54,174 nucleotides of DNA. It comes from Candidatus Hydrogenedentota bacterium (GTDB taxonomy: Bacteria; Hydrogenedentota; Hydrogenedentia; Hydrogenedentales; SLHB01). Both the position numbers and the translations under genes were made by a program. The notes beneath the pieces are model-generated. The model was not told where the DNA came from. It did not search any database and saw only the letters and a list, made by a program, of their open reading frames with translations. Shown here piece after piece: positions 1-54,174 of this stretch. The stretch covers positions 1-54,174 of the forward strand of contig JACRLJ010000075.1 in NCBI GenBank assembly GCA_016215105.1, written 5' to 3'. The first letter of the stretch is position 1. Each line of letters opens with the position of its first letter.

Positions 1-531
1 CGAGCGTGGTGGACGCGAAATGGACTCTCACAACGCTTCAGACTCGTCCTAGTGGCGCATGAAGCGTACTTGTGAAAAAAACACGCGCCGATAACGGACG
101 CTGGAAAAGAGCCGGGTTTTTCAACGGCTCCTCAGTCCCCGGTTTTCGCTCGGCTTCAGCGGCAATTCATGTCAACTCGATTCGGCGCCGGTGGACCGGA
201 AGGAAGGACGAATTGGTGAAACGAGGGTCGGACGGATTGGGGATTGAGAACGAACGGTCCGACTGGCAAGCGGAGTAGATTGGCGAAAGGAGGGTCCGCG
301 CGAGAAGAGCCGCCTAAAAGGCGGGACTACGAACGCGCGCGAAACAAGGGTCGGACAGGTCGGGGATTGGGGTGTTGAGGCGCTTGGAGGTTGAATTCAC
401 AGGTGAGACAAGGGTCATTTCATTGACAAGAATAATAATAGAGGGATTTATGATAGAACTGTGACAACGCTCGGAATCTGCAGCCCAGCCGCCCGATTCC
501 AAAATACAAAGCGCAGCTTTTCAGGTATGTG

Positions 532-556
532 CGTTCCCGAGTACAACTCGGGAACG
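532..556. repeat. Hairpin repeat, family H1, copy 1
   Basis: Perfect 10-bp inverted arms CGTTCCCGAG / CTCGGGAACG around the loop TACAA, embedded in conserved flanks TGTG- and -AGTC. A second copy at 3561-3585 has the same loop and flanks, and its single arm difference is compensated on the other arm. It resembles REP-type intergenic hairpins; function is not known. Confidence 0.85.
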
Positions 557-580
557 AGTCTTATGGGGAGAGCGAGTCCT

Positions 581-713
581 CCTGGGTTGTGTTGTCGCGT
601 TGTGGAGGGTTGCGGCGCTCCGGCTGGCGCGGCGGGACGACGCGCCTACTTTAGGGCAGCGCCACGGCTAGCGTAGTGGGCCATGCTGATGGCAACGTAT
701 GCTTGGAGGCGAA
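581..713. repeat. Long dispersed repeat L1, copy 1
   Basis: Starts at CCTGGGTTGTGTTGTCGCG and runs through the conserved core CGCGCCTACTTTAGG and CGCCACGGCTAG to a tail with ATGCTGATGGCA. Two further copies follow at 1226 and 1368. The copies differ by scattered substitutions, so this is an old dispersed repeat and not a recent duplication. It has no coding capacity that I can support. Confidence 0.8.
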
Positions 714-727
714 TGCCGCGAAAACCA

Positions 728-772
728 GGGACAGACTCGCTTTTCAAACTGCCGAAAAGGCGAGTCAGTCCC
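728..772. repeat. Inverted repeat built on GGGACnGACTCG
   Basis: The left arm AGGGACAGACTCGCTTTTC and the right arm GAAAAGGCGAGTCAGTCCCC pair with a few mismatches or a bulge around a short loop. A run of T follows on the plus strand, so it could act as a terminator. A decayed relative lies at about 100-155 (GAAAAGAGCC... CTCAGTCCCCGG). It belongs to the same class of intergenic palindromes as the other repeats here. Confidence 0.6.
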
Positions 773-828
773 CGTTTTTCGCTTGAGCTCCGTGTTCAGT
801 CAGTGTGCTTCAATCCTGATTTAGTAGC

Positions 829-951
829 CTAGTTCGGCGGATTGAGGTGATCTACGAGGGAACAGATCGGTCCGCCTACGGCGCCCAGGACGACGTCACT
901 TACATGGCCATACTCGACTACTTGCGGTGCTTTGTACTCTTTGCGACCCAT
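829..951 (-). CDS. Small RiPP precursor-like peptide with lasso-type leader
   Basis: A 40-residue product, ATG at 951 and TAG at 829-831, preceded by AAAGGGAG a few bases upstream of ATG. The N-terminal half fits the leader pattern YxxPxLxxxG recognised by lasso-peptide B1/RRE proteins: Tyr6, Pro9, Val11 (for Leu), Gly15. With canonical spacing the usual Thr at -2 would be residue 21, here Val, and the core would start at Gly23. The C-terminal part is GAVGGPICSLVDHLNPPN, with one Cys (30) and one acidic residue (Asp34). With a Gly23 start there is no acidic residue at ring position 7-9; a start at Gly26 or Gly27 would put Asp34 at 9 or 8. No cyclase, protease or RRE gene is visible in the window, so the product is either an orphan precursor served in trans or a lasso-like peptide of another class. 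Gene reality is well supported; chemistry is inference. Confidence 0.6.
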   Translation of the reverse strand: MGRKEYKAPQVVEYGHVSDVVLGAVGGPICSLVDHLNPPN

Positions 952-1020
952 GACACTCCCTTTCGTTTGTTTTGCGGGCGACTGTGGTCCCTGTACCTTC
1001 ATATTGTCCGGGACCTCAAT

Positions 1021-1055
1021 ATATTGGTTTGAATCGTTGAACCGTTCAACGATTC
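1021..1055 (-). promoter_or_regulatory. Candidate promoter and operator of the small RiPP-like gene
   Basis: Reading the minus strand, TTGAAC (1049-1044), a 17-base spacer and CAATAT (1026-1021) form a sigma70-like promoter that would give a leader of about 60 bases before the ATG at 951. The -35 hexamer lies inside a perfect palindrome at 1031-1055 with 12-base arms (GAATCGTTGAAC and its complement) around one base, the form expected of a dimeric repressor site. Confidence 0.4.
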
Positions 1056-1225
1056 CATCTGCCGCATTGCGCTGATGAGAGCGCAGTTACTTAAGATCTC
1101 CCCACTAATGGCGGCGCCCGGAAGATTGGGCGTGGAGTGGTGTAACAGTTTTCACACTTGAGTACTTCTTGCCTTCGCGGTCGGCGAGGACTCATCGGGC
1201 AGGGGGCGGTGGAAAAGTGAATAAG

Positions 1226-1358
1226 CCTGGGCTGTGTTGTCGCGTTGTAGAGGGTTGCGGCGCCACGGCTGGCGCGGCGGGACCGCGCGCCTACTTTAGG
1301 ACGGCGCCACGGCTAGTGTAGTGAGTTATGCTGATGGCACCTTATACTCGGACGTGCA
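1226..1358. repeat. Long dispersed repeat L1, copy 2
   Basis: Matches copy 1 at 581 through the same core (GTTGTCGCGTTGT, CGCGCCTACTTTAGG, CGCCACGGCTAG) and tail. It is followed after a few bases by copy 3, so copies 2 and 3 form a loose tandem with a period of about 142 bases. Apart from this repeat and the promoter region, the stretch 952-1453 holds nothing recognisable. Confidence 0.8.
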
Positions 1359-1367
1359 GGCCTCACG

Positions 1368-1457
1368 CCTGGGCTGGGTCGTCGTGTTGTGGACGGTTGT
1401 GCGCTCAGACTGACGCGGCGAGACGGCGCGCCTACTTTAGGACGGCGCCACGGCTAG
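1368..1457. repeat. Long dispersed repeat L1, copy 3, running into a stop codon
   Basis: Third and shorter copy, more diverged at its left end but nearly identical over ACTTTAGGACGGCGCCACGGCTAG. Its last bases form the TAG stop codon (1454-1456) of the minus-strand transporter gene, so the repeat boundary defines the end of that protein. Confidence 0.75.
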
Positions 1458-2665
1458 GTTGCGCGGGGGGCGGGTTCTTCGCGGAAGAAGAGGGCTAGGA
1501 GGAGCGTCACCAGGACGGACAGCAGTGCGGGGACCATCCAGAAGCCGGTGTAGTTGATGGCGCCGGAGCCGCGGGCGGCCAATGCTTCGGCGACTTTTCC
1601 GGCGAGTAAACTTCCGGCGAGCGTGCCCACGCCGCTGAAGATTACCGCGAAGAGTTGTTGTGCGCTGGCGCGCTCGCCGCGCGCGCTGTGTTGGTCAACG
1701 TAGATGAAGGCCACGGCGAAGAAGAAGGTGTAGCAGATTCCGTGCAGGGCCACGGCGCACAGAATTACCGCGTCGGGTCCGCCCCATGCGAGCGTGGCGC
1801 TTCGGACCAACTGAACGCCGGCCCCGATGATCAGCGCGGACTTGAGTCCGAAGCGGCTGAGGAAACGGCCAAGGTAGGCCATGGCGCCGATCTCGGTGAG
1901 TTGTCCGAGGCTCATGGCGGGCATGATGTATTGGTCGCGAAATCCGATGTGGCTGAGGTAGGGGCTGATGCCGTAGAGATAGAATTGGTTCACGACCACG
2001 TTGAAGAAGGTGAGCGCGCACAGCAGCAGAAGGCTGGGCCGCGTGAAGGTGCGCCAGCCTTTCCACGGGGCGAAGGCGGCCTTTGCGGTGATGACATGCG
2101 AGCGGGGCAGCGTCAACGCGTACGCCGCGACAAGCAGCGAGCACAGCGCGGAGAGTTTGAACGCGTCCGGCAGACGGCTGGCCTCGGCGCCGCTTCCGCC
2201 GTTGCGCACCCAGAAGTAGCCGAAGACCCATCCCACGGCGAACCAGCCGGCGGTGCCCCAGAGGCGGATAGGGCTGAAGTCACGCTTGGCGTCCTCGGCG
2301 TGGTGGAACGTGACGGTGTTGGTCAGCGCGGAGGTGGGCGTGAAGAGCAGCGCGTAGGCGAGATAGACCAGCAGAAACGAGCCGAAGGAGGTCTGATACG
2401 ACAGCCAAAGCATCAGGCCGGCGCCCAGAAAGTGGCTCAGCGCGAGGAAGCGTTCGGCGCTGATGATGCGGTCCGCAATCGACGCGGCGATGACCGGCGC
2501 GACAAACGCGGCCATCGCGGGTATAGCGAGAATCTCGCCGACTTGGAACGGCGCGAAGTGCAGGCGGTCCTTGAGATACAGGCTGAGAATGGGCAGTAAC
2601 GCGCCCGGCACGCAGTATTGCAGGAACATCATTACCGAGAGGCGTATTCGGAGGGATAAGGGCAA
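1454..2665 (-). CDS. MFS transporter, NupG-like nucleoside/sugar:proton symporter
   Basis: A 403-residue inner-membrane protein with about twelve hydrophobic segments, the usual length for the NupG/MFS_1-like group. The first helix contains FLQYCVPGALLPILSLYL, and SPIRLWGTAGWFAVGW between helices 4 and 5 resembles the RLWGTxGW segment of the nucleoside:H+ symporter group. The start is TTG at 2665, chosen because AAGGA lies seven bases upstream and the first helix follows at once; an ATG at 2632 would cut into that helix. Its neighbour upstream is a PIG-L deacetylase gene 48 bp away in the same direction, so the two may be co-transcribed. The substrate is not readable from sequence; a nucleoside or an oligosaccharide is most likely. 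Confidence 0.8.
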   Translation of the reverse strand: MPLSLRIRLSVMMFLQYCVPGALLPILSLYLKDRLHFAPFQVGEILAIPAMAAFVAPVIAASIADRIISAERFLALSHFLGAGLMLWLSYQTSFGSFLLVYLAYALLFTPTSALTNTVTFHHAEDAKRDFSPIRLWGTAGWFAVGWVFGYFWVRNGGSGAEASRLPDAFKLSALCSLLVAAYALTLPRSHVITAKAAFAPWKGWRTFTRPSLLLLCALTFFNVVVNQFYLYGISPYLSHIGFRDQYIMPAMSLGQLTEIGAMAYLGRFLSRFGLKSALIIGAGVQLVRSATLAWGGPDAVILCAVALHGICYTFFFAVAFIYVDQHSARGERASAQQLFAVIFSGVGTLAGSLLAGKVAEALAARGSGAINYTGFWMVPALLSVLVTLLLALFFREEPAPRAT

Positions 2666-2713
2666 ACTGCGGTTCCTTTACGCGGCGGCGCGTCGAAACG
2701 CTGCTACAAGCGG

Positions 2714-3517
2714 TTACTTGGAGTTTTCCAGCGCGCTTTCATAGTAGGGATCGGTAACGATGTGCGTGCTCAGCGCCTCGGCGAGCGGGTCGGCGTCTTC
2801 CGCGCAGAAGCCGAGGTGCAAGTGGCGGCGCCAGCCTTCCGCGAACTCGAAACAGCCGATCTGCTGGCCGACGGTTCGCGCCATGTCTTCCATGGTGGTA
2901 AGGTAACTGTCCAGGCCCTGGCTGACGTCAAGCCACTCTTTCTGGCTCTTGTGACAGGCCAGCGCGGCGCGTTTCGTTTCGAGCACGGAGCCGATATTCA
3001 CGTATTGTCCGGCGCGGATGACTTGGCGGAGCTGTCCGCGCAACCCCCACGGCAGCGCGTGGTACACGGTGACGTCACTGGAAATGGCTGCGCGGACGGG
3101 GTCCGTGGTGAAATTGCGCAGGCCACGGCAGAACGCCGCGCTAACGGCCAGGCGGCAGGCGTTCATGTGGTCTTCCATATAGTCCTCGGGCGATTGGACG
3201 AGCATGATGGCGGGCTTCACGTCGCGCACGATCGCGCCCAGCCGCGCCAACGCCGAGCGCTCGTAGTAAATATCGAGATCGTCCGTCAATGGCTGATGGA
3301 ACACAGCCCCCATGAGCTTTGCGGCTTCGCGGGCCTCGGCGTCGCGCCGTTTGACGATGGTGTCCCGATCGTCCGTGGCGGTGCCGCAACTGCCGTTTGC
3401 GATGTTCATGTAGTGCAGTTCGTAACCGGCCTGGCCGAGCAGCAACAGCGTGCCGGCCATCATCAGCTCGATGTCGTCGGGGTGTGCGGCGATGGCAAAC
3501 GCGACGGGTTTCGACAT
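2714..3517 (-). CDS. PIG-L family N-acetylglucosaminyl deacetylase
   Basis: A 267-residue cytoplasmic protein of the PIG-L/LmbE family, zinc-dependent deacetylases acting on N-acetylglucosamine conjugates. AAHPDDIEL near residue 10 is the HPDD metal-binding motif, and DYMEDHMNACRLA near residue 110 supplies the later His. The start is ATG at 3517 with AGGAG upstream; the open frame continues upstream to 4159 but that part runs antisense to the next gene and is not protein-like. It probably shares a transcript with the MFS gene downstream. The true substrate could be another amino-sugar conjugate, as the family is broad. Confidence 0.88.
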   Translation of the reverse strand: MSKPVAFAIAAHPDDIELMMAGTLLLLGQAGYELHYMNIANGSCGTATDDRDTIVKRRDAEAREAAKLMGAVFHQPLTDDLDIYYERSALARLGAIVRDVKPAIMLVQSPEDYMEDHMNACRLAVSAAFCRGLRNFTTDPVRAAISSDVTVYHALPWGLRGQLRQVIRAGQYVNIGSVLETKRAALACHKSQKEWLDVSQGLDSYLTTMEDMARTVGQQIGCFEFAEGWRRHLHLGFCAEDADPLAEALSTHIVTDPYYESALENSK

Positions 3518-3560
3518 TCGGGCAATCTCCTCGTGTGCGCTCCAGAGTACAATTACTGTG

Positions 3561-3585
3561 CGTTCCCAAGTACAACTTGGGAACG
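3561..3585. repeat. Hairpin repeat, family H1, copy 2
   Basis: Arms CGTTCCCAAG / CTTGGGAACG around the loop TACAA. Compared with copy 1 at 532-556 the G-C pair near the loop is replaced by an A-T pair, both partners changing. It sits in the divergent gap between the PIG-L gene and the secreted glycosidase-like gene, upstream of both starts. Confidence 0.85.
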
Positions 3586-3673
3586 AGTCATTGATGAATG
3601 AAAAGTGAGGACGTAGTTTAGCGAATGGCGCCGCTGCTTGCCAAACGGGGCTTGTCCCGCGCGGAACGGCGTG

Positions 3674-3702
3674 TTGGAACGGAGTGCGCGACGCGCTATG
3701 AT
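3674..3702 (+). promoter_or_regulatory. Candidate sigma70 promoter for the secreted glycosidase-like gene
   Basis: TTGGAA (3674-3679), a 17-base spacer and TATGAT (3697-3702), about 55 bases before the GTG start at 3759, which has AAGGAG seven bases upstream. Confidence 0.45.
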
Positions 3703-3758
3703 GACGAGGCATTCGTGTCCGGGCTTGAACACCACCACTGCGACCAAGGAGATATTTC

Positions 3759-5783
3759 GTGAAAACAGTGTTCGGCGTACTCGCAGTCAGTTTGACCGTT
3801 GCAGCAACTTCGTGGGCCGCCGGTGTGGAAGCGCCGCGTCCAGCGGGTCCGGTCGTAGTCGCGGATTTCGAGACGCCGGACTCGGTGGCGTTGTGGAGCG
3901 GGCTGCCGTGTACGCAAACAAATACGCACGCGTCATCCGGCGCGAACGGGATGCGATTCTCGATACCGAAGTATGTGGAAGGGCAGGAGCAGCGGCCGGG
4001 CGTGTATTTGGGAACCGCGAACAAGGGGCTGCCGTTCAGCGATTTCGGACCGTACAAAGCGGTCATCGTGGATGTGTGGGTCGAGGGAGACCAGCCCGGG
4101 AAGATGGGTCTCGCATTGCGTGACAAGGACGGCGAGAAGAGCTGGACGACGCACATCACGGTAGAACCCGGAAAAGTGAATCACGCGGAGTTGCCCATGG
4201 CTGAAGCGGGGGCGGACAGTGACATTCACAACGTGGCGGAGGTCCAATTGTACGCGTTGCGGCCGGAAACCGCGTATACGCTGGTCGTGGACAACCTACG
4301 CCTTATACCGCGCGACCCGGATCCAATCGCGCAATTCGATTTGGTCTATCCGAACTACCGGGGCTTGGTCTTTCCGGGCGAAGAGGAAGTCGAGGTGTCC
4401 GCGAAGGTGGCGGCGCAGGAAAATGGGCTGAGGCCTCAGGACCTGGTGGTGACGTTGTCGCTTGACACCGGCGCCGCGCATAAGACCGTGAAGAAGAGCG
4501 CATCTCGCGCGGACGGCCGCTTCACGATGCCGGTGGATACGCTGTGGGACGCGCCGGCGACATTGACGGGGGCGGTGGCGCGCAAGTCGGGCTGCGAAGT
4601 CCTGGCAGGCCGGCAGTGGACGGTGCGCAAGCTCACCGTGGCCCAGCGTGACGCGTTGCGGGTATATGTGGATCGCCACAATACGACGATTGTGGATGGT
4701 AAGCCGTTCTTTCCGCTGGGCTGGTACAGCAGCACCAAGGAGGAATACCTTGCGGAAGTTGCGGACAGCCCGTTCAACACGATTCTGGCGTATGGAACGG
4801 ACAACGTTCCGCGCGACACGATGCTGCGGTATCTCGATCTGATGCAGGAGAAAGGACTCAAGCTGATCTACTGCATGAACGACGTGTATCCGACCGCCGA
4901 GTACTTCAAGGACAAGAAATGGGAAGGAGTCACAGGCAACGACGCGATTTCGGCGGCAGTGGTTGCGGCGTATCGGAATAGCCCGGCCGTGCTGGCGTGG
5001 TACCTGAATGATGAGTTGCCGCATAAGCTCGTGCCGCAACTCGAGGATTACTATCAGCGCACGGCGGCGGCAGACCCGTCGCGGCCGTGTTTCATTGTGT
5101 TGTGTAACAAGAGCGAACTGCCTTATTTCCCGACGACCACGGACATCATGGGTGTGGACCCCTATCCCATCCCGAAGGACCCCATCACGCGCGTGAGCAG
5201 TTTCGTGGACAAGGCAAAGCAGGCGGTGAACGATCACAAGCCGGTGTGGCTCGTGCCGCAGGCGTTCGGCTGGTACCAGTACAACTCGAAGGACAAGGAC
5301 CGCGGTCATACGCCGACTGAGGCGGAATTGAAAGACGGGCGCGCGCCGACTTACGAAGAAGAGCGCTGCATGACGTACCTGGGCCTCGTACACGGCGCAA
5401 AGGGTCTGATCTACTACTGCTATTACGACATGCGTGTGCTGCCCCAGTATCCGGAGATGTGGGGCTGGATGAAGAAGATTGCGGGCGAAGTGAAGGAGCT
5501 GGCGCCGGTCCTGTTGTCGCCGGAAGATCTCGGCGCGGTGACGATGACGCCGAAGGACGCGCCCGTGCATACGCGGTTGATGCGGCACGATGGACGGCTG
5601 TATTTGATTGCCGTGAATTCGGATCGTGCAGCGTGTCACGTGCGGTTTGATTTGAAACGCCCGCTGCCGAGTCAGGTCACGGTGATGTTTGAGAACCGCA
5701 CGGTTCCCGCGCACCGCGCGCGCCTGGAGGCGGACTTTGCTCCGTTGGAGGCGCACGTGTATGACTTGGGGCCGGGGAAATAA
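3759..5783 (+). CDS. Secreted glycoside hydrolase-like protein with N-terminal beta-sandwich
   Basis: A 674-residue exported protein. A signal peptide covers about residues 1-21 (cleavage after SWAA likely). Residues about 28-185 look like a carbohydrate-binding jelly roll, from VVADFETPDS to LVVDNLRLIPRD, as in CBM11-like modules. A second beta-domain follows, then a (beta/alpha)8 region from about residue 300, opened by VDGKPFFPLGWYSS, typical of GH2/GH42-like clan A folds. AWYLNDE, ending at Glu419, is the strongest candidate for the acid/base residue. The start is GTG at 3759 with AAGGAG upstream. The specific family and substrate cannot be fixed by eye; a beta-galactosidase or mannosidase relative is plausible. 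It lies 12 bp before a GNAT gene. Confidence 0.7.
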   Translation: MKTVFGVLAVSLTVAATSWAAGVEAPRPAGPVVVADFETPDSVALWSGLPCTQTNTHASSGANGMRFSIPKYVEGQEQRPGVYLGTANKGLPFSDFGPYKAVIVDVWVEGDQPGKMGLALRDKDGEKSWTTHITVEPGKVNHAELPMAEAGADSDIHNVAEVQLYALRPETAYTLVVDNLRLIPRDPDPIAQFDLVYPNYRGLVFPGEEEVEVSAKVAAQENGLRPQDLVVTLSLDTGAAHKTVKKSASRADGRFTMPVDTLWDAPATLTGAVARKSGCEVLAGRQWTVRKLTVAQRDALRVYVDRHNTTIVDGKPFFPLGWYSSTKEEYLAEVADSPFNTILAYGTDNVPRDTMLRYLDLMQEKGLKLIYCMNDVYPTAEYFKDKKWEGVTGNDAISAAVVAAYRNSPAVLAWYLNDELPHKLVPQLEDYYQRTAAADPSRPCFIVLCNKSELPYFPTTTDIMGVDPYPIPKDPITRVSSFVDKAKQAVNDHKPVWLVPQAFGWYQYNSKDKDRGHTPTEAELKDGRAPTYEEERCMTYLGLVHGAKGLIYYCYYDMRVLPQYPEMWGWMKKIAGEVKELAPVLLSPEDLGAVTMTPKDAPVHTRLMRHDGRLYLIAVNSDRAACHVRFDLKRPLPSQVTVMFENRTVPAHRARLEADFAPLEAHVYDLGPGK

Positions 5784-5795
5784 CGGAGCGGGAAC

Positions 5796-6266
5796 ATGCG
5801 CGTGCGGGAGGCGGTTTCGGAAGACATTCCCGATCTGATGCGGCTCAACGCCGAGGTGCAGGCTCTTCACATCGAGCTTTTCCCCGAGCGTTTCAAGGAA
5901 ACGGATCGGACGGCGCTTCGGGAATGGTTTTCCGCGCTGCTGGCGGAGGAGGACACCCGATGCCTGGTGGCGACAAGCGATTCAGACGTGATTGGGTATG
6001 TAACGGCGCGCTTTGTGACAAGGCCGGGGCATGTGTTCCGCAATCCGGAGCGGTACGTATACGTGGATCAAATCTGCGTGGCGAAAACAACGCGCCGGAA
6101 AGGGGTGGCCAAGGGGCTCTTCGCGGCCGTGAGGGATCTCGCGCGCAAAGCCGGCCTTACACGGATCGCGCTCGACGTGTGGTCGGCCAACACCAACGCG
6201 AAGAAGGCGTTCGCAGCGTTAGGGTTTGAGACGTATAACGAGAAGATGGAACTGACGCTGGATTAG
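5796..6266 (+). CDS. GNAT family N-acetyltransferase
   Basis: A 156-residue cytoplasmic acetyl-CoA-dependent acetyltransferase. The acetyl-CoA pyrophosphate-binding motif A is visible as VAKTTRRKGVAKGLF near residue 96 (pattern R/QxxGxG/A), preceded by the strand YVYVDQICV, and the C-terminal NTNAKKAFAALGFE is the usual motif B tail. It follows the secreted glycosidase gene by 12 bp with GGAG before ATG, so co-transcription is likely, but no functional link is evident. The acceptor could be an amine, a protein N-terminus or an antibiotic. Confidence 0.88.
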   Translation: MRVREAVSEDIPDLMRLNAEVQALHIELFPERFKETDRTALREWFSALLAEEDTRCLVATSDSDVIGYVTARFVTRPGHVFRNPERYVYVDQICVAKTTRRKGVAKGLFAAVRDLARKAGLTRIALDVWSANTNAKKAFAALGFETYNEKMELTLD

Positions 6267-6772
6267 ATAACGGGAAAACTCTCTCGGAAATCATTCCGCC
6301 TTCAAATCACGGCATGATGGGTTTGCGGCCCTGAATGGGCCGAACTATATCAGCCCATCGCGGCGTAGCCGCAACCAAAATGACGTTTTCACAACGACGG
6401 ACATTCCAAGGGCTTAACGACAGAATGCGAAACTTTTTGAAGATGTTGACGATTAGGGACCCAGGGCATCGCCCTGGGAACACTCAGACGCCAGCCCTGA
6501 AAGGGCGCGCTATGACTTCGTCAGCGCCTTCCGACACGTTCCAAATAGTGCGCCCTTTCAGGGCTGACATGACTGTAACGTCCTATCCCCAGGGCGATGC
6601 CCCGGGCTGAAATGATACTGCCCTTTCAGGGCTGAAGAACGCGATCACCTAGCCCGTTCTCACTTCGGTGTCATCTCAACTTATCCAAAATGTCCGAAAT
6701 TCATCACCGGTTATTCGGTCGATACTAACTGAGATTGAACACGATCTATCTCAGCCTCCGTGCCGCGTACTC
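6267..6772. repeat. Cluster of palindromic intergenic modules
   Basis: This 506-bp gap between convergent genes holds no gene. It is packed with two kinds of alternating hairpin module: CCCAGGGCATCGCCCTGGG at 6460-6478 with a variant at 6587-6606, and GCCCTGAAAGGGC-type palindromes at about 6494-6507, 6550-6566 and 6619-6635. A related piece with GGCCCTGAATGGGCC lies near 6328-6342, followed by GCGGCGTAGCCGC. Such arrays are common in genomes of Verrucomicrobia, Planctomycetes and relatives; their role is unknown, and they may terminate both flanking transcripts. Confidence 0.8.
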
Positions 6773-7531
6773 CTAGCCACCGACGCGCTCTTCGGCAGGC
6801 TGCGCGGTCATGACCTCCTCGTAGTCGTAGATGCCGGTAATGCGGTGGCCGGGGGGAACGACGAGATAGTCTTCGGGGGACCAGCTTCCTGCTAGCAGGC
6901 CTTGAATCAGGCGGAGGCTGCCGGCGATCTCGACGACCTTGAGTTGGGCGTCCGCGGCGGCTTTGCGGATACGATCGGTGATTTCGGGAACCGTTGTTTC
7001 CGGAATGTCGATGAGGTACATCGAGTCGGAACCATGTTCGGTGAGCATCGTCTCGATGAGGTACTTTGCGTTCTCTTCACCGTACTGCTCGACCAACGCG
7101 GCGTAGTCTTGTCCGAGACCGAGGAAATCCCGGGTGCTGTTGTCGGACATGACCGTGTCGCCGCCTTCGGAGTAGCCGACGGCGGCCCAGGTCTGGCTGG
7201 GGTTATCGGCGAAATGGCATTTGAAGTCTTGGCGTGAGCCGAGGAACAGCGTGGTGCAATCGTGGGCGCGGGGAATCACGAGCGGATACTTATTGGCGAT
7301 GAGTCCCGAGATCGCGTTGCCGCATAAGCCGTACCCGAGCAGTACCGCGTCGTAGTTCTGTTCTTCAGCGGCGACAGCGTCAATTTGCGACTGGAGGTTT
7401 GCGCGCAATTGGGTGGGCTTGTTGTGTTCGCCCTTGGGCGTGAACACCGGGCGTATCGTGTGGGGACACCGCGCGATGCAGTAACTGACTTCACGAACAA
7501 GCACGTCGCACGAGAGAAGTTTAAATATCAC
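6773..7531 (-). CDS. DUF1638 domain protein
   Basis: A 252-residue cytoplasmic protein recognisable as DUF1638 by YDAVLLGYGLCGNAISGL near residue 60 and PLVIPRAHDCTTLFLGSR near residue 84; conserved Cys and His residues in these two motifs suggest metal binding. Family members are frequent in organisms with corrinoid-dependent methyltransferases, but no such enzyme is adjacent here and the activity is unproven. The start is GTG at 7531 with AGGA upstream. The hicBA pair lies immediately upstream on the same strand, 38 bp away. Confidence 0.8.
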   Translation of the reverse strand: MIFKLLSCDVLVREVSYCIARCPHTIRPVFTPKGEHNKPTQLRANLQSQIDAVAAEEQNYDAVLLGYGLCGNAISGLIANKYPLVIPRAHDCTTLFLGSRQDFKCHFADNPSQTWAAVGYSEGGDTVMSDNSTRDFLGLGQDYAALVEQYGEENAKYLIETMLTEHGSDSMYLIDIPETTVPEITDRIRKAAADAQLKVVEIAGSLRLIQGLLAGSWSPEDYLVVPPGHRITGIYDYEEVMTAQPAEERVGG

Positions 7532-7569
7532 GGGTGATTCCTAAGGCGGACTAGCCGCATTTCGATGCG

Positions 7570-7794
7570 TTAAAGCAGTTCCCTGAATTCATCGGGTGTC
7601 AGTCCTGCGTCGCGCAGAATCTGGCTTAACAACTCCGGTCCCAAGTTTTCTCCGGCGTGTACGGGAACAACAGTCCTGCGCCCGACGAGATGCGTCAAGA
7701 CGTGATGGCTGCCCCTGACTCGCGCGGTGCTGAATCCAGCCTTGTGCAACGCGGTGACTGCTTCTTGACCCCGAATTCGCGGAAGCAGGCTCAT
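7570..7794 (-). CDS. hicA: HicA family mRNA interferase toxin
   Basis: A 74-residue basic protein with the double-stranded RNA-binding-like fold of HicA. RVRGSHHVLTHLVGRR contains the catalytic His region (G-S-H-H), and VPVHAGENLGPELLSQILRDAGLT is the characteristic C-terminal half. It cleaves mRNA when free of its antitoxin. Its ATG overlaps the TGA of the upstream antitoxin gene by four bases (ATGA), giving translational coupling. Length is typical. Confidence 0.9.
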   Translation of the reverse strand: MSLLPRIRGQEAVTALHKAGFSTARVRGSHHVLTHLVGRRTVVPVHAGENLGPELLSQILRDAGLTPDEFRELL

Positions 7795-8006
7795 GCTCCG
7801 ATAGTGATCTTCTGTATTCCAACGAACTCCGTGAGCGCGAGGTCATCGCCGTAGGTGTCCAGGTAGCCCTCAATGGCTTCCTGCATGCGCTCTCTGAGTT
7901 CGTCGAGTGTTTGCGCCTGGGTGTGACACCCGGGGAGCGCCGGTACGGACCCCACGAGCCAGCCTTCTTCATCGCGCTCGATTACCATGTGGAAATCATG
8001 TTTCAT
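7791..8006 (-). CDS. hicB: HicB family antitoxin
   Basis: A 71-residue protein with the partial RNase H-like fold of HicB antitoxins: FHMVIERDEEGWLVGSVPALPGCHTQAQTLDEL followed by a helix (EAIEGYLDTYG) is the family signature, quoted here in part only. It neutralises HicA. There is no separate C-terminal DNA-binding domain of the ribbon-helix-helix or HTH type, so autoregulation may need the complex. GGAG precedes the ATG at 8006. The order antitoxin-first is the reverse of the E. coli locus but common elsewhere. Confidence 0.87.
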   Translation of the reverse strand: MKHDFHMVIERDEEGWLVGSVPALPGCHTQAQTLDELRERMQEAIEGYLDTYGDDLALTEFVGIQKITIGA

Positions 8007-8039
8007 TCGCTGTGTCTCCGCGCTCGTGTTCGGCCTGCG

Positions 8040-8054
8040 TTGGACTCAGTCCAA
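8040..8054. promoter_or_regulatory. Palindrome upstream of hicB, possible operator
   Basis: Perfect palindrome TTGGACT-C-AGTCCAA, 34 bases before the hicB start. Toxin-antitoxin operons are usually repressed through such sites near the promoter. No clear -35/-10 pair could be assigned, so this is only a candidate. Confidence 0.3.
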
Positions 8055-8256
8055 TCGAATTGCGCTTCGGGATATGCGATTTCAGCCAGCTTCATGATGA
8101 ATACTACCACATCACTTAAGCGGGTGCGAAGCGGTAGAGCAACACGACTGGAAGACAAAAGTTGAAATCAGCCATGGCTGTCCGGTCCACGGAATTAGGT
8201 AGAATCAATCAGGGAGTTCTGCCATTCTTTCCCCACACATGAAATCGGAGATGTCC

Positions 8257-9693
8257 ATGAATCAGCACGACATTGAGCGGGGTCTGCGCAACCTGGGGCT
8301 GCGGGCTGGGGATATCGTCCTTCTTCACAGTTCCTTGTCGAGTTTCGGCAAGGTTGAAGGCGGCGCGGAAACGGTGGTCAACGCGTTTCTGAATGTTCTT
8401 GACGCGGCGGGCACGTTAGTAGTTCCCACGTTCGGCGCGCTCGGGGTGATTACCGACGTGGTGCGGCATCATCCGCGCGCGGTGAAGAGCGCGCATCCGC
8501 TGGCGAGCGTCGCCGCGATAGGCCCGCGCGCGCCAGCAATCTGCGCTGATCACTGGAAAGCGGACACCGCGCACGGACACGACACCCCGTACCTGCGCAT
8601 CGCCGAGTTGGGCGGGTACGTGTACCTGGCGGGCGTGGATCAGGACCGCAACACGACGCTGCACAGCGTGGAGGCGTTGCTCGAGCTTCCGTATCTTTCC
8701 GAGCGAACGAAGACGTTCAACGTGGACGGGGCTGAAGAGTCGCGGACGTGGCGCTTTTTCCCGGGGCCGCATCGCAACTTCATCGGGCTGGATACACTGC
8801 TGCGCGAAAAGGGGGTTATGCGCGTAGGCCGGATAGGAAACGCCGTGATCCGGCTGATGAAAAGCAAAGAGATGATTGACGTGTGCCTCGAGGCGGGGCG
8901 GGCCAATCCGGCGTTCGTGTTGTGTGAAAACCCAGCGTGCGCGGACTGTGTGGCGCAACGCGCCGCGATTCGCCGCGAGCGGTTCGCGGGAGAATCGTTC
9001 ACGCTGGCCGCGGCAAGCGGTCTCGCGGGGCGCTACGTGCCAGAGATGATCGACAATCTGCGCGCTGCCGGTGTGCGCCATGTCGAACTGGACTATGTCG
9101 AAGGGAAGCCGGTGGCCCTGCTTAGCGCGGACCGGTTGGAGGCGGTGACGCGTGAGCTGCGCGACGGCGGCTGCACCGTGATCGCAATTCGCTGTAACGC
9201 GGTCCCGGAACTGGTCATGGGGCTATTACATAGCGCCGCCGAAAGCGGGATTCCGCGCGTTGTGCTTCCACTGACCTCCGCGGCGGAACACCACGCGCGC
9301 ATGGCCCAGGAGAAGGGGTTGACGCTGTCGTTGTTCAGCGTGTCTTCGGGTAGTATCCAGACCTCGGAAGAATTCGAGCGGCTCGCCCGAGAAGACGTGC
9401 CCGTCGCCTGCACGTTCAACGGCGCCAACTTCGTCAAGGCCGGAGAAATGCCATTTCTATACAGCTACAAGCGGAAACTACGCCGCTTGGTGGACCAGTT
9501 GGATTTGGAGGACTGCTGTTTCGACGGAACGCCGCGGGCGCTGGCGGAGGGTAACGCGGAGGTGAAGGAGATGATTTCGATATTGCGCTGCGCAAACTTC
9601 TCCGGGTTCATGATGTTGACCAGCGCAAACCGCGCCAGCGGCGACCTGTGTGCCGCGGTGGCGCGTTTTGAAGCGCTGCTGGACTCGATGTAG
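8257..9693 (+). CDS. AAC(3)-like acetyltransferase fused to a xylose-isomerase-like TIM barrel
   Basis: A 478-residue two-domain protein. Residues about 1-245 match the aminoglycoside 3-N-acetyltransferase/YokD family: LRAGDIVLLHSSLSSFG, GTLVVPTFG, HPLASVAAIGPRA and LAGVDQDRNTTLHSVEA are its conserved blocks. Residues about 255-478 look like a sugar isomerase/AP-endonuclease 2-type barrel (VRHVELDYVEG, IPRVVLPLTS, ISILRCANFSGFMML). The acetyltransferase part probably acetylates an amino group using acetyl-CoA; antibiotic resistance need not be its role. The start at 8257 is chosen because GGAG lies six bases upstream; in-frame ATGs at 8239 and 8251 lack an RBS. The cyclase-family gene begins three bases after the stop, so the two are coupled. 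The fusion is unusual. Confidence 0.75.
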   Translation: MNQHDIERGLRNLGLRAGDIVLLHSSLSSFGKVEGGAETVVNAFLNVLDAAGTLVVPTFGALGVITDVVRHHPRAVKSAHPLASVAAIGPRAPAICADHWKADTAHGHDTPYLRIAELGGYVYLAGVDQDRNTTLHSVEALLELPYLSERTKTFNVDGAEESRTWRFFPGPHRNFIGLDTLLREKGVMRVGRIGNAVIRLMKSKEMIDVCLEAGRANPAFVLCENPACADCVAQRAAIRRERFAGESFTLAAASGLAGRYVPEMIDNLRAAGVRHVELDYVEGKPVALLSADRLEAVTRELRDGGCTVIAIRCNAVPELVMGLLHSAAESGIPRVVLPLTSAAEHHARMAQEKGLTLSLFSVSSGSIQTSEEFERLAREDVPVACTFNGANFVKAGEMPFLYSYKRKLRRLVDQLDLEDCCFDGTPRALAEGNAEVKEMISILRCANFSGFMMLTSANRASGDLCAAVARFEALLDSM

Positions 9694-9696
9694 CGC

Positions 9697-10356
9697 ATGC
9701 GATATATCGACATCACCGGCTGGATTGAGAACGGGATGTGGTCCTACTCGTCTGTCTACCCCGGCGCGCACATCACGGAATGTCCCCATCCGCCCGAGTT
9801 GCCGGAAGAGTACGAGGTGTACTGCCAGAAGTTCGAGTTGGGCGGACAAAGCGGAACCTACATCGAGACCAAGGCGCACGTGGACTCCTCGGCCGCGCCC
9901 GTAAGCGCGTGCCCCATCGGCGATTTCGTCATGAACGCCGTGATTCTCCGCGTAACGATTTCCGGCGCCGGACACGCGGTGACTAGTGACCAACTGAGGA
10001 GCGCGGGCGCCGAGATTCAGCGTGACGACGCGGTCATTATCGCGACAGGCTGGGACGCGCACTGGCATGAGCCGAAGACGTTTGTTGAGGAGAGTCCGTA
10101 CGTCACGCGGGACGCCGCGCTCTGGTTGTTCTCCCACGGTATCCGCTGTCTCGCGGCAGACTTTCCCCGGTTCGACAACGTCGTCAAACCGTGCTTTCCG
10201 TGGACGGACTTCTGGGCCCAGGTCCCGTATCTCCTCGCGCCCGTCTGCAATGTCCACCGCGAATCCTTCACCCGCGCGCGGCTATACGCCTTCCCCCTCA
10301 AGATTCGCGGTGCGATGGGCACGCCCGTACGCGCCGTGCTCGAAATCACTGACTAA
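9697..10356 (+). CDS. Cyclase family (kynurenine formamidase-like) hydrolase with altered metal motif
   Basis: A 219-residue protein of the cyclase family (PF04199-type), metal-dependent amide or lactone hydrolases. The overall pattern fits: YIDITGWIENGM at the N terminus, GDFVMNAVILRVTI, DDAVIIATGWDAHW and a C-terminal PLKIRGAMGTPVRAV. The family motif HxGTHxDxPxH appears as QSGTYIETKAH near residues 51-61, so two His and the Asp are replaced by Gln, Tyr and Glu. It may bind metal differently or be a non-hydrolytic subgroup. It begins three bases after the acetyltransferase-isomerase fusion and surely shares its transcript, which suggests both act on the same small molecule. Confidence 0.72.
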   Translation: MRYIDITGWIENGMWSYSSVYPGAHITECPHPPELPEEYEVYCQKFELGGQSGTYIETKAHVDSSAAPVSACPIGDFVMNAVILRVTISGAGHAVTSDQLRSAGAEIQRDDAVIIATGWDAHWHEPKTFVEESPYVTRDAALWLFSHGIRCLAADFPRFDNVVKPCFPWTDFWAQVPYLLAPVCNVHRESFTRARLYAFPLKIRGAMGTPVRAVLEITD

Positions 10357-10371
10357 TCACAGCGCATAGGT

Positions 10372-12381
10372 TCATTTCGCTTTCGGTTCGGGATAACGCC
10401 GCGCGGTCATGGGGTCGTCTATTCTGAAATCCGGATCGATGTAACGCGCTACGTCCCGCAAGGCGATAACGTGGAAGCCATTCTGTTTCAGGTAGTCCAT
10501 GTACTCTTTGAAGCGCTCAGGCGGGGTATGGACCCAGGGATGCGTGATGTCGGGTACACCGTGGAACTGCACGACGGCGATCTTGCCGTCTCGCGCGCGG
10601 TCCACCACGGTCTTGAAATGGTCGAGTGTCCATTGCGGGTAGGCGTCGCCCGCGGTCGGGATAAGCAGCGGATCGCACTTCGCGGGTTCGTAGAGCGGCC
10701 CAAGGCGTATTTCACCGTAGGGCTGTTCCGGTTGCATCCCGCGCCGCGCGAATTTCATTCCCGCTTTGCGCAACTCGGCGAGATTTTCCGGGCAGAACCC
10801 GTTGCCCGGCCACGCGAAGCTGACCGGCTTCGGGACGCCCACCGCCTTGAGCGCGTCGTCCACTTGCGCCAGTTCCGCGGCGAGCGCGGGCGCCTTCGCG
10901 GGATCACCTAACCCCGCGTGGGTCCAAGTGTGATTTCCGATTTCGAAGCCTATCCGGTGCAACGCGGCCACGTCTTCCCAGGACAGGAAATGCTCCGCAT
11001 CGTTCATCCATTCGTGGGTAATGAAGAAGGTCGCGCCGAAGCCGTACTCCTTCAACAGCGGCCCGACGCTGGTCCGATGCGATTTGACCGCGTCGTCAAA
11101 TGTCAGCACGACGGTCTTGTCAGGAATAGCCGCGACCGCACGCGGGGCGGTCCGCTCGGCGATGTTGGCCAGTGGCGCCAGGCCGTTCTCGGGCTTGTCG
11201 AGATAGAACAGGGCGACGGCGGACACGTCATCAACACGGTAATAGTTCGTCCAGACGTTCCAGTACGCGGGGTCGTTCAGATCGAGCGGCGCATCGAGTA
11301 GGTTGCGCTGCTCGCCACTGTCAAGAATAACCGATACCGGCTGAATTGGCGCCGTGTTCGCGAGCATGGACACGACTTCGTAATTATCTGCGCCGCCCAT
11401 CTGCTGCAAGGTGACTCGGCATTCGTGGTAGAAGTAGACCGGGTCGGGCACGTGGTAGCGGTAGAAGCCGAAGCGCCCCCTAGCGTTGTCCGCCACCCAA
11501 CATCCCTGATAGCGCCCCGCATAGACGCCCTGGCCCCATCCAGTGCCGATGTAGTCCTCCGTGCCCGTTCCGGCGAGCGTGGGATGCGAGGTGTCGCCGT
11601 CGAGGAAGACTTTGGCCTCGCCTTCACCCCACCAGCCCAGAATCCCGGGCGTAGTCAACACGCCAATGTGCGCGCCAAGGAAACGGCCGCGCCCTTTCAC
11701 CAAAGGGAGTACGGAAAAGTCTGACCCGAGGGCGGTCGGATTCTCGCGGCGCCAGTAGGCGTGGAAGTACAAGGCGCTGGCAGGGTGATGATCGCCCAGA
11801 GTAACGTTTACATCATAGAAGATGCGCTGACGCAGATCGGCGGACTCGTTGGTCACGACGATCTTCGCCGCCGTGCGGAACGGCATCGGAATGTAGCAAT
11901 TGAAGGAGCGCCCTTCGGGGTTCGCAAAGAGTTCGTTCTCAAACTGCGTCATCGTCCCGAGCGCCGCGCCAAAGAAGTCGCCGAGCGGCGCGCTGACGGC
12001 CGGCGTCTTGGAATGGTCCCAGTACATGTCGATTCGGAGAGACCGCAGCGTCCGCGCGTCAGGCTGCTCGAGTGTCATCCAGATTCGCCGGACGGTTCCG
12101 GCGCCTTCGACCTCGAGCAACGTCTTCGACTCGCCTGGGGCGAAGGTCTCGTACGGGGCGCCCTTGGCTGCCCGGTTACTGCGTCCGCCCTGACCTTTTT
12201 CCATCTTCGGATTCTCGAAGCTGGCCCAGCGCGTGACCGCGTGATCGGGCATTTCGTACAGTTTCATTCGAACACCTCCTGGCAAGGCCGCCACTCGACC
12301 GCTTGCACATCCGAACAAGGCGACGCTAAGCGCAAGCGCGAGCCCTGCGCGGGAAAGTGAATACACATGCCGCGATTGCAT
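10372..12381 (-). CDS. GH172-like (DUF2961) glycosidase fused to polysaccharide deacetylase, lipoprotein
   Basis: A 669-residue exported lipoprotein: signal peptide with lipobox LFGC near residue 25. Residues about 40-390 are DUF2961, now glycoside hydrolase family 172, with the typical ASFENPKMEKGQGGRSNRA opening, GAGTVRRIWMT and GTGTEDYIGTGWGQG carrying a conserved Glu. Residues about 440-650 are a NodB/CE4 deacetylase: VLTFDDA (metal Asp pair) and IGNHTWTH (the two His ligands). Such a protein could remove fructofuranosyl or arabinofuranosyl units and N- or O-acetyl groups from one polysaccharide at the cell surface. ATG at 12381 has AGGAG upstream; an earlier ATG at 12405 lacks one and would precede the signal peptide by eight residues. 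It is convergent with the cyclase gene, 15 bp apart. Confidence 0.82.
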   Translation of the reverse strand: MQSRHVYSLSRAGLALALSVALFGCASGRVAALPGGVRMKLYEMPDHAVTRWASFENPKMEKGQGGRSNRAAKGAPYETFAPGESKTLLEVEGAGTVRRIWMTLEQPDARTLRSLRIDMYWDHSKTPAVSAPLGDFFGAALGTMTQFENELFANPEGRSFNCYIPMPFRTAAKIVVTNESADLRQRIFYDVNVTLGDHHPASALYFHAYWRRENPTALGSDFSVLPLVKGRGRFLGAHIGVLTTPGILGWWGEGEAKVFLDGDTSHPTLAGTGTEDYIGTGWGQGVYAGRYQGCWVADNARGRFGFYRYHVPDPVYFYHECRVTLQQMGGADNYEVVSMLANTAPIQPVSVILDSGEQRNLLDAPLDLNDPAYWNVWTNYYRVDDVSAVALFYLDKPENGLAPLANIAERTAPRAVAAIPDKTVVLTFDDAVKSHRTSVGPLLKEYGFGATFFITHEWMNDAEHFLSWEDVAALHRIGFEIGNHTWTHAGLGDPAKAPALAAELAQVDDALKAVGVPKPVSFAWPGNGFCPENLAELRKAGMKFARRGMQPEQPYGEIRLGPLYEPAKCDPLLIPTAGDAYPQWTLDHFKTVVDRARDGKIAVVQFHGVPDITHPWVHTPPERFKEYMDYLKQNGFHVIALRDVARYIDPDFRIDDPMTARRYPEPKAK

Positions 12382-12529
12382 AGCGGCCTCTCCTATCGTT
12401 GACATAAGCGCCCGGGGCTTCCGCCCGATCCATGTCTCGCGAAGAAACCTAGCACACTTCTTGGACACGATTACAGGGCTCGCCGAAGATGGGCCACGGC
12501 CGCCTTGCTGCGGGTTGCATATTGCAGCC

Positions 12530-12558
12530 TTGAGATCTTTTCATCAGCGACTTATGAT
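12530..12558 (+). promoter_or_regulatory. Candidate sigma70 promoter for the phosphoesterase gene
   Basis: TTGAGA (12530-12535), a 17-base spacer and TATGAT (12553-12558), about 78 bases before the ATG at 12637, within the divergent gap shared with the GH172-CE4 gene. Confidence 0.5.
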
Positions 12559-12636
12559 TCATTTCGCGGCGGGTGTTGCGTTTCTCGATGTTACGACATC
12601 GGGGGAGCACGCCCATTACAGAAGGAATTTGGAACC

Positions 12637-13770
12637 ATGCGGCGACTTCGTCTTCGTTTTGCTCTCGTTGCCCCTTGTCTTGCGGTCCTTGCAGCGCTTG
12701 CGCTCCCGGGAGTAGCCCTTCGCGCCATGGCGGCCGACGCAGCCCCTGTCGCGGCTCCAATCGCCATCGGCCCGTATGTGCAAGACGTGACGCCGACCAG
12801 CGCCGTGGTCCGCTGGGTCACGATTGCGGCTCCAAGAGCGGACGAGAAGGCCTCAGACCCGGAGCAGCCTCGGCTCGAATTCCATGAGAAGGCGCTTACG
12901 GGGCTCAAACCCAGCACGGTTTGTACCTATGATGTGCTGGGCAAAGGCGCCCCCGAGGGGACGGGGTCGTTCACCACGTTTCCGGAGGGCGCCCAGCCAT
13001 TTCGCTTCGCGGTTCTTGGTGACACGCGCACACGCCACGATGTGCATCAGAAGATTGTGAACCGGATTATTGCGGAGAAACCGCTTCTAACAGTCAATAC
13101 CGGGGACTTGGTTGGTAACGGAACGAAATTCTCCGATTGGGAGCAGTTTTTCCGCATCAACCATGAACTGATGCGCACTACTCCGTATGTCGCCGCACTG
13201 GGCAATCACGAGAAGAACACGAAGACGTTTTTTGAGTCGTTCCGTGACTCGGAGGGCCAGCGCTACTACTCGTTCCGTGTGGGCGACGCCCTATTCCTGA
13301 TGCTCGACTCCGAGGGGCCATCTGAAGAGTCCGCGGACGCGCGCGTGTCGTTTATGAAGCAACAGAAGGAGTGGGTGGAGAAGACGCTGGCCGAGAATGA
13401 AGCGGCAGGGTTCGTGTTTGCCTTTCTCCATAAGCCGCTGTATTGCGTGATGTCCAAGCGCTTGGAGGAAGTGGCGGAGCGCCGCGCGTTCTGGGGTAAT
13501 ACCTTCGAGCGCAACGGGGTGCAGGTGGTGCTGAACGGTCACGATCATCACTACCATCGTGCGGTACACGGGGGAACGAATTACGTGACCACGGCAGGCG
13601 GAGGAGCTCCGCTCTACGAGATTGACGCGATACAGCCGGAAACGGTGAAGACGGCCAAGGTCGAGCACTTCGTGCTGGTTGACGTGGCTTTGGATAAGGC
13701 CGTGATTGATGTGATCGACATTGATGGGAACACGGTGGAGAAGTTCGAGGTAGCGAAGCGGAAGCTGTAA
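12637..13770 (+). CDS. Secreted calcineurin-like metallophosphoesterase with Fn3-like N-domain
   Basis: A 377-residue exported protein resembling bacterial purple acid phosphatases. A signal peptide covers about residues 1-33 (ends AMAADA). A fibronectin-III-like domain follows (GPYVQDVTPTSAVVRW ... TYDVLGKG). The catalytic domain carries the metal motifs in order: LGDTR near residue 126, NTGDLVGNG, ALGNHEK, FLHKPLY and LNGHDHHYHR near residue 300. The start at 12637 has GAAGGA upstream and begins the signal peptide; a longer frame from 12505 would bury it. It hydrolyses phosphate mono- or diesters outside the cytoplasm, probably for phosphate scavenging. Confidence 0.85.
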   Translation: MRRLRLRFALVAPCLAVLAALALPGVALRAMAADAAPVAAPIAIGPYVQDVTPTSAVVRWVTIAAPRADEKASDPEQPRLEFHEKALTGLKPSTVCTYDVLGKGAPEGTGSFTTFPEGAQPFRFAVLGDTRTRHDVHQKIVNRIIAEKPLLTVNTGDLVGNGTKFSDWEQFFRINHELMRTTPYVAALGNHEKNTKTFFESFRDSEGQRYYSFRVGDALFLMLDSEGPSEESADARVSFMKQQKEWVEKTLAENEAAGFVFAFLHKPLYCVMSKRLEEVAERRAFWGNTFERNGVQVVLNGHDHHYHRAVHGGTNYVTTAGGGAPLYEIDAIQPETVKTAKVEHFVLVDVALDKAVIDVIDIDGNTVEKFEVAKRKL

Positions 13771-13782
13771 GGGCGGCGCTTG

Positions 13783-13814
13783 TCCGACTTGTCCGACAGG
13801 TCGGACACGTCGGA
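13783..13814. repeat. TCGGAC hairpin between convergent genes, copy 1
   Basis: Two tandem TCCGACnTG units face two inverted units: TCCGACTTGTCCGAC, AG, GTCGGACACGTCGGA. The 15-base arms have a single mismatch. It lies between the stops of the phosphoesterase gene and the PHP-like gene and may terminate both transcripts. A related element lies at 49844-49877. Confidence 0.75.
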
Positions 13815-13839
13815 AAGAGTGGACGGGCGCTTGAGTTGG

Positions 13840-14850
13840 CTATGGCTTTGCAGCGCTATCCGGGGCGCCGCGATCGAGCGCACGACGCGCGCGTTGCGCC
13901 AGCAGTTCGCGGACGATGGTGTTGGTGTTTTCCGGGGTAATGCCGCAAGGCGCGCAATATGCCTCGGGTTGAAAGCTCTTTTCACCCTTGGTGGCGTGGT
14001 GTTTGTCGGTTGATACGATGAATTGCACGCCCATTTCCGCCAGTGGTTTGATATCGGCGATCATTGCTTCGCGAACGATTGGGTCGTTGAAGTACGCCGC
14101 GCTCGCCGACGCCATCTCGATGTACACCGAGCCGCCTTTCAGCAGCGAAGCGGCCTGTTCCTGCTGGCCGGGCTGAAAAAACCGGTACTCGTCCACCGTC
14201 AACGTCTTCAGATCGCGCCCCTTCGCGGCGGCTTTCCTCTGGATGTTTTCGATACGCATCGTGAAGGGGTGATACAGGATCATCGGAACGGGGAAACGCT
14301 TCTGGGCTTCCTTCACCTGCTGAATACGTTTGATTAGTTTTGTCCCATCGGGGGGATCGCCGACATTGTGTGGTGAGATGTGCCAGCCGATGACTTCGGC
14401 CATTCGCATGGGAGCTTCTTCGAGGCCGGTGTCCAATTCGTCCTCGGAGATCTCCCACCCTTTGAACAGAATCACATCCTTGCGCCCGGCGATGGCCGCG
14501 TCAAAATCGGCCATGAGCGCCTTGTGTCCGGCGCTACCGCCGGTATACCACGCCGGGAACTTTTTCTCTTTCGCCCACGCCTGATATTCCTCGGGTGTTT
14601 TTCGATACAGTTCGAGATGGTCGAGGAGAACGATGACCCGGCGGCCGTCTTTCACGGACGCGTCAATCCACTCGTTCAGCGGGATTTCGCGTTCCATTCC
14701 CGCGTGTATGTGCATGTCCATCTCGCGCAGACCGAACAAGGCGCTGGCAATGCCCGTGCCGGGTACTGGCGGGACCGCCGCGGGCCCTTGCGCGAACGCG
14801 GCCACGCACGCGGCGAACCCGCATGTGGCAATGACCGCCCGCATTCTCAT
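13840..14850 (-). CDS. Secreted PHP-domain-like metal-dependent hydrolase
   Basis: A 336-residue protein with an N-terminal signal peptide (about residues 1-21, ending FAQG). MDMHIHAGME near residue 45 provides the HxH metal motif of PHP/amidohydrolase folds; LLDHLELY, GWEIS, GWHISPHNV, YHPFTM and STDKHHA supply further His/Asp/Glu in the order expected of PHP phosphoesterases. The substrate is unknown. Its ATG overlaps the flhG stop (ATGA), so it is the last gene of the flagellar operon by position although no flagellar role is known for this family. Confidence is good for the fold, low for the function. Confidence 0.65.
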   Translation of the reverse strand: MRMRAVIATCGFAACVAAFAQGPAAVPPVPGTGIASALFGLREMDMHIHAGMEREIPLNEWIDASVKDGRRVIVLLDHLELYRKTPEEYQAWAKEKKFPAWYTGGSAGHKALMADFDAAIAGRKDVILFKGWEISEDELDTGLEEAPMRMAEVIGWHISPHNVGDPPDGTKLIKRIQQVKEAQKRFPVPMILYHPFTMRIENIQRKAAAKGRDLKTLTVDEYRFFQPGQQEQAASLLKGGSVYIEMASASAAYFNDPIVREAMIADIKPLAEMGVQFIVSTDKHHATKGEKSFQPEAYCAPCGITPENTNTIVRELLAQRARRALDRGAPDSAAKP

Positions 14851-15710
14851 CCGTTGCTGACGAGACCGAGACTCTGCGCGAACCGCTTAAAGAAGCCGGG
14901 CCGGCCACGGTCAACTTCAGCGCGCTGATGGATGATGCGCCGCGCAAGTTCCTCGACGCATTTGGTCGCCGGGGCGTTGGGAAACTTAAGCGAGAACGGA
15001 TAGGTCTGCATCACGCCTTGCGCGACATGGGGATCCCGCGGGATGTAGCCCAGGTAGGACAGGCTGCGGCCAAGGTACTGCTGAGCGACTTTGTTTAGTT
15101 TCGCCGCGACGGCGTTGGCTTGCTGCGGCGTTGCCGCCATATTGACGATGACGCGAAAGATGGCGTCGTCCCGCATGCCGTGAATGGTCTTGACCATCGC
15201 ATAGGCGTCCACAATCGACGACGGCTCGGGCGTCGTGACCAGGAGCACCTCGTCCGCCGCGGCGGCAAACGCGGTTGCGTTCTGGCCAATGCCGGCCATG
15301 GTGTCGATGATGACGAAATCGACCTCTTCCTGGACCTCTTTGAGGCCGTTAAGGACGTTTTGGCGCGCGATGGGCCCGAGGTCGGCGAGTTTTGCGATAC
15401 CCGAGCTTCCGGGTATCACGTCAATGCCGCCAGGGCCTTTGACTAGAACCTGCATGAGGCGCTTTTCACCGTCAATAACGTGCTGGAGGTTGTAGAGGGA
15501 GTTCAGTCCCAGCAACACCTCGACGTTGGCGAGGCCAAGGTCAGCGTCCAGCAGGACGGTGCGGGATCCCTGGGCCACGAGGGCGATTGCGAGATTGACA
15601 CTGGTGTTGGTCTTGCCAACGCCGCCTTTGCCGCTTGTGATGGCCAGCACACGGGCGCGCGATTGGCGTTCCCGAACGAATTCACGAAGTCGTTGCGCTT
15701 GATCTGCCAC
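14847..15710 (-). CDS. flhG: FlhG (YlxH/FleN) flagellar-number ATPase
   Basis: A 287-residue MinD/ParA-type ATPase. ITSGKGGVGKTNTSVNLA near residue 24 is the deviant Walker A motif, LLDADLGLANVEVLLGL the switch I region, and VDFVIIDTMAGI the Walker B. With FlhF it sets flagellar number and placement at the membrane. The C-terminal FFKRFAQSLG may form an amphipathic membrane helix. It starts with GTG at 15710 after AGGAG and overlaps the end of flhF by 29 bases, which together with the order flhA-flhF-flhG secures the name over MinD. Confidence 0.93.
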   Translation of the reverse strand: MADQAQRLREFVRERQSRARVLAITSGKGGVGKTNTSVNLAIALVAQGSRTVLLDADLGLANVEVLLGLNSLYNLQHVIDGEKRLMQVLVKGPGGIDVIPGSSGIAKLADLGPIARQNVLNGLKEVQEEVDFVIIDTMAGIGQNATAFAAAADEVLLVTTPEPSSIVDAYAMVKTIHGMRDDAIFRVIVNMAATPQQANAVAAKLNKVAQQYLGRSLSYLGYIPRDPHVAQGVMQTYPFSLKFPNAPATKCVEELARRIIHQRAEVDRGRPGFFKRFAQSLGLVSNG

Positions 15711-16980
15711 GGTCGCTCCTGCCTTCCATTATGAGATTCGCCACGGCGCCGGGCTGAGCCAGCACCAAGTCATCCGGTACATTTTGTCCCATGCAGCAAT
15801 AGCTCAACGGAAGCCCCATCTCCACGAGGATACTGAGCATCGCGCCGAAGCGCTGCGTTTCATCGAGTTTAGTGAACAACAGCGAGGTGGGTTTCACCGC
15901 GCCGTAGCACAGCAGGGCTTGCCGCAGATCGTCGATCTGCGTGTTGGCGGCCATGGTGAGCATCACCTCATCGGGCCGGACGACATCGAGCATCGCCTTC
16001 AGTTCCTGCATCTGCCCGGAATTGAAGGGACTTCCTCCGGCGGTGTCCATGAGTATGAGATCGTAGTCCTTGAATTCGCGCAAGACATCCGGCGCTTCCC
16101 GCGGCTCGTTGAGCACCTTCATGGGAAGTCCGATGATGTTGGCGTAGACGCGAAGTTGTTCGGACGCGGCGACGCGGTAGGTGTCCGCGGTAACCAGCGC
16201 GGTGCGAGCCCGCATGCGAATGGCGAATAGGGCCGCGAGTTTGGCGAGGCTGGTCGTCTTGCCTACGCCGGTCGCCCCGACGAGCGCAACGATCTTGCAC
16301 AGGCCGCCGCGCAGCGCGATACCGCCGGTGACGGTGGTCCGCCGGCGGATTTCGACTTTGAGGCGCTCGGTGAACACGCGCGGGTCGCGCATGACTTTGA
16401 GGTCGCTGTCTTTGACGACGGACGACACCAACGCGGCCGCGGTCTTGCGTGTAACGCCCTTGTCCACGAGCATGCGGTAGTGCGAGGCAAATTCCGCGGG
16501 CAAACCGGTCCCAGGGGTTTCCGCGGCGAGGACCTGGAGCAGGTCGCGCATTTCACGGACCTCGCGCTGCAGTTCATCGTGCGGCGTCAGTTTCAGATCG
16601 GGCCGCCTCACTTCCGGCATGGGCTGCATGGCGGTGTTGCCGCTCTGGGGAGGGGCCGGCGCGGCCGCCTTGGCCTTGTTCATGCGCCTCTGGGCGTCCT
16701 GAACGAGCTTCTGAAAGTACGCGACGGTGCTGGCCTCGTTTCCGGATTCGGAACCGGCTGAGGCGTACTTGCGCTCGACGGCGCTCAGCTTTCGAGCCGA
16801 CACTGGCGCGGGGCCGGCGGCCGTCACCTCGTACAAGGTGCGGCCCATGAAGCCAAGCAGGCCGCCTTCCTTGACTTCGTTGGCGCGAAGCACCACCGCC
16901 TCTTCGCCGAGCTTCTCGCGCATCTTTTGATACGCATCATTCAGCGAAGTTCCTTTGAACGTGTGGAGTTCTTGTGTCAT
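15682..16980 (-). CDS. flhF: FlhF, SRP-type GTPase for flagellar placement
   Basis: A 432-residue protein of the SRP GTPase family. Residues 1-60 form the B domain (FKGTSLNDAYQKMREKLGEEA), then a flexible Pro/Ala-rich linker near 100-125, an N-domain helical part, and the G domain from about 230: GATGVGKTTSLAKLA (G1), TADTYRVAASEQLRVYA, DTAGGS (G3) and TKLDETQRFG (G4). It recruits the first flagellar components to the assembly site and is regulated by FlhG. It lies one base after flhA. Confidence 0.95.
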   Translation of the reverse strand: MTQELHTFKGTSLNDAYQKMREKLGEEAVVLRANEVKEGGLLGFMGRTLYEVTAAGPAPVSARKLSAVERKYASAGSESGNEASTVAYFQKLVQDAQRRMNKAKAAAPAPPQSGNTAMQPMPEVRRPDLKLTPHDELQREVREMRDLLQVLAAETPGTGLPAEFASHYRMLVDKGVTRKTAAALVSSVVKDSDLKVMRDPRVFTERLKVEIRRRTTVTGGIALRGGLCKIVALVGATGVGKTTSLAKLAALFAIRMRARTALVTADTYRVAASEQLRVYANIIGLPMKVLNEPREAPDVLREFKDYDLILMDTAGGSPFNSGQMQELKAMLDVVRPDEVMLTMAANTQIDDLRQALLCYGAVKPTSLLFTKLDETQRFGAMLSILVEMGLPLSYCCMGQNVPDDLVLAQPGAVANLIMEGRSDRGRSSATTS

Positions 16981-16981
16981 G

Positions 16982-19060
16982 TTACGCGCTTACCTGCCCT
17001 TCGCTTTCGAGTTGCGCCGCGGGATCAATTTCGTTATAGGACAGCACGACAACTTTCGGCAGATGCCGTTCAACAATACGTTTGAAGTAGCGCCGCGCCT
17101 GGGCCGAGGTGAGGGCCACGGGTTCGTGGCCGGCCATGACCAGGGGTTGCATCGCCTCGACCGCGCGCCGGGCAATGGCGTCGGCGCGGGCCGGCTCGAT
17201 AGGCACATATTCGCCGGTAGCGCCCTGGCGCACTGCGTCCAGGACTTCCTTTTCGAGTTCGGGAGCCAACGTGACAACGTGGAGTTTTCCGTCCTCGTCG
17301 ATGTAGTTGGCGCAGATCTGCCGGGCCAGGGCATGGCGCGCATATTCGGTGAGGACTTCGGTGTCCTTGGTGCGCGGGCCGAAGTCGGCGAGAACCTCGA
17401 GTACGGTTTCCAAGTTGCGTATCGAGACGCGTTCGCGAAGCAAGTTCTGGAGAACCTTCTGTATTTCACCAAGGTTCAGGACATTGGGAAGCAGTTCATC
17501 GACGACCTGCGGCGCCGCGGTCTTCACGTGGTTGATCAGAATCTGCGTATCCTGGCGCGTCAGGATTTCGGGCGCGTAATTCATGATGATTTCGGTGAGG
17601 TGGGTTGCAAGCACGGCGGACGGCTCGACCATGGTGTACCCAAGCCGTTCGGCGCGATCGCGATTCGCGGCGGCGACCCACAGCGCGTGCAAGCCAAACG
17701 CGGGCTCCTGTGTCGGAATGCCTTCGACTTCTTCCTCGACCAGGCCGGGGTTCATCGCGAGGAAATGGCTGGGAAGCAGTTCGTAATGCGCCACTTCGGC
17801 CTCGCGCAACTTGATGCGGTATTCGTTGGGGCGCAGCCGCATGTTGTCCACGATGCGGACCACCGGCACGATGAACCCCATCTTAGTGGCCATCTGCTGG
17901 CGGATGATCTGGACGCGCGTCAGTAGATCGCCGCCCTGTTTCGGATCGGCCAGCGCGATAAGACCATAGCCCAATTCGATCTTGAGCGGGTCTATGGTGA
18001 GCAGGTCTTCGGTTTTCTCGGGAGCTTTCTCCGCCGCCACGGCCCGTTCGCTGGCTTCTTTCGCCTGCTTCACGGCCTCTTTGCGCACGATGTTCTGGCT
18101 GGACTGGTACCCCAGCACGCCCATGGCCAGCGAAATGAGAAGGAATGGGACGGTGGGCATTCCGGGAACGACGGCCATCAACGCGAGCAGCGCGGACGCA
18201 ACGCCGAGCGCGCGCGGGTAACGGGTAAGCTGGGCGCCGAAATCGGCGCCGAGATTGTCGTCCGACGCGGTACGGGTCACGATAAGGCCGGACGCCGTGG
18301 AGATGATCAGGGCGGGGACCTGCGATACCAGCCCATCACCGACGGTCAGTTGAGTGTAGAGCCGGGCGGCGTCACCGATGCTGAAGCCCTTCATCAACAC
18401 GCCAATGGCCAAGCCGGCGGTGATATTCACAATGACGATGATAACGCTGGCGATCGCGTCGCCGCGCACGAACTTGGTGGCGCCGTCCATGGCTCCGTAG
18501 AAGTCCGCTTCCCGCTCGATATTGCGGCGGCGGGTGCGGGCCTGGTCTTCGGTAATCAGGCCTGCGTTGAGGTCGGCGTCGACACCCATTTGCTTGCCGG
18601 GCATGGCGTCCAAGGTGAAACGCGCGGCGACTTCGGAAATGCGGCCGGCGCCGCGGGTGATAACGACGAACTGGATCACGACCAGAATGGTGAAGATAAC
18701 GACGCCCACGACGTAGCTGCCACTGGTCACGAAACTGCCGAATGCGTTGATAACATTACCCGCATACGCGTCGGCCAGGATGAGACGCGTCGAGGCCACG
18801 TTCAGGCTAAGCCGGAACAGGGTGAGAATGAGCAGCAGCGACGGAAACACGGCGAACTCAATCGGGCGCTGCAAGTAGATGGAGGTGAGCAGAACCACCA
18901 CGGACAAGGAGATGTTGAGCGTCAGGAGCAGGTCCATCAACACCGTCGGAATCGGGATTACGAGGACCATCATGATGGCGATCACGCAGACCGCCAGGAC
19001 GATGTCCTGATTCCGGCGCAGCGCAAACGGCGCAGGAATGGACTCAGCCGGTACGGTCAT
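16982..19060 (-). CDS. flhA: FlhA, flagellar type III export gate protein
   Basis: A 692-residue inner-membrane protein with about eight N-terminal helices (residues about 20-325) and a large cytoplasmic domain that docks chaperone-substrate complexes. The conserved FHIPEP-type loop is seen around SFVTSGSYVVGVVIFTILVV and RFTLDAMPGKQMGVDADLN, and RREADFYGAMDGA-like text (READFYGAMDGATKFVRGDA) is the family signature. The C domain includes EIIMNYAPEILTRQD and NVLNLGEIQKVLQNLL. AAAGGA precedes the ATG. The length matches FlhA (about 690). Confidence 0.97.
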   Translation of the reverse strand: MTVPAESIPAPFALRRNQDIVLAVCVIAIMMVLVIPIPTVLMDLLLTLNISLSVVVLLTSIYLQRPIEFAVFPSLLLILTLFRLSLNVASTRLILADAYAGNVINAFGSFVTSGSYVVGVVIFTILVVIQFVVITRGAGRISEVAARFTLDAMPGKQMGVDADLNAGLITEDQARTRRRNIEREADFYGAMDGATKFVRGDAIASVIIVIVNITAGLAIGVLMKGFSIGDAARLYTQLTVGDGLVSQVPALIISTASGLIVTRTASDDNLGADFGAQLTRYPRALGVASALLALMAVVPGMPTVPFLLISLAMGVLGYQSSQNIVRKEAVKQAKEASERAVAAEKAPEKTEDLLTIDPLKIELGYGLIALADPKQGGDLLTRVQIIRQQMATKMGFIVPVVRIVDNMRLRPNEYRIKLREAEVAHYELLPSHFLAMNPGLVEEEVEGIPTQEPAFGLHALWVAAANRDRAERLGYTMVEPSAVLATHLTEIIMNYAPEILTRQDTQILINHVKTAAPQVVDELLPNVLNLGEIQKVLQNLLRERVSIRNLETVLEVLADFGPRTKDTEVLTEYARHALARQICANYIDEDGKLHVVTLAPELEKEVLDAVRQGATGEYVPIEPARADAIARRAVEAMQPLVMAGHEPVALTSAQARRYFKRIVERHLPKVVVLSYNEIDPAAQLESEGQVSA

Positions 19061-19127
19061 GGCTGGCGTCCTTTCGTTTGCGCGATCTGTGCGTAGCGTA
19101 CGTCACGGTGTCGTTTGGTCCTCATTG

Positions 19128-20243
19128 TTACACGGCCGCCGCGGCGGGTTCTTGAGTGTGTGCCCGTTCGCGGATTTTTTCCGCACGGCGGTCAATCTGG
19201 TATACAAATGCGAGTACTTCCGCGACGGCCCGGAACAGGTCCTCGGGGATCGTCCGGCCAACCTCGATTGAACGGTAGAGCGCGCGGGCCAACTCCGGTT
19301 TTTCGACGATGGGCACATCGTGCAAAACGGCCAATTCGCGTATACGCTGCGCGAGTAGCCGCGCGCCTTTGGCGATCACGACCGGCGCGGCCATCTCGGA
19401 CATGTTGTACCGCAACGCTACGGCGTAGGTGGTGGGGTTGGTAATGATGACGTCGGCTTTGGGAACATCTTTCATCATCCGCTGCATGGCCATTTGCCGC
19501 TGAATCTGGCGCACCCGCTGGCGGATGCGCGGATCGCCTTCCATTTCCTTCGCCTCTTCGCGCGCTTCCTGGACGGTCATGCGCAGGTCCTGCTCGTATT
19601 GCCAGCGCTGGTAGCCGTAGTCGAGTATGCCGAGGATGAGCATGGCAATGACCACGCGCAGCCAGGCGCTATACACCAATCCGGAGATGGCGACCGCGAT
19701 GGCCATGGGCGGCAACTGCATCAGCAGCACGAGTTCCGGCCAGCGGTCTCGGAACGCGCCCCACACGATGTAGCTCACGAGGGTGAGTTTGAGGACCGAC
19801 TTGATCAGCTCGACGAGCGACCGGAGCGAAAAGAACTTCTTCATACCCGAGATGGGATTGATGCGATCGAACTTGGGGGTCAGCGGATGGACGGTGAACA
19901 GGAACCCGACCTGCGCCAAGTTCACCGCGGTTCCGCCGAGCAATAGAAACAGAATGATCGGCAGGGAGCACACTGCGAGGCGCAATGACATGTCCAGCGC
20001 AAGCCACTGGACGGTCTCGATCTCGACCGGGATGGAATTAATGTCCTGGAGATAGTGCCGGGTGGCGTCGAGCATGCCATTGAAACTGCCGGGACCGAAC
20101 CAGCGCAGCGCGAGAAGCGCGGCCAGCAGGGTGACCGCCGCGCTCAGATCCTGGCTTTTGGAGACGTTGCCCTGCTCGCGCTGCCGTTGGCGTTTCATCG
20201 GCGACGCGGGAAGGCTCTTTTCTCCACCGGATTGCTCTGCCAT
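19128..20243 (-). CDS. flhB: FlhB, flagellar export substrate-specificity switch, with NPTT site
   Basis: A 371-residue export gate protein: four transmembrane helices in residues about 30-210 and a cytoplasmic domain beginning with the linker EEAKEMEGDPRIRQRVRQ. The autocleavage site, normally NPTH, reads NPTTYAVALRY near residue 275. The motif context (ADVIITNPT, YAVALRYN) is otherwise standard. In the known mechanism Asn cyclises and cleavage occurs before Pro; the His is highly conserved in FlhB but its absence need not abolish cleavage. The N terminus KSLPASPMKRQRQREQGNVSKSQD fits the family. Confidence 0.95.
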   Translation of the reverse strand: MAEQSGGEKSLPASPMKRQRQREQGNVSKSQDLSAAVTLLAALLALRWFGPGSFNGMLDATRHYLQDINSIPVEIETVQWLALDMSLRLAVCSLPIILFLLLGGTAVNLAQVGFLFTVHPLTPKFDRINPISGMKKFFSLRSLVELIKSVLKLTLVSYIVWGAFRDRWPELVLLMQLPPMAIAVAISGLVYSAWLRVVIAMLILGILDYGYQRWQYEQDLRMTVQEAREEAKEMEGDPRIRQRVRQIQRQMAMQRMMKDVPKADVIITNPTTYAVALRYNMSEMAAPVVIAKGARLLAQRIRELAVLHDVPIVEKPELARALYRSIEVGRTIPEDLFRAVAEVLAFVYQIDRRAEKIRERAHTQEPAAAAV

Positions 20244-20250
20244 GGCTGTT

Positions 20251-21024
20251 CTAACTCATCCCTCGAATGGTGACTTCGACGTTCTTGAACATCTGGTGAA
20301 ACAGGTTGTCGAGCAGGCCCAGGTAGAGCGTGATGGAAAACGCCACCAGGAACAGGCCGACGGAAATCGTAATGGGAAATCCTATAACCAGGAGGTGGAT
20401 TTGCGGCACGACGCGGCCCAACAGGCCCATGGTGACGTAGGCCAGGAACATGGCGGCGGCCACGGGCGCGGCGATGAGCAGCCCGTCAAGAAACATGGCG
20501 TTGCCCCAGCGCTGAACCTCCAACATGAGCTCCGGATGCAGGGTAAATCCGCCCGGCGGCAACTGCTCGAAACTGGCGGCCAGCGCCGTGAGCATGAGGT
20601 GGTGCATGTTGAGCGTGAAAAAGTACAGGACGGCGACAATGAAGAAGAAGAAGCCGAAGATCGGGAATTGGGTCTCGAGGGCGGGATTGAAGATGTTCAT
20701 CAAGGAGAAGCCCGTCTGCATATCAACGATCTGGCCGCCGATCTGAATCGCGGAGAACAGTATGGTCATGACGAAGCCCATGATCAGGCCGATAAGAAAT
20801 TCGCCGGCGCCGATGATCGTGAACGCGATGGGGTCGCTGGGCAAGGTTTGGTCAAACGCGGGCAGGGTTGGGGCGATCAGGATGGCGATAAACGAAACGA
20901 GCCCGACCTTGGCGATCACGGGATAGTTGCGCGAGCCCAGCACCGGCGCGGCGACAATCAACCCGCTGACGCGCGCCGCGACGATGATAAAGAGTTTGAA
21001 TACCTCGACCTCGAAGATCTGCAT
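20251..21024 (-). CDS. fliR: FliR, flagellar export gate protein
   Basis: A 257-residue hydrophobic protein with about six membrane helices, forming the FliPQR export gate in the inner membrane. Typical text includes ARVSGLIVAAPVLGSRNYPVIAK near the N terminus (in part), GEFLIGLIMGFVMTILFSAIQ and QIGGQIVDMQTGFSL. It starts two bases after the fliQ stop and ends seven bases before flhB. Size is normal for FliR. Confidence 0.94.
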   Translation of the reverse strand: MQIFEVEVFKLFIIVAARVSGLIVAAPVLGSRNYPVIAKVGLVSFIAILIAPTLPAFDQTLPSDPIAFTIIGAGEFLIGLIMGFVMTILFSAIQIGGQIVDMQTGFSLMNIFNPALETQFPIFGFFFFIVAVLYFFTLNMHHLMLTALAASFEQLPPGGFTLHPELMLEVQRWGNAMFLDGLLIAAPVAAAMFLAYVTMGLLGRVVPQIHLLVIGFPITISVGLFLVAFSITLYLGLLDNLFHQMFKNVEVTIRGMS

Positions 21025-21026
21025 GG

Positions 21027-21296
21027 TTACTTCACCAATAGATCAAAGTTTCCGAACAACGGCTGCACAAACGCCAGCACCACGCCGAGCATCCACGGCA
21101 TGAACACTACGAACATGGCCATGACGACGACGATTTTCGGGACAAAGGTGAGCGTGATTTCCTGAATCTGCGTTACGGACTGGAAGACACTGATGATCAG
21201 ACCGATGACCATCCCGGAAATCAACATGGGCGCCGAGGCGAGCAGAGTCACGATCATGGCGTCGCGCCCCAGGTAGACCACGTCATCGACGGTCAT
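21027..21296 (-). CDS. fliQ: FliQ, flagellar export gate protein
   Basis: An 89-residue protein with two membrane helices, the standard FliQ size. MTVDDVVYLGRDAMIVTLL opens it and GLIISVFQSVTQIQEITLTF is the family signature in the loop between helices. The ATG at 21296 is preferred because it matches the FliQ N terminus and has AGGTGAG upstream; a GTG at 21305 would add three residues. It is the first gene of this operon; fliP and fliO are not next to it. Confidence 0.93.
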   Translation of the reverse strand: MTVDDVVYLGRDAMIVTLLASAPMLISGMVIGLIISVFQSVTQIQEITLTFVPKIVVVMAMFVVFMPWMLGVVLAFVQPLFGNFDLLVK

Positions 21297-21358
21297 AGGG
21301 CTCACCTACCTTCCAATTCGCGCTAAGTTGGCCTCAATAAACACACTAGAACGAATTG

Positions 21359-21387
21359 AGGATACCACAACATATAGAGGTTGTCAA
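21359..21387 (-). promoter_or_regulatory. Strong sigma70-type promoter of the flagellar operon
   Basis: On the minus strand TTGACA (21387-21382), a 17-base spacer and TATCCT (21364-21359) lie about 62 bases before the fliQ ATG. The -35 is part of an inverted repeat TTGTC-N4-GACAA (plus strand 21381-21394). No sigma54 (-24/-12) or sigma28 pattern was seen. Confidence 0.6.
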
Positions 21388-21509
21388 TGGACAATATGTC
21401 TACAAATTGAGGTTTGTGTTCGTCACAGGCTACGGATTGTAGTGTTGTCAAGAAATTACCCAAATCCATACTATGCGCCTGCTTCCGAGGTCTGGCGATG
21501 GGAAAAGGC

Positions 21510-22718
21510 CTATTCGTTGGCGCCGTCCATCAGGTCACGTTGGACGACTTGTCCTGGAAGAGTGCTGGTGTGGGGCCAGAGCTTGCGGCCGGGGTAGATC
21601 GACGTGTGGATTCCGGTGTGGACGTAGTCGCCGACGATGGCGCCGAGCTTCCGGCGGCCGGTGTCGATCAATTCGCCTTTGACCATGGAGCGGTGGTTCA
21701 TGCCGTCGTGGCGGAAATTGGCGGTGATGGTGCCGCAGCCGAAATTGACGTGTTCTCCGAGGACACTATCCCCGACGTAGCTGAGGTGAGGTACGGCGGT
21801 GTAGTCGAACAGGATCGAGTTCTTGATTTCGACGCCCTGGCCCACGCGGCAATGGTTTCCGATGGTGGCGCCGGGGCGCAGCCAGCAGTTCGGACCGATG
21901 TCGCTCCCTTCGCCGATGTAGACAGGACCGTCGATGACGGCTCCAGGCCGAACCTTGGCGCCGGTTCCGACGAAGATCGGTCCGGTAAGATGGGCTCCGG
22001 CGAAGACGTCGCCCAGTATGGCGGGTTTGAGTTGCGTCTTGATCAGGTACTCGTTCGCGTCCAAAAGATGCCACGGGTAGCCAATCGGCAGCCAGTAGCC
22101 CGCCACCTTGACGACGCGAAAATCGCCCCGCTCGGCAAGCGTCTGAATCGCCGACGTAATCTCGATTTCGCCGCGCTCGGAGGGTTTCGTAGTGCGGAGG
22201 ATGTCGAACACCTCCGGGGTGAACTTGTAGGCGCCGATGTTGGCCAGGTTGGAGAAGACCTCCTTTGGTTTCTCGACCAGGCGCACAACACGGTCATCAT
22301 CGGCAACTTCGTAGATACCGTACAGGCGCGGATCGGGGACGGTCTTGACGAGAGCGGCCTGCTCCGCGTTCGCCAAATTGCGCAAGTCTTCCGCCGCATA
22401 CAGGTCGTCACCGTTCATGGCCAGGAAGGGTCCGTCTATCTGGTCAGCGCACTGCAAGACGGCGTGACCGGTGCCGAGTTGCTCGACTTGGGGCACGTAG
22501 CGCAGCGCGATGTCCCTGTACCGGTCGCCGTACGTTTCGCGGATCATTTCCTGTTTGTATCCAACGACGAGAACCGCGCTGTTAATCACGCCCTCCAGCG
22601 CGTCCAACTGATGCTCGAGGATGGTCTTGTTCATTACTTTGAGCAAGGGCTTGGGACGCGTAAGGGTCAGCGGATAGGTTCGCGTGGACTTGCCCGCGGC
22701 CATGATGATTGCCTGCAT
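21510..22718 (-). CDS. GlmU-like bifunctional sugar nucleotidyltransferase
   Basis: A 402-residue cytoplasmic enzyme. The N-terminal Rossmann-like domain has IIMAAGKSTRTYPLTLTRPK, the nucleotide-binding signature of sugar-1-phosphate nucleotidyltransferases, plus GTGHAVLQC and MNGDDLY (metal-binding Asp). From about residue 250 hexapeptide repeats form a left-handed beta-helix (GPIFVGTGAKVRPGAVI, GPVYIGEGSDIGPNCWL). This layout is that of archaeal-type GlmU/ST0452 proteins making UDP-GlcNAc or dTDP-glucose; a C-terminal acetyltransferase activity is possible. GGAG precedes ATG. The gene ends about 120 bases beyond the flagellar operon promoter and is a separate unit. Confidence 0.85.
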   Translation of the reverse strand: MQAIIMAAGKSTRTYPLTLTRPKPLLKVMNKTILEHQLDALEGVINSAVLVVGYKQEMIRETYGDRYRDIALRYVPQVEQLGTGHAVLQCADQIDGPFLAMNGDDLYAAEDLRNLANAEQAALVKTVPDPRLYGIYEVADDDRVVRLVEKPKEVFSNLANIGAYKFTPEVFDILRTTKPSERGEIEITSAIQTLAERGDFRVVKVAGYWLPIGYPWHLLDANEYLIKTQLKPAILGDVFAGAHLTGPIFVGTGAKVRPGAVIDGPVYIGEGSDIGPNCWLRPGATIGNHCRVGQGVEIKNSILFDYTAVPHLSYVGDSVLGEHVNFGCGTITANFRHDGMNHRSMVKGELIDTGRRKLGAIVGDYVHTGIHTSIYPGRKLWPHTSTLPGQVVQRDLMDGANE

Positions 22719-23022
22719 TTAACGGTCTCCGATTACTGAACTGGCGATTCTAAACACAACGTAGCCGGGTCGGTGTTCTCTTGCATAACCCGTGTAACGC
22801 GTCACTCTGAGCGGTAGCGAAGAAACTAACCCGCGCGTGCGGAGCAACCGGATTCTCACGCGTGGCGCTTGCACGTTGGCAGTAGATTCTTCGCTACCGC
22901 TCAGATTGACACGTTCGCAGCCGAGTGTCCACCTGGCGCGGTTGACGACTGAGACTAATGGCGATTAACCGCTGGCGAGGAAGCTCGGAATCGTGGGGCT
23001 TAAGGCCACCTGGGACGTCATG
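22719..23022. repeat. Intergenic gap with a long inverted repeat
   Basis: No gene is seen. Arms at 22801-22824 and 22887-22910 are inverted copies with 23 of 24 bases matching, built on CTGAGCGGTAGCGAAGAA, separated by 62 bases. The motif resembles the widely dispersed CTGAGCGnAGCGAAG element found in many environmental bacterial genomes. The separated arms look like a small non-autonomous mobile or palindromic element, not a terminator. Confidence 0.7.
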
Positions 23023-23349
23023 CTATACCGTCACGTCGCCCTGACCCAAGCTCTGCACGACGGCATCCAAGATGACTTCTAGATCTTTCTCTTCAACGCC
23101 GGAATACCAGATATTGTCCGGAAAGAGCATGATATTGGGCCCTTGTTCGCAACGGTCCTGGCACCCGGACGCGCTGACCCGGACCGCATTCTTGAGACCG
23201 CGCGCCTTCACCATTTCCTTGAGCAGATCGCGCAGACGACCGCCGCCCCGGTGCGCGCAACACGCGCGGTCCGAATCAATGCGTTCGTTGGTGCACACAA
23301 ACAAGATCTTCTTGAAGGGCATGGGGCGTTGCTGCATAGGTGGTTCCAC
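23023..23349 (-). CDS. Thioredoxin-like [2Fe-2S] ferredoxin
   Basis: A 108-residue protein with the thioredoxin-like [2Fe-2S] ferredoxin pattern: ILFVCTNER near residue 16, then SASGCQDRCEQGPNIMLFP near residue 58, giving the three cluster Cys of that fold plus an extra CC pair (Cys30-31). It likely carries electrons in the cytoplasm; the partner is unknown and no hydrogenase or dehydrogenase is adjacent. The start is uncertain: GTG at 23349 has GGAGGAG at good spacing, while ATG at 23337 or 23322 would shorten it by 4 or 9 residues. Confidence 0.82.
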   Translation of the reverse strand: MEPPMQQRPMPFKKILFVCTNERIDSDRACCAHRGGGRLRDLLKEMVKARGLKNAVRVSASGCQDRCEQGPNIMLFPDNIWYSGVEEKDLEVILDAVVQSLGQGDVTV

Positions 23350-23432
23350 TCCTCCTCCGGTTCAATGCCGGTATGATACCCGAACACCCATTCAAGCTCG
23401 AAACGCCGTTGGGAATTGTTCTCCCGCTTCCG

Positions 23433-25376
23433 CTATTTTCCTTGGGATCTCTCGTACACGAGATAGCCGGCCGCGCTCCCGTTAGGCGGCCAGGGAATGT
23501 GCAGCCGTCCGTTCTTGAGCGTCATACCAATCGAGGCCCGTTGTGAACTACCGGGTTGTCTCCCAAACCATTCGAGCCAGACGACGGAGTCCTTGTGCTG
23601 CCAGGCGTGGGCGTCGTCCACGCACGCGCCGTTGGATAGCGTCGCTAAAACCTTCCGATCTTGTGTGAACTCGAGGGCTACGGGGGCGTCGTTTGCGGCG
23701 CCGGTGGCATCGCCGCCAATTTGCGTGGCGCGGCCGGTCAGGCGCCACTCACCGACCATTTGGGTCATTTGCCGCCAGTAAGCGTCAGGACCGAAGCGCT
23801 TGCGCGCGCCAGGGGCCATCCCGTCTTGCATGGCCATACTCAGTCCGGTGAATGCGAGGAGCATGATGGGAACGCAGGCCCAGAGGAGGCCGTATCGAAT
23901 GCCAACATTCCAGCGCAGGTCAGATGGGGGCGCAGGGGTTGCCTCGGCAATAGGGGCCGTGCGTTCGCGTCGCGACAAGATCATGGCCGTGGCGATGGCC
24001 GCAAACGTGATAAACGTGGCGTCCACTAAAGGGAAATCCTCACCCTTGCTTGCTCCCGGAAGTTGTTGCAGAAGCGAGCCGGCCACGACGATCCACATCA
24101 GCAGGAGGAGGACCAGCGCGCCTTTTCCGTAGGCCGTGGCCGGCGCGATGGCGAGCCGACCGCACCCGTACAGGTAGAGCGCGTAGAGCGCGAGGGCGCT
24201 GAGAATCAGACCGAACACGGTGAACCACACCCAGGGCATCATCCCGGCGACGGGCTTGTCGGAGATGACGTGATAGCGGCTGATCCAGGCCATGGGCGCG
24301 CGTCGGAGGTTGACCCACATTAGCCCGATGAGGATCACGAAGACGGCGTAAACATCGAGGGACTTTGACGGTTCATCTTCTTTGGCCGGGACGAGGCCGC
24401 CACGGGCGAGCCGCAAGACTCCGAGTGCGATGGCCAGTCCCATGAATAGTCCGAAACTTTCCTCCGCGATCTTCCATTGCATCGCGCCATTCCAAGGCGC
24501 GAACGGCCCCCACTTGACGCGGATCGGGTGCCGCACAAATACGGCAAGGGCAAACGCGATACCCCCGCCGAGGATTCCGTACAGGCTCAGCATCAGGGCG
24601 GCGCGGTTTCGTTGGCGGATGAGGTACACGAGCAGCACAACCAGGATACCAACGACGCCGCCCCACCCTTCGTTACGGTAGGGCGGGGCGAGGCGCAGTC
24701 CGCCGAGCTTGGTGAAACCGAGATAGCCAATCCACCACGCGATGGCGCATGCAACGAACAATCCCGCCTCGGCGCGTTCCTTCGGACGGACAAGTCCGTA
24801 CAGGCCGCAAACTACGATTACGATGACCGCCGCGAACCAATCCGTGTCGTCGAAGCGCTGCGCGGTGAAACGTTCGAGGGCGCCGTGAACGATTGGGTTG
24901 AAGAAGAAGTAGAGATAGAACGCGAGGAACACGGCGGACATGGCGGTAAACGGCCCCACGAATCGCCGGAGATGAGAGCGCGGCAGGGTGAAAACGAGGC
25001 CGAGGATTGCGCCGCCGACTCCCGCCCACAGGCCGCCCAACAGGAACAGGCAGGAATAGCCATAGAGTACGTCAGGGAAAGAATCGCTGACGGTGTACAT
25101 GGTCTGCTCCATGTAGCTGAATGAGCCGCCCCAGGCCCATCCGACCGCGCCGAACAGCCCCGCGACGGCGGATCGCCGTATCCAGTCGGGACGTCCGGAG
25201 CCAAGACAAACGGCCATCCCGAGCATGGCGCCGGGTACCATGGCGCCTCCCTCATAGCCAACGATACCGCGGTAGCCCCAGCCGAACGCCATGATGACGG
25301 CGGCGAGAGCGCACAGGAAGACCCCTTGATTGGTCCTGCTATTCCGCAGATTAGTCACATCGGTGGCGCCTTTCAT
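23433..25376 (-). CDS. Large polytopic membrane protein, function unknown
   Basis: A 647-residue protein with roughly a dozen hydrophobic segments between residues about 20 and 530 and a C-terminal water-soluble tail of about 110 residues. The tail (MVGEWRLTG ... LEFTQDRKVLATL) resembles the beta-rich, lipocalin-like domains that begin with G-x-W, but I cannot name a family. N-terminal text such as GWGYRGIVGYEGGAMVPGA is Gly-rich and may be part of the pore or a fold core. The start at 25376 is chosen because the long upstream extension would run through the preceding gene. It is third in an operon led by an ECF sigma factor, 47 bp after the previous gene, so it may be a target or sensor of that regulator. 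Confidence 0.65.
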   Translation of the reverse strand: MKGATDVTNLRNSRTNQGVFLCALAAVIMAFGWGYRGIVGYEGGAMVPGAMLGMAVCLGSGRPDWIRRSAVAGLFGAVGWAWGGSFSYMEQTMYTVSDSFPDVLYGYSCLFLLGGLWAGVGGAILGLVFTLPRSHLRRFVGPFTAMSAVFLAFYLYFFFNPIVHGALERFTAQRFDDTDWFAAVIVIVVCGLYGLVRPKERAEAGLFVACAIAWWIGYLGFTKLGGLRLAPPYRNEGWGGVVGILVVLLVYLIRQRNRAALMLSLYGILGGGIAFALAVFVRHPIRVKWGPFAPWNGAMQWKIAEESFGLFMGLAIALGVLRLARGGLVPAKEDEPSKSLDVYAVFVILIGLMWVNLRRAPMAWISRYHVISDKPVAGMMPWVWFTVFGLILSALALYALYLYGCGRLAIAPATAYGKGALVLLLLMWIVVAGSLLQQLPGASKGEDFPLVDATFITFAAIATAMILSRRERTAPIAEATPAPPSDLRWNVGIRYGLLWACVPIMLLAFTGLSMAMQDGMAPGARKRFGPDAYWRQMTQMVGEWRLTGRATQIGGDATGAANDAPVALEFTQDRKVLATLSNGACVDDAHAWQHKDSVVWLEWFGRQPGSSQRASIGMTLKNGRLHIPWPPNGSAAGYLVYERSQGK

Positions 25377-25423
25377 ACCGCCACGATACGTGCAGAGACT
25401 TCCGGCGTCAACCCGGCCCCGCT

Positions 25424-25861
25424 TCACGGCGTTTGCGGAGTGGCGCCACCCTGCGCTGCGCGCTCGATTTGTTCGAGCCTCTTCGACACGTCGAGGACAT
25501 CGGCGTGCATTTCTTTCAGGTCGCGTTCGATCTGCAAGCGGCTGTTCCAGGTCCAATAGAGCAGCTTGCTGCCGGTAATCCAGCCGTCTCCGAAGAGGAA
25601 CATCATCGCTCCGACTACCGTGCAGGACGTACTAACGGCAACCGACGCACTACCGACTACGATGCCACAGATTATACCCGCTACTCCCAGGAACATCAGG
25701 AAGGCGCCTACGGCGGTTCCGATCCAGGTCAAACGCGCTGCGCGCTTTCGCTTTTCCTCATACATGGCCTTCACTCCTTCTCGCACGTCCGCTGCTCGGG
25801 CCTGCCACTGTGGGGTCGCCGCCAGCAGATCGTCGCGTATGTTTCGTTCAAACTCGTCCAT
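25424..25861 (-). CDS. Two-helix membrane protein downstream of ECF sigma factor, possible anti-sigma role
   Basis: A 145-residue protein: charged N terminus (MDEFERNIRDDLLAATPQW), two adjacent membrane helices at about residues 45-66 and 72-92, and a C-terminal coiled-coil-like helix (LQIERDLKEMHADVLDVSKRLEQIERA). Its start overlaps the sigma factor gene by 14 bases, the position where anti-sigma factors usually lie. It lacks the zinc-binding HxxxCxxC of ZAS anti-sigma proteins, so a regulatory role is inference from position only. Confidence 0.6.
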   Translation of the reverse strand: MDEFERNIRDDLLAATPQWQARAADVREGVKAMYEEKRKRAARLTWIGTAVGAFLMFLGVAGIICGIVVGSASVAVSTSCTVVGAMMFLFGDGWITGSKLLYWTWNSRLQIERDLKEMHADVLDVSKRLEQIERAAQGGATPQTP

Positions 25862-26384
25862 GACCGTGCTCCAGCATCTTCTTGAACTCTTGCCGCGCTT
25901 TGTACAGCCGCGATTTCACTGTTCCGAGAGGCACATCCAAGATGGCCGCCAGTTCTTCATAGTCGACACCTTCGAGGTAATGCAAGGCGAGCAAGCTACC
26001 GTCCTGCTCTGGCATCGCGCTCAACAATTCCCGCACCTCGTTGGCTGCCGCAGTCGTGACTTGGCCTGGGTTCGCCGCTCGCTCTCTAAGGAGCTTGCGC
26101 TGTCGTTGATTCGAGCGGATTCTGTCCGCGGCCTTGTACCGCACGATGCGGAATATCCACGGGCGAAACCGCGCGGGATCCTCGAGGCGCGGCAAGCCGC
26201 CAATGACCGCCACCCACACCTCCTGCATCACATCCCAGGCGCCTTCGTCGTCGCCGGTCAGGACTCGGGCAAAGGCCCACAGCCGGGGCTGCCAGCGTTC
26301 GACGAGACGCCCCATCGCGTCCGAGTCGCCGGTCTGAGCCCGTAATACGAGCAGTTCGTCATCGATTTGTTCACGCTTGTTCAT
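25848..26384 (-). CDS. ECF-type RNA polymerase sigma factor
   Basis: A 178-residue sigma70-family protein with regions 2 and 4 only. Region 2: LVERWQPRLWAFARVLTGD, DDEGAWDVMQEVWVAV and FRPWIFRIVRYKAADRIR. Region 4: EQDGSLLALHYLEGVDYEELAAILDVPLGTVKSRLYKARQEF (quoted in part, helix-turn-helix with GTVKSRL). The ATG at 26384 starts a normal ECF N terminus; the open frame upstream has no RBS and no homologous text. It is the first gene of a three-gene operon with two membrane proteins, and divergent from the MFS gene. Its signal is unknown. Confidence 0.9.
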   Translation of the reverse strand: MNKREQIDDELLVLRAQTGDSDAMGRLVERWQPRLWAFARVLTGDDEGAWDVMQEVWVAVIGGLPRLEDPARFRPWIFRIVRYKAADRIRSNQRQRKLLRERAANPGQVTTAAANEVRELLSAMPEQDGSLLALHYLEGVDYEELAAILDVPLGTVKSRLYKARQEFKKMLEHGHGRV

Positions 26385-26508
26385 GGTTTCACAAGATAAG
26401 TCGCGCGACGCGCGCGTTTTGTTCACGAAGCGCGGAGAAAGTTTGTCCCCGGCACAGTCTGCCGGAATGGGGAGCAAAAGCCAACCGGGAATACGTGCGC
26501 GCATTCGG

Positions 26509-26553
26509 TTGACGCTCGGCGCGTGCGATGGTATGGTACAGCCTGTTTGTACC
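26509..26553 (+). promoter_or_regulatory. Candidate promoter with operator-like repeat before MFS-esterase-methyltransferase operon
   Basis: TTGACG (26509-26514), a 17-base spacer and TATGGT (26532-26537). An inverted repeat GGTACA-N7-TGTACC (26535-26553) overlaps the -10 and the predicted start point, a typical place for a repressor site. The ATG lies at 26598 with GGGGAGAG upstream. Confidence 0.5.
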
Positions 26554-26597
26554 GTGGAACACATGATACGGCATTGGCAATTGCTGGGGAGAGTGAA

Positions 26598-27905
26598 ATG
26601 ATACACACGGAAGCCGTGCCCGCGCAGCGGAAATTCACGGACGGACTGACTCCGTATCACTACGTAGTCCTTCTCGTCGCCTGCCTCGGATGGGCGTTCG
26701 ACACCATGGACCAGTGGCTCTATGTCCAGGCCAAAACGCCGGCCATCAGCGAGCTGCTGAAGCTGGGACCGACAGACCCGCTTACGAAGGAATGGGTCGG
26801 CACGGCCCAGATGTGGATGATGATCGGCTGGGCGACGGGCGGACTGTTCTTCGGTATGGTCGGAGATCGGCTCGGGCGGACGCGCACGATGGGGCTGACA
26901 ATTCTGATATACGCGGGCTGCACCGGCTTGTGTGGATTGGCCCGGACCCCGCTCGAATTCACCATCCTTCGCTTCATGACCGGTCTTGGCATTGGCGGAG
27001 AGTTTGCCGCGGGCGCGTCACTGGTCGCGGAGACGTTTCCGGCGCACTCGCGCGCAACGGCCTTGGGAATCGTCCAAGCGCTTTCGGCGGTGGGAAATAT
27101 CGGCGCCGGTATGATTTGGTATGTCATGGGCGCCACGGCGGGATGGCGGTGGGTATTCGCGGTGGGCGCGTTGCCGGCCCTCTTACTCTTCGTCATCTTC
27201 CTGTTCATTCGTGAACCGGAGGCGTGGGTGGAGAGCCGTCAGCGCATCCGGGAAGGCAAGGAAAAGCGAAGCAAAGTTCCAGTTCTGGACTTGTTCCGCG
27301 AACCCATTCTGCGCCACCACACGTTTGTCGGCGTGGGATTGGCCGCGGTAGGCGTGATTGGTTTCTGGGGGATCAGCACGTGGTCGGCGGAACTCATTCG
27401 CGGCGTGCTGAATCCGCAAAACCTGCCGGAGCTGGCAAAGGAAGTCGAGCAGAAGATGAGCATCTGCATGATGGCTCAAAATGCCGGCGGCTTCTTTGGC
27501 GTGCTCGCGTTCTCGTGGCTGGCCCAGTTTTCCGGCCGCCGGATCTCGTTTGTGGTTGGTTTGGCGGGGTCCGCCATCGTCGTGCCGGCAACGTTCTATC
27601 TTACCAAGTCCTTCGCAACGGCGTTGATATTCTTTCCCATGATGGGGTTCATTCTGTTGATGCTGTTTGGCGGATACGCGATCTATTTCCCGGAGATGTT
27701 TCCGACACGTCTGCGGGCGACCGGCACCGGGTTCTGCTACAACGTCGCGCGGTACGTGTCGGCGTTTGCGCCTTATCTGTTCGGAAGGCTGAGCGCGAAT
27801 TACGGCATTCAGATGGCGGCGCTGCTGGTTTCGGCCGTGTTCGTCCTGGGCTTGTTTATCATGCCGTTCGCGCCCGAGACGAAAGACAAACCTCTGCCCG
27901 AATAA
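26598..27905 (+). CDS. MFS transporter, metabolite/aromatic acid:proton symporter type
   Basis: A 435-residue inner-membrane protein with about twelve helices. The MFS signatures GDRLGRTRTMG (between helices 2 and 3), FMTGLGIGGEFAAGASLVAE and YFPEMFPTRLRATGTG (second-half equivalent) place it in the sugar porter/metabolite:H+ symporter group. ATG at 26598 has GAGAG upstream; an upstream frame to 26523 overlaps the promoter. The esterase gene follows after 54 bp and the methyltransferase overlaps that, so it probably imports a substrate or product of the esterase. Confidence 0.88.
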   Translation: MIHTEAVPAQRKFTDGLTPYHYVVLLVACLGWAFDTMDQWLYVQAKTPAISELLKLGPTDPLTKEWVGTAQMWMMIGWATGGLFFGMVGDRLGRTRTMGLTILIYAGCTGLCGLARTPLEFTILRFMTGLGIGGEFAAGASLVAETFPAHSRATALGIVQALSAVGNIGAGMIWYVMGATAGWRWVFAVGALPALLLFVIFLFIREPEAWVESRQRIREGKEKRSKVPVLDLFREPILRHHTFVGVGLAAVGVIGFWGISTWSAELIRGVLNPQNLPELAKEVEQKMSICMMAQNAGGFFGVLAFSWLAQFSGRRISFVVGLAGSAIVVPATFYLTKSFATALIFFPMMGFILLMLFGGYAIYFPEMFPTRLRATGTGFCYNVARYVSAFAPYLFGRLSANYGIQMAALLVSAVFVLGLFIMPFAPETKDKPLPE

Positions 27906-27959
27906 CGTGGCTGCCGGCGCCGGCCGCTGTTGTCCAATTCGCACAGGAGGGAATTGTCT

Positions 27960-28931
27960 GTGTTTCTGTACGACTTGCCTCTCGACCAGCTCAAGACCTA
28001 TTCGCTTCCTCAGATTCGCGAGCCGGACTTTGCCGCGTTTTGGGAGCGGATGCTGGCGCGCAACAAACAGCAACCGCTAAATCCCGCCGCCGAACCCGTG
28101 GACTATCCCGTTGCCGAAGCCAAGATCGAAAAGATTTCCTTCGAGGCCTTTGACGGCGGCCGCATTGTGGGTTGGCTGATTGCGCCCGCACAAACAAAGA
28201 AGCGGCCCACACTGGTTCAGTTCCACGGCTACAGCGGCAACAAGGGCCGAATCGACGAGTACCTCTTCTGGACCTTGCAAGGATTCACCGTATTGACTGT
28301 GGACGTGCGCGGTCAGAACGGAGACAGCAGCGACCTCGCCGACTATCCCTCGGGCCGGTTTGCCGGTTGGATGACGAGCGGTCTGCTTGATCCGGAGAAG
28401 TACTATTTCACGCGGGCCTACCTGGACACGGTTCGAGCAATTGACTACGCGTGTTCACGCCCCGAGGTGGACGCGGACCGCATCGGTGTCACGGGATGCA
28501 GCCAGGGCGGCGGATTGGCGTTGGCTGCGGCGTCGCTCGATTCCCGGCCCAAACTCTGCATGCCGGAAGTCCCCGGATTCTGTCACTTCCGGCGCACGCT
28601 GGAGATTACCAAGGCCGCTCCGTGGACCGACCTGATCGTGTGGTTCCAGAACCGGCCCGATCAAGTCGACGCGGCCATGCGCACGCTGAGTTACGTCGAG
28701 CTAAACAACCTCACCGATCGCATTCAGTGTCCGACACTGGTCAGCGTTGGCTTGCAGGACGAGCTCTGTCCCCCTTCGACCATCTTCACTGCGTTCAACC
28801 GCATTCCGGTGAAAGAGAAACAGATCGACACCTTCGCCTTTAACGGCCACCAAGCCTATCTCAACCGCGAAACCCAGATCGGCTGGGCGCGGAAGCATTT
28901 GTTGCGGAGTTGCGATGGTACCGCCGAATGA
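27960..28931 (+). CDS. CE7 acetyl xylan esterase/cephalosporin-C deacetylase
   Basis: A 323-residue alpha/beta hydrolase, the normal CE7 length. DLPLDQLKTYSLPQIREPDF opens it as in the family, VDVRGQNGDSSD holds the conserved RGQ, GVTGCSQGGGLALAAA the nucleophile Ser (GxSxGG), and the C-terminal FNGHQAY the catalytic His. No signal peptide is seen, so it acts in the cytoplasm on imported acetylated oligosaccharides. The start is GTG at 27960 with AGGAGG nine bases upstream, preferred over TTG codons at 27930 and 27954. The methyltransferase start overlaps its stop. Confidence 0.92.
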   Translation: MFLYDLPLDQLKTYSLPQIREPDFAAFWERMLARNKQQPLNPAAEPVDYPVAEAKIEKISFEAFDGGRIVGWLIAPAQTKKRPTLVQFHGYSGNKGRIDEYLFWTLQGFTVLTVDVRGQNGDSSDLADYPSGRFAGWMTSGLLDPEKYYFTRAYLDTVRAIDYACSRPEVDADRIGVTGCSQGGGLALAAASLDSRPKLCMPEVPGFCHFRRTLEITKAAPWTDLIVWFQNRPDQVDAAMRTLSYVELNNLTDRIQCPTLVSVGLQDELCPPSTIFTAFNRIPVKEKQIDTFAFNGHQAYLNRETQIGWARKHLLRSCDGTAE

Positions 28932-29758
28932 ACCCATCATTGCTCGATCAATTGTCGCGTCTGACGCCGATCGCGGAAATTCCGATCACATGGGACGCGA
29001 CCGGATACACGTCCGAAGATTTCGACGCCGAAGCCCGAAGCGAGACGTTTGAAGGGTGGCGAGGCGATCTTGCCGATGACGAGGAGGCGGAGCTGATCGC
29101 GCATCTGCTCGATATTCGTGAAGGCGATACGCTGCTCGACGTGGCCTGCGGATATGGCCGCCACGCGGCGCCGCTGGCCAGGGACCACGGCGCGCGTGTG
29201 ACCGGCGTGGACATTGCCCCCGGCCTGATCGAGCAGGCCAAGCGCATCGCGGCGCGGGAAGGACTGAATATCGACTACCGGGTCCTACACGCGCGCGACC
29301 TAGACTACAGCGCCGCCTTCGACCACGCCCTGATCGGCTTCAATACCCTGTCCGTCTTCTCGCCCGACGACGCGCCCCGAGTATTGCGCGGGATTCACCG
29401 CGCCCTGCGCCCCGATGGCAAATTATTCATCGACGTCGACAATAAGCCCTTCAATTGCCGTTACGGGACCTGTTATCGCAATTGGCACATGCAGGGGCAA
29501 GCACTAGTCCTTCAGGAAGTCTATTTCCACCACGAGAGTTCCATCGAGGTGAACCGCGACATCTGCCTGATGGAAAACAAGCCAGCCGTAATCGAGTTCC
29601 TCTGCTTCAAACGCATCTATTCCGTGGACGAGGTCTCCGCGCTTCTTACCGATTGCGGTTTCGCCATCGAAGGCGTCCACGGAAGCTGGGACCTGACTGA
29701 ACTGAACGACGCCAGCCCAAAGATCATCGTGGTGGCGAGCAAAAGGGCTACGGGGTGA
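28928..29758 (+). CDS. SAM-dependent class I methyltransferase
   Basis: A 276-residue cytoplasmic protein. LLDVACGYGRHAAPLARDHG is the SAM-binding motif I, VTGVDIAPGLIEQAK motif post-I and HALIGFNTLSVFS motif II, as in UbiE/Methyltransf_25 families. The substrate is unknown. The ATG overlaps the esterase TGA (ATGA), indicating translational coupling; a TTG start at 28910 would have no proper RBS. Confidence 0.88.
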   Translation: MNPSLLDQLSRLTPIAEIPITWDATGYTSEDFDAEARSETFEGWRGDLADDEEAELIAHLLDIREGDTLLDVACGYGRHAAPLARDHGARVTGVDIAPGLIEQAKRIAAREGLNIDYRVLHARDLDYSAAFDHALIGFNTLSVFSPDDAPRVLRGIHRALRPDGKLFIDVDNKPFNCRYGTCYRNWHMQGQALVLQEVYFHHESSIEVNRDICLMENKPAVIEFLCFKRIYSVDEVSALLTDCGFAIEGVHGSWDLTELNDASPKIIVVASKRATG

Positions 29759-29772
29759 GGTGTCGTGCTCGC

Positions 29773-29801
29773 TTGCGTCTTGGCGCAAATCCTGATACAA
29801 T
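29773..29801 (+). promoter_or_regulatory. Candidate promoter/operator of the phd-vapC pair
   Basis: TTGCGT (29773-29778), a 17-base spacer and TACAAT (29796-29801). An inverted repeat TTGCG-N6-CGCAA starts at the -35, which could be the site for autoregulation by the antitoxin. It lies within 15 bp of the methyltransferase stop, giving the toxin-antitoxin pair its own promoter. Confidence 0.5.
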
Positions 29802-29846
29802 CTAGACAGTCCAGCCTAAACACTAACCCGTCGAAGGAGCCTTGTT

Positions 29847-30092
29847 TTGGCTAAATCGTGGCAGCTTCAAGAAGCCAAGAACAAACTCAGCGAACTGGTT
29901 GAGTGCGCCATGGCGAACGGACCTCAGCGCATTACGAAACACGGTAAAGACGCCGTCGTGGTGCTCTCCGTTAAGGAATACAACCGCCTTAACCGCCAGA
30001 AGGAGAGTCTTGTGGATTTCTTCCGCCGTTCTCCTCTGCGCGATATTCCTTTGGAACGGGCTAAAGACCTGCCGCGCGAAGTCGGCCTTTGA
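29847..30092 (+). CDS. Phd/YefM family antitoxin
   Basis: An 81-residue protein. SWQLQEAKNKLSELVECA and GPQRITKHGKDAVVVLSVKEY form the Phd/YefM DNA-binding domain, and the C-terminal SLVDFFRRSPLRDIPLERAKDLPRE (partly quoted) is the flexible toxin-binding tail typical of partners of PIN toxins. The start is TTG at 29847, eight bases after AAGGAG. It neutralises the toxin encoded next and represses the operon. Confidence 0.93.
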   Translation: MAKSWQLQEAKNKLSELVECAMANGPQRITKHGKDAVVVLSVKEYNRLNRQKESLVDFFRRSPLRDIPLERAKDLPREVGL

Positions 30093-30508
30093 ACTACTTA
30101 CTGGATACCTGCGTAATTTCCGAATTGGCGAAGAGGGCGCCAAACGCGAACGTCATCGCGTGGATCGAAAGCCGCAAGGAAGAAACCCTATTCTTGAGCG
30201 TACTCACCCTTGGCGAAATTCAAAAAGGAATCGCCAAACATTCAGACGACAAGCGCAAGAAAGCCCTTCAACGCTGGCTGGACGGTGATTTGCGCGAACG
30301 ATTCTCCGACCGTGTTTTGCCCATTACCGAAAGGACCGCTCTCGTCTGGGGTCAGCTTCAAGGTGAAGCCGAACGACGCGGAAGCCCCATCCCAACGGTT
30401 GATGGTTTGCTTGGGGCGACTGCGATTGCGGAAGACCTGGTGGTCGTGACGCGAAATGAAGAGGACATCGTCCGCACGGGCGCCCGCATTTTGAACCCGT
30501 GGGAATGA
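30089..30508 (+). CDS. PIN-domain ribonuclease toxin, VapC/FitB type
   Basis: A 139-residue PIN protein. The acidic metal-binding residues are visible in NYLLDTCVISELAK (Asp6), LSVLTLGEIQKGI (Glu43), TVDGLLGATAIAEDL (Asp104) and VTRNEEDI (Asn/Glu-Asp cluster). The N-x-V-x-W segment (NANVIAWIES) is FitB-like. It cleaves tRNA or other RNA when free. The TTG start overlaps the antitoxin stop by four bases (TTGA), ensuring coupled translation. Confidence 0.93.
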   Translation: MNYLLDTCVISELAKRAPNANVIAWIESRKEETLFLSVLTLGEIQKGIAKHSDDKRKKALQRWLDGDLRERFSDRVLPITERTALVWGQLQGEAERRGSPIPTVDGLLGATAIAEDLVVVTRNEEDIVRTGARILNPWE

Positions 30509-30530
30509 GTCGGCGCGATACGCAATGCCC

Positions 30531-30608
30531 TTACCGGAACGGCGCGTCCGCGCCGGGTTCGTAGAAATCCGCTTCCGGGTTGGGAGGTTTCCAGAGGACC
30601 GTTTGAAA
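30531..30608 (-). pseudogene. Duplicated 3' end of the alkyltransferase-like gene
   Basis: About 75 bases, including the TTA stop complement at 30531-30533, match the 3' end of the alkyltransferase-like gene at 31359-31437. In the same frame it reads KPPNPEADFYEPGADAPFR, against EPPNPEAYFYEPSAEAPFRL in the intact gene. The fragment has no start and lies just downstream of the membrane protein gene, so the membrane gene is bracketed by direct repeats. Confidence 0.75.
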
Positions 30609-30634
30609 CGGCGTGTTTACCGAGGTCAAGGTCG

Positions 30635-31228
30635 TTACTTCCAGTGGGGCGCGATTTGCCAGAGTTCCCAAATGATGAACTCGATAGTCAAGACAATGCA
30701 TAAGGCGACGCCCGCGAGCCGAGACCGAAACAGAAATACTCCCAATCCCTGAGTGAGATAGGCGACGAAGTACGCGAATGGAATGAGCAATGTGAAATGG
30801 GCTGCAATCACCAGCGGCTCCGGCACGGGAAGTTGAGATAGGATCCCGATTGCTGATGCCATCGCGCCCAAGACAAACATCCAAACCGCGGCACGCACGA
30901 GGAGCGGGATCGCCAATGCACGTGGAGAGACATGGAATGTCTTCGTGAACGCGCTTCGCGGGATGACCCAAGAGAGCGCTAACCCAAACCGTCCAACGGC
31001 AGCCCAAAATCCGGCAACGGTGAATACGCCAACCAAAACGTGGAACAGAAACTGCATCCACCATGTCTCGTGCGCCAACGCAGGTACGCTGAAAAGCACG
31101 TATGCCGGCATGCTCAGCGCCCACATAAACAACGCGAATCGCCACGGTACGCGTACAAAGGTCTTCTGTAGAGCTATCCAGAACTCGCGAGCTGTCTTGC
31201 TGTCTACGCGGGCATTTGGACTTGTCAT
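30635..31228 (-). CDS. Integral membrane protein, function unknown
   Basis: A 197-residue protein with about five hydrophobic segments (for example ALFMWALSMPAYVLFSVPAL, FLFHVLVGVFTVAGFW, MFVLGAMASAIGIL, VIAAHFTLLIPFAYFVAYLT, GVALCIVLTIEFIIWEL). It resembles Yip1/DUF-type polytopic proteins in layout but I recognise no family motif. GGAGG lies about ten bases before the ATG at 31228. It is bracketed by the duplicated tail of the alkyltransferase-like gene, suggesting it was inserted here. Confidence 0.6.
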   Translation of the reverse strand: MTSPNARVDSKTAREFWIALQKTFVRVPWRFALFMWALSMPAYVLFSVPALAHETWWMQFLFHVLVGVFTVAGFWAAVGRFGLALSWVIPRSAFTKTFHVSPRALAIPLLVRAAVWMFVLGAMASAIGILSQLPVPEPLVIAAHFTLLIPFAYFVAYLTQGLGVFLFRSRLAGVALCIVLTIEFIIWELWQIAPHWK

Positions 31229-31358
31229 TCCCCCGGTTCCTCCAAAAACTCGGCAATAGAATCAATAAGCAGACGCAATCGCTGTATATCGATTTATACT
31301 CCGATATGCCAGATGAATTCCATCCGCATTCGACCGGCCTCGGCAGACAGCGAGCCAA

Positions 31359-31766
31359 TTACAGCCGGAACGGCGCCTCGGCGCTGGGTTCGTAGAAATA
31401 GGCTTCGGGGTTGGGCGGTTCCCAGCGGAGGCGTTTGAGATTGCAGGTCTCGCTCGCGTCAAACTTCACGCCTTCGGACTCCAGCAACATCTTTTGCAGC
31501 ACCGGCCGTTCGACCTCGGTCTTGGCGCTGATCTGACCTTTGCCGTTAATGACGCGCTGCCAGGGCACGTCGTCTTGGCGGCCGCTGGCGCGCATGGCGT
31601 AGCCCACAGCGCGGGACGCGCGGGGGCAGCCGAGTATGGTGGCGATCTGGCCGTAGGTCATCACGCGGCCGCGGGGGATCTTGCGCACTAAACGGTACAC
31701 GGCCTCGTAGAAGTTGGCGGGCGGCGTCTCCGTTTTCGCGCGCCGCTTCGAGACAGGCCGGGCCAT
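31359..31766 (-). CDS. Alkyltransferase-like (ATL) MGMT-family protein lacking the active-site Cys
   Basis: A 135-residue protein with the MGMT DNA-binding domain: GRVMTYGQIATILGCPRASR and VGYAMRAS, then VPWQRVINGKGQIS. In true O6-methylguanine methyltransferases the motif is PCHRV; here PWQRV replaces Cys by Trp, as in ATL proteins that bind alkylated guanine and hand the lesion to nucleotide excision repair. The start at 31766 shares one base with the stop of the upstream PAP2-GT39 gene (TGATG), so they are coupled. The longer frame upstream overlaps that gene and is rejected. The tail is duplicated at 30531. Confidence 0.88.
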   Translation of the reverse strand: MARPVSKRRAKTETPPANFYEAVYRLVRKIPRGRVMTYGQIATILGCPRASRAVGYAMRASGRQDDVPWQRVINGKGQISAKTEVERPVLQKMLLESEGVKFDASETCNLKRLRWEPPNPEAYFYEPSAEAPFRL

Positions 31767-33910
31767 CAGTACTTCTCCACGCTGGGATTCCAATTCGCCC
31801 CTTTGTAGCTGTGCATGCGGCTGATGGTGTAGGTTTTGATTAGCGTTTTCCCGCGCCATACCTTCACGATTTCGAGGACCTCGCCGCTCTCGAAGGCGCC
31901 CGCCTGTACCATGCCTGAGATGTAGAGGTTGGCCCGCACTTCGTCACCGCCGGTCACGAACAGGCCATCGCGTCCGATCAATTTATCCCAGCCACCCCAC
32001 AAGTCGTATTGATTGAAGCGCCGGTCGCCGGAATTCATGCAGTACGTACGCGGCCGGCCCTTGGTATAGAAGGCGGATTGGGCCGTTAGTTGATAGCGGT
32101 CGCTGAAGATGAACGGATCAAGTTCCGCCGCCCCGACAAGGTGTTTGCTTAGCGCGGCGCCCAGCTCGCGCGCGCCTCGCAACCGGTTTGTCGGATCGCG
32201 GTCGGGATCGATGGCGCGCCCGGCGAGATAAAGCCGGTCCTCACGCGGCCCTTCGGCGCCGGCGGCGTAGAGTAATCCAGAACACCGCGGCGCGATTCCA
32301 AGCACACACCCGAGCGCGAGTCCCGCGGCTAGCGTCTTGCGCATCGCGGATGAGCGTGGCCGCTCTGACCAAAGCCAACCGAATGCTACCGCCATCGCAA
32401 TATACGCTGTGACCGGCCAATTGGCTTGCGGCGGACGTGTCAACGCGACGGCTGCATAGAACACAAAGACCGTCATGGCGCAGAGGAACAGGTAGGCGGC
32501 GTCGCGACTCTGCAAGAATCGTCTTCCGCAACGCCACATTGCCCACGCGAAACCGCCAAACACGATGGGCGACACCAGGCCGGCCTGTGCGCCGAAGTAC
32601 TCGAGGAACTGCTTCACCGCGCGCGCGGCGGATCTCTTGCTGTCCGCGCCGATGCTGACGGTGTGTACGACCGATACCCATCCGTTCTTCCAGTTCCAAT
32701 AGATGACGCCGCTCAGGCAGAGAATCGAAATGAACAGGGCGATGTAGGGCCCGGAGGTACGGAGGCGTTTGCGATCATGGATCACTAGGTAGGCCGCGAA
32801 CGGCAGGTAGAGGAAGAGCATGGTGTATTTCGAGAGCATGCCGAGTCCGAGCGCGAGCCCCGTCCACCACCACATTGCGTTTTCGCCGTTGACGGCGCGG
32901 TAAAAAGTGTACATGGCCAGCGCCCAGAAAAAGAGCAGCAGCGGGTCGATGGTCATCAGAACCGAGCCCGCCCACGTAGCGGGCAGGGCCATCGCGGCGC
33001 CGGCGGCGATCAACGCCGCGCGATCGCTCTTGGCGATACGTTGCGTCAGCGCGTACACGAGCGCAAGCCCGCCCGCGGTGAACAACAACGCCCCGGAACG
33101 CAGCGACCATTCCTTGTTGCCGCCGGCACCGGCGAAGATGCCGTCCACATAGGCGACCATGGGTGGTTTGCTGTAATACCCCAACGCCGTGCGCCGTGAC
33201 CAATCCCAGTACTGGGCCTCGTCGCCGGCCAGGTCGAACACGTTCATAAACAGGAAACCGTAATTGAGCAAACACCACGCGCCCAGCAACCAGAGGAACG
33301 CCTTGCGTTCCTTTGGCATGGGCGCTGGGACGGCGCGCTCTGGCGCCTCACCCCACACGCGGCGAGTGACCCGAGGCACGGCCATCGCCAGGAAGTAGCC
33401 GCAGGCGCCTCCCCACACGTACCCGCCCAGGACATCCGCCGGAAAATGGTTCCCCGTATACACGCGGGACAAGCCGACCAGCAACATGACCGGAATCGTG
33501 CCCCACAGCGAGCGGCGGTAGAAGAGTCCCAACGCCACCGCGATCGCGGCGATATTGGCCGCATGCGTTGACGGGAACGCGTTGCTCTGCCGCTCGTCAA
33601 GCGCCGATGGGGTATAGACCTCCCAATGGTTGCCGCGATAGACGTTCACATCTTCGAGCTGCCGGTAGGGACGTTCTTCGGCGAAGAAATTCTTAATAAG
33701 TTTTTCCGAGCCGGCGTCGGCAATAAGCAAAGCGATGGCCAGGGCAAAAACGCACATGCGCGCCCGGCGCCCGCCAAAGCACAGCATCAATCCCAGCGCG
33801 ACAATGCCCGGAATGACGACGTAATCCTTGTCGGAAAACACCGGCAGAAACCCGTCCAAGAACGGATTCTTGGCGCCGCTATTGATGAATCGAAAAAGGG
33901 CCGTATTCAT
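31766..33910 (-). CDS. PAP2 phosphatase fused to GT39/ArnT-like glycosyltransferase
   Basis: A 714-residue membrane protein. Residues about 1-190 are a PAP2/undecaprenyl-pyrophosphate phosphatase domain: KNFFAEERP (KX6RP), NAFPSTHAAN (PSxH) and SRVYTGNHFPADVLGG (SRX5HX3D). From about residue 205 a dolichol/undecaprenyl-phosphate-mannose-type transferase begins: DLAGDEAQYWDWSRRTALGYYSKPPM is the GT39/PMT_2 first loop (quoted in part), with the catalytic-type Asp-Glu, followed by some eight more helices and a soluble tail. Both halves act on polyprenyl-phosphate-linked sugars at the outer face of the membrane, so the fusion may couple lipid recycling to sugar transfer. Start ATG at 33910 is preferred to TTG at 33946. 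Confidence 0.85.
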   Translation of the reverse strand: MNTALFRFINSGAKNPFLDGFLPVFSDKDYVVIPGIVALGLMLCFGGRRARMCVFALAIALLIADAGSEKLIKNFFAEERPYRQLEDVNVYRGNHWEVYTPSALDERQSNAFPSTHAANIAAIAVALGLFYRRSLWGTIPVMLLVGLSRVYTGNHFPADVLGGYVWGGACGYFLAMAVPRVTRRVWGEAPERAVPAPMPKERKAFLWLLGAWCLLNYGFLFMNVFDLAGDEAQYWDWSRRTALGYYSKPPMVAYVDGIFAGAGGNKEWSLRSGALLFTAGGLALVYALTQRIAKSDRAALIAAGAAMALPATWAGSVLMTIDPLLLFFWALAMYTFYRAVNGENAMWWWTGLALGLGMLSKYTMLFLYLPFAAYLVIHDRKRLRTSGPYIALFISILCLSGVIYWNWKNGWVSVVHTVSIGADSKRSAARAVKQFLEYFGAQAGLVSPIVFGGFAWAMWRCGRRFLQSRDAAYLFLCAMTVFVFYAAVALTRPPQANWPVTAYIAMAVAFGWLWSERPRSSAMRKTLAAGLALGCVLGIAPRCSGLLYAAGAEGPREDRLYLAGRAIDPDRDPTNRLRGARELGAALSKHLVGAAELDPFIFSDRYQLTAQSAFYTKGRPRTYCMNSGDRRFNQYDLWGGWDKLIGRDGLFVTGGDEVRANLYISGMVQAGAFESGEVLEIVKVWRGKTLIKTYTISRMHSYKGANWNPSVEKY

Positions 33911-34010
33911 GCGCGAAAGTATAGCCGCCGCCACGCAGGCAAACAATTGGGCGGCATGGCGCCGTTAGGGAAGCACAGAGCTAGTGGGGCTCAGCTCTTT
34001 CCGGCGCCGG

Positions 34011-34817
34011 TTAGCGCGCGAATGGGTAGTCCGGGAGCCCTTCTTTGAGGGCCTTATCGAGTGTCGCGGGTCCCTGGGGAATGGGCACGAAAATGCGCTG
34101 CACCGCATCGCGCAACTCGAGCGCGAGAGCTTTGCGGTCATCCGCTACGATAGGCGCTTCACCGAACGTGACACTGGCGTTGAAATACGGCAGCCGGAAC
34201 AGCGCCAGCGCATGCCATAGAAATGGAACCATGGTCCACCAGCACACCACGTCCGCCGCCGCGGGATAGCCTTCGGGCGTGCGGTACGTGATCGCCGCGT
34301 AGTGAACCGGATAGCGCCTCCGCGCGGCCGGCTCAAGCAGGGCCGTCTTGAACGGGCGGACCTCGACTCCCCGCGAGGTGGTGCTCTCCGCGAAGATCTG
34401 CAAGCCCTCTTCCGAGTCGATCACCTTCGTTATCAAGTCATTCACCCGGACGGTGTCGCGCATACGGTCGCGCCGAATAAAAATCGTACCCATGCCCTTG
34501 GCGATGCGGCCAAACACCGGCCAGCGCTCCATCTCCGCTTTCGCCACAAACACACAACCCATCAGCCCGCCCATGAGCGCCGTGTCCAGGTAACTGACGT
34601 GATTGGTCACCTGAATGAATGGCGGGCTAGGGGGAGTTCCATGCACTTCGACACGCATACCGATGATGCGCCACGTCACCCGGCCCCAGGCTCGAAAAAT
34701 CCATCGCCGCCATTTCCGGCCAAGCGCGGGTGAAAGCCATCCCACGGGCGCTCCCAGCACTCGAATTCCAAAGGCCGCCACCGTCCAAGACAGCACCGCG
34801 GCCATGCGCGTTACCAT
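34011..34817 (-). CDS. PlsC-type 1-acylglycerol-3-phosphate acyltransferase
   Basis: A 268-residue membrane-associated acyltransferase. Motif I is NHVSYLDT (HX4D), motif II GTIFIRRDR, motif III FAESTTSRG (FPEGTxS with Ala and Ser replacements but the Glu kept) and motif IV PVHYAAITY. One N-terminal helix (VLSWTVAAFGIRVLGAPVGW) anchors it. It would transfer a fatty acid to lysophosphatidic acid or a related acceptor such as an ornithine lipid. Start ATG at 34817 or 34805; the upstream frame to 34925 is not protein-like. It ends about 100 bp from the PAP2-GT39 gene on the same strand. Confidence 0.83.
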   Translation of the reverse strand: MVTRMAAVLSWTVAAFGIRVLGAPVGWLSPALGRKWRRWIFRAWGRVTWRIIGMRVEVHGTPPSPPFIQVTNHVSYLDTALMGGLMGCVFVAKAEMERWPVFGRIAKGMGTIFIRRDRMRDTVRVNDLITKVIDSEEGLQIFAESTTSRGVEVRPFKTALLEPAARRRYPVHYAAITYRTPEGYPAAADVVCWWTMVPFLWHALALFRLPYFNASVTFGEAPIVADDRKALALELRDAVQRIFVPIPQGPATLDKALKEGLPDYPFAR

Positions 34818-35035
34818 TCGAATTGATTCCAACACCCCGGCTCCGTTCTTATTCACTTCGATTCCAGCGGCGCGCGGCCAAGACGCACAACCGGTGCCCC
34901 GCCGAAACGACACTCCGCGTACCATTTTGCTCCGGCCAAACGGCTCCGTTCCACGTAGCTGGCGCCGGGCCGCACTGATTGTAGATATGGTACCTGCTGT
35001 ACGAACGGAATTACAGGCGCGGCGCCACCGTTGCG

Positions 35036-36460
35036 CTACTTTGCACGCTCGACGGGGGACTTAGCCAAGTATGCGATTTCGTAGCCGAACGTAAGTTTCT
35101 TGCCAGGGGCCAAGGTGGTCAGCGGGGTAGACAGTTGAAGGTTGAGCTGGCGCCGGCTGGGACTCCAGAAGATGGGCTGTTTGGAAAAAGTGTCGGAATT
35201 GAGGGTCTCGACGACACCGAAGTGTTCTGCGTGGTTGTAGTAGGCGACGGCCCCTCCCTTTGCGGGGGGCGGGGTCTGGTCCGGGTTGCCGGACTGGTCC
35301 CAGCGCCAGTCCTTGTTGACGTGAGTCCACACGGGGGTCTTGGCGTACACGGCAATGATGTTGGGGTCCTCGGAACTCGTGACGGTATCGTATTCGGGGT
35401 GAACCAGGCACTCGATGGTTAGCGGGGCGCTAGCGGTGATTTCCGATTGGAACGCGATGGTGTCACCGGAGTCGGACTTCAAGGATATGACGTGACGGAT
35501 AGAGCCGCCCGATTCGAGCGTCCTGGTAAGGATCAGCGAGCGTTGTCCGGTTTCGCACGCGAACGATTGCGGAGCGCCGGCGGCGGGCGGTCTGTTGTTG
35601 AACCAGATTTCGTGGGACCGGCGGCGTCCGAATCCGCGGGTCTGCGCGTCGACCAGGTTGCGTCCCGTGGGTCTGTAAGTCATTTCGACGATGCGTCCGT
35701 TGAGTTCGGGTAGAACGACGACGCGCCACACCGTGTTTTCCAGGAGCGCCGCCGCGGCGCCCCTGCGAAGCATGTCGAGTTCCTGGAGGTAGTCCTTCAT
35801 GGGAATTTCCTCCCCCGTGTGATCGAGTCCGTACTTCTTGCATAGCGCGATATACCGATCGACGGTGTCGTCGCCAATGGCGGACGTGTCAATCTTGTAC
35901 AGTCCGTCGGCGTAGGCCATCGGGGTCAGCGTGATAAGCGATTTGAGCGCCGGGATCGAGGCCTTCTCGACGCGATCGCGCACGGTGTCGCTCTTGGCGA
36001 AACGCAAGGCTTCATCAAAGTACGTGTTGATGTGCCGCGCCACGCCCGCGTCGAGGCCGACTTCGCCTTCGACGGGGAAACAGCCGGGATGAACTTCGCG
36101 CAGATCGGCGTTGCGATGGAGGAAGCGTTCGTAGGCAAGAATCGGCTCGGCGGACTCGGCGTAGTGGAGCCTGCAGAATTCCTCGAGCAGCGGCCAGCTT
36201 TCCTCGCTGGGACGCCATAGGCAACGGGACATGACGTAGTTGCGCGCGTCGCTCATCTCGGCGGAAATGGCGTTTCCGGCGGCCTGCATGAACACGCCGC
36301 GGACGCCGTTGTCCTGGAAGAATTGGATGTTCTTGGCGATGACGCGGAAGTTGGGAAAGGGGAGATCGTATCCGCGGAAATTGGTGTTGTAGTTCCACAT
36401 CCAGATGCTCTTGCACTTGGGTTTCCACGCCTGAAGATCGGCGCAGAACGCGCGGTTGGG
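35036..36460 (-). pseudogene. DUF4838 protein, C-terminal part after frameshift
   Basis: This frame continues the interrupted DUF4838 protein. It begins PNRAFCADLQAWKP and contains IWMWNYNTNFRGYDLPFPNF and IQFFQDNGVRGVFMQA, which are the conserved catalytic-barrel segments of the family, then a C-terminal beta-sandwich region from about 35700 (MTYRPTGRNLVDAQTRGFGR). About 475 residues lie here, ending at TAG 35036. There is no start or RBS for this part. Restoring one C in the CCC tract at 36458-36460 (minus strand) joins it perfectly to the N-terminal part, so the whole would be about 843 residues. Confidence 0.85.
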
Positions 36461-37563
36461 CACGCGGGATCGTTGATGGCGTGGACGGTGCAGCATTCGA
36501 TGCTGCAGAGCTGGATTTGCACGTTGTCGCGCGCGCCGAAGGTCTTCGGAGGCTTTCGCGTATAGGCGTAGGCGAGCGTGCCGATCATGGCGCCGGGATG
36601 TTTCTTTTCGACGCGCTCGGCCACGGCGTTTACGAACGCCATGTGCGGGCCCATGGGTGTACCTTCCTTCTGGGTGAACGCTTCGCAGGCGGGGCATTTG
36701 CAGTAGTCGTCGTTGTCCATCTGACTGACGCTGATCGTCTTCATTTCGGGATGCGCGTCCAGTTCCTTGTTGACGGCTTCCGCGACAAGATCGATCACAG
36801 CGGGGTTGGTGACACAGAGCTGCGGTCCGCCGCCGCGATTGTCGATCTTGCGCACACCGTCAACGAGGGCGTAGTACTCGGGGTGGTTCTTGCCGTAGAC
36901 GGAAGGCGGTAGCAGCGACGTTACAGAATGGCTGATGAGCGTTTGTGAGGAATTGCCCCCAAACCGATCGTCCGGCGTCACGGTGTTGGTGCGCATGCGC
37001 GCGGCGAACACGGGATTCGTATTCGTTTCGCCGTAGTACGACCACCGGAACGAGAAAGGCGGAATATAGGCGTAGTCCGCGGCGGAAATCGCGGCATCCG
37101 CGGCCCCGTCGGGAACGTAGGTGTGGTCACGGGTGAGAAAGCGGACGCCGAGGTAGCGGTCGAAGAACTCGTATACGGCGTAGAGCGTGCCGCGAGGCCG
37201 TCCACCGGCGATGATCAGGGTGTCGCCGGAAATGCGAATGCGAACGCCTTCCTCCCCGAGTCCGGCGATGTCGTATCCCATGGTATGCGCGCGCAGGACG
37301 GCGCCGGGGCCGACGAAGATGTTTCCTTTTGCGCCCGGGGTGTTCGCCGCGGCCGGGGCATCGGTGTTGGTGATGAGTTTATACAGCGCGCGGAATTCCT
37401 CGACAGCGTATTTTTCGGCGGGGGTCGCGTCGTCCACGGTCACAAGAGTCCACTGCTGTAACGCGCGGAGCGTGAGCGGCGCGGGAGCCGTTGAAGGCGC
37501 CGGAGCGGCGCTCGCGGATAGGGCGGTTACAGCGCAACAGAGTAACGAGGCGATGGTGTACAT
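36253..37563 (-). pseudogene. DUF4838 glycosidase-like protein, N-terminal part, frameshifted
   Basis: Starts with ATG at 37563 after GGGAG and encodes a signal peptide (MYTIASLLCCAVTALSASAA). Residues about 30-150 form the N-terminal domain seen before alpha-glucuronidase/hexosaminidase-like barrels (ATPAEKYAVEEFRALY, GRPRGTLYAVYEFFDRYLGVRFL). The DUF4838 barrel starts near residue 165 and shows SVSQMDNDDYCKCPAC and IGTLAYAYTRKPPK. After AINDPAC (about 36460) the frame is wrong and the last 69 codons to 36253 are nonsense. The family acts on uronic-acid or amino-sugar-containing polysaccharide by inference. Either a pseudogene or a one-base sequence error. Confidence 0.85.
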
Positions 37564-37728
37564 GGTCTGCTCCCTGTGTTCCCCGGAGAGCGCGGCGCGC
37601 CCTCGGAAAGGCTATTCTGGGCTTTGTACGAACACTAATGCACACGCGTAGAGAAAGCAAGCGGGACGCGTAGCTCGAGCGTGTAAAGGTAAGGCCTATT
37701 GGGGCAGGGCGCTCTCGCTGAAAACGCC

Positions 37729-37751
37729 GGGACGTCTTGGCAAAACGTCCC
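37729..37751. repeat. Short hairpin GGGACGT-N9-ACGTCCC
   Basis: Perfect 7-base arms in the divergent gap 37564-37861 between the DUF4838 gene and the DUF309 gene. Another small palindromic intergenic element; no function assigned. Nothing else was recognised in this 298-bp gap apart from the RBS of the next gene. Confidence 0.5.
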
Positions 37752-37861
37752 TACCCGGTTCTGGGCCGAGAGAGGATTGACTGCATTGGCGACCCATTGG
37801 ACCTCCCAAAGGAGGAATTGGGGCCTCTGCGGCGTTGTTCCGTATAGCAGAGGAGCATTGT

Positions 37862-38440
37862 ATGAGCGTAGACACCGTCTTGCAGGAGCCGGCCCCGGTT
37901 TGGCCGGACGCGCCGCGTCTGTGCCCGTCGCGGTCATTTCCCGCGTACCGGTATGTATCCGGATTGAATCCGCACCCCGCGCGCGGTTCGGGAGGACTTG
38001 ATTGGGGCGGCCTCGCGTTCTCCGGTTCGCTGCCGACTGAACGGTGGCGGGAAAACGAGGCCTATCTGTACGGCATCGACCTGTATCATCAGGGCTATCT
38101 GTGGGAGTCGCACGAGGTCTGGGAAAGTCTGTGGCGTTTGTTGCCACGGCCGGACCCTCAAGCGCGGCTACTTCAAGGTCTGATTAGAAACAGCGCGGCC
38201 CAAATCAAGGCGCATGCCGGCTCCCTACGCGGCGTCCGTGCCCACAGTACACATGCATGCGAACTGCTAAATTCGTTGCGGAGTTCCGAGACCCTCGATG
38301 GGGACGGGCAGTTCATGGGTCTGTCCATTACGAAACTGCTAAGCCAGATGGAACGGCACTACGGTGCGGTCTGGCGGCAGGAACCGGCCGAAGTTCTGGT
38401 CTTGGAGGGACCACCACCCCGGCTGGAGCCGCGCCCATAG
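37862..38440 (+). CDS. DUF309 domain protein
   Basis: A 192-residue cytoplasmic protein. Residues about 80-145 carry the DUF309 signature: YGIDLYHQGYLWESHEVWESL (in part), then LLQGLIRNSAAQIKAHAG, with conserved Glu/His/Glu that could bind a metal. The N-terminal 70 residues are Pro-rich and unlike other family members. The ATG at 37862 is preceded by GAGGAG. The biochemical role of DUF309 is unknown. It is followed by the protease gene with its own promoter. Confidence 0.82.
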   Translation: MSVDTVLQEPAPVWPDAPRLCPSRSFPAYRYVSGLNPHPARGSGGLDWGGLAFSGSLPTERWRENEAYLYGIDLYHQGYLWESHEVWESLWRLLPRPDPQARLLQGLIRNSAAQIKAHAGSLRGVRAHSTHACELLNSLRSSETLDGDGQFMGLSITKLLSQMERHYGAVWRQEPAEVLVLEGPPPRLEPRP

Positions 38441-38516
38441 CCCCGCCGCAAGTGGCCTCTTCAGCTGTAGGGCGCACTCATGTTTGGGGTGCTCGAGTTC
38501 GATTCGTATTGATAAT

Positions 38517-38545
38517 CCACCCAACTGGTATAATCAGGTGGGTGG
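38517..38545 (+). promoter_or_regulatory. Extended -10 promoter flanked by an inverted repeat
   Basis: TGGTATAAT ending at 38534 fits an extended -10 element (TGnTATAAT) with a perfect TATAAT. It is flanked by CCACCCAACT (38517-38526) and AGGTGGGTGG (38536-38545), an inverted repeat with 8 of 10 bases pairing. A repressor site or a leader hairpin are both possible. It lies about 60 bases before the protease ATG. Confidence 0.45.
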
Positions 38546-38594
38546 CTCAACCGTAGAGGGCCGTCCTGGAAACCGAACGAGGAGTGGCCCTGGT

Positions 38595-40235
38595 ATGTAC
38601 GGCTATCGATGTTTGTGGATTGCTTTGCTTGCGTGCGGCGCCAGCGCGTGGGCTCAATTGTCTGCTCCTGGCGGTTTTGCGCCTCCGCCGGCTTCCAAGG
38701 ACGCGCTTGACGCGGCGTTAAATCCGATTCCCAAGGACACCGTCGCACAGTATCTGACGGCGGTCTCCCCGGCGCGGGTATTTCGCGCGTACCAGGGCAA
38801 GAATGCGGCCCTGAAGAGTCAGAACGCGGATGCGGGGAAGAAAATTCGAATTGGAGCCAATTTCCCGGTCGATCTACCGGCGGCAACTCTGTTTACTGAC
38901 GCAATCACGGACGGGGGATACACCGTCTATCTCGGTGGAATTACCTCGGCCGATGCTTTGGGCCTGAGGCTTCGTGTCGATCTATCGGAACTCACCGACG
39001 CGGACGAGGCGTGGGTGATTGACCCGACGGCGCCCCGCGCGTTTGGACCGTTCAAACGCAGACAGGGCGCAACGAAGGGACGCTGGCTTTCGAGCGTGGA
39101 AGGCGACACCGCGGTGGTCATGGTACGAACCACGGCGGCGCACCTTCCCGCGGTGCGCGTGGTGGGCGTGTCGCACTTTTACGTGGGTCTTGCCGAGGCC
39201 TTGAAGGTACTCTCGTGCAACGTGAACGTTGCCTGCGAAACGCACGCCTTTCTGCGGGATCACGTGTCCACGTCGGTGGGCCGCCTTGCAATATCCTCGG
39301 GTGACACAACGAGCCTGTGCTCCGGTTCGCTGGTAAACAATCCGGATACAGCGCAGTTCGAGCCGTATTTCATCACGGCGCATCACTGCATCGGGACCGT
39401 AAGTGAGGCGGAAGATTCCGAAGTCATCTGGGACTACCGCTCGGCAACGTGCTCGCCCGATACCGTTCCGTCGGTATCGTCGCTTCCCCGAAGCGAGGGC
39501 GAAGCCCTTCTCGCGACGGACGGAACGCTGGACGGAACGCTGATCGAGCTCGAGTCGGTCCCGTCGGGCTCGCTGGGACGGTACTACCTGGGCTGGGACC
39601 TGCGCGCGCCCGTGATTAATGAAGACATCATCGGCCTGCATCATCCCTTGGCCACTGCGATGCGGGTCAACCACGGTCGTGTTACCGCGATCAATCAGAC
39701 CATCCAGACCGGTGTTCTGACGTCCTACCATAAGCAAACGCGAGTTGTTTGGGACGAAGGCGTGACCGAAGCGGGGTCGTCGGGATCGTGTCTCCTGTTT
39801 GATGACGGAAGCTACGCACTGACGGGAATGCTCAGTAACGGGGCGACACACACCTGTGGCGCCGACCGATCGGGAAACATTGATGACTTCACGTCGTTCA
39901 GGGATTTCTATTCCGAGATTTCGGGCTTCCTGAGCGGGACCAATCCGCCGGATCCCATCGAGGACACCCCGCCGGGCCTATGCCCTGCCAAGGCCGCGTT
40001 CGAGAACGACCCGGAAATCCTGGAGAAATTGCGCGCGCTCCGCGATCAGGGCCTGCTCCCAACCGCCCTCGGCAAACAGCTTACCGCCGTGTACTACAAA
40101 GCGGCGCCGTACCTCGCGGAACTGGTGCAGAAATCCCCCGAGGCGCGCGGTGTGTTTGTGTTGACGGCTTCGCCGTTTGTTTCCATCGGCGGCGCAATCC
40201 TCGAGCAAACGCGTCATGCGGCGATCAACCATTAG
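38595..40235 (+). CDS. Secreted lysyl-endopeptidase-like trypsin-fold serine protease
   Basis: A 546-residue exported protein with signal peptide (residues 1-20, ending ASAWA). An N-terminal beta-rich prodomain spans about 60-205. The protease domain begins near 225: CSGSLVNN then YFITAHHCIG (catalytic His), DGTLIELE (Asp), GWDLRAP, and AGSSGSCLLFDDG (Ser in GSSGS). These match the achromobacter lysyl endopeptidase group, including paired Cys. The C-terminal 80 residues (ENDPEILEKLRALRDQG) form a helical tail with LYTAVYYKAAPYLAEL-like text near its end, a probable attachment or export tail. The ATG at 38595 follows AGGAG; an SDR gene starts 12 bp after the stop. Confidence 0.82.
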   Translation: MYGYRCLWIALLACGASAWAQLSAPGGFAPPPASKDALDAALNPIPKDTVAQYLTAVSPARVFRAYQGKNAALKSQNADAGKKIRIGANFPVDLPAATLFTDAITDGGYTVYLGGITSADALGLRLRVDLSELTDADEAWVIDPTAPRAFGPFKRRQGATKGRWLSSVEGDTAVVMVRTTAAHLPAVRVVGVSHFYVGLAEALKVLSCNVNVACETHAFLRDHVSTSVGRLAISSGDTTSLCSGSLVNNPDTAQFEPYFITAHHCIGTVSEAEDSEVIWDYRSATCSPDTVPSVSSLPRSEGEALLATDGTLDGTLIELESVPSGSLGRYYLGWDLRAPVINEDIIGLHHPLATAMRVNHGRVTAINQTIQTGVLTSYHKQTRVVWDEGVTEAGSSGSCLLFDDGSYALTGMLSNGATHTCGADRSGNIDDFTSFRDFYSEISGFLSGTNPPDPIEDTPPGLCPAKAAFENDPEILEKLRALRDQGLLPTALGKQLTAVYYKAAPYLAELVQKSPEARGVFVLTASPFVSIGGAILEQTRHAAINH

Positions 40236-40247
40236 CGCGAAGGATCT

Positions 40248-41093
40248 ATGGCTCAGCGGCGATTTGAAAATAAGTCCGTTTTCATAACCGGCGCGTCGTC
40301 CGGCATTGGGGCCGCGCTGGGCGTGGCGTTTGCGCGCGAAGGCGCTCGCGTAGCCCTGGCTGCCCGCAATGCGGACCGCTTGGGCGAGGTCCAACGCCTA
40401 ATCGAAGGTGAAGGCGGCCGCGCCCTTTCGTTGACCTGCGATGTGACGGACCGCGGCAGCGTTGATTACGCCGTGGCGCAGACGGTCGCGGCCTTTGGGG
40501 GCATTGACGTGGCCGTGGCAAACGCGGGATTCAGTGTGGCTGGTGTGATGACCGGACTCACCACCGAGGATTACCGCCGCCAGTTCGACACGAATTTCTT
40601 CGGCGTTCTTGACACCATTTACGCGGCGCTGCCGCATCTCCAGGCGTCGAAGGGCCGCTTAGGCGTGGTCTCGAGTGTGATGGGGCGGCTGGGCGCGCCC
40701 GGCGTATCGCCGTATTGCGCGAGCAAGTTCGCTTTGTGCGGTTTGCTCGAGTCGATCGATTACGAACTGGCGGACTTGGGTGTGTCCGTGACCTGCATCA
40801 ACCCGGGGCTTGTCGCGAGCAATATCCGCCGCACGGACAATAGCGGCCGCGTCCACGTTGAACGCAAGGACCCCGTGCCCGCCTGGATTATCGTGCCGAC
40901 AGACAAAGCCGCTCGGGATATCGTCACAGCAATCTACAAACGTAAGTTCGAGGCGATCATCACGGGTCACGGTAAAGTGGCGTACTGGATTACGCGCCAT
41001 TTCCCAGGGCTTTCCCGGGCGATCCTGAGGCGTGTACTGCGCGGCCGCGCGGAGCAGATGGCGAAGGTGCGCACCGACGCCGGCCAGACGTAA
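40248..41093 (+). CDS. Short-chain dehydrogenase/reductase (SDR)
   Basis: A 281-residue classical SDR. TGASSGIGAALG near residue 14 binds the dinucleotide, CDVTD and NAGFSVAG are the next motifs, and SSVMGRLG with YCASKFAL supplies the catalytic Ser-Tyr-Lys. The Arg residues after the Gly motif (ARNADR) favour NADP(H). The C-terminal extension HGKVAYWITRHFPGLSRAILRRVL is typical of membrane-associated SDRs of the DHRS7 type. Substrate unknown. It is 12 bp after the protease and probably co-transcribed. Confidence 0.9.
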   Translation: MAQRRFENKSVFITGASSGIGAALGVAFAREGARVALAARNADRLGEVQRLIEGEGGRALSLTCDVTDRGSVDYAVAQTVAAFGGIDVAVANAGFSVAGVMTGLTTEDYRRQFDTNFFGVLDTIYAALPHLQASKGRLGVVSSVMGRLGAPGVSPYCASKFALCGLLESIDYELADLGVSVTCINPGLVASNIRRTDNSGRVHVERKDPVPAWIIVPTDKAARDIVTAIYKRKFEAIITGHGKVAYWITRHFPGLSRAILRRVLRGRAEQMAKVRTDAGQT

Positions 41094-41225
41094 TTGCGCT
41101 GGACTCGGCGCCGTGCCGAGACCGGCGCCGCGTTTCCAGTTTCGACACATCCCCCTTCCAGGTGCTACACTTTCGCCCTGCAACCAATTCGCGGCGCCGC
41201 CGCTTCCGGAAAGAGAGTTCAGAAC

Positions 41226-42506
41226 ATGGCCAAACCACCCGAATCCGCTCGCGGCGCCGCGTATCGCGCGGGACAGGAGTCCGCTCTTCGCGACGCCGTC
41301 GCGCAGGTCGTGGCGCACACACCCGTTACCGACTTGCACACCCATCTGTTCGCGCCCGCCTTCGGCGAGTTGCTTCTATGGGGCGTGGATGAATTGCTAA
41401 CGTATCACTACTTGACCGCGGAAGTGTTGCGGGCCACCTCCATGCCCTATGACGCGTTCTGGCGGATGAGTAAGCGCGAGCAGGCGGACCTGACCTGGCG
41501 CGAGCTGTTCATAGAACGCTCGCCGTATAGCGAGGCGTGCCGAGGGGTATTGACCGCGCTGCACGCGATGGGCTTGGACACGGCCACCCGCAACCTGGAT
41601 GACTATCGGGCCTATTTCGCCGCGCAGAAGCCTTCCGAGTACGTTGACAAGGTATTCAAGGCGGCTAATCTCGAGTGCGCGGTCATGACCAACGATCCTT
41701 TTGACGCCGGCGAGCGGCCCGTCTGGGAGAGTGGCTACGCGGGCGATCCGCGCTTCCACGCGGCGTTGCGAATTGACCCGCTGCTGAACGACTGGGCCAA
41801 CGCATGTCCGAAATTGAAAGCTTCGGGCTACGATGTCGAGCTGGGGCTGGGCGCCAAGGCGCGGGCGGAAGTGCGGCGCTTTCTCACCGATTGGCTGACG
41901 CGCATGAAGGCGTTGTACATGGCCGTGTCGTTGCCGCCGGATTTTGCGTTTCCCGAGGAATCGGCGCGGGCGACGCTAATCGCGGAGTGCGTGCTACCGG
42001 TGGCGCGCGAGCACGGCGCGCCGTTCGCGATGATGATCGGCGTGACCCGTCAGATCAACCCGGCGCTGAAACTGGCGGGTGATGGCGTAGGTTATTCGAG
42101 CGTCCGGCCGGTGCATCACCTTTGCGCGGCGTATCCGGACAACAAGTTCATGGTAACGATGCTGTCCCGCGAGAACCAGCACGAGCTGTGCGTGGCGGCG
42201 CGGAAATTCCGCAATCTTTTCTTGTTCGGGTGCTGGTGGTTCTTGAACAATCCGAGTCTGATCGAGGAAATGACACGCATGCGTTTCGAGCTGTTAGGAC
42301 CGAGTGTTGTTCCGCAGCATTCCGACGCGCGCGTGCTCGATCAAGTGCTCTATAAATGGGAGCATTCGCGGAAGATCATCACCAAAGTCCTGGCCGAAAA
42401 ATACGCAGACCTACTCGCCGCGGGTTGGGTAATCGCCGAGAGTGAGATCGAGCGCGATGCGCAAAAGCTTCTCAGCGGAAACTTCTGGGATTTCGTGAAG
42501 GCGTAG
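41226..42506 (+). CDS. Glucuronate isomerase-like amidohydrolase-fold protein
   Basis: A 426-residue cytoplasmic protein related to uronate isomerase. VTDLHTHLFAPAFGELLLWG near residue 35 is the metal HxH motif of this group, followed by LLTYHYLTAEVLR, VMTNDPFD, and FGCWWFLNNPS and LGPSVVPQHSDARVLDQ in the second half. Planctomycete genomes carry many such paralogues annotated as glucuronate isomerase; whether this one uses uronates is not proven. ATG at 41226 has GAAAGAGAG upstream; the longer frame from 41094 covers the SDR stop and a hairpin. It fits with uronate-releasing hydrolases in the region. Confidence 0.8.
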   Translation: MAKPPESARGAAYRAGQESALRDAVAQVVAHTPVTDLHTHLFAPAFGELLLWGVDELLTYHYLTAEVLRATSMPYDAFWRMSKREQADLTWRELFIERSPYSEACRGVLTALHAMGLDTATRNLDDYRAYFAAQKPSEYVDKVFKAANLECAVMTNDPFDAGERPVWESGYAGDPRFHAALRIDPLLNDWANACPKLKASGYDVELGLGAKARAEVRRFLTDWLTRMKALYMAVSLPPDFAFPEESARATLIAECVLPVAREHGAPFAMMIGVTRQINPALKLAGDGVGYSSVRPVHHLCAAYPDNKFMVTMLSRENQHELCVAARKFRNLFLFGCWWFLNNPSLIEEMTRMRFELLGPSVVPQHSDARVLDQVLYKWEHSRKIITKVLAEKYADLLAAGWVIAESEIERDAQKLLSGNFWDFVKA

Positions 42507-42530
42507 CCGCCGGAGAGGACCATTCCCCGC

Positions 42531-42941
42531 ATGTTTACCCACACGACACGCGTACGCCTGAGCGACACCGACGCCGCGGGCGTGATGTTTTTTGCGCGGC
42601 AGTTTGACCTTCTTCACGAGGCGTTCGAGGAATTCATGTCGTCGCGCGGAGTGGGCCTGCCGTACATTCTAGGCGACGCGCCCTATTCGCTGGCTATTGT
42701 CCGTGCAGAGTGCGATTACACCGCGCCGCTGCGCATTGGCGATTCGATATCCATTGACGTGAGGGTCGAGAACGTGGGCGCCAAGTCGTTTACCATAGGC
42801 TATGTGGTAAAGAACGGCGATGCGGTTACCGCCTCCGCCGGACGAACGATCCACGTCACTTTCGATAGGGCGACTCGCCAATCCGTGGATATTCCCGTAG
42901 CGTTGCGGGAGGCGCTTGGCGAGGGTGACAGCCCTCGATAG
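42531..42941 (+). CDS. Hotdog-fold acyl-CoA thioesterase (YbgC/4HBT family)
   Basis: A 136-residue protein. RVRLSDTDAAGVMFFARQFD is the 4HBT/YbgC signature with the catalytic Asp (DTDAAG), followed by LLHEAFEEFM. It hydrolyses an acyl-CoA, possibly 4-hydroxybenzoyl- or 1,4-dihydroxy-2-naphthoyl-CoA; the latter would place it in menaquinone synthesis, but no men genes are near. It begins 24 bp after the isomerase-like gene and precedes the UroD-like gene by 79 bp. Confidence 0.9.
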   Translation: MFTHTTRVRLSDTDAAGVMFFARQFDLLHEAFEEFMSSRGVGLPYILGDAPYSLAIVRAECDYTAPLRIGDSISIDVRVENVGAKSFTIGYVVKNGDAVTASAGRTIHVTFDRATRQSVDIPVALREALGEGDSPR

Positions 42942-43020
42942 CGGACCAATCGCACCACGCGAGAGCCATGAAGTTCCGGGCGGTTGGGGAACGCGGGAAA
43001 CTGAGAACGGGGAAAGAGGC

Positions 43021-44166
43021 ATGACGAGCAAGGAGTGCGTGCGGCGGGTGATTAACCGCGAGCCGGCGCCCTATGTGCCGCTGGGGTTCTACGTCGTCGA
43101 CTACGACACAGTGGAATCCGTAATCGGCCATGAGACGTTCGTCCGAAACAAGATCAAGCAGCAGTTGGCGTTGTGGGACGGCCGGCGGGACGAAATGGCC
43201 GAGAGTCTGAAGAAGGACACCGTCGAGTTCTTCCAGAAAATCGACTGTTGTGACATTGTCACGTTCAAAGAGGCCGCCATCCTTCCGCCCAAGGGCTACA
43301 CCGCACCGAAGATAAAGAAACTGACCGATACTACCTGGGAAGACGAGCAGGGCCGGATCTGGCAAGCTTCGGAGACGACGAACGACATGTCGGTCGTCCA
43401 CGTGCCCGACGCGCTGCGATACGCCGAGCCTACGATCGAGGACTATGCGCTTCCGGTAGCCGTTCCGAAACCAGATCCTTCGGTGTTCGAGGTCTGCGAT
43501 TACCTTATCGAGCACTTGGGACGTGATCGTTACATCGCAGGGACGTCTTGTGGACTGACGGCAATGGTGGACCTGCCGGGCGAGTCGGGCGGGCTGCTCG
43601 GCTACTACTTGATGCCGGATGTGGTGTGCGCGGCGGCCCAGTATTGGACCGAGTGGCAGAACCAAGCCGACGCGTGGAGCATACGGCCCGGGCAAGACGC
43701 CGTGTTCTTTGAGCAAGACATGGCAGCCAGCAAGGGGCCGATGATCAGCCCGGAACTGTTCCGCGAGTTCTGTTTTGGACCCATGAAGGCGCGTGTCGAG
43801 CATGTCCGGTCCTATGATCGGCAAGCCATCCTGCACAATTGCGGCAACAACCGGCCGCTCATGGACCAGTTCATCGAGGCAGGGATTCAGTGTTACCAAT
43901 CGCTCCAGACCATTCCCGACATGGAGATCGGCGGCCTGAAACGGGATTTTGGTGATCGGCTGACGTTTTGGGGCGGAATCTCGCTGGAAGTATTGCTGAC
44001 GGGCGCGCCGGAAGACTGCCGCAAGAACGTCCGCCACGCCATGGAAACCGGCGCCCCAGGAGGCGGGTTCATCCTCGGCCCAAGTCATTCGATCGCCAAA
44101 GGGACGCGCTACGAGAATTTCATGGCCGTGCTGGATGAGTACGTCTTCCTGCGCGACAGGTTCTAG
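43021..44166 (+). CDS. Uroporphyrinogen decarboxylase (UroD) family protein
   Basis: A 381-residue protein of the UroD/MtaA/CmuA superfamily. The conserved text includes CVRRVINREPAPYVPLGFYV at the N terminus, DAVFFEQDMAASKGPMISPELF, LHNCGNNRPLMDQFIEAGI and LTFWGGISLEVLL. True HemE has RxxR-type substrate contacts and a different length; this protein is nearer to the corrinoid:thiol methyltransferase and sugar-catabolic clades. The His-x-Cys motif (LHNCGN) could bind zinc as in MtaA. ATG at 43021 with AAAGAGG upstream. Not assignable to haem synthesis. Confidence 0.83.
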   Translation: MTSKECVRRVINREPAPYVPLGFYVVDYDTVESVIGHETFVRNKIKQQLALWDGRRDEMAESLKKDTVEFFQKIDCCDIVTFKEAAILPPKGYTAPKIKKLTDTTWEDEQGRIWQASETTNDMSVVHVPDALRYAEPTIEDYALPVAVPKPDPSVFEVCDYLIEHLGRDRYIAGTSCGLTAMVDLPGESGGLLGYYLMPDVVCAAAQYWTEWQNQADAWSIRPGQDAVFFEQDMAASKGPMISPELFREFCFGPMKARVEHVRSYDRQAILHNCGNNRPLMDQFIEAGIQCYQSLQTIPDMEIGGLKRDFGDRLTFWGGISLEVLLTGAPEDCRKNVRHAMETGAPGGGFILGPSHSIAKGTRYENFMAVLDEYVFLRDRF

Positions 44167-44339
44167 TTCCGCGAAAACAGGGCAAACGGCGGGCGAGCGC
44201 TTCGGCGCCAAAACCGGAACCGGCCGGGCGTGGTCTGTTAGAATATCGTGTAGTATGGCCAGTAAGGTAGTACGCCGTTCTGGGGGTAAGACGTATTCGA
44301 AAGCGGGCGAACACCGCTTAGCCGTCAACGGAGAGGTAC

Positions 44340-45530
44340 ATGGTGAAAATCCATCGGTTCAGAACCGTTCGAGGCGTCCTTAATGGCGCTCTGGCGTCCC
44401 GCTTGTTTGCGTGTAGCTGCCTTGCGGCAAGCCTGAGCGCGTTACCCGCTTGCTCCAACGGCGCCGCGCCCGCGGCCGCCACGTCTCGTCCTCCCGTACC
44501 GGTCGCCGTGGCGCAGACCACTCAGAAAACGGTTCCCATACGGGTGAAGGTCATTGGGTCCGTCGAGCCGTACAACACGGTGAACGTGCGGAGCCAAGTC
44601 AGTGGTCAGTTGGAATCGGTCCATTTCACGGAAGGCCAGTTCGTGAAGAAGGGCGATGTGCTGTTCACCCTGGACCAGCGGCCCTTTCAAGCAGCGCTTC
44701 GGCAAGCGCAAGCTGGCTTGGCCAAGGATCAGGCGCAGTTAGCCAACGCGAAGGTCGAGACGGCCCGCGCCAAGAAAGCGGCGGACCAGGGCATTGACAA
44801 CCTCCAGAACTACGAGCAGCGTCACACGGCCGAGTCGGTTCTCGAAGCCGCGATCGTGGCGGACAACGCCGCGATCGAGAAAGCAAGGCTGGACCTCGAC
44901 TACTGCACCATTACCGCGCCCATGGACGGTCGAACGGGGAATGTGATGATCCACGCGGGCAACCTGGTCAAAGCGAACGATACGCCGTTCCTGGTAAGCA
45001 TCAACCAAGTACAACCCATTTTTGTGACGTTCTATGCGCCGGAGGAGACTCTCCCCGCTATCAAAGAACACTTGGCCAAGGGTGAGATGGGGGTCGAGGC
45101 CATTCTCCCTGGGGCGGAAGATCGCCCAATCAAAGGCAGCGTCACATTCTTGGACAACTCCATTGATAGCGCGACCGGCCGCATCCGCCTCAAGGGGACC
45201 TTCGGAAACGAAGACCAGCGCTTGTGGCCGGGCCAATACATCAAAGACGTGATAATGACGTTGGGTGTTCGTGAAAACGCGATCATCGTGCCAACGGCGG
45301 CGGTTCAGGTGGGACAACAAGGACACTATGTCTATGTTGTCAAAGCGGACAAGACGGTCGAGGCGCGTCCGGTGACGGTTGTTGATGCGGTGGACGGCCA
45401 GTCCGTCGTAACGCAGGGCCTCCAACCCGCCGAGACGGTCGTGACCGATGGCCACCTCCGGCTAAGTCCCGGCGCCGCGGTTCGGCCGAAAGAAGCCGGC
45501 GCCGCTGGAGCGCGGGACGCCGCATCATGA
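44340..45530 (+). CDS. RND efflux periplasmic adaptor, MdtA-like lipoprotein
   Basis: A 396-residue membrane fusion protein with signal peptide and lipobox LPAC near residue 38, so lipid-anchored at the periplasmic side. VRSQVSGQLESVHFTEGQFVKKGDVLF is the first half of the lipoyl domain (quoted in part), LRQAQAGLAKDQAQLANAKV the alpha-hairpin, and LDYCTITAPMDGRTGNV the second lipoyl half, followed by the beta-barrel (GSVTFLDNSIDSATGRIRLK). It links the inner-membrane pump encoded next to an outer-membrane channel not found here. GGAGAGG precedes the ATG. Confidence 0.93.
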   Translation: MVKIHRFRTVRGVLNGALASRLFACSCLAASLSALPACSNGAAPAAATSRPPVPVAVAQTTQKTVPIRVKVIGSVEPYNTVNVRSQVSGQLESVHFTEGQFVKKGDVLFTLDQRPFQAALRQAQAGLAKDQAQLANAKVETARAKKAADQGIDNLQNYEQRHTAESVLEAAIVADNAAIEKARLDLDYCTITAPMDGRTGNVMIHAGNLVKANDTPFLVSINQVQPIFVTFYAPEETLPAIKEHLAKGEMGVEAILPGAEDRPIKGSVTFLDNSIDSATGRIRLKGTFGNEDQRLWPGQYIKDVIMTLGVRENAIIVPTAAVQVGQQGHYVYVVKADKTVEARPVTVVDAVDGQSVVTQGLQPAETVVTDGHLRLSPGAAVRPKEAGAAGARDAAS

Positions 45531-48500
45531 ACATCAGCGAGGCCTTCATACGGCGTCCGATCATGACCACGCTTGTTATGTCGGCCATCCTGTTTTTCGG
45601 GGCGATGGGGTACCAGCTTCTGCCCGTAAGCGACCTGCCTCCGGTGGATTTTCCCACCATCCAAGTCTCCGCCAACCTGCCTGGCGCGAGCCCGGAAACG
45701 ATGGCGTCTTCGGTCGCGACGCCATTGGAACGGCAATTCACGACTATCGCGGGCCTGGACTCGATGACGTCCTCCAGCAATTTGGGAAGCACGCGGATCT
45801 CCCTCCAGTTCGCGCTGGATCGGGATATTGACGCCGCCGCGCAGGACGTGCAGTCCGCGTTGGCCAAGGCTGCGCGGCGCTTGCCCGCGGACATGCCGAC
45901 ACCGCCGTCCTATCAAAAGGTTAATCCCGCGGACTCGCCTATTCTGTTCCTCACGCTTACTTCGCCGACTCTGCCCTTATCGACCGTGGACGAATACGCC
46001 GAAACCTACATTGCCCAGCGCGTCTCAATGGTGAGCGGCGTTGCTCAGGTGCAGGTCTACGGGTCGCAGAAATACGCCGTGCGCATTCAGCTCAACCCTG
46101 ACGCCTTGGCGTCTCGCGGCATCGGCATCGATGAGGTCGCTACCGCAGTGGACAAAGCAAACGTCAACATGCCGACGGGCGTGTTGTACGGGCCGGACCA
46201 AGCGCTGACCGTTCAGGCGAATGGCCAACTCGAGAATGCCGCCGCGTACCGTTCCTTGATCGTCGCGTACCGGAACGGCATCCCGGTGCGTCTCGAAGAA
46301 CTTGGGACGGTGACCGACAGCGTCGAGAACAACAAAGTCGCGGCATGGCTCTACAGCCGCGAAAACGACATGAAGCCGGTTCGCGGAATCATTCTGGCGA
46401 TTCAGCGCCAGCCGGGAACCAACACCGTCGCGATTGTGAATTCCATTCGTGAACTCTTGCCGGCGATCCGTCAACAGATTCCCGCGTCGGTGGAGTTGGA
46501 CATCATGTTCGACCGTTCCGTATCGATTCGCTCATCGGTCGAGGACGTCCAGTTCACCCTCATTCTCACGGTGTGCCTGGTCATCCTGGTTATTTTCCTT
46601 TTCCTGCGCGCGCTTACCGCTACCATCATTCCAAGCATGGCTCTGCCCATGTCGATTGTGGGCACGTTTGCCGCAATGTATATGTTGGGTTTCAGCATCG
46701 ATAACCTTTCGCTGATGGCGTTGACGCTGTCGGTGGGTTTTGTGGTGGATGACGCGATCGTCATGCTCGAGAACATCGTCCGGCACATGGAGCACGGCGA
46801 ATCGGCTTATGAGGCCGCGTTGAAGGGATCGAAGGAAATCGGCTTTACCATCCTTTCCATGACACTGTCTCTGGTCGCGGTATTCATTCCCGTGCTGTTC
46901 ATGGGAGGCGTCTTGGGACGCCTGCTGCACGAGTTTGCGATCACGATCAGCGTGTCCATCCTGGTCTCCGGCGTCGTTTCGTTGAGTCTCACGCCAATGT
47001 TGTGCAGCCGCTTTCTGCGTCCGCCCGGCACGCAGCATCACGGGCGTGTCTACGCCATTAGCGAGCGATTCTTCGCGGGCATGTTGCGAACCTACGAATG
47101 GACCCTTCGAGGGGCCTTGGCGGTGCGTCCGCTGATGGTCATCGTGTCCATTGCGCTTCTGGCCGCCACGATCTACTTGTATAGGATCATTCCGAAGGGA
47201 TTTATCCCCACGGACGATATCGCGACTATCAGCGGCATTACGGAAGCGCAACAGGGCGTTTCATTCGACGCCATGGCAAGGTACCAGCGCGCAGCGGCGG
47301 ATGTATTGAAAGAAGACCCGAACGTCGAGGTCTTCATGTCGAGTATAGGCGCCGGGGGGCCTAGCCCCTCGGGCAATTCGGGACGTTTCTTTGTGCGTCT
47401 CAAACCCCGCGCGGATCGGGAAGAAAGCGCGGATGACATCATCCAGGGATTGCGACCCAGACTAGCGGCGTTGGCCGGAATTCAGTCCTTCCTGCAAGCG
47501 CCGCCACTAATCCGCATCGGCGGACAGCTTAGCAAGAGTCAGTATCAGTTCACGTTGCAGAGTCCCGACACCGCCGAGCTGTATCGCTACGCCCCGATGC
47601 TCGAGGCCCGATTACAGGGCCTGGAGCACTTCCAGGACGTAACGAGTGATCTGCAAATCAAGAATCCTGAAGTGAACGTCGAGATAGACCGGGACAAGGC
47701 GTCCGCGCTCGGCCTCACGGCGACGCAAGTGGAAGACGCGCTGGGCGCGGCGTACGGGTCGCGCCAAGTGTCTACCATCTTCGCTCCCAACAACGATTAC
47801 AACGTGATCATGGAGCTCGATCCCGCGTACCAGTTGGATCCGTCGTCACTGCAACGGCTGTACGTTCGTTCGAGTGGCGGACAGTTGATACCGCTGAACA
47901 CGATCGCGAGCCTTACGCAGAGCGTTGGGCCGCTTTCGGTGAATCATTCAGGTCAATTGCCCTCAGTCACGATCTCATTTAATCTGAAACCCGGGGTATC
48001 GCTGAGCCAAGGGGTGGAGGAAGTGACAACGATTGCGCAGGAGATGTTGCCGCCAACCGTTAGCACGAGTTTCCAAGGTACGGCGCAAGCGTTTCAGTCG
48101 TCGCTGAAGGGGCTCGGGATGCTGCTCATCATGGCGATTGTCGTCATCTATCTCGTGCTTGGCATCTTGTACGAGAGTCTGATTCACCCGATCACGATTC
48201 TGTCGGGCTTGCCCAGCGCCGGGTTTGGCGCGCTGCTCACACTGATACTGTTCCACAAGGAACTCGACCTCTACGCGTTTGTGGGCGTGATACTGCTCAT
48301 TGGAATCGTCAAGAAGAACGCCATCATGATGATCGATTTCGCGCTCGAGGCCCAGCGAACTGAAAACAAGACTCCGGACGAAGCGATCTTCCAGGGCTGC
48401 CTGGTCCGGTTCCGTCCGATTATCATGACCACCATGGCCGCGCTCATGGGTACGCTTCCCATTGCGCTGGGCGTCGGCGCCAGCGCGGAGTCGCGCCGGC

Positions 48501-48658
48501 CGCTCGGTATGGCCGTAGTCGGCGGACTGCTTTTCTCCCAATTGCTCACCCTGTATATCACGCCGGTTATATACGTTTACATGGAGTCTTTGCGGACGGG
48601 GATTTCAAGGTTATTTCGCCGGAAAGCGGACGTGGCCGAACAACCTGCCACCACGTAG
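45527..48658 (+). CDS. RND multidrug efflux permease, MdtB/MdtC-like
   Basis: A 1043-residue inner-membrane pump of normal RND length. MNISEAFIRRPIMTTLVMSA and LPVSDLPPVDFPTIQVSANLPGA (in part) are the MdtB/C-type N terminus; the proton-relay Asp pair lies in GFVVDDAIVMLENIVRHME in helix 4. GIVKKNAIMMIDFALEA in helix 10-11 and FRPIIMTTMAALMGTLPIALG complete the signature. It exports drugs, bile-acid-like compounds or host or plant metabolites. Its ATG overlaps the adaptor stop by four bases. Confidence 0.95.
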   Translation: MNISEAFIRRPIMTTLVMSAILFFGAMGYQLLPVSDLPPVDFPTIQVSANLPGASPETMASSVATPLERQFTTIAGLDSMTSSSNLGSTRISLQFALDRDIDAAAQDVQSALAKAARRLPADMPTPPSYQKVNPADSPILFLTLTSPTLPLSTVDEYAETYIAQRVSMVSGVAQVQVYGSQKYAVRIQLNPDALASRGIGIDEVATAVDKANVNMPTGVLYGPDQALTVQANGQLENAAAYRSLIVAYRNGIPVRLEELGTVTDSVENNKVAAWLYSRENDMKPVRGIILAIQRQPGTNTVAIVNSIRELLPAIRQQIPASVELDIMFDRSVSIRSSVEDVQFTLILTVCLVILVIFLFLRALTATIIPSMALPMSIVGTFAAMYMLGFSIDNLSLMALTLSVGFVVDDAIVMLENIVRHMEHGESAYEAALKGSKEIGFTILSMTLSLVAVFIPVLFMGGVLGRLLHEFAITISVSILVSGVVSLSLTPMLCSRFLRPPGTQHHGRVYAISERFFAGMLRTYEWTLRGALAVRPLMVIVSIALLAATIYLYRIIPKGFIPTDDIATISGITEAQQGVSFDAMARYQRAAADVLKEDPNVEVFMSSIGAGGPSPSGNSGRFFVRLKPRADREESADDIIQGLRPRLAALAGIQSFLQAPPLIRIGGQLSKSQYQFTLQSPDTAELYRYAPMLEARLQGLEHFQDVTSDLQIKNPEVNVEIDRDKASALGLTATQVEDALGAAYGSRQVSTIFAPNNDYNVIMELDPAYQLDPSSLQRLYVRSSGGQLIPLNTIASLTQSVGPLSVNHSGQLPSVTISFNLKPGVSLSQGVEEVTTIAQEMLPPTVSTSFQGTAQAFQSSLKGLGMLLIMAIVVIYLVLGILYESLIHPITILSGLPSAGFGALLTLILFHKELDLYAFVGVILLIGIVKKNAIMMIDFALEAQRTENKTPDEAIFQGCLVRFRPIIMTTMAALMGTLPIALGVGASAESRRPLGMAVVGGLLFSQLLTLYITPVIYVYMESLRTGISRLFRRKADVAEQPATT

Positions 48659-48665
48659 GACAAGA

Positions 48666-48776
48666 GGCGCGGCCAGAAAGCCTCCGTTTACCAAAACCCT
48701 ACAAGAACGATCACTGGTGTTAGACAACTTACAGATGCTTTCTGGCCGCGCCGCGTAAAAAGCCGGCTTTCTGGCC
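48666..48776. repeat. Long-loop inverted repeat with a third partial arm
   Basis: GGCGCGGCCAGAAAGC at 48666-48681 and its perfect 16-base complement at 48737-48752, with a 55-base loop; a partial arm GCTTTCTGGCC follows at 48766-48776. The first arm starts eight bases after the RND permease stop, so it may terminate that operon or be a decayed mobile element end. The rest of the 48659-48936 gap holds a promoter only. Confidence 0.65.
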
Positions 48777-48832
48777 GAACTCCTGGCCCAAGCCATCATA
48801 TTGGACTTCCATGCTCGGGAGCTCTTCAGTGC

Positions 48833-48861
48833 TTGACGCGGCGGCCGTCTTGGCGTAGGCT
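48833..48861 (+). promoter_or_regulatory. Candidate promoter of the Tat-exported isomerase-like gene
   Basis: TTGACG (48833-48838), a 17-base spacer and TAGGCT (48856-48861), about 75 bases before the ATG at 48937, whose RBS is CGGAGGA. Confidence 0.4.
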
Positions 48862-48936
48862 ACCAAACGGCGAGGCGCACCCCATCTACCGTAATCCACG
48901 GGCGGCGCCAGTATAACCCTACTTCGGAGGATCATC

Positions 48937-49830
48937 ATGCCGGATACATCTCTAGACAGACGGGAGTTCTTGGCGCGTTCGACTGCGGCCGTAGTGGGCG
49001 CGGGGGTAATCGCCGCCGGCGCCGGAGCCGCGGAAACCGCCACAGCCTATCCACCTTTGCCGCGGGCGATCATTCACTCGATGCTGCCCAAAGGACTGTC
49101 CGATCCGGACAAATTCGCGTTGGCGAAGAAGTGCGGTTTCGACGGAATTGAATCGCAACCGGTGGCGGACCTGGCGCAGGCAAAGACGCGCGGCGACCAG
49201 GCGCGCGCCGCGGGCGTACCGATTCACTCGGTCATTTACGGCGGGTGGGAAGCGCTGTTGTCGGACCCGGATTCCGCGGTGGTGGACAAAGGCAAGGCCG
49301 CTATCGAAACCGCCTTGCGTTCCGCCAAAGCGATGGGCGCGGACAATATCCTGTTGGTGCCCGCAAAGGTCACGGCACAGGTGCGCTACGTCGAGGCCTA
49401 CGAGCGCTCACAGAAACATATACGCGAACTGTTGCCCCTGGCTGAGGAACTCAAGATTATCATCGCCGTCGAGGAAGTGTGGAACGATTTCCTGCTCAGC
49501 CCACTCGAATTTGCCCGCTACGTGGACGAGTTCAACAACCCGTGGTTACGCGCGTATTTTGACGTGGGCAACGTTGTAGCGTTCGGCTACCCGCAGGACT
49601 GGATACGCACGCTGGGCAAGCGCATCGTGAAGGTGCATTTGAAGGACTTCAAGCGCGAAACTCGGCAATGGCCCAACCTGCGCGATGGCGACATCAACTG
49701 GCCCGAAGTTCGCAAGGCCTTCGCCGAGGTCGGGTATACGGGGTTCGTTACGGCGGAACTCTCCGGCGGTGATGAAGCCTATCTCAAGGACCTGTCACAG
49801 CGCATGACGAAGATTGTAAGCGGCGTCTGA
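48937..49830 (+). CDS. Tat-exported sugar phosphate isomerase/epimerase-like protein
   Basis: A 297-residue protein with a twin-arginine signal (SLDRREFLARSTAAVVGAG), so exported in folded form, probably with a metal bound. The mature part is a xylose-isomerase-like TIM barrel: AKKCGFDGIESQPV, IIIAVEEVWNDFL (metal Glu), AYFDVGNVVAFGYPQDWI (Asp/Asn of the metal site) and VKVHLKDFKRE (His). It probably epimerises or isomerises a sugar or keto-polyol outside the cytoplasm, as in many PVC bacteria with paralogous families. It is convergent with the DUF4091 gene. Confidence 0.87.
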   Translation: MPDTSLDRREFLARSTAAVVGAGVIAAGAGAAETATAYPPLPRAIIHSMLPKGLSDPDKFALAKKCGFDGIESQPVADLAQAKTRGDQARAAGVPIHSVIYGGWEALLSDPDSAVVDKGKAAIETALRSAKAMGADNILLVPAKVTAQVRYVEAYERSQKHIRELLPLAEELKIIIAVEEVWNDFLLSPLEFARYVDEFNNPWLRAYFDVGNVVAFGYPQDWIRTLGKRIVKVHLKDFKRETRQWPNLRDGDINWPEVRKAFAEVGYTGFVTAELSGGDEAYLKDLSQRMTKIVSGV

Positions 49831-49843
49831 GGGTTTAGGGTAC

Positions 49844-49877
49844 GTCGGACTAGTCGGACTAGTCGGACCGGTCCGAC
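49844..49877. repeat. TCGGAC hairpin between convergent genes, copy 2
   Basis: Three tandem GTCGGAC(TA) units at 49844, 49853 and 49862 lead into a perfect 16-base palindrome GTCGGACCGGTCCGAC (49862-49877). It lies between the isomerase-like gene and the DUF4091 gene, both pointing at it. Same unit and same kind of site as 13783-13814. Confidence 0.75.
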
Positions 49878-49896
49878 GGGTTCGACGGGGCGGCGC

Positions 49897-52605
49897 CTAC
49901 TTACTTCCGAGCGCTTTGTCGATCTCGACGATCATCTGCGCGATGTCGCGGCGCTTGGTTTCGAGCAGTTTGGGGTCGCGAGTAAAGGTCACCAGACTCG
50001 GAATAAGCGCCTGAAGATTGTAGACCGCACGGGCGCGCTTATGCAGTTCCTCGTGGCTGCCGGCCGCTTCGAGTTTCCGGATGCGCGCCGTCAGCATCGC
50101 AAGGTAGTCGTAGTCTTCAATGCCGTCGCGGATGGTTTCCCAGCGTATCGAATTCACGGGGCCGTCGGCGCCGGGATAGACGAGGAATCCGTCACCGTTC
50201 GCCGGCGTCATGGTCAGGAGCGATTGGCGCGGGTCCTGCCCCGGCTCGAGGTGGTTCACGCTCCAGTAGTGCAGTCCCTGTATACCCAGCGCCCACGTCT
50301 GCCAGAAGAGCATGCGGTGATCGATGGCGGCGTAATCCAGGAAGAAGTTCGCGTAGGGCCGCGGCGGCGCGCTGTTCACGTACCACCAAACCTCGCGATT
50401 CTCCTTGATGCGGTCGAGAATCGGCTTGCCGTTAACGGTGTCCAGCATTTGCGCATGCACCCCCCAAATGGGCAGTCCCCCGGGCAGGAACGGCTGCACG
50501 CCGGAAGAGGTCACCATGGACGGAATGTTCGGCGCCGAGTCCATCCATCGCTGCAGGTTCTCCGAAAGGCGCGGCCACGCCGGTTGAGGCGGCTCCTCCG
50601 CGAAGGCGCAAAACGCGCGCCCCTTCAAACCGTTCTTGACTACGAACGCGTCGGCTTGCTTCACCAGTTCCGGCGCGGCCATCAGCGACACTGGAACGGA
50701 GATGGTCGTGGCGCCCTTCCGCAGCAGTTCTTTCAGGCGCGGCTCGTAATTGCGCAGCGCAGCCGCGTAGTCCGCCGCTTCGGCGGGCAATGCGCACAGT
50801 TCCCGCAATGTAACGCGGTGCTGCAGGGCATTCGTAACGTAAGCGTCCTTGAGTTGCTGGGCCGTGCCGCTGTATCCACCCTTCTTCGCCCAGTCCAGGG
50901 CGGTGTCGAATGTAATCCCAAAATCGGTTTTCAACGCGGACGTGACCGGCAAGTCCAAGTTGAAGACCGTCACCTCCAGAGTCAGTGATACGAGGTCGGC
51001 AGTGGCCCCTTCGATGGTAATCGTTCCCCGGTAAACGCCGGCCGGTGTTTCCGCGGGCGCGAACACCGTGAACCATACGGGCTGTGATTTGCCGCCGCGC
51101 AGTGTAGCGGGCGCATACGGCGCCAGTATATCCGGACAAGGGCCGGTCGGGCCTTCCAAGTGCGTGGGCACGTCAACCGGCACATACCCCACGGACGCGA
51201 TCTCGACATTGCGGGCCGCGATCTTGTTTCCGCGTTCGGAGCCAACCAGGTCGCCGCACGTGATCTTCACATCTTCGAGGTCAAGTTCTTTGGGCGGCCG
51301 CAGGACGACTTGAAACGACTCGTGTTCGTTCCGCGCCAGCGCCACACGCGCGATCGAGTTCACGGCGCCGGCGCTTTCCGGAATATCGTCCGGGTAGATC
51401 TTTTCCAGGGAGCTCTCAATCCAGATTGCGGTGTCGCCAGGCGCGGCTAACGCGCGCTTCAAAGTCCGGGTGCCGCGCTGCAGCGTGAACGGCGCGTCGG
51501 TCCAGGCCTCGAACGCGACGTGGGCCGGTTTACCTGCCACAAATTGCGTATCGATGCCGCCATGCGGTGACGCGGTCTCTTTGCCCAATTCGAGCGGTTT
51601 CCCACCACTCGACAGCTTTGCCATGAAGTCGTACGCGCCATCCGCGGGCGCGGTCCACTCGAAGGCGCACTTCGCGCCTTTTTCGGGCGCGAGGTCGAAC
51701 GTCTGCGGCGTCAGACGCCATACCTGACCGTCCGCCGCGCGCACGCTGGCTTCGATCTTCACGTCGCGGTACACCTTTACGGAGGAAAGGGTAAGATCCA
51801 GACCGCCTGGTTTGTAATCGATCTGCGCGGCGAGTTGATCCGTGGCGAAATCCACGTGGGTCAGCGTTCGCGCCATATTGACGCGGTACGTGGTCTCCCA
51901 GGACTCGCCGGGTTTGATCAACCGCGGCACGAAGGCGGCCTGCATGGCGCATGCCTTCCGCTCCATGCTGCGCACGGCCAGGAACGCAAGGGTCTGATCC
52001 GCGTCGAATACGCCATACACGGACTCGCGCTTGGCGGGGTCGGTCGCGGCAATCCAGTTGCGCGCCGCGGGATAATATCCATTGCGTTCGGCGGCGTGAA
52101 CCCCGTCGAACGCCGGAACGTCCACGCGGTCATTCGCGTCCAGTGTTCCACCGGGCGCGACTTCATTGCGCACCCACGGCGAGACCCATTGCTCTTCTTT
52201 ACCCCGGTTCTCGATTGTCCAATGGACCCGCACTGACGCCTCGTCCGGCAGCGGTTCCAAAGTGCGCGTGACGTGCAGCCCGTTGATATTAGGGCCATCA
52301 CAATCGTAGGAATAGCGGAGGACGGGCCGATCCTTAATCTCTTCGACCGCTTCCAGCTTCTCGTTGAGGCGGCGATTCGGAACGTAGGCGCTATCCGTTC
52401 CGAATCCTTCGAGAAACATACCATCGCCGGCGGCCACGTCACCTTGCGCGCCAAGCAGTCCAAACTCCTGGACCGCGCCGCCTCCGCCGGGCGCCAGCAA
52501 CATCTTGAGGTATTTCCCCTCGATGTGGACCTCGTCTTTTTCAATGACCGAGGCCCCGGCGGAAAGCGCCGTCCCCGCCAGACACAGCGCCGCAACAATC
52601 CGCAT
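49897..52605 (-). CDS. Secreted DUF4091/GH123-like multidomain glycosidase
   Basis: A 902-residue exported protein with signal peptide (MRIVAALCLAGTALSAGAS). Residues about 20-260 form a beta-sandwich of the galactose-mutarotase-like sort. Residues about 400-560 are a second beta domain (VALARNEHESFQVVLRPPK, GVYRGTITIEG) as found before GH123 barrels. The C-terminal DUF4091 barrel runs from about 560 to 900: AFCAFAEEPPQP (acid pair for catalysis), WWYVNSAPPRPYANFFLD, LFWQTWALGIQGLHYWSVN and GFLVYPGADGPVNSIRWE are family hallmarks. It probably cleaves an N-acetylhexosaminide or similar. ATG at 52605 with GGAGA upstream. Confidence 0.87.
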   Translation of the reverse strand: MRIVAALCLAGTALSAGASVIEKDEVHIEGKYLKMLLAPGGGGAVQEFGLLGAQGDVAAGDGMFLEGFGTDSAYVPNRRLNEKLEAVEEIKDRPVLRYSYDCDGPNINGLHVTRTLEPLPDEASVRVHWTIENRGKEEQWVSPWVRNEVAPGGTLDANDRVDVPAFDGVHAAERNGYYPAARNWIAATDPAKRESVYGVFDADQTLAFLAVRSMERKACAMQAAFVPRLIKPGESWETTYRVNMARTLTHVDFATDQLAAQIDYKPGGLDLTLSSVKVYRDVKIEASVRAADGQVWRLTPQTFDLAPEKGAKCAFEWTAPADGAYDFMAKLSSGGKPLELGKETASPHGGIDTQFVAGKPAHVAFEAWTDAPFTLQRGTRTLKRALAAPGDTAIWIESSLEKIYPDDIPESAGAVNSIARVALARNEHESFQVVLRPPKELDLEDVKITCGDLVGSERGNKIAARNVEIASVGYVPVDVPTHLEGPTGPCPDILAPYAPATLRGGKSQPVWFTVFAPAETPAGVYRGTITIEGATADLVSLTLEVTVFNLDLPVTSALKTDFGITFDTALDWAKKGGYSGTAQQLKDAYVTNALQHRVTLRELCALPAEAADYAAALRNYEPRLKELLRKGATTISVPVSLMAAPELVKQADAFVVKNGLKGRAFCAFAEEPPQPAWPRLSENLQRWMDSAPNIPSMVTSSGVQPFLPGGLPIWGVHAQMLDTVNGKPILDRIKENREVWWYVNSAPPRPYANFFLDYAAIDHRMLFWQTWALGIQGLHYWSVNHLEPGQDPRQSLLTMTPANGDGFLVYPGADGPVNSIRWETIRDGIEDYDYLAMLTARIRKLEAAGSHEELHKRARAVYNLQALIPSLVTFTRDPKLLETKRRDIAQMIVEIDKALGSK

Positions 52606-52667
52606 ATATCGCTATCTCCGTTTGGTTACTCTGGAGTATTGGTGTGTGAGTGGCCCGCGAAGCGTGG

Positions 52668-53882
52668 TTAGCGCCGGCGGCCACCGCTGCCACCCCGGCG
52701 GCGCAACAGCGAACGCTTCGGCCGAGCAGGCTTGCTTCCCTCGGGACGGAAGGTCGTGAGCAAGGGGGGCGCTCCTTCCCATTCCTGCCGGGGGATCGCG
52801 CGGCCGAGCGCCTTCTCGATGCCGGCCAGCGCCGCAAATTCATCCGGGCACACAAAGGTGATCGCGTCACCTTCGGCGTCGGCGCGGGCGGTCCGGCCAA
52901 TCCGGTGAATGTAGTCATCGGGCGCCTGCGGGATGTCGTAGTTGATGACGTGGCTGATCCCGTCCACGTCCAGCCCGCGGGCCGCCACGTCCGTCGCCAC
53001 GAGAATCTTGTACTTGCCGCTCTTGAAGCCTTCGAGCGCGGCTTGACGCTGCCGTTGCGACCGATCGCCGTGGATGGCCTCGGCTTTGTGACCGGCCTTG
53101 CGCAGCGCGTGCATCAACCGTTCCGTGCGATCTTTCGTGCGCAGGAAGACAATTACACAGTTCATTTCTTCGGCATCGAGCACTTGAAGCAGCAGCTTGG
53201 ATTTGTCGTGCTGTTGCACCGCGAACAAGAGCTGTCGAACCGCGTCGACAGGTTTGGCGACCCGGCCCACGCTGATTCGCGCAGGTTCGTGAAGCATGTC
53301 CTTCGCCAACCGCTCCATTTCGTCCGCGAACGTCGCCGAGAACATCAGGGTTTGGCGCTGTTTGGGCAATTTGGACATGATGCGCCGGAGATCGGGCATG
53401 AAACCCATATCGAGCATACGGTCGGCCTCGTCCAGGATGAGGGTTCGCAAGGTATCAAACTTTACCGTGCCCCGGGACATATGGTCCAGCAGACGGCCGG
53501 GCGTCGCCACGATGATCGACGAACCCTTGCGCAACGAGTCAATCTGGGGTTGCATACCCACGCCCCCGTAAAGGAGGGTTGCCCGCACGGAAAGGGCGGA
53601 CTCGAACATCTTGACCACCCCATGCACCTGGATAGCCAGTTCGCGGGTTGGAACAAGCACCAGCACCTGGTTCTTGGTGATTTTTCCCTCGGCCAATCGG
53701 CTCAAGATGGGAAGCGCGAATGCCAAGGTCTTTCCCGTGCCGGTCTGCGCGGTGGCGATGAGGTCTCGGCCCGCAAGAACAACCGGAATTGCCTGCTCCT
53801 GGACAGGAGTGGGCGTCTTGATCCCTTTTTCGTGCAGTACTCGAACGCAGCGGGGATCTAAAGCAAATTCATTAAATGGCAT
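52668..53882 (-). CDS. DEAD-box ATP-dependent RNA helicase, RhlE-like
   Basis: A 404-residue cytoplasmic helicase. Q motif GIKTPTPVQEQAIP, motif I ATAQTGTGKT, Ia PTRELAIQ, motif II DEADRMLDMGF, motif III SATF, motif IV IVFLRTKDRTE, motif V ATDVAARGLDVDGISHVINYD (in part) and motif VI HRIGRTAR all present. The C terminus is basic (RPKRSLLRRRGGSGGRRR), typical of RhlE. It unwinds RNA in ribosome assembly or decay, and in many bacteria is cold-induced. ATG at 53882; a long leader precedes it. Confidence 0.95.
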   Translation of the reverse strand: MPFNEFALDPRCVRVLHEKGIKTPTPVQEQAIPVVLAGRDLIATAQTGTGKTLAFALPILSRLAEGKITKNQVLVLVPTRELAIQVHGVVKMFESALSVRATLLYGGVGMQPQIDSLRKGSSIIVATPGRLLDHMSRGTVKFDTLRTLILDEADRMLDMGFMPDLRRIMSKLPKQRQTLMFSATFADEMERLAKDMLHEPARISVGRVAKPVDAVRQLLFAVQQHDKSKLLLQVLDAEEMNCVIVFLRTKDRTERLMHALRKAGHKAEAIHGDRSQRQRQAALEGFKSGKYKILVATDVAARGLDVDGISHVINYDIPQAPDDYIHRIGRTARADAEGDAITFVCPDEFAALAGIEKALGRAIPRQEWEGAPPLLTTFRPEGSKPARPKRSLLRRRGGSGGRRR

Positions 53883-54119
53883 CAAAAAAACGTGTCCTTA
53901 CACTGTTAATTCGGGCACGGAAGCCGCGCCCATGTGCGCGCGAACACCACATTTCGATAAAATGCGGGCGCCGCGTAGAAAGGCCACGACAAGGAAAGGA
54001 AGAAGACGGCGGGTACTACCATAGACCAGCCGAGGCGGATAAACACGCCGCGGATGACCGCTTCGAATCCCAACGGTACAGCCGTTGCTCACCATGACGA
54101 TTCTCTTGATTCAGGTACT

Positions 54120-54148
54120 AGTATGCGCAAAATGATACCCAAAGTCAA
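54120..54148 (-). promoter_or_regulatory. Candidate promoter of the DEAD-box helicase gene, with long leader
   Basis: On the minus strand TTGACT (54148-54143), a 17-base spacer and CATACT (54125-54120). The predicted start point lies about 230 bases before the helicase ATG. The 292-bp gap 53883-54174 shows no other gene; a small hairpin CAACGG-N5-CCGTTG lies at about 54071-54087 inside the leader. Confidence 0.45.
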
Positions 54149-54174
54149 GAAATTCCTGGCGATGGTCTGACCCT

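Follow-up and report, generated by a model that had tools for sequence, protein, structure and literature searches.

The gene of 40 codons at 829-951 on the minus strand of the window (the whole 54,174-nucleotide stretch analysed here, contig C33 of the Candidatus Hydrogenedentota genome G000) is a genuine, dispersed RiPP precursor. We consider it probable that its product is processed in trans by enzymes encoded on another contig, C127, with modification of Ser31, cleavage by the lasso-type leader peptidase B2 and release of a linear peptide. B1, an RRE protein, would bind the YxxPxV motif of the leader, as its family and a matching Tyr-pocket Asp suggest; K, an HprK-like protein, and/or N, an NTP transferase, would modify the invariant Ser31; the cysteine peptidase B2 would remove the leader, probably after Leu22 as judged by spacing; and the product would remain linear because no macrolactam cyclase is detectable. 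What the sequences themselves establish is that a precursor family exists, that it lies beside B1, B2, N and K in two genomes, and that no cyclase can be detected.

The gene starts with ATG and encodes 40 amino acids plus a stop (MGRKEYKAPQVVEYGHVSDVVLGAVGGPICSLVDHLNPPN). Four bases before the ATG ends a strong ribosome-binding site, AAAGGGAG (956-963, minus strand), which is shared, slightly changed, by most paralogues; gene and site had both been described in the first-pass annotation, and both hold. A longer frame with its start at 1002 was rejected, as homology among the paralogues begins at MGRK and the conserved ribosome site stands just upstream of the MGRK ATG instead. On NF033521, the NCBIfam lasso RiPP family leader, which models the leader alone, the window leader scores 21.4 bits against a curated cut-off of 19, in keeping with the lasso-type leader recognised earlier. 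Moreover, leader differences in four independent pairs of paralogues are far from equal across codon positions 1, 2 and 3 (18/18/43, p=9e-5), and this excess at the third position argues for selection on the encoded protein. The precursor is not covered by any Pfam model, and Rfam gave no match within 780-1460.

Searching G000 with the window protein alone recovered seven further copies (E 3e-9 to 3e-4), and a profile search returned the same eight precursors and no others, all with E<1e-15, values that are circular for these members since the profile was built from them. C127 holds four of the eight; the others are single copies on C33, C23, C166 and C148. The earlier label "orphan" is therefore right for the locus, PF13471, PF00733 and PqqD all being without match in the window (which had correctly been said to hold no cyclase or protease gene), but wrong for the genome, given the further copies and the enzymes on C127. 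The G000 precursors have in common the leader pattern YxAPQVVEYGHVxD; their C-terminal parts differ in length, and each holds a Ser, usually in [IV]xSL. The window copy and those called C127a and C23 pass the NF033521 cut-off, which C127d, C148 and the tested copies of a second genome, G035, miss. By profile search the family occurs in 2 of the 68 genomes of the order, G000 and G035 only, and in 100 genomes searched with the precursor profile there were no convincing members beyond these two.

The leader comprises codons 1-22 (886-951, minus strand), with the RRE-binding YxxPxV motif at Tyr6-Val11 and Val21 at -2, and is followed by a putative core of 18 residues, GAVGGPICSLVDHLNPPN (832-885, minus strand), delimited by translation and paralogue alignment; cleavage after Leu22 is predicted from lasso spacing. 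Translation places Tyr6, Pro9, Val11 and Gly15 where they had been reported, and likewise gives Val rather than the canonical Thr at -2 and, if the core begins at Gly23, Asp34 at core position 12 and no Asp or Glu at 7-9. Ile or Val at -2 is documented in kinase-bearing lasso clusters (PMC10368454). Tyr, Glu, Gly and a single core Ser never vary among 12 precursors. This Ser (Ser31 in the window copy, codon 859-861, minus strand) is kept in 12/12 despite varying linker length, is the sole invariant residue of the core and is our proposed modification site. No core acid at the ring position is conserved among the 12, and Cys30 and the C-terminal NPPN, which had been singled out as features of the peptide, are not conserved among the paralogues either.

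C127 carries the sole PF13471 (B2) match in G000 beside the sole strong PqqD (B1) match, about 1.5-2 kb from the precursors on that contig; a second, weak PqqD match lies on C139. The order along the minus strand is K (L009:13120-14109, recognised by a short P-loop match and its likeness to lasso-cluster kinases), B1 (L009:12629-12916, PqqD 76.5 bits), B2 (L009:12181-12657, NF033537 93.6 bits), N (L009:11040-12248, NTP_transf_5, PF14907 135.5 bits) and two precursors, with two more precursors on the plus strand. Thus, of the enzymes that the first-pass annotation would have sought elsewhere in the genome, B1 and B2 are on C127 and a lasso cyclase was not detected; its reading of the gene as an RRE-guided precursor with a lasso-type leader is upheld by the NF033521 match and by B1 and B2 lying next to four paralogues. 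From the similarity of the leaders we infer that the orphan copies are served by C127 in trans. B1 matches the solved RRE-leader complexes TbiB1, PbaB1 and LppB. Placed by the D/Q-x3-F/L spacing given in PMC13381572, its Asp73 corresponds to Asp70 of LppB, the residue that binds the Tyr of the leader, and to Gln79 of PbaB1, which selects Trp (PMC13381572); Asp73 thus fits Tyr6 in the leader. Cys84, His119 and Asp135 of B2 are kept in G000 and G035 and plausibly form its triad, and a solved-structure search with B2 gave nothing useful. Among the flanking ORFs scanned, no exporter was recognised near the C127 precursors, and there is no SpI-like (SipW-type) peptidase among the annotated ORFs at the C127 or the G035 locus.

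In G035, of the same order (CANKTP010000052.1, Candidatus Hydrogenedentes), the gene order is B1-B2-N-four precursors-K, with an MFS gene after K. Identity to the G000 proteins is 62% for B1, 51% for B2, 44% for N and 50% for K. The G035 precursors have 28-29 residues (one, for example, ends MVHVNIQSLVG), and their cores, if cut at the lasso position, would be of 7-9 residues, which makes a ring plus tail impossible.

Among known systems, the one described here would appear to work most like the LPPs of Bacillota (Popov et al. 2026), with a lasso-type B2 replacing the SpI-like peptidase. LPPs are linear polyphosphorylated peptides of the Paenibacillus alginolyticus lpp cluster, which comprises an RRE, an HprK kinase, an NTP transferase, an SpI-like peptidase and an MsbA-type exporter but no cyclase, and whose linear product carries several phosphates on core Ser3 (PMC13381572). 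Common to both are a discrete RRE, an HprK-like kinase (here by a weak family match), an NTP transferase, the lack of a cyclase, a YxxPxV leader and a conserved Ser after the leader. In contrast to LPPs, B2 stands here in place of the SpI-like peptidase, no MsbA-type exporter was recognised among the ORFs scanned at the C127 locus, the leader reads YxxPxVVEYGxVxD rather than YxxPxVLxHQxIxFETxxS, Tyr and Ser are more widely spaced (by about 20 residues or more), the core is shorter, precursors are scattered and K is without the second Asp of the DD motif. We do not file the system as an LPP member because it has neither the SpI peptidase nor the LPP precursor motif. The B2-containing form of these cyclase-free RRE/kinase/NTP-transferase peptides appears to be new; however, the "new class" suggested earlier went too far, since cyclase-free LPPs have been published and Ile/Val at -2 was known. 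Another close system is the lasso peptide of the Bsf cluster of Bradymonas sediminis (Duan et al. 2023), where BsfK, helped by B1, phosphorylates precursor Ser3 and Ile occupies -2 (PMC10368454). B1, B2, the kinase and Ile/Val at -2 are alike; the core Ser is phosphorylated there whereas here its modification is proposed, and a Gly1-Asp8 ring is proposed there whereas here we find neither cyclase nor ring acid. Paeninodin and pseudomycoidin share the K, B1, B2, N gene set but also possess a cyclase, and their target Ser is C-terminal (review PMC9266682), and paeninodin-type leaders use Trp (PMC13381572).

Phosphorylation of the Ser by K is likely but not secure, because K has DG for DD and its kinase match is weak. 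It reaches 39 bits on TIGR04352 (cut-off 200) in a short match around the P-loop, which points to a kinase at family level only. By sequence it matched nothing in a solved-structure search; a kinase scan of genome contigs found only the G035 locus, and a kinase search of 386 genomes more distant kinases only. Where six other compared kinases read xDD, K of both G000 and G035 reads LLTDGM, the second Asp being Gly. With this residue missing, K may have a changed activity or none as a kinase. A His-Lys-Asp-Asp set, which may correspond in part to the DD pair, is reportedly required in lasso kinases (PMC9266682). The change in K leaves room for an alternative that we regard as rather unlikely, in which the HprK homologue K has changed or serves as a scaffold, and the Ser receives a nucleotide or sugar from N. 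Besides the DG change in both genomes, it would be consistent with the DDIDM motif of N, intact in both, and with the addition of hexose by PsmN in pseudomycoidin (PMC9266682). However, N of pseudomycoidin acts on phospho-Ser, that is, after K (PMC9266682), deleting LppN made no visible difference in LPP (PMC13381572), and K retains the His, the P-loop Lys and the first Asp. We are similarly doubtful of a bolder extension, a separate RiPP class of this uncultured phylum in which linear peptides of down to 7 residues, handled by a lasso-type RRE and B2, would receive a non-phosphate group on Ser from N and the DD-less K, with one locus serving scattered precursors.

A lasso peptide with a shifted core, the other reading offered at first, is hard to sustain with no conserved ring acid, relatives' cores of 7-9 residues and no cyclase detected. 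At the C127 locus, which lies several kilobases inside its contig, none was found. G000 has ten PF00733 places, of which the three strongest (235-331 bits) have N-termini like ordinary asparagine synthetases. Scoring on NF033535, the model for lasso cyclases, covered the three most unusual proteins, which reach 81-117 bits there and fit models of asparagine synthase or XrtA amidotransferase better; a genuine lasso cyclase from the same order, in G042, served as positive control and reaches 388 bits, itself short of the cut-off of 525. A cyclase could have been missed because both genomes are drafts (G000 95% and G035 88% complete). It is conceivable, if improbable, that an Asn-synthase-like protein elsewhere closes the ring in trans, at least where the precursor bears an acid within core positions 9-12. 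The lasso-type leader, B1 and B2, the several PF00733 proteins of G000, the Asp at core position 9 of the C23 precursor and the cyclase-bearing lasso cluster of G042 would all be in line with this. Yet no tested G000 protein fits the lasso cyclase model best, the C166 and G035 precursors have no acid in the core, PF00733 has no match in G035, and the cores of 7-9 residues are too short for ring plus tail.

A perfect 25-nt inverted repeat, GAATCGTTGAACCGTTCAACGATTC (1031-1055), precedes the start of the window gene by about 80 nt, and similar palindromes stand upstream of two paralogues, C23 and C127a. The related TTTGAAMNGTTCGAAGA has only two exact occurrences in 6.7 Mb, before these same two precursors. 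The three sequences include one double change and are compatible with a DNA operator or an RNA hairpin; they suggest that the dispersed copies are under common control. The palindromic element also bears on whether the orphans are merely decaying duplicates, spread by recombination and yielding no product of their own. Their patchy occurrence in the order, their setting among dispersed repeats and the lack of enzyme genes nearby would be expected of such duplicates, but every copy still has its reading frame, its start, a ribosome site and the invariant Ser, and together with the third-position excess and the common palindrome this makes decay very unlikely. A chance open reading frame, for which only its shortness and intergenic position could speak, is refuted by the paralogues and the codon-position evidence, and we give it practically no weight.

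As to the repeats, three similar copies of an ~85-base element, seen by eye at 593-676, 1230-1318 and 1373-1458, occupy the gap between the contig start and a nucleoside-symporter gene. Another repeat, at 668-821, recurs in L011 (5794-5990 and 9820-9947) and L013 (1774-1970) with 75-91% identity, and two copies of this type lie downstream of precursor genes at a distance of no more than a few hundred bases, which may be coincidence. That the orphans travel on a single mobile repeat cassette was considered and rejected: the 668-821 repeat is also found in L013, which is free of precursors, and similarity among precursor loci is mainly limited to the gene and its ribosome site.

These findings suggest that Bacillota are not alone in having cyclase-free relatives of lasso pathways, that B2, the lasso peptidase, can persist where the cyclase is absent, and that precursor genes can lie dispersed, far from the enzymes that serve them; genome mining based on clusters would hence miss half of this precursor family. 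The system also offers a clean test of the roles of K and N when no ring forms.

Related layouts occur elsewhere. G002 has a related cyclase-free layout with another precursor, MKKLYHRPKLTVRGSVRDLTLLIPPVSPI, and glycosyltransferases, and G019 shows a similar one up to the contig end. The lasso cluster of G042 (L044:7489-11795) combines an HprK-like kinase, a sulfotransferase, B1, B2 and the cyclase, and motif search found no precursor nearby. In G165, of another family, L076:954-5186 holds a sulfotransferase, N, B1, B2 and K, and no cyclase came to light within 14.5 kb; two other G165 loci, L073 and L075, have a cyclase. Among the loci from the search of 386 genomes, L074 also carries one, by weaker matches. 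Lastly, L072:4822-7259 of G368 encodes B1, a precursor (MERKEYTKPRLTDWGCISEVTRNNNQNGTIPK), one unassigned ORF, K, N and an ABC-transporter-like ORF, with neither B2 nor cyclase found in the stretch examined, an arrangement that closely resembles the LPP layout.
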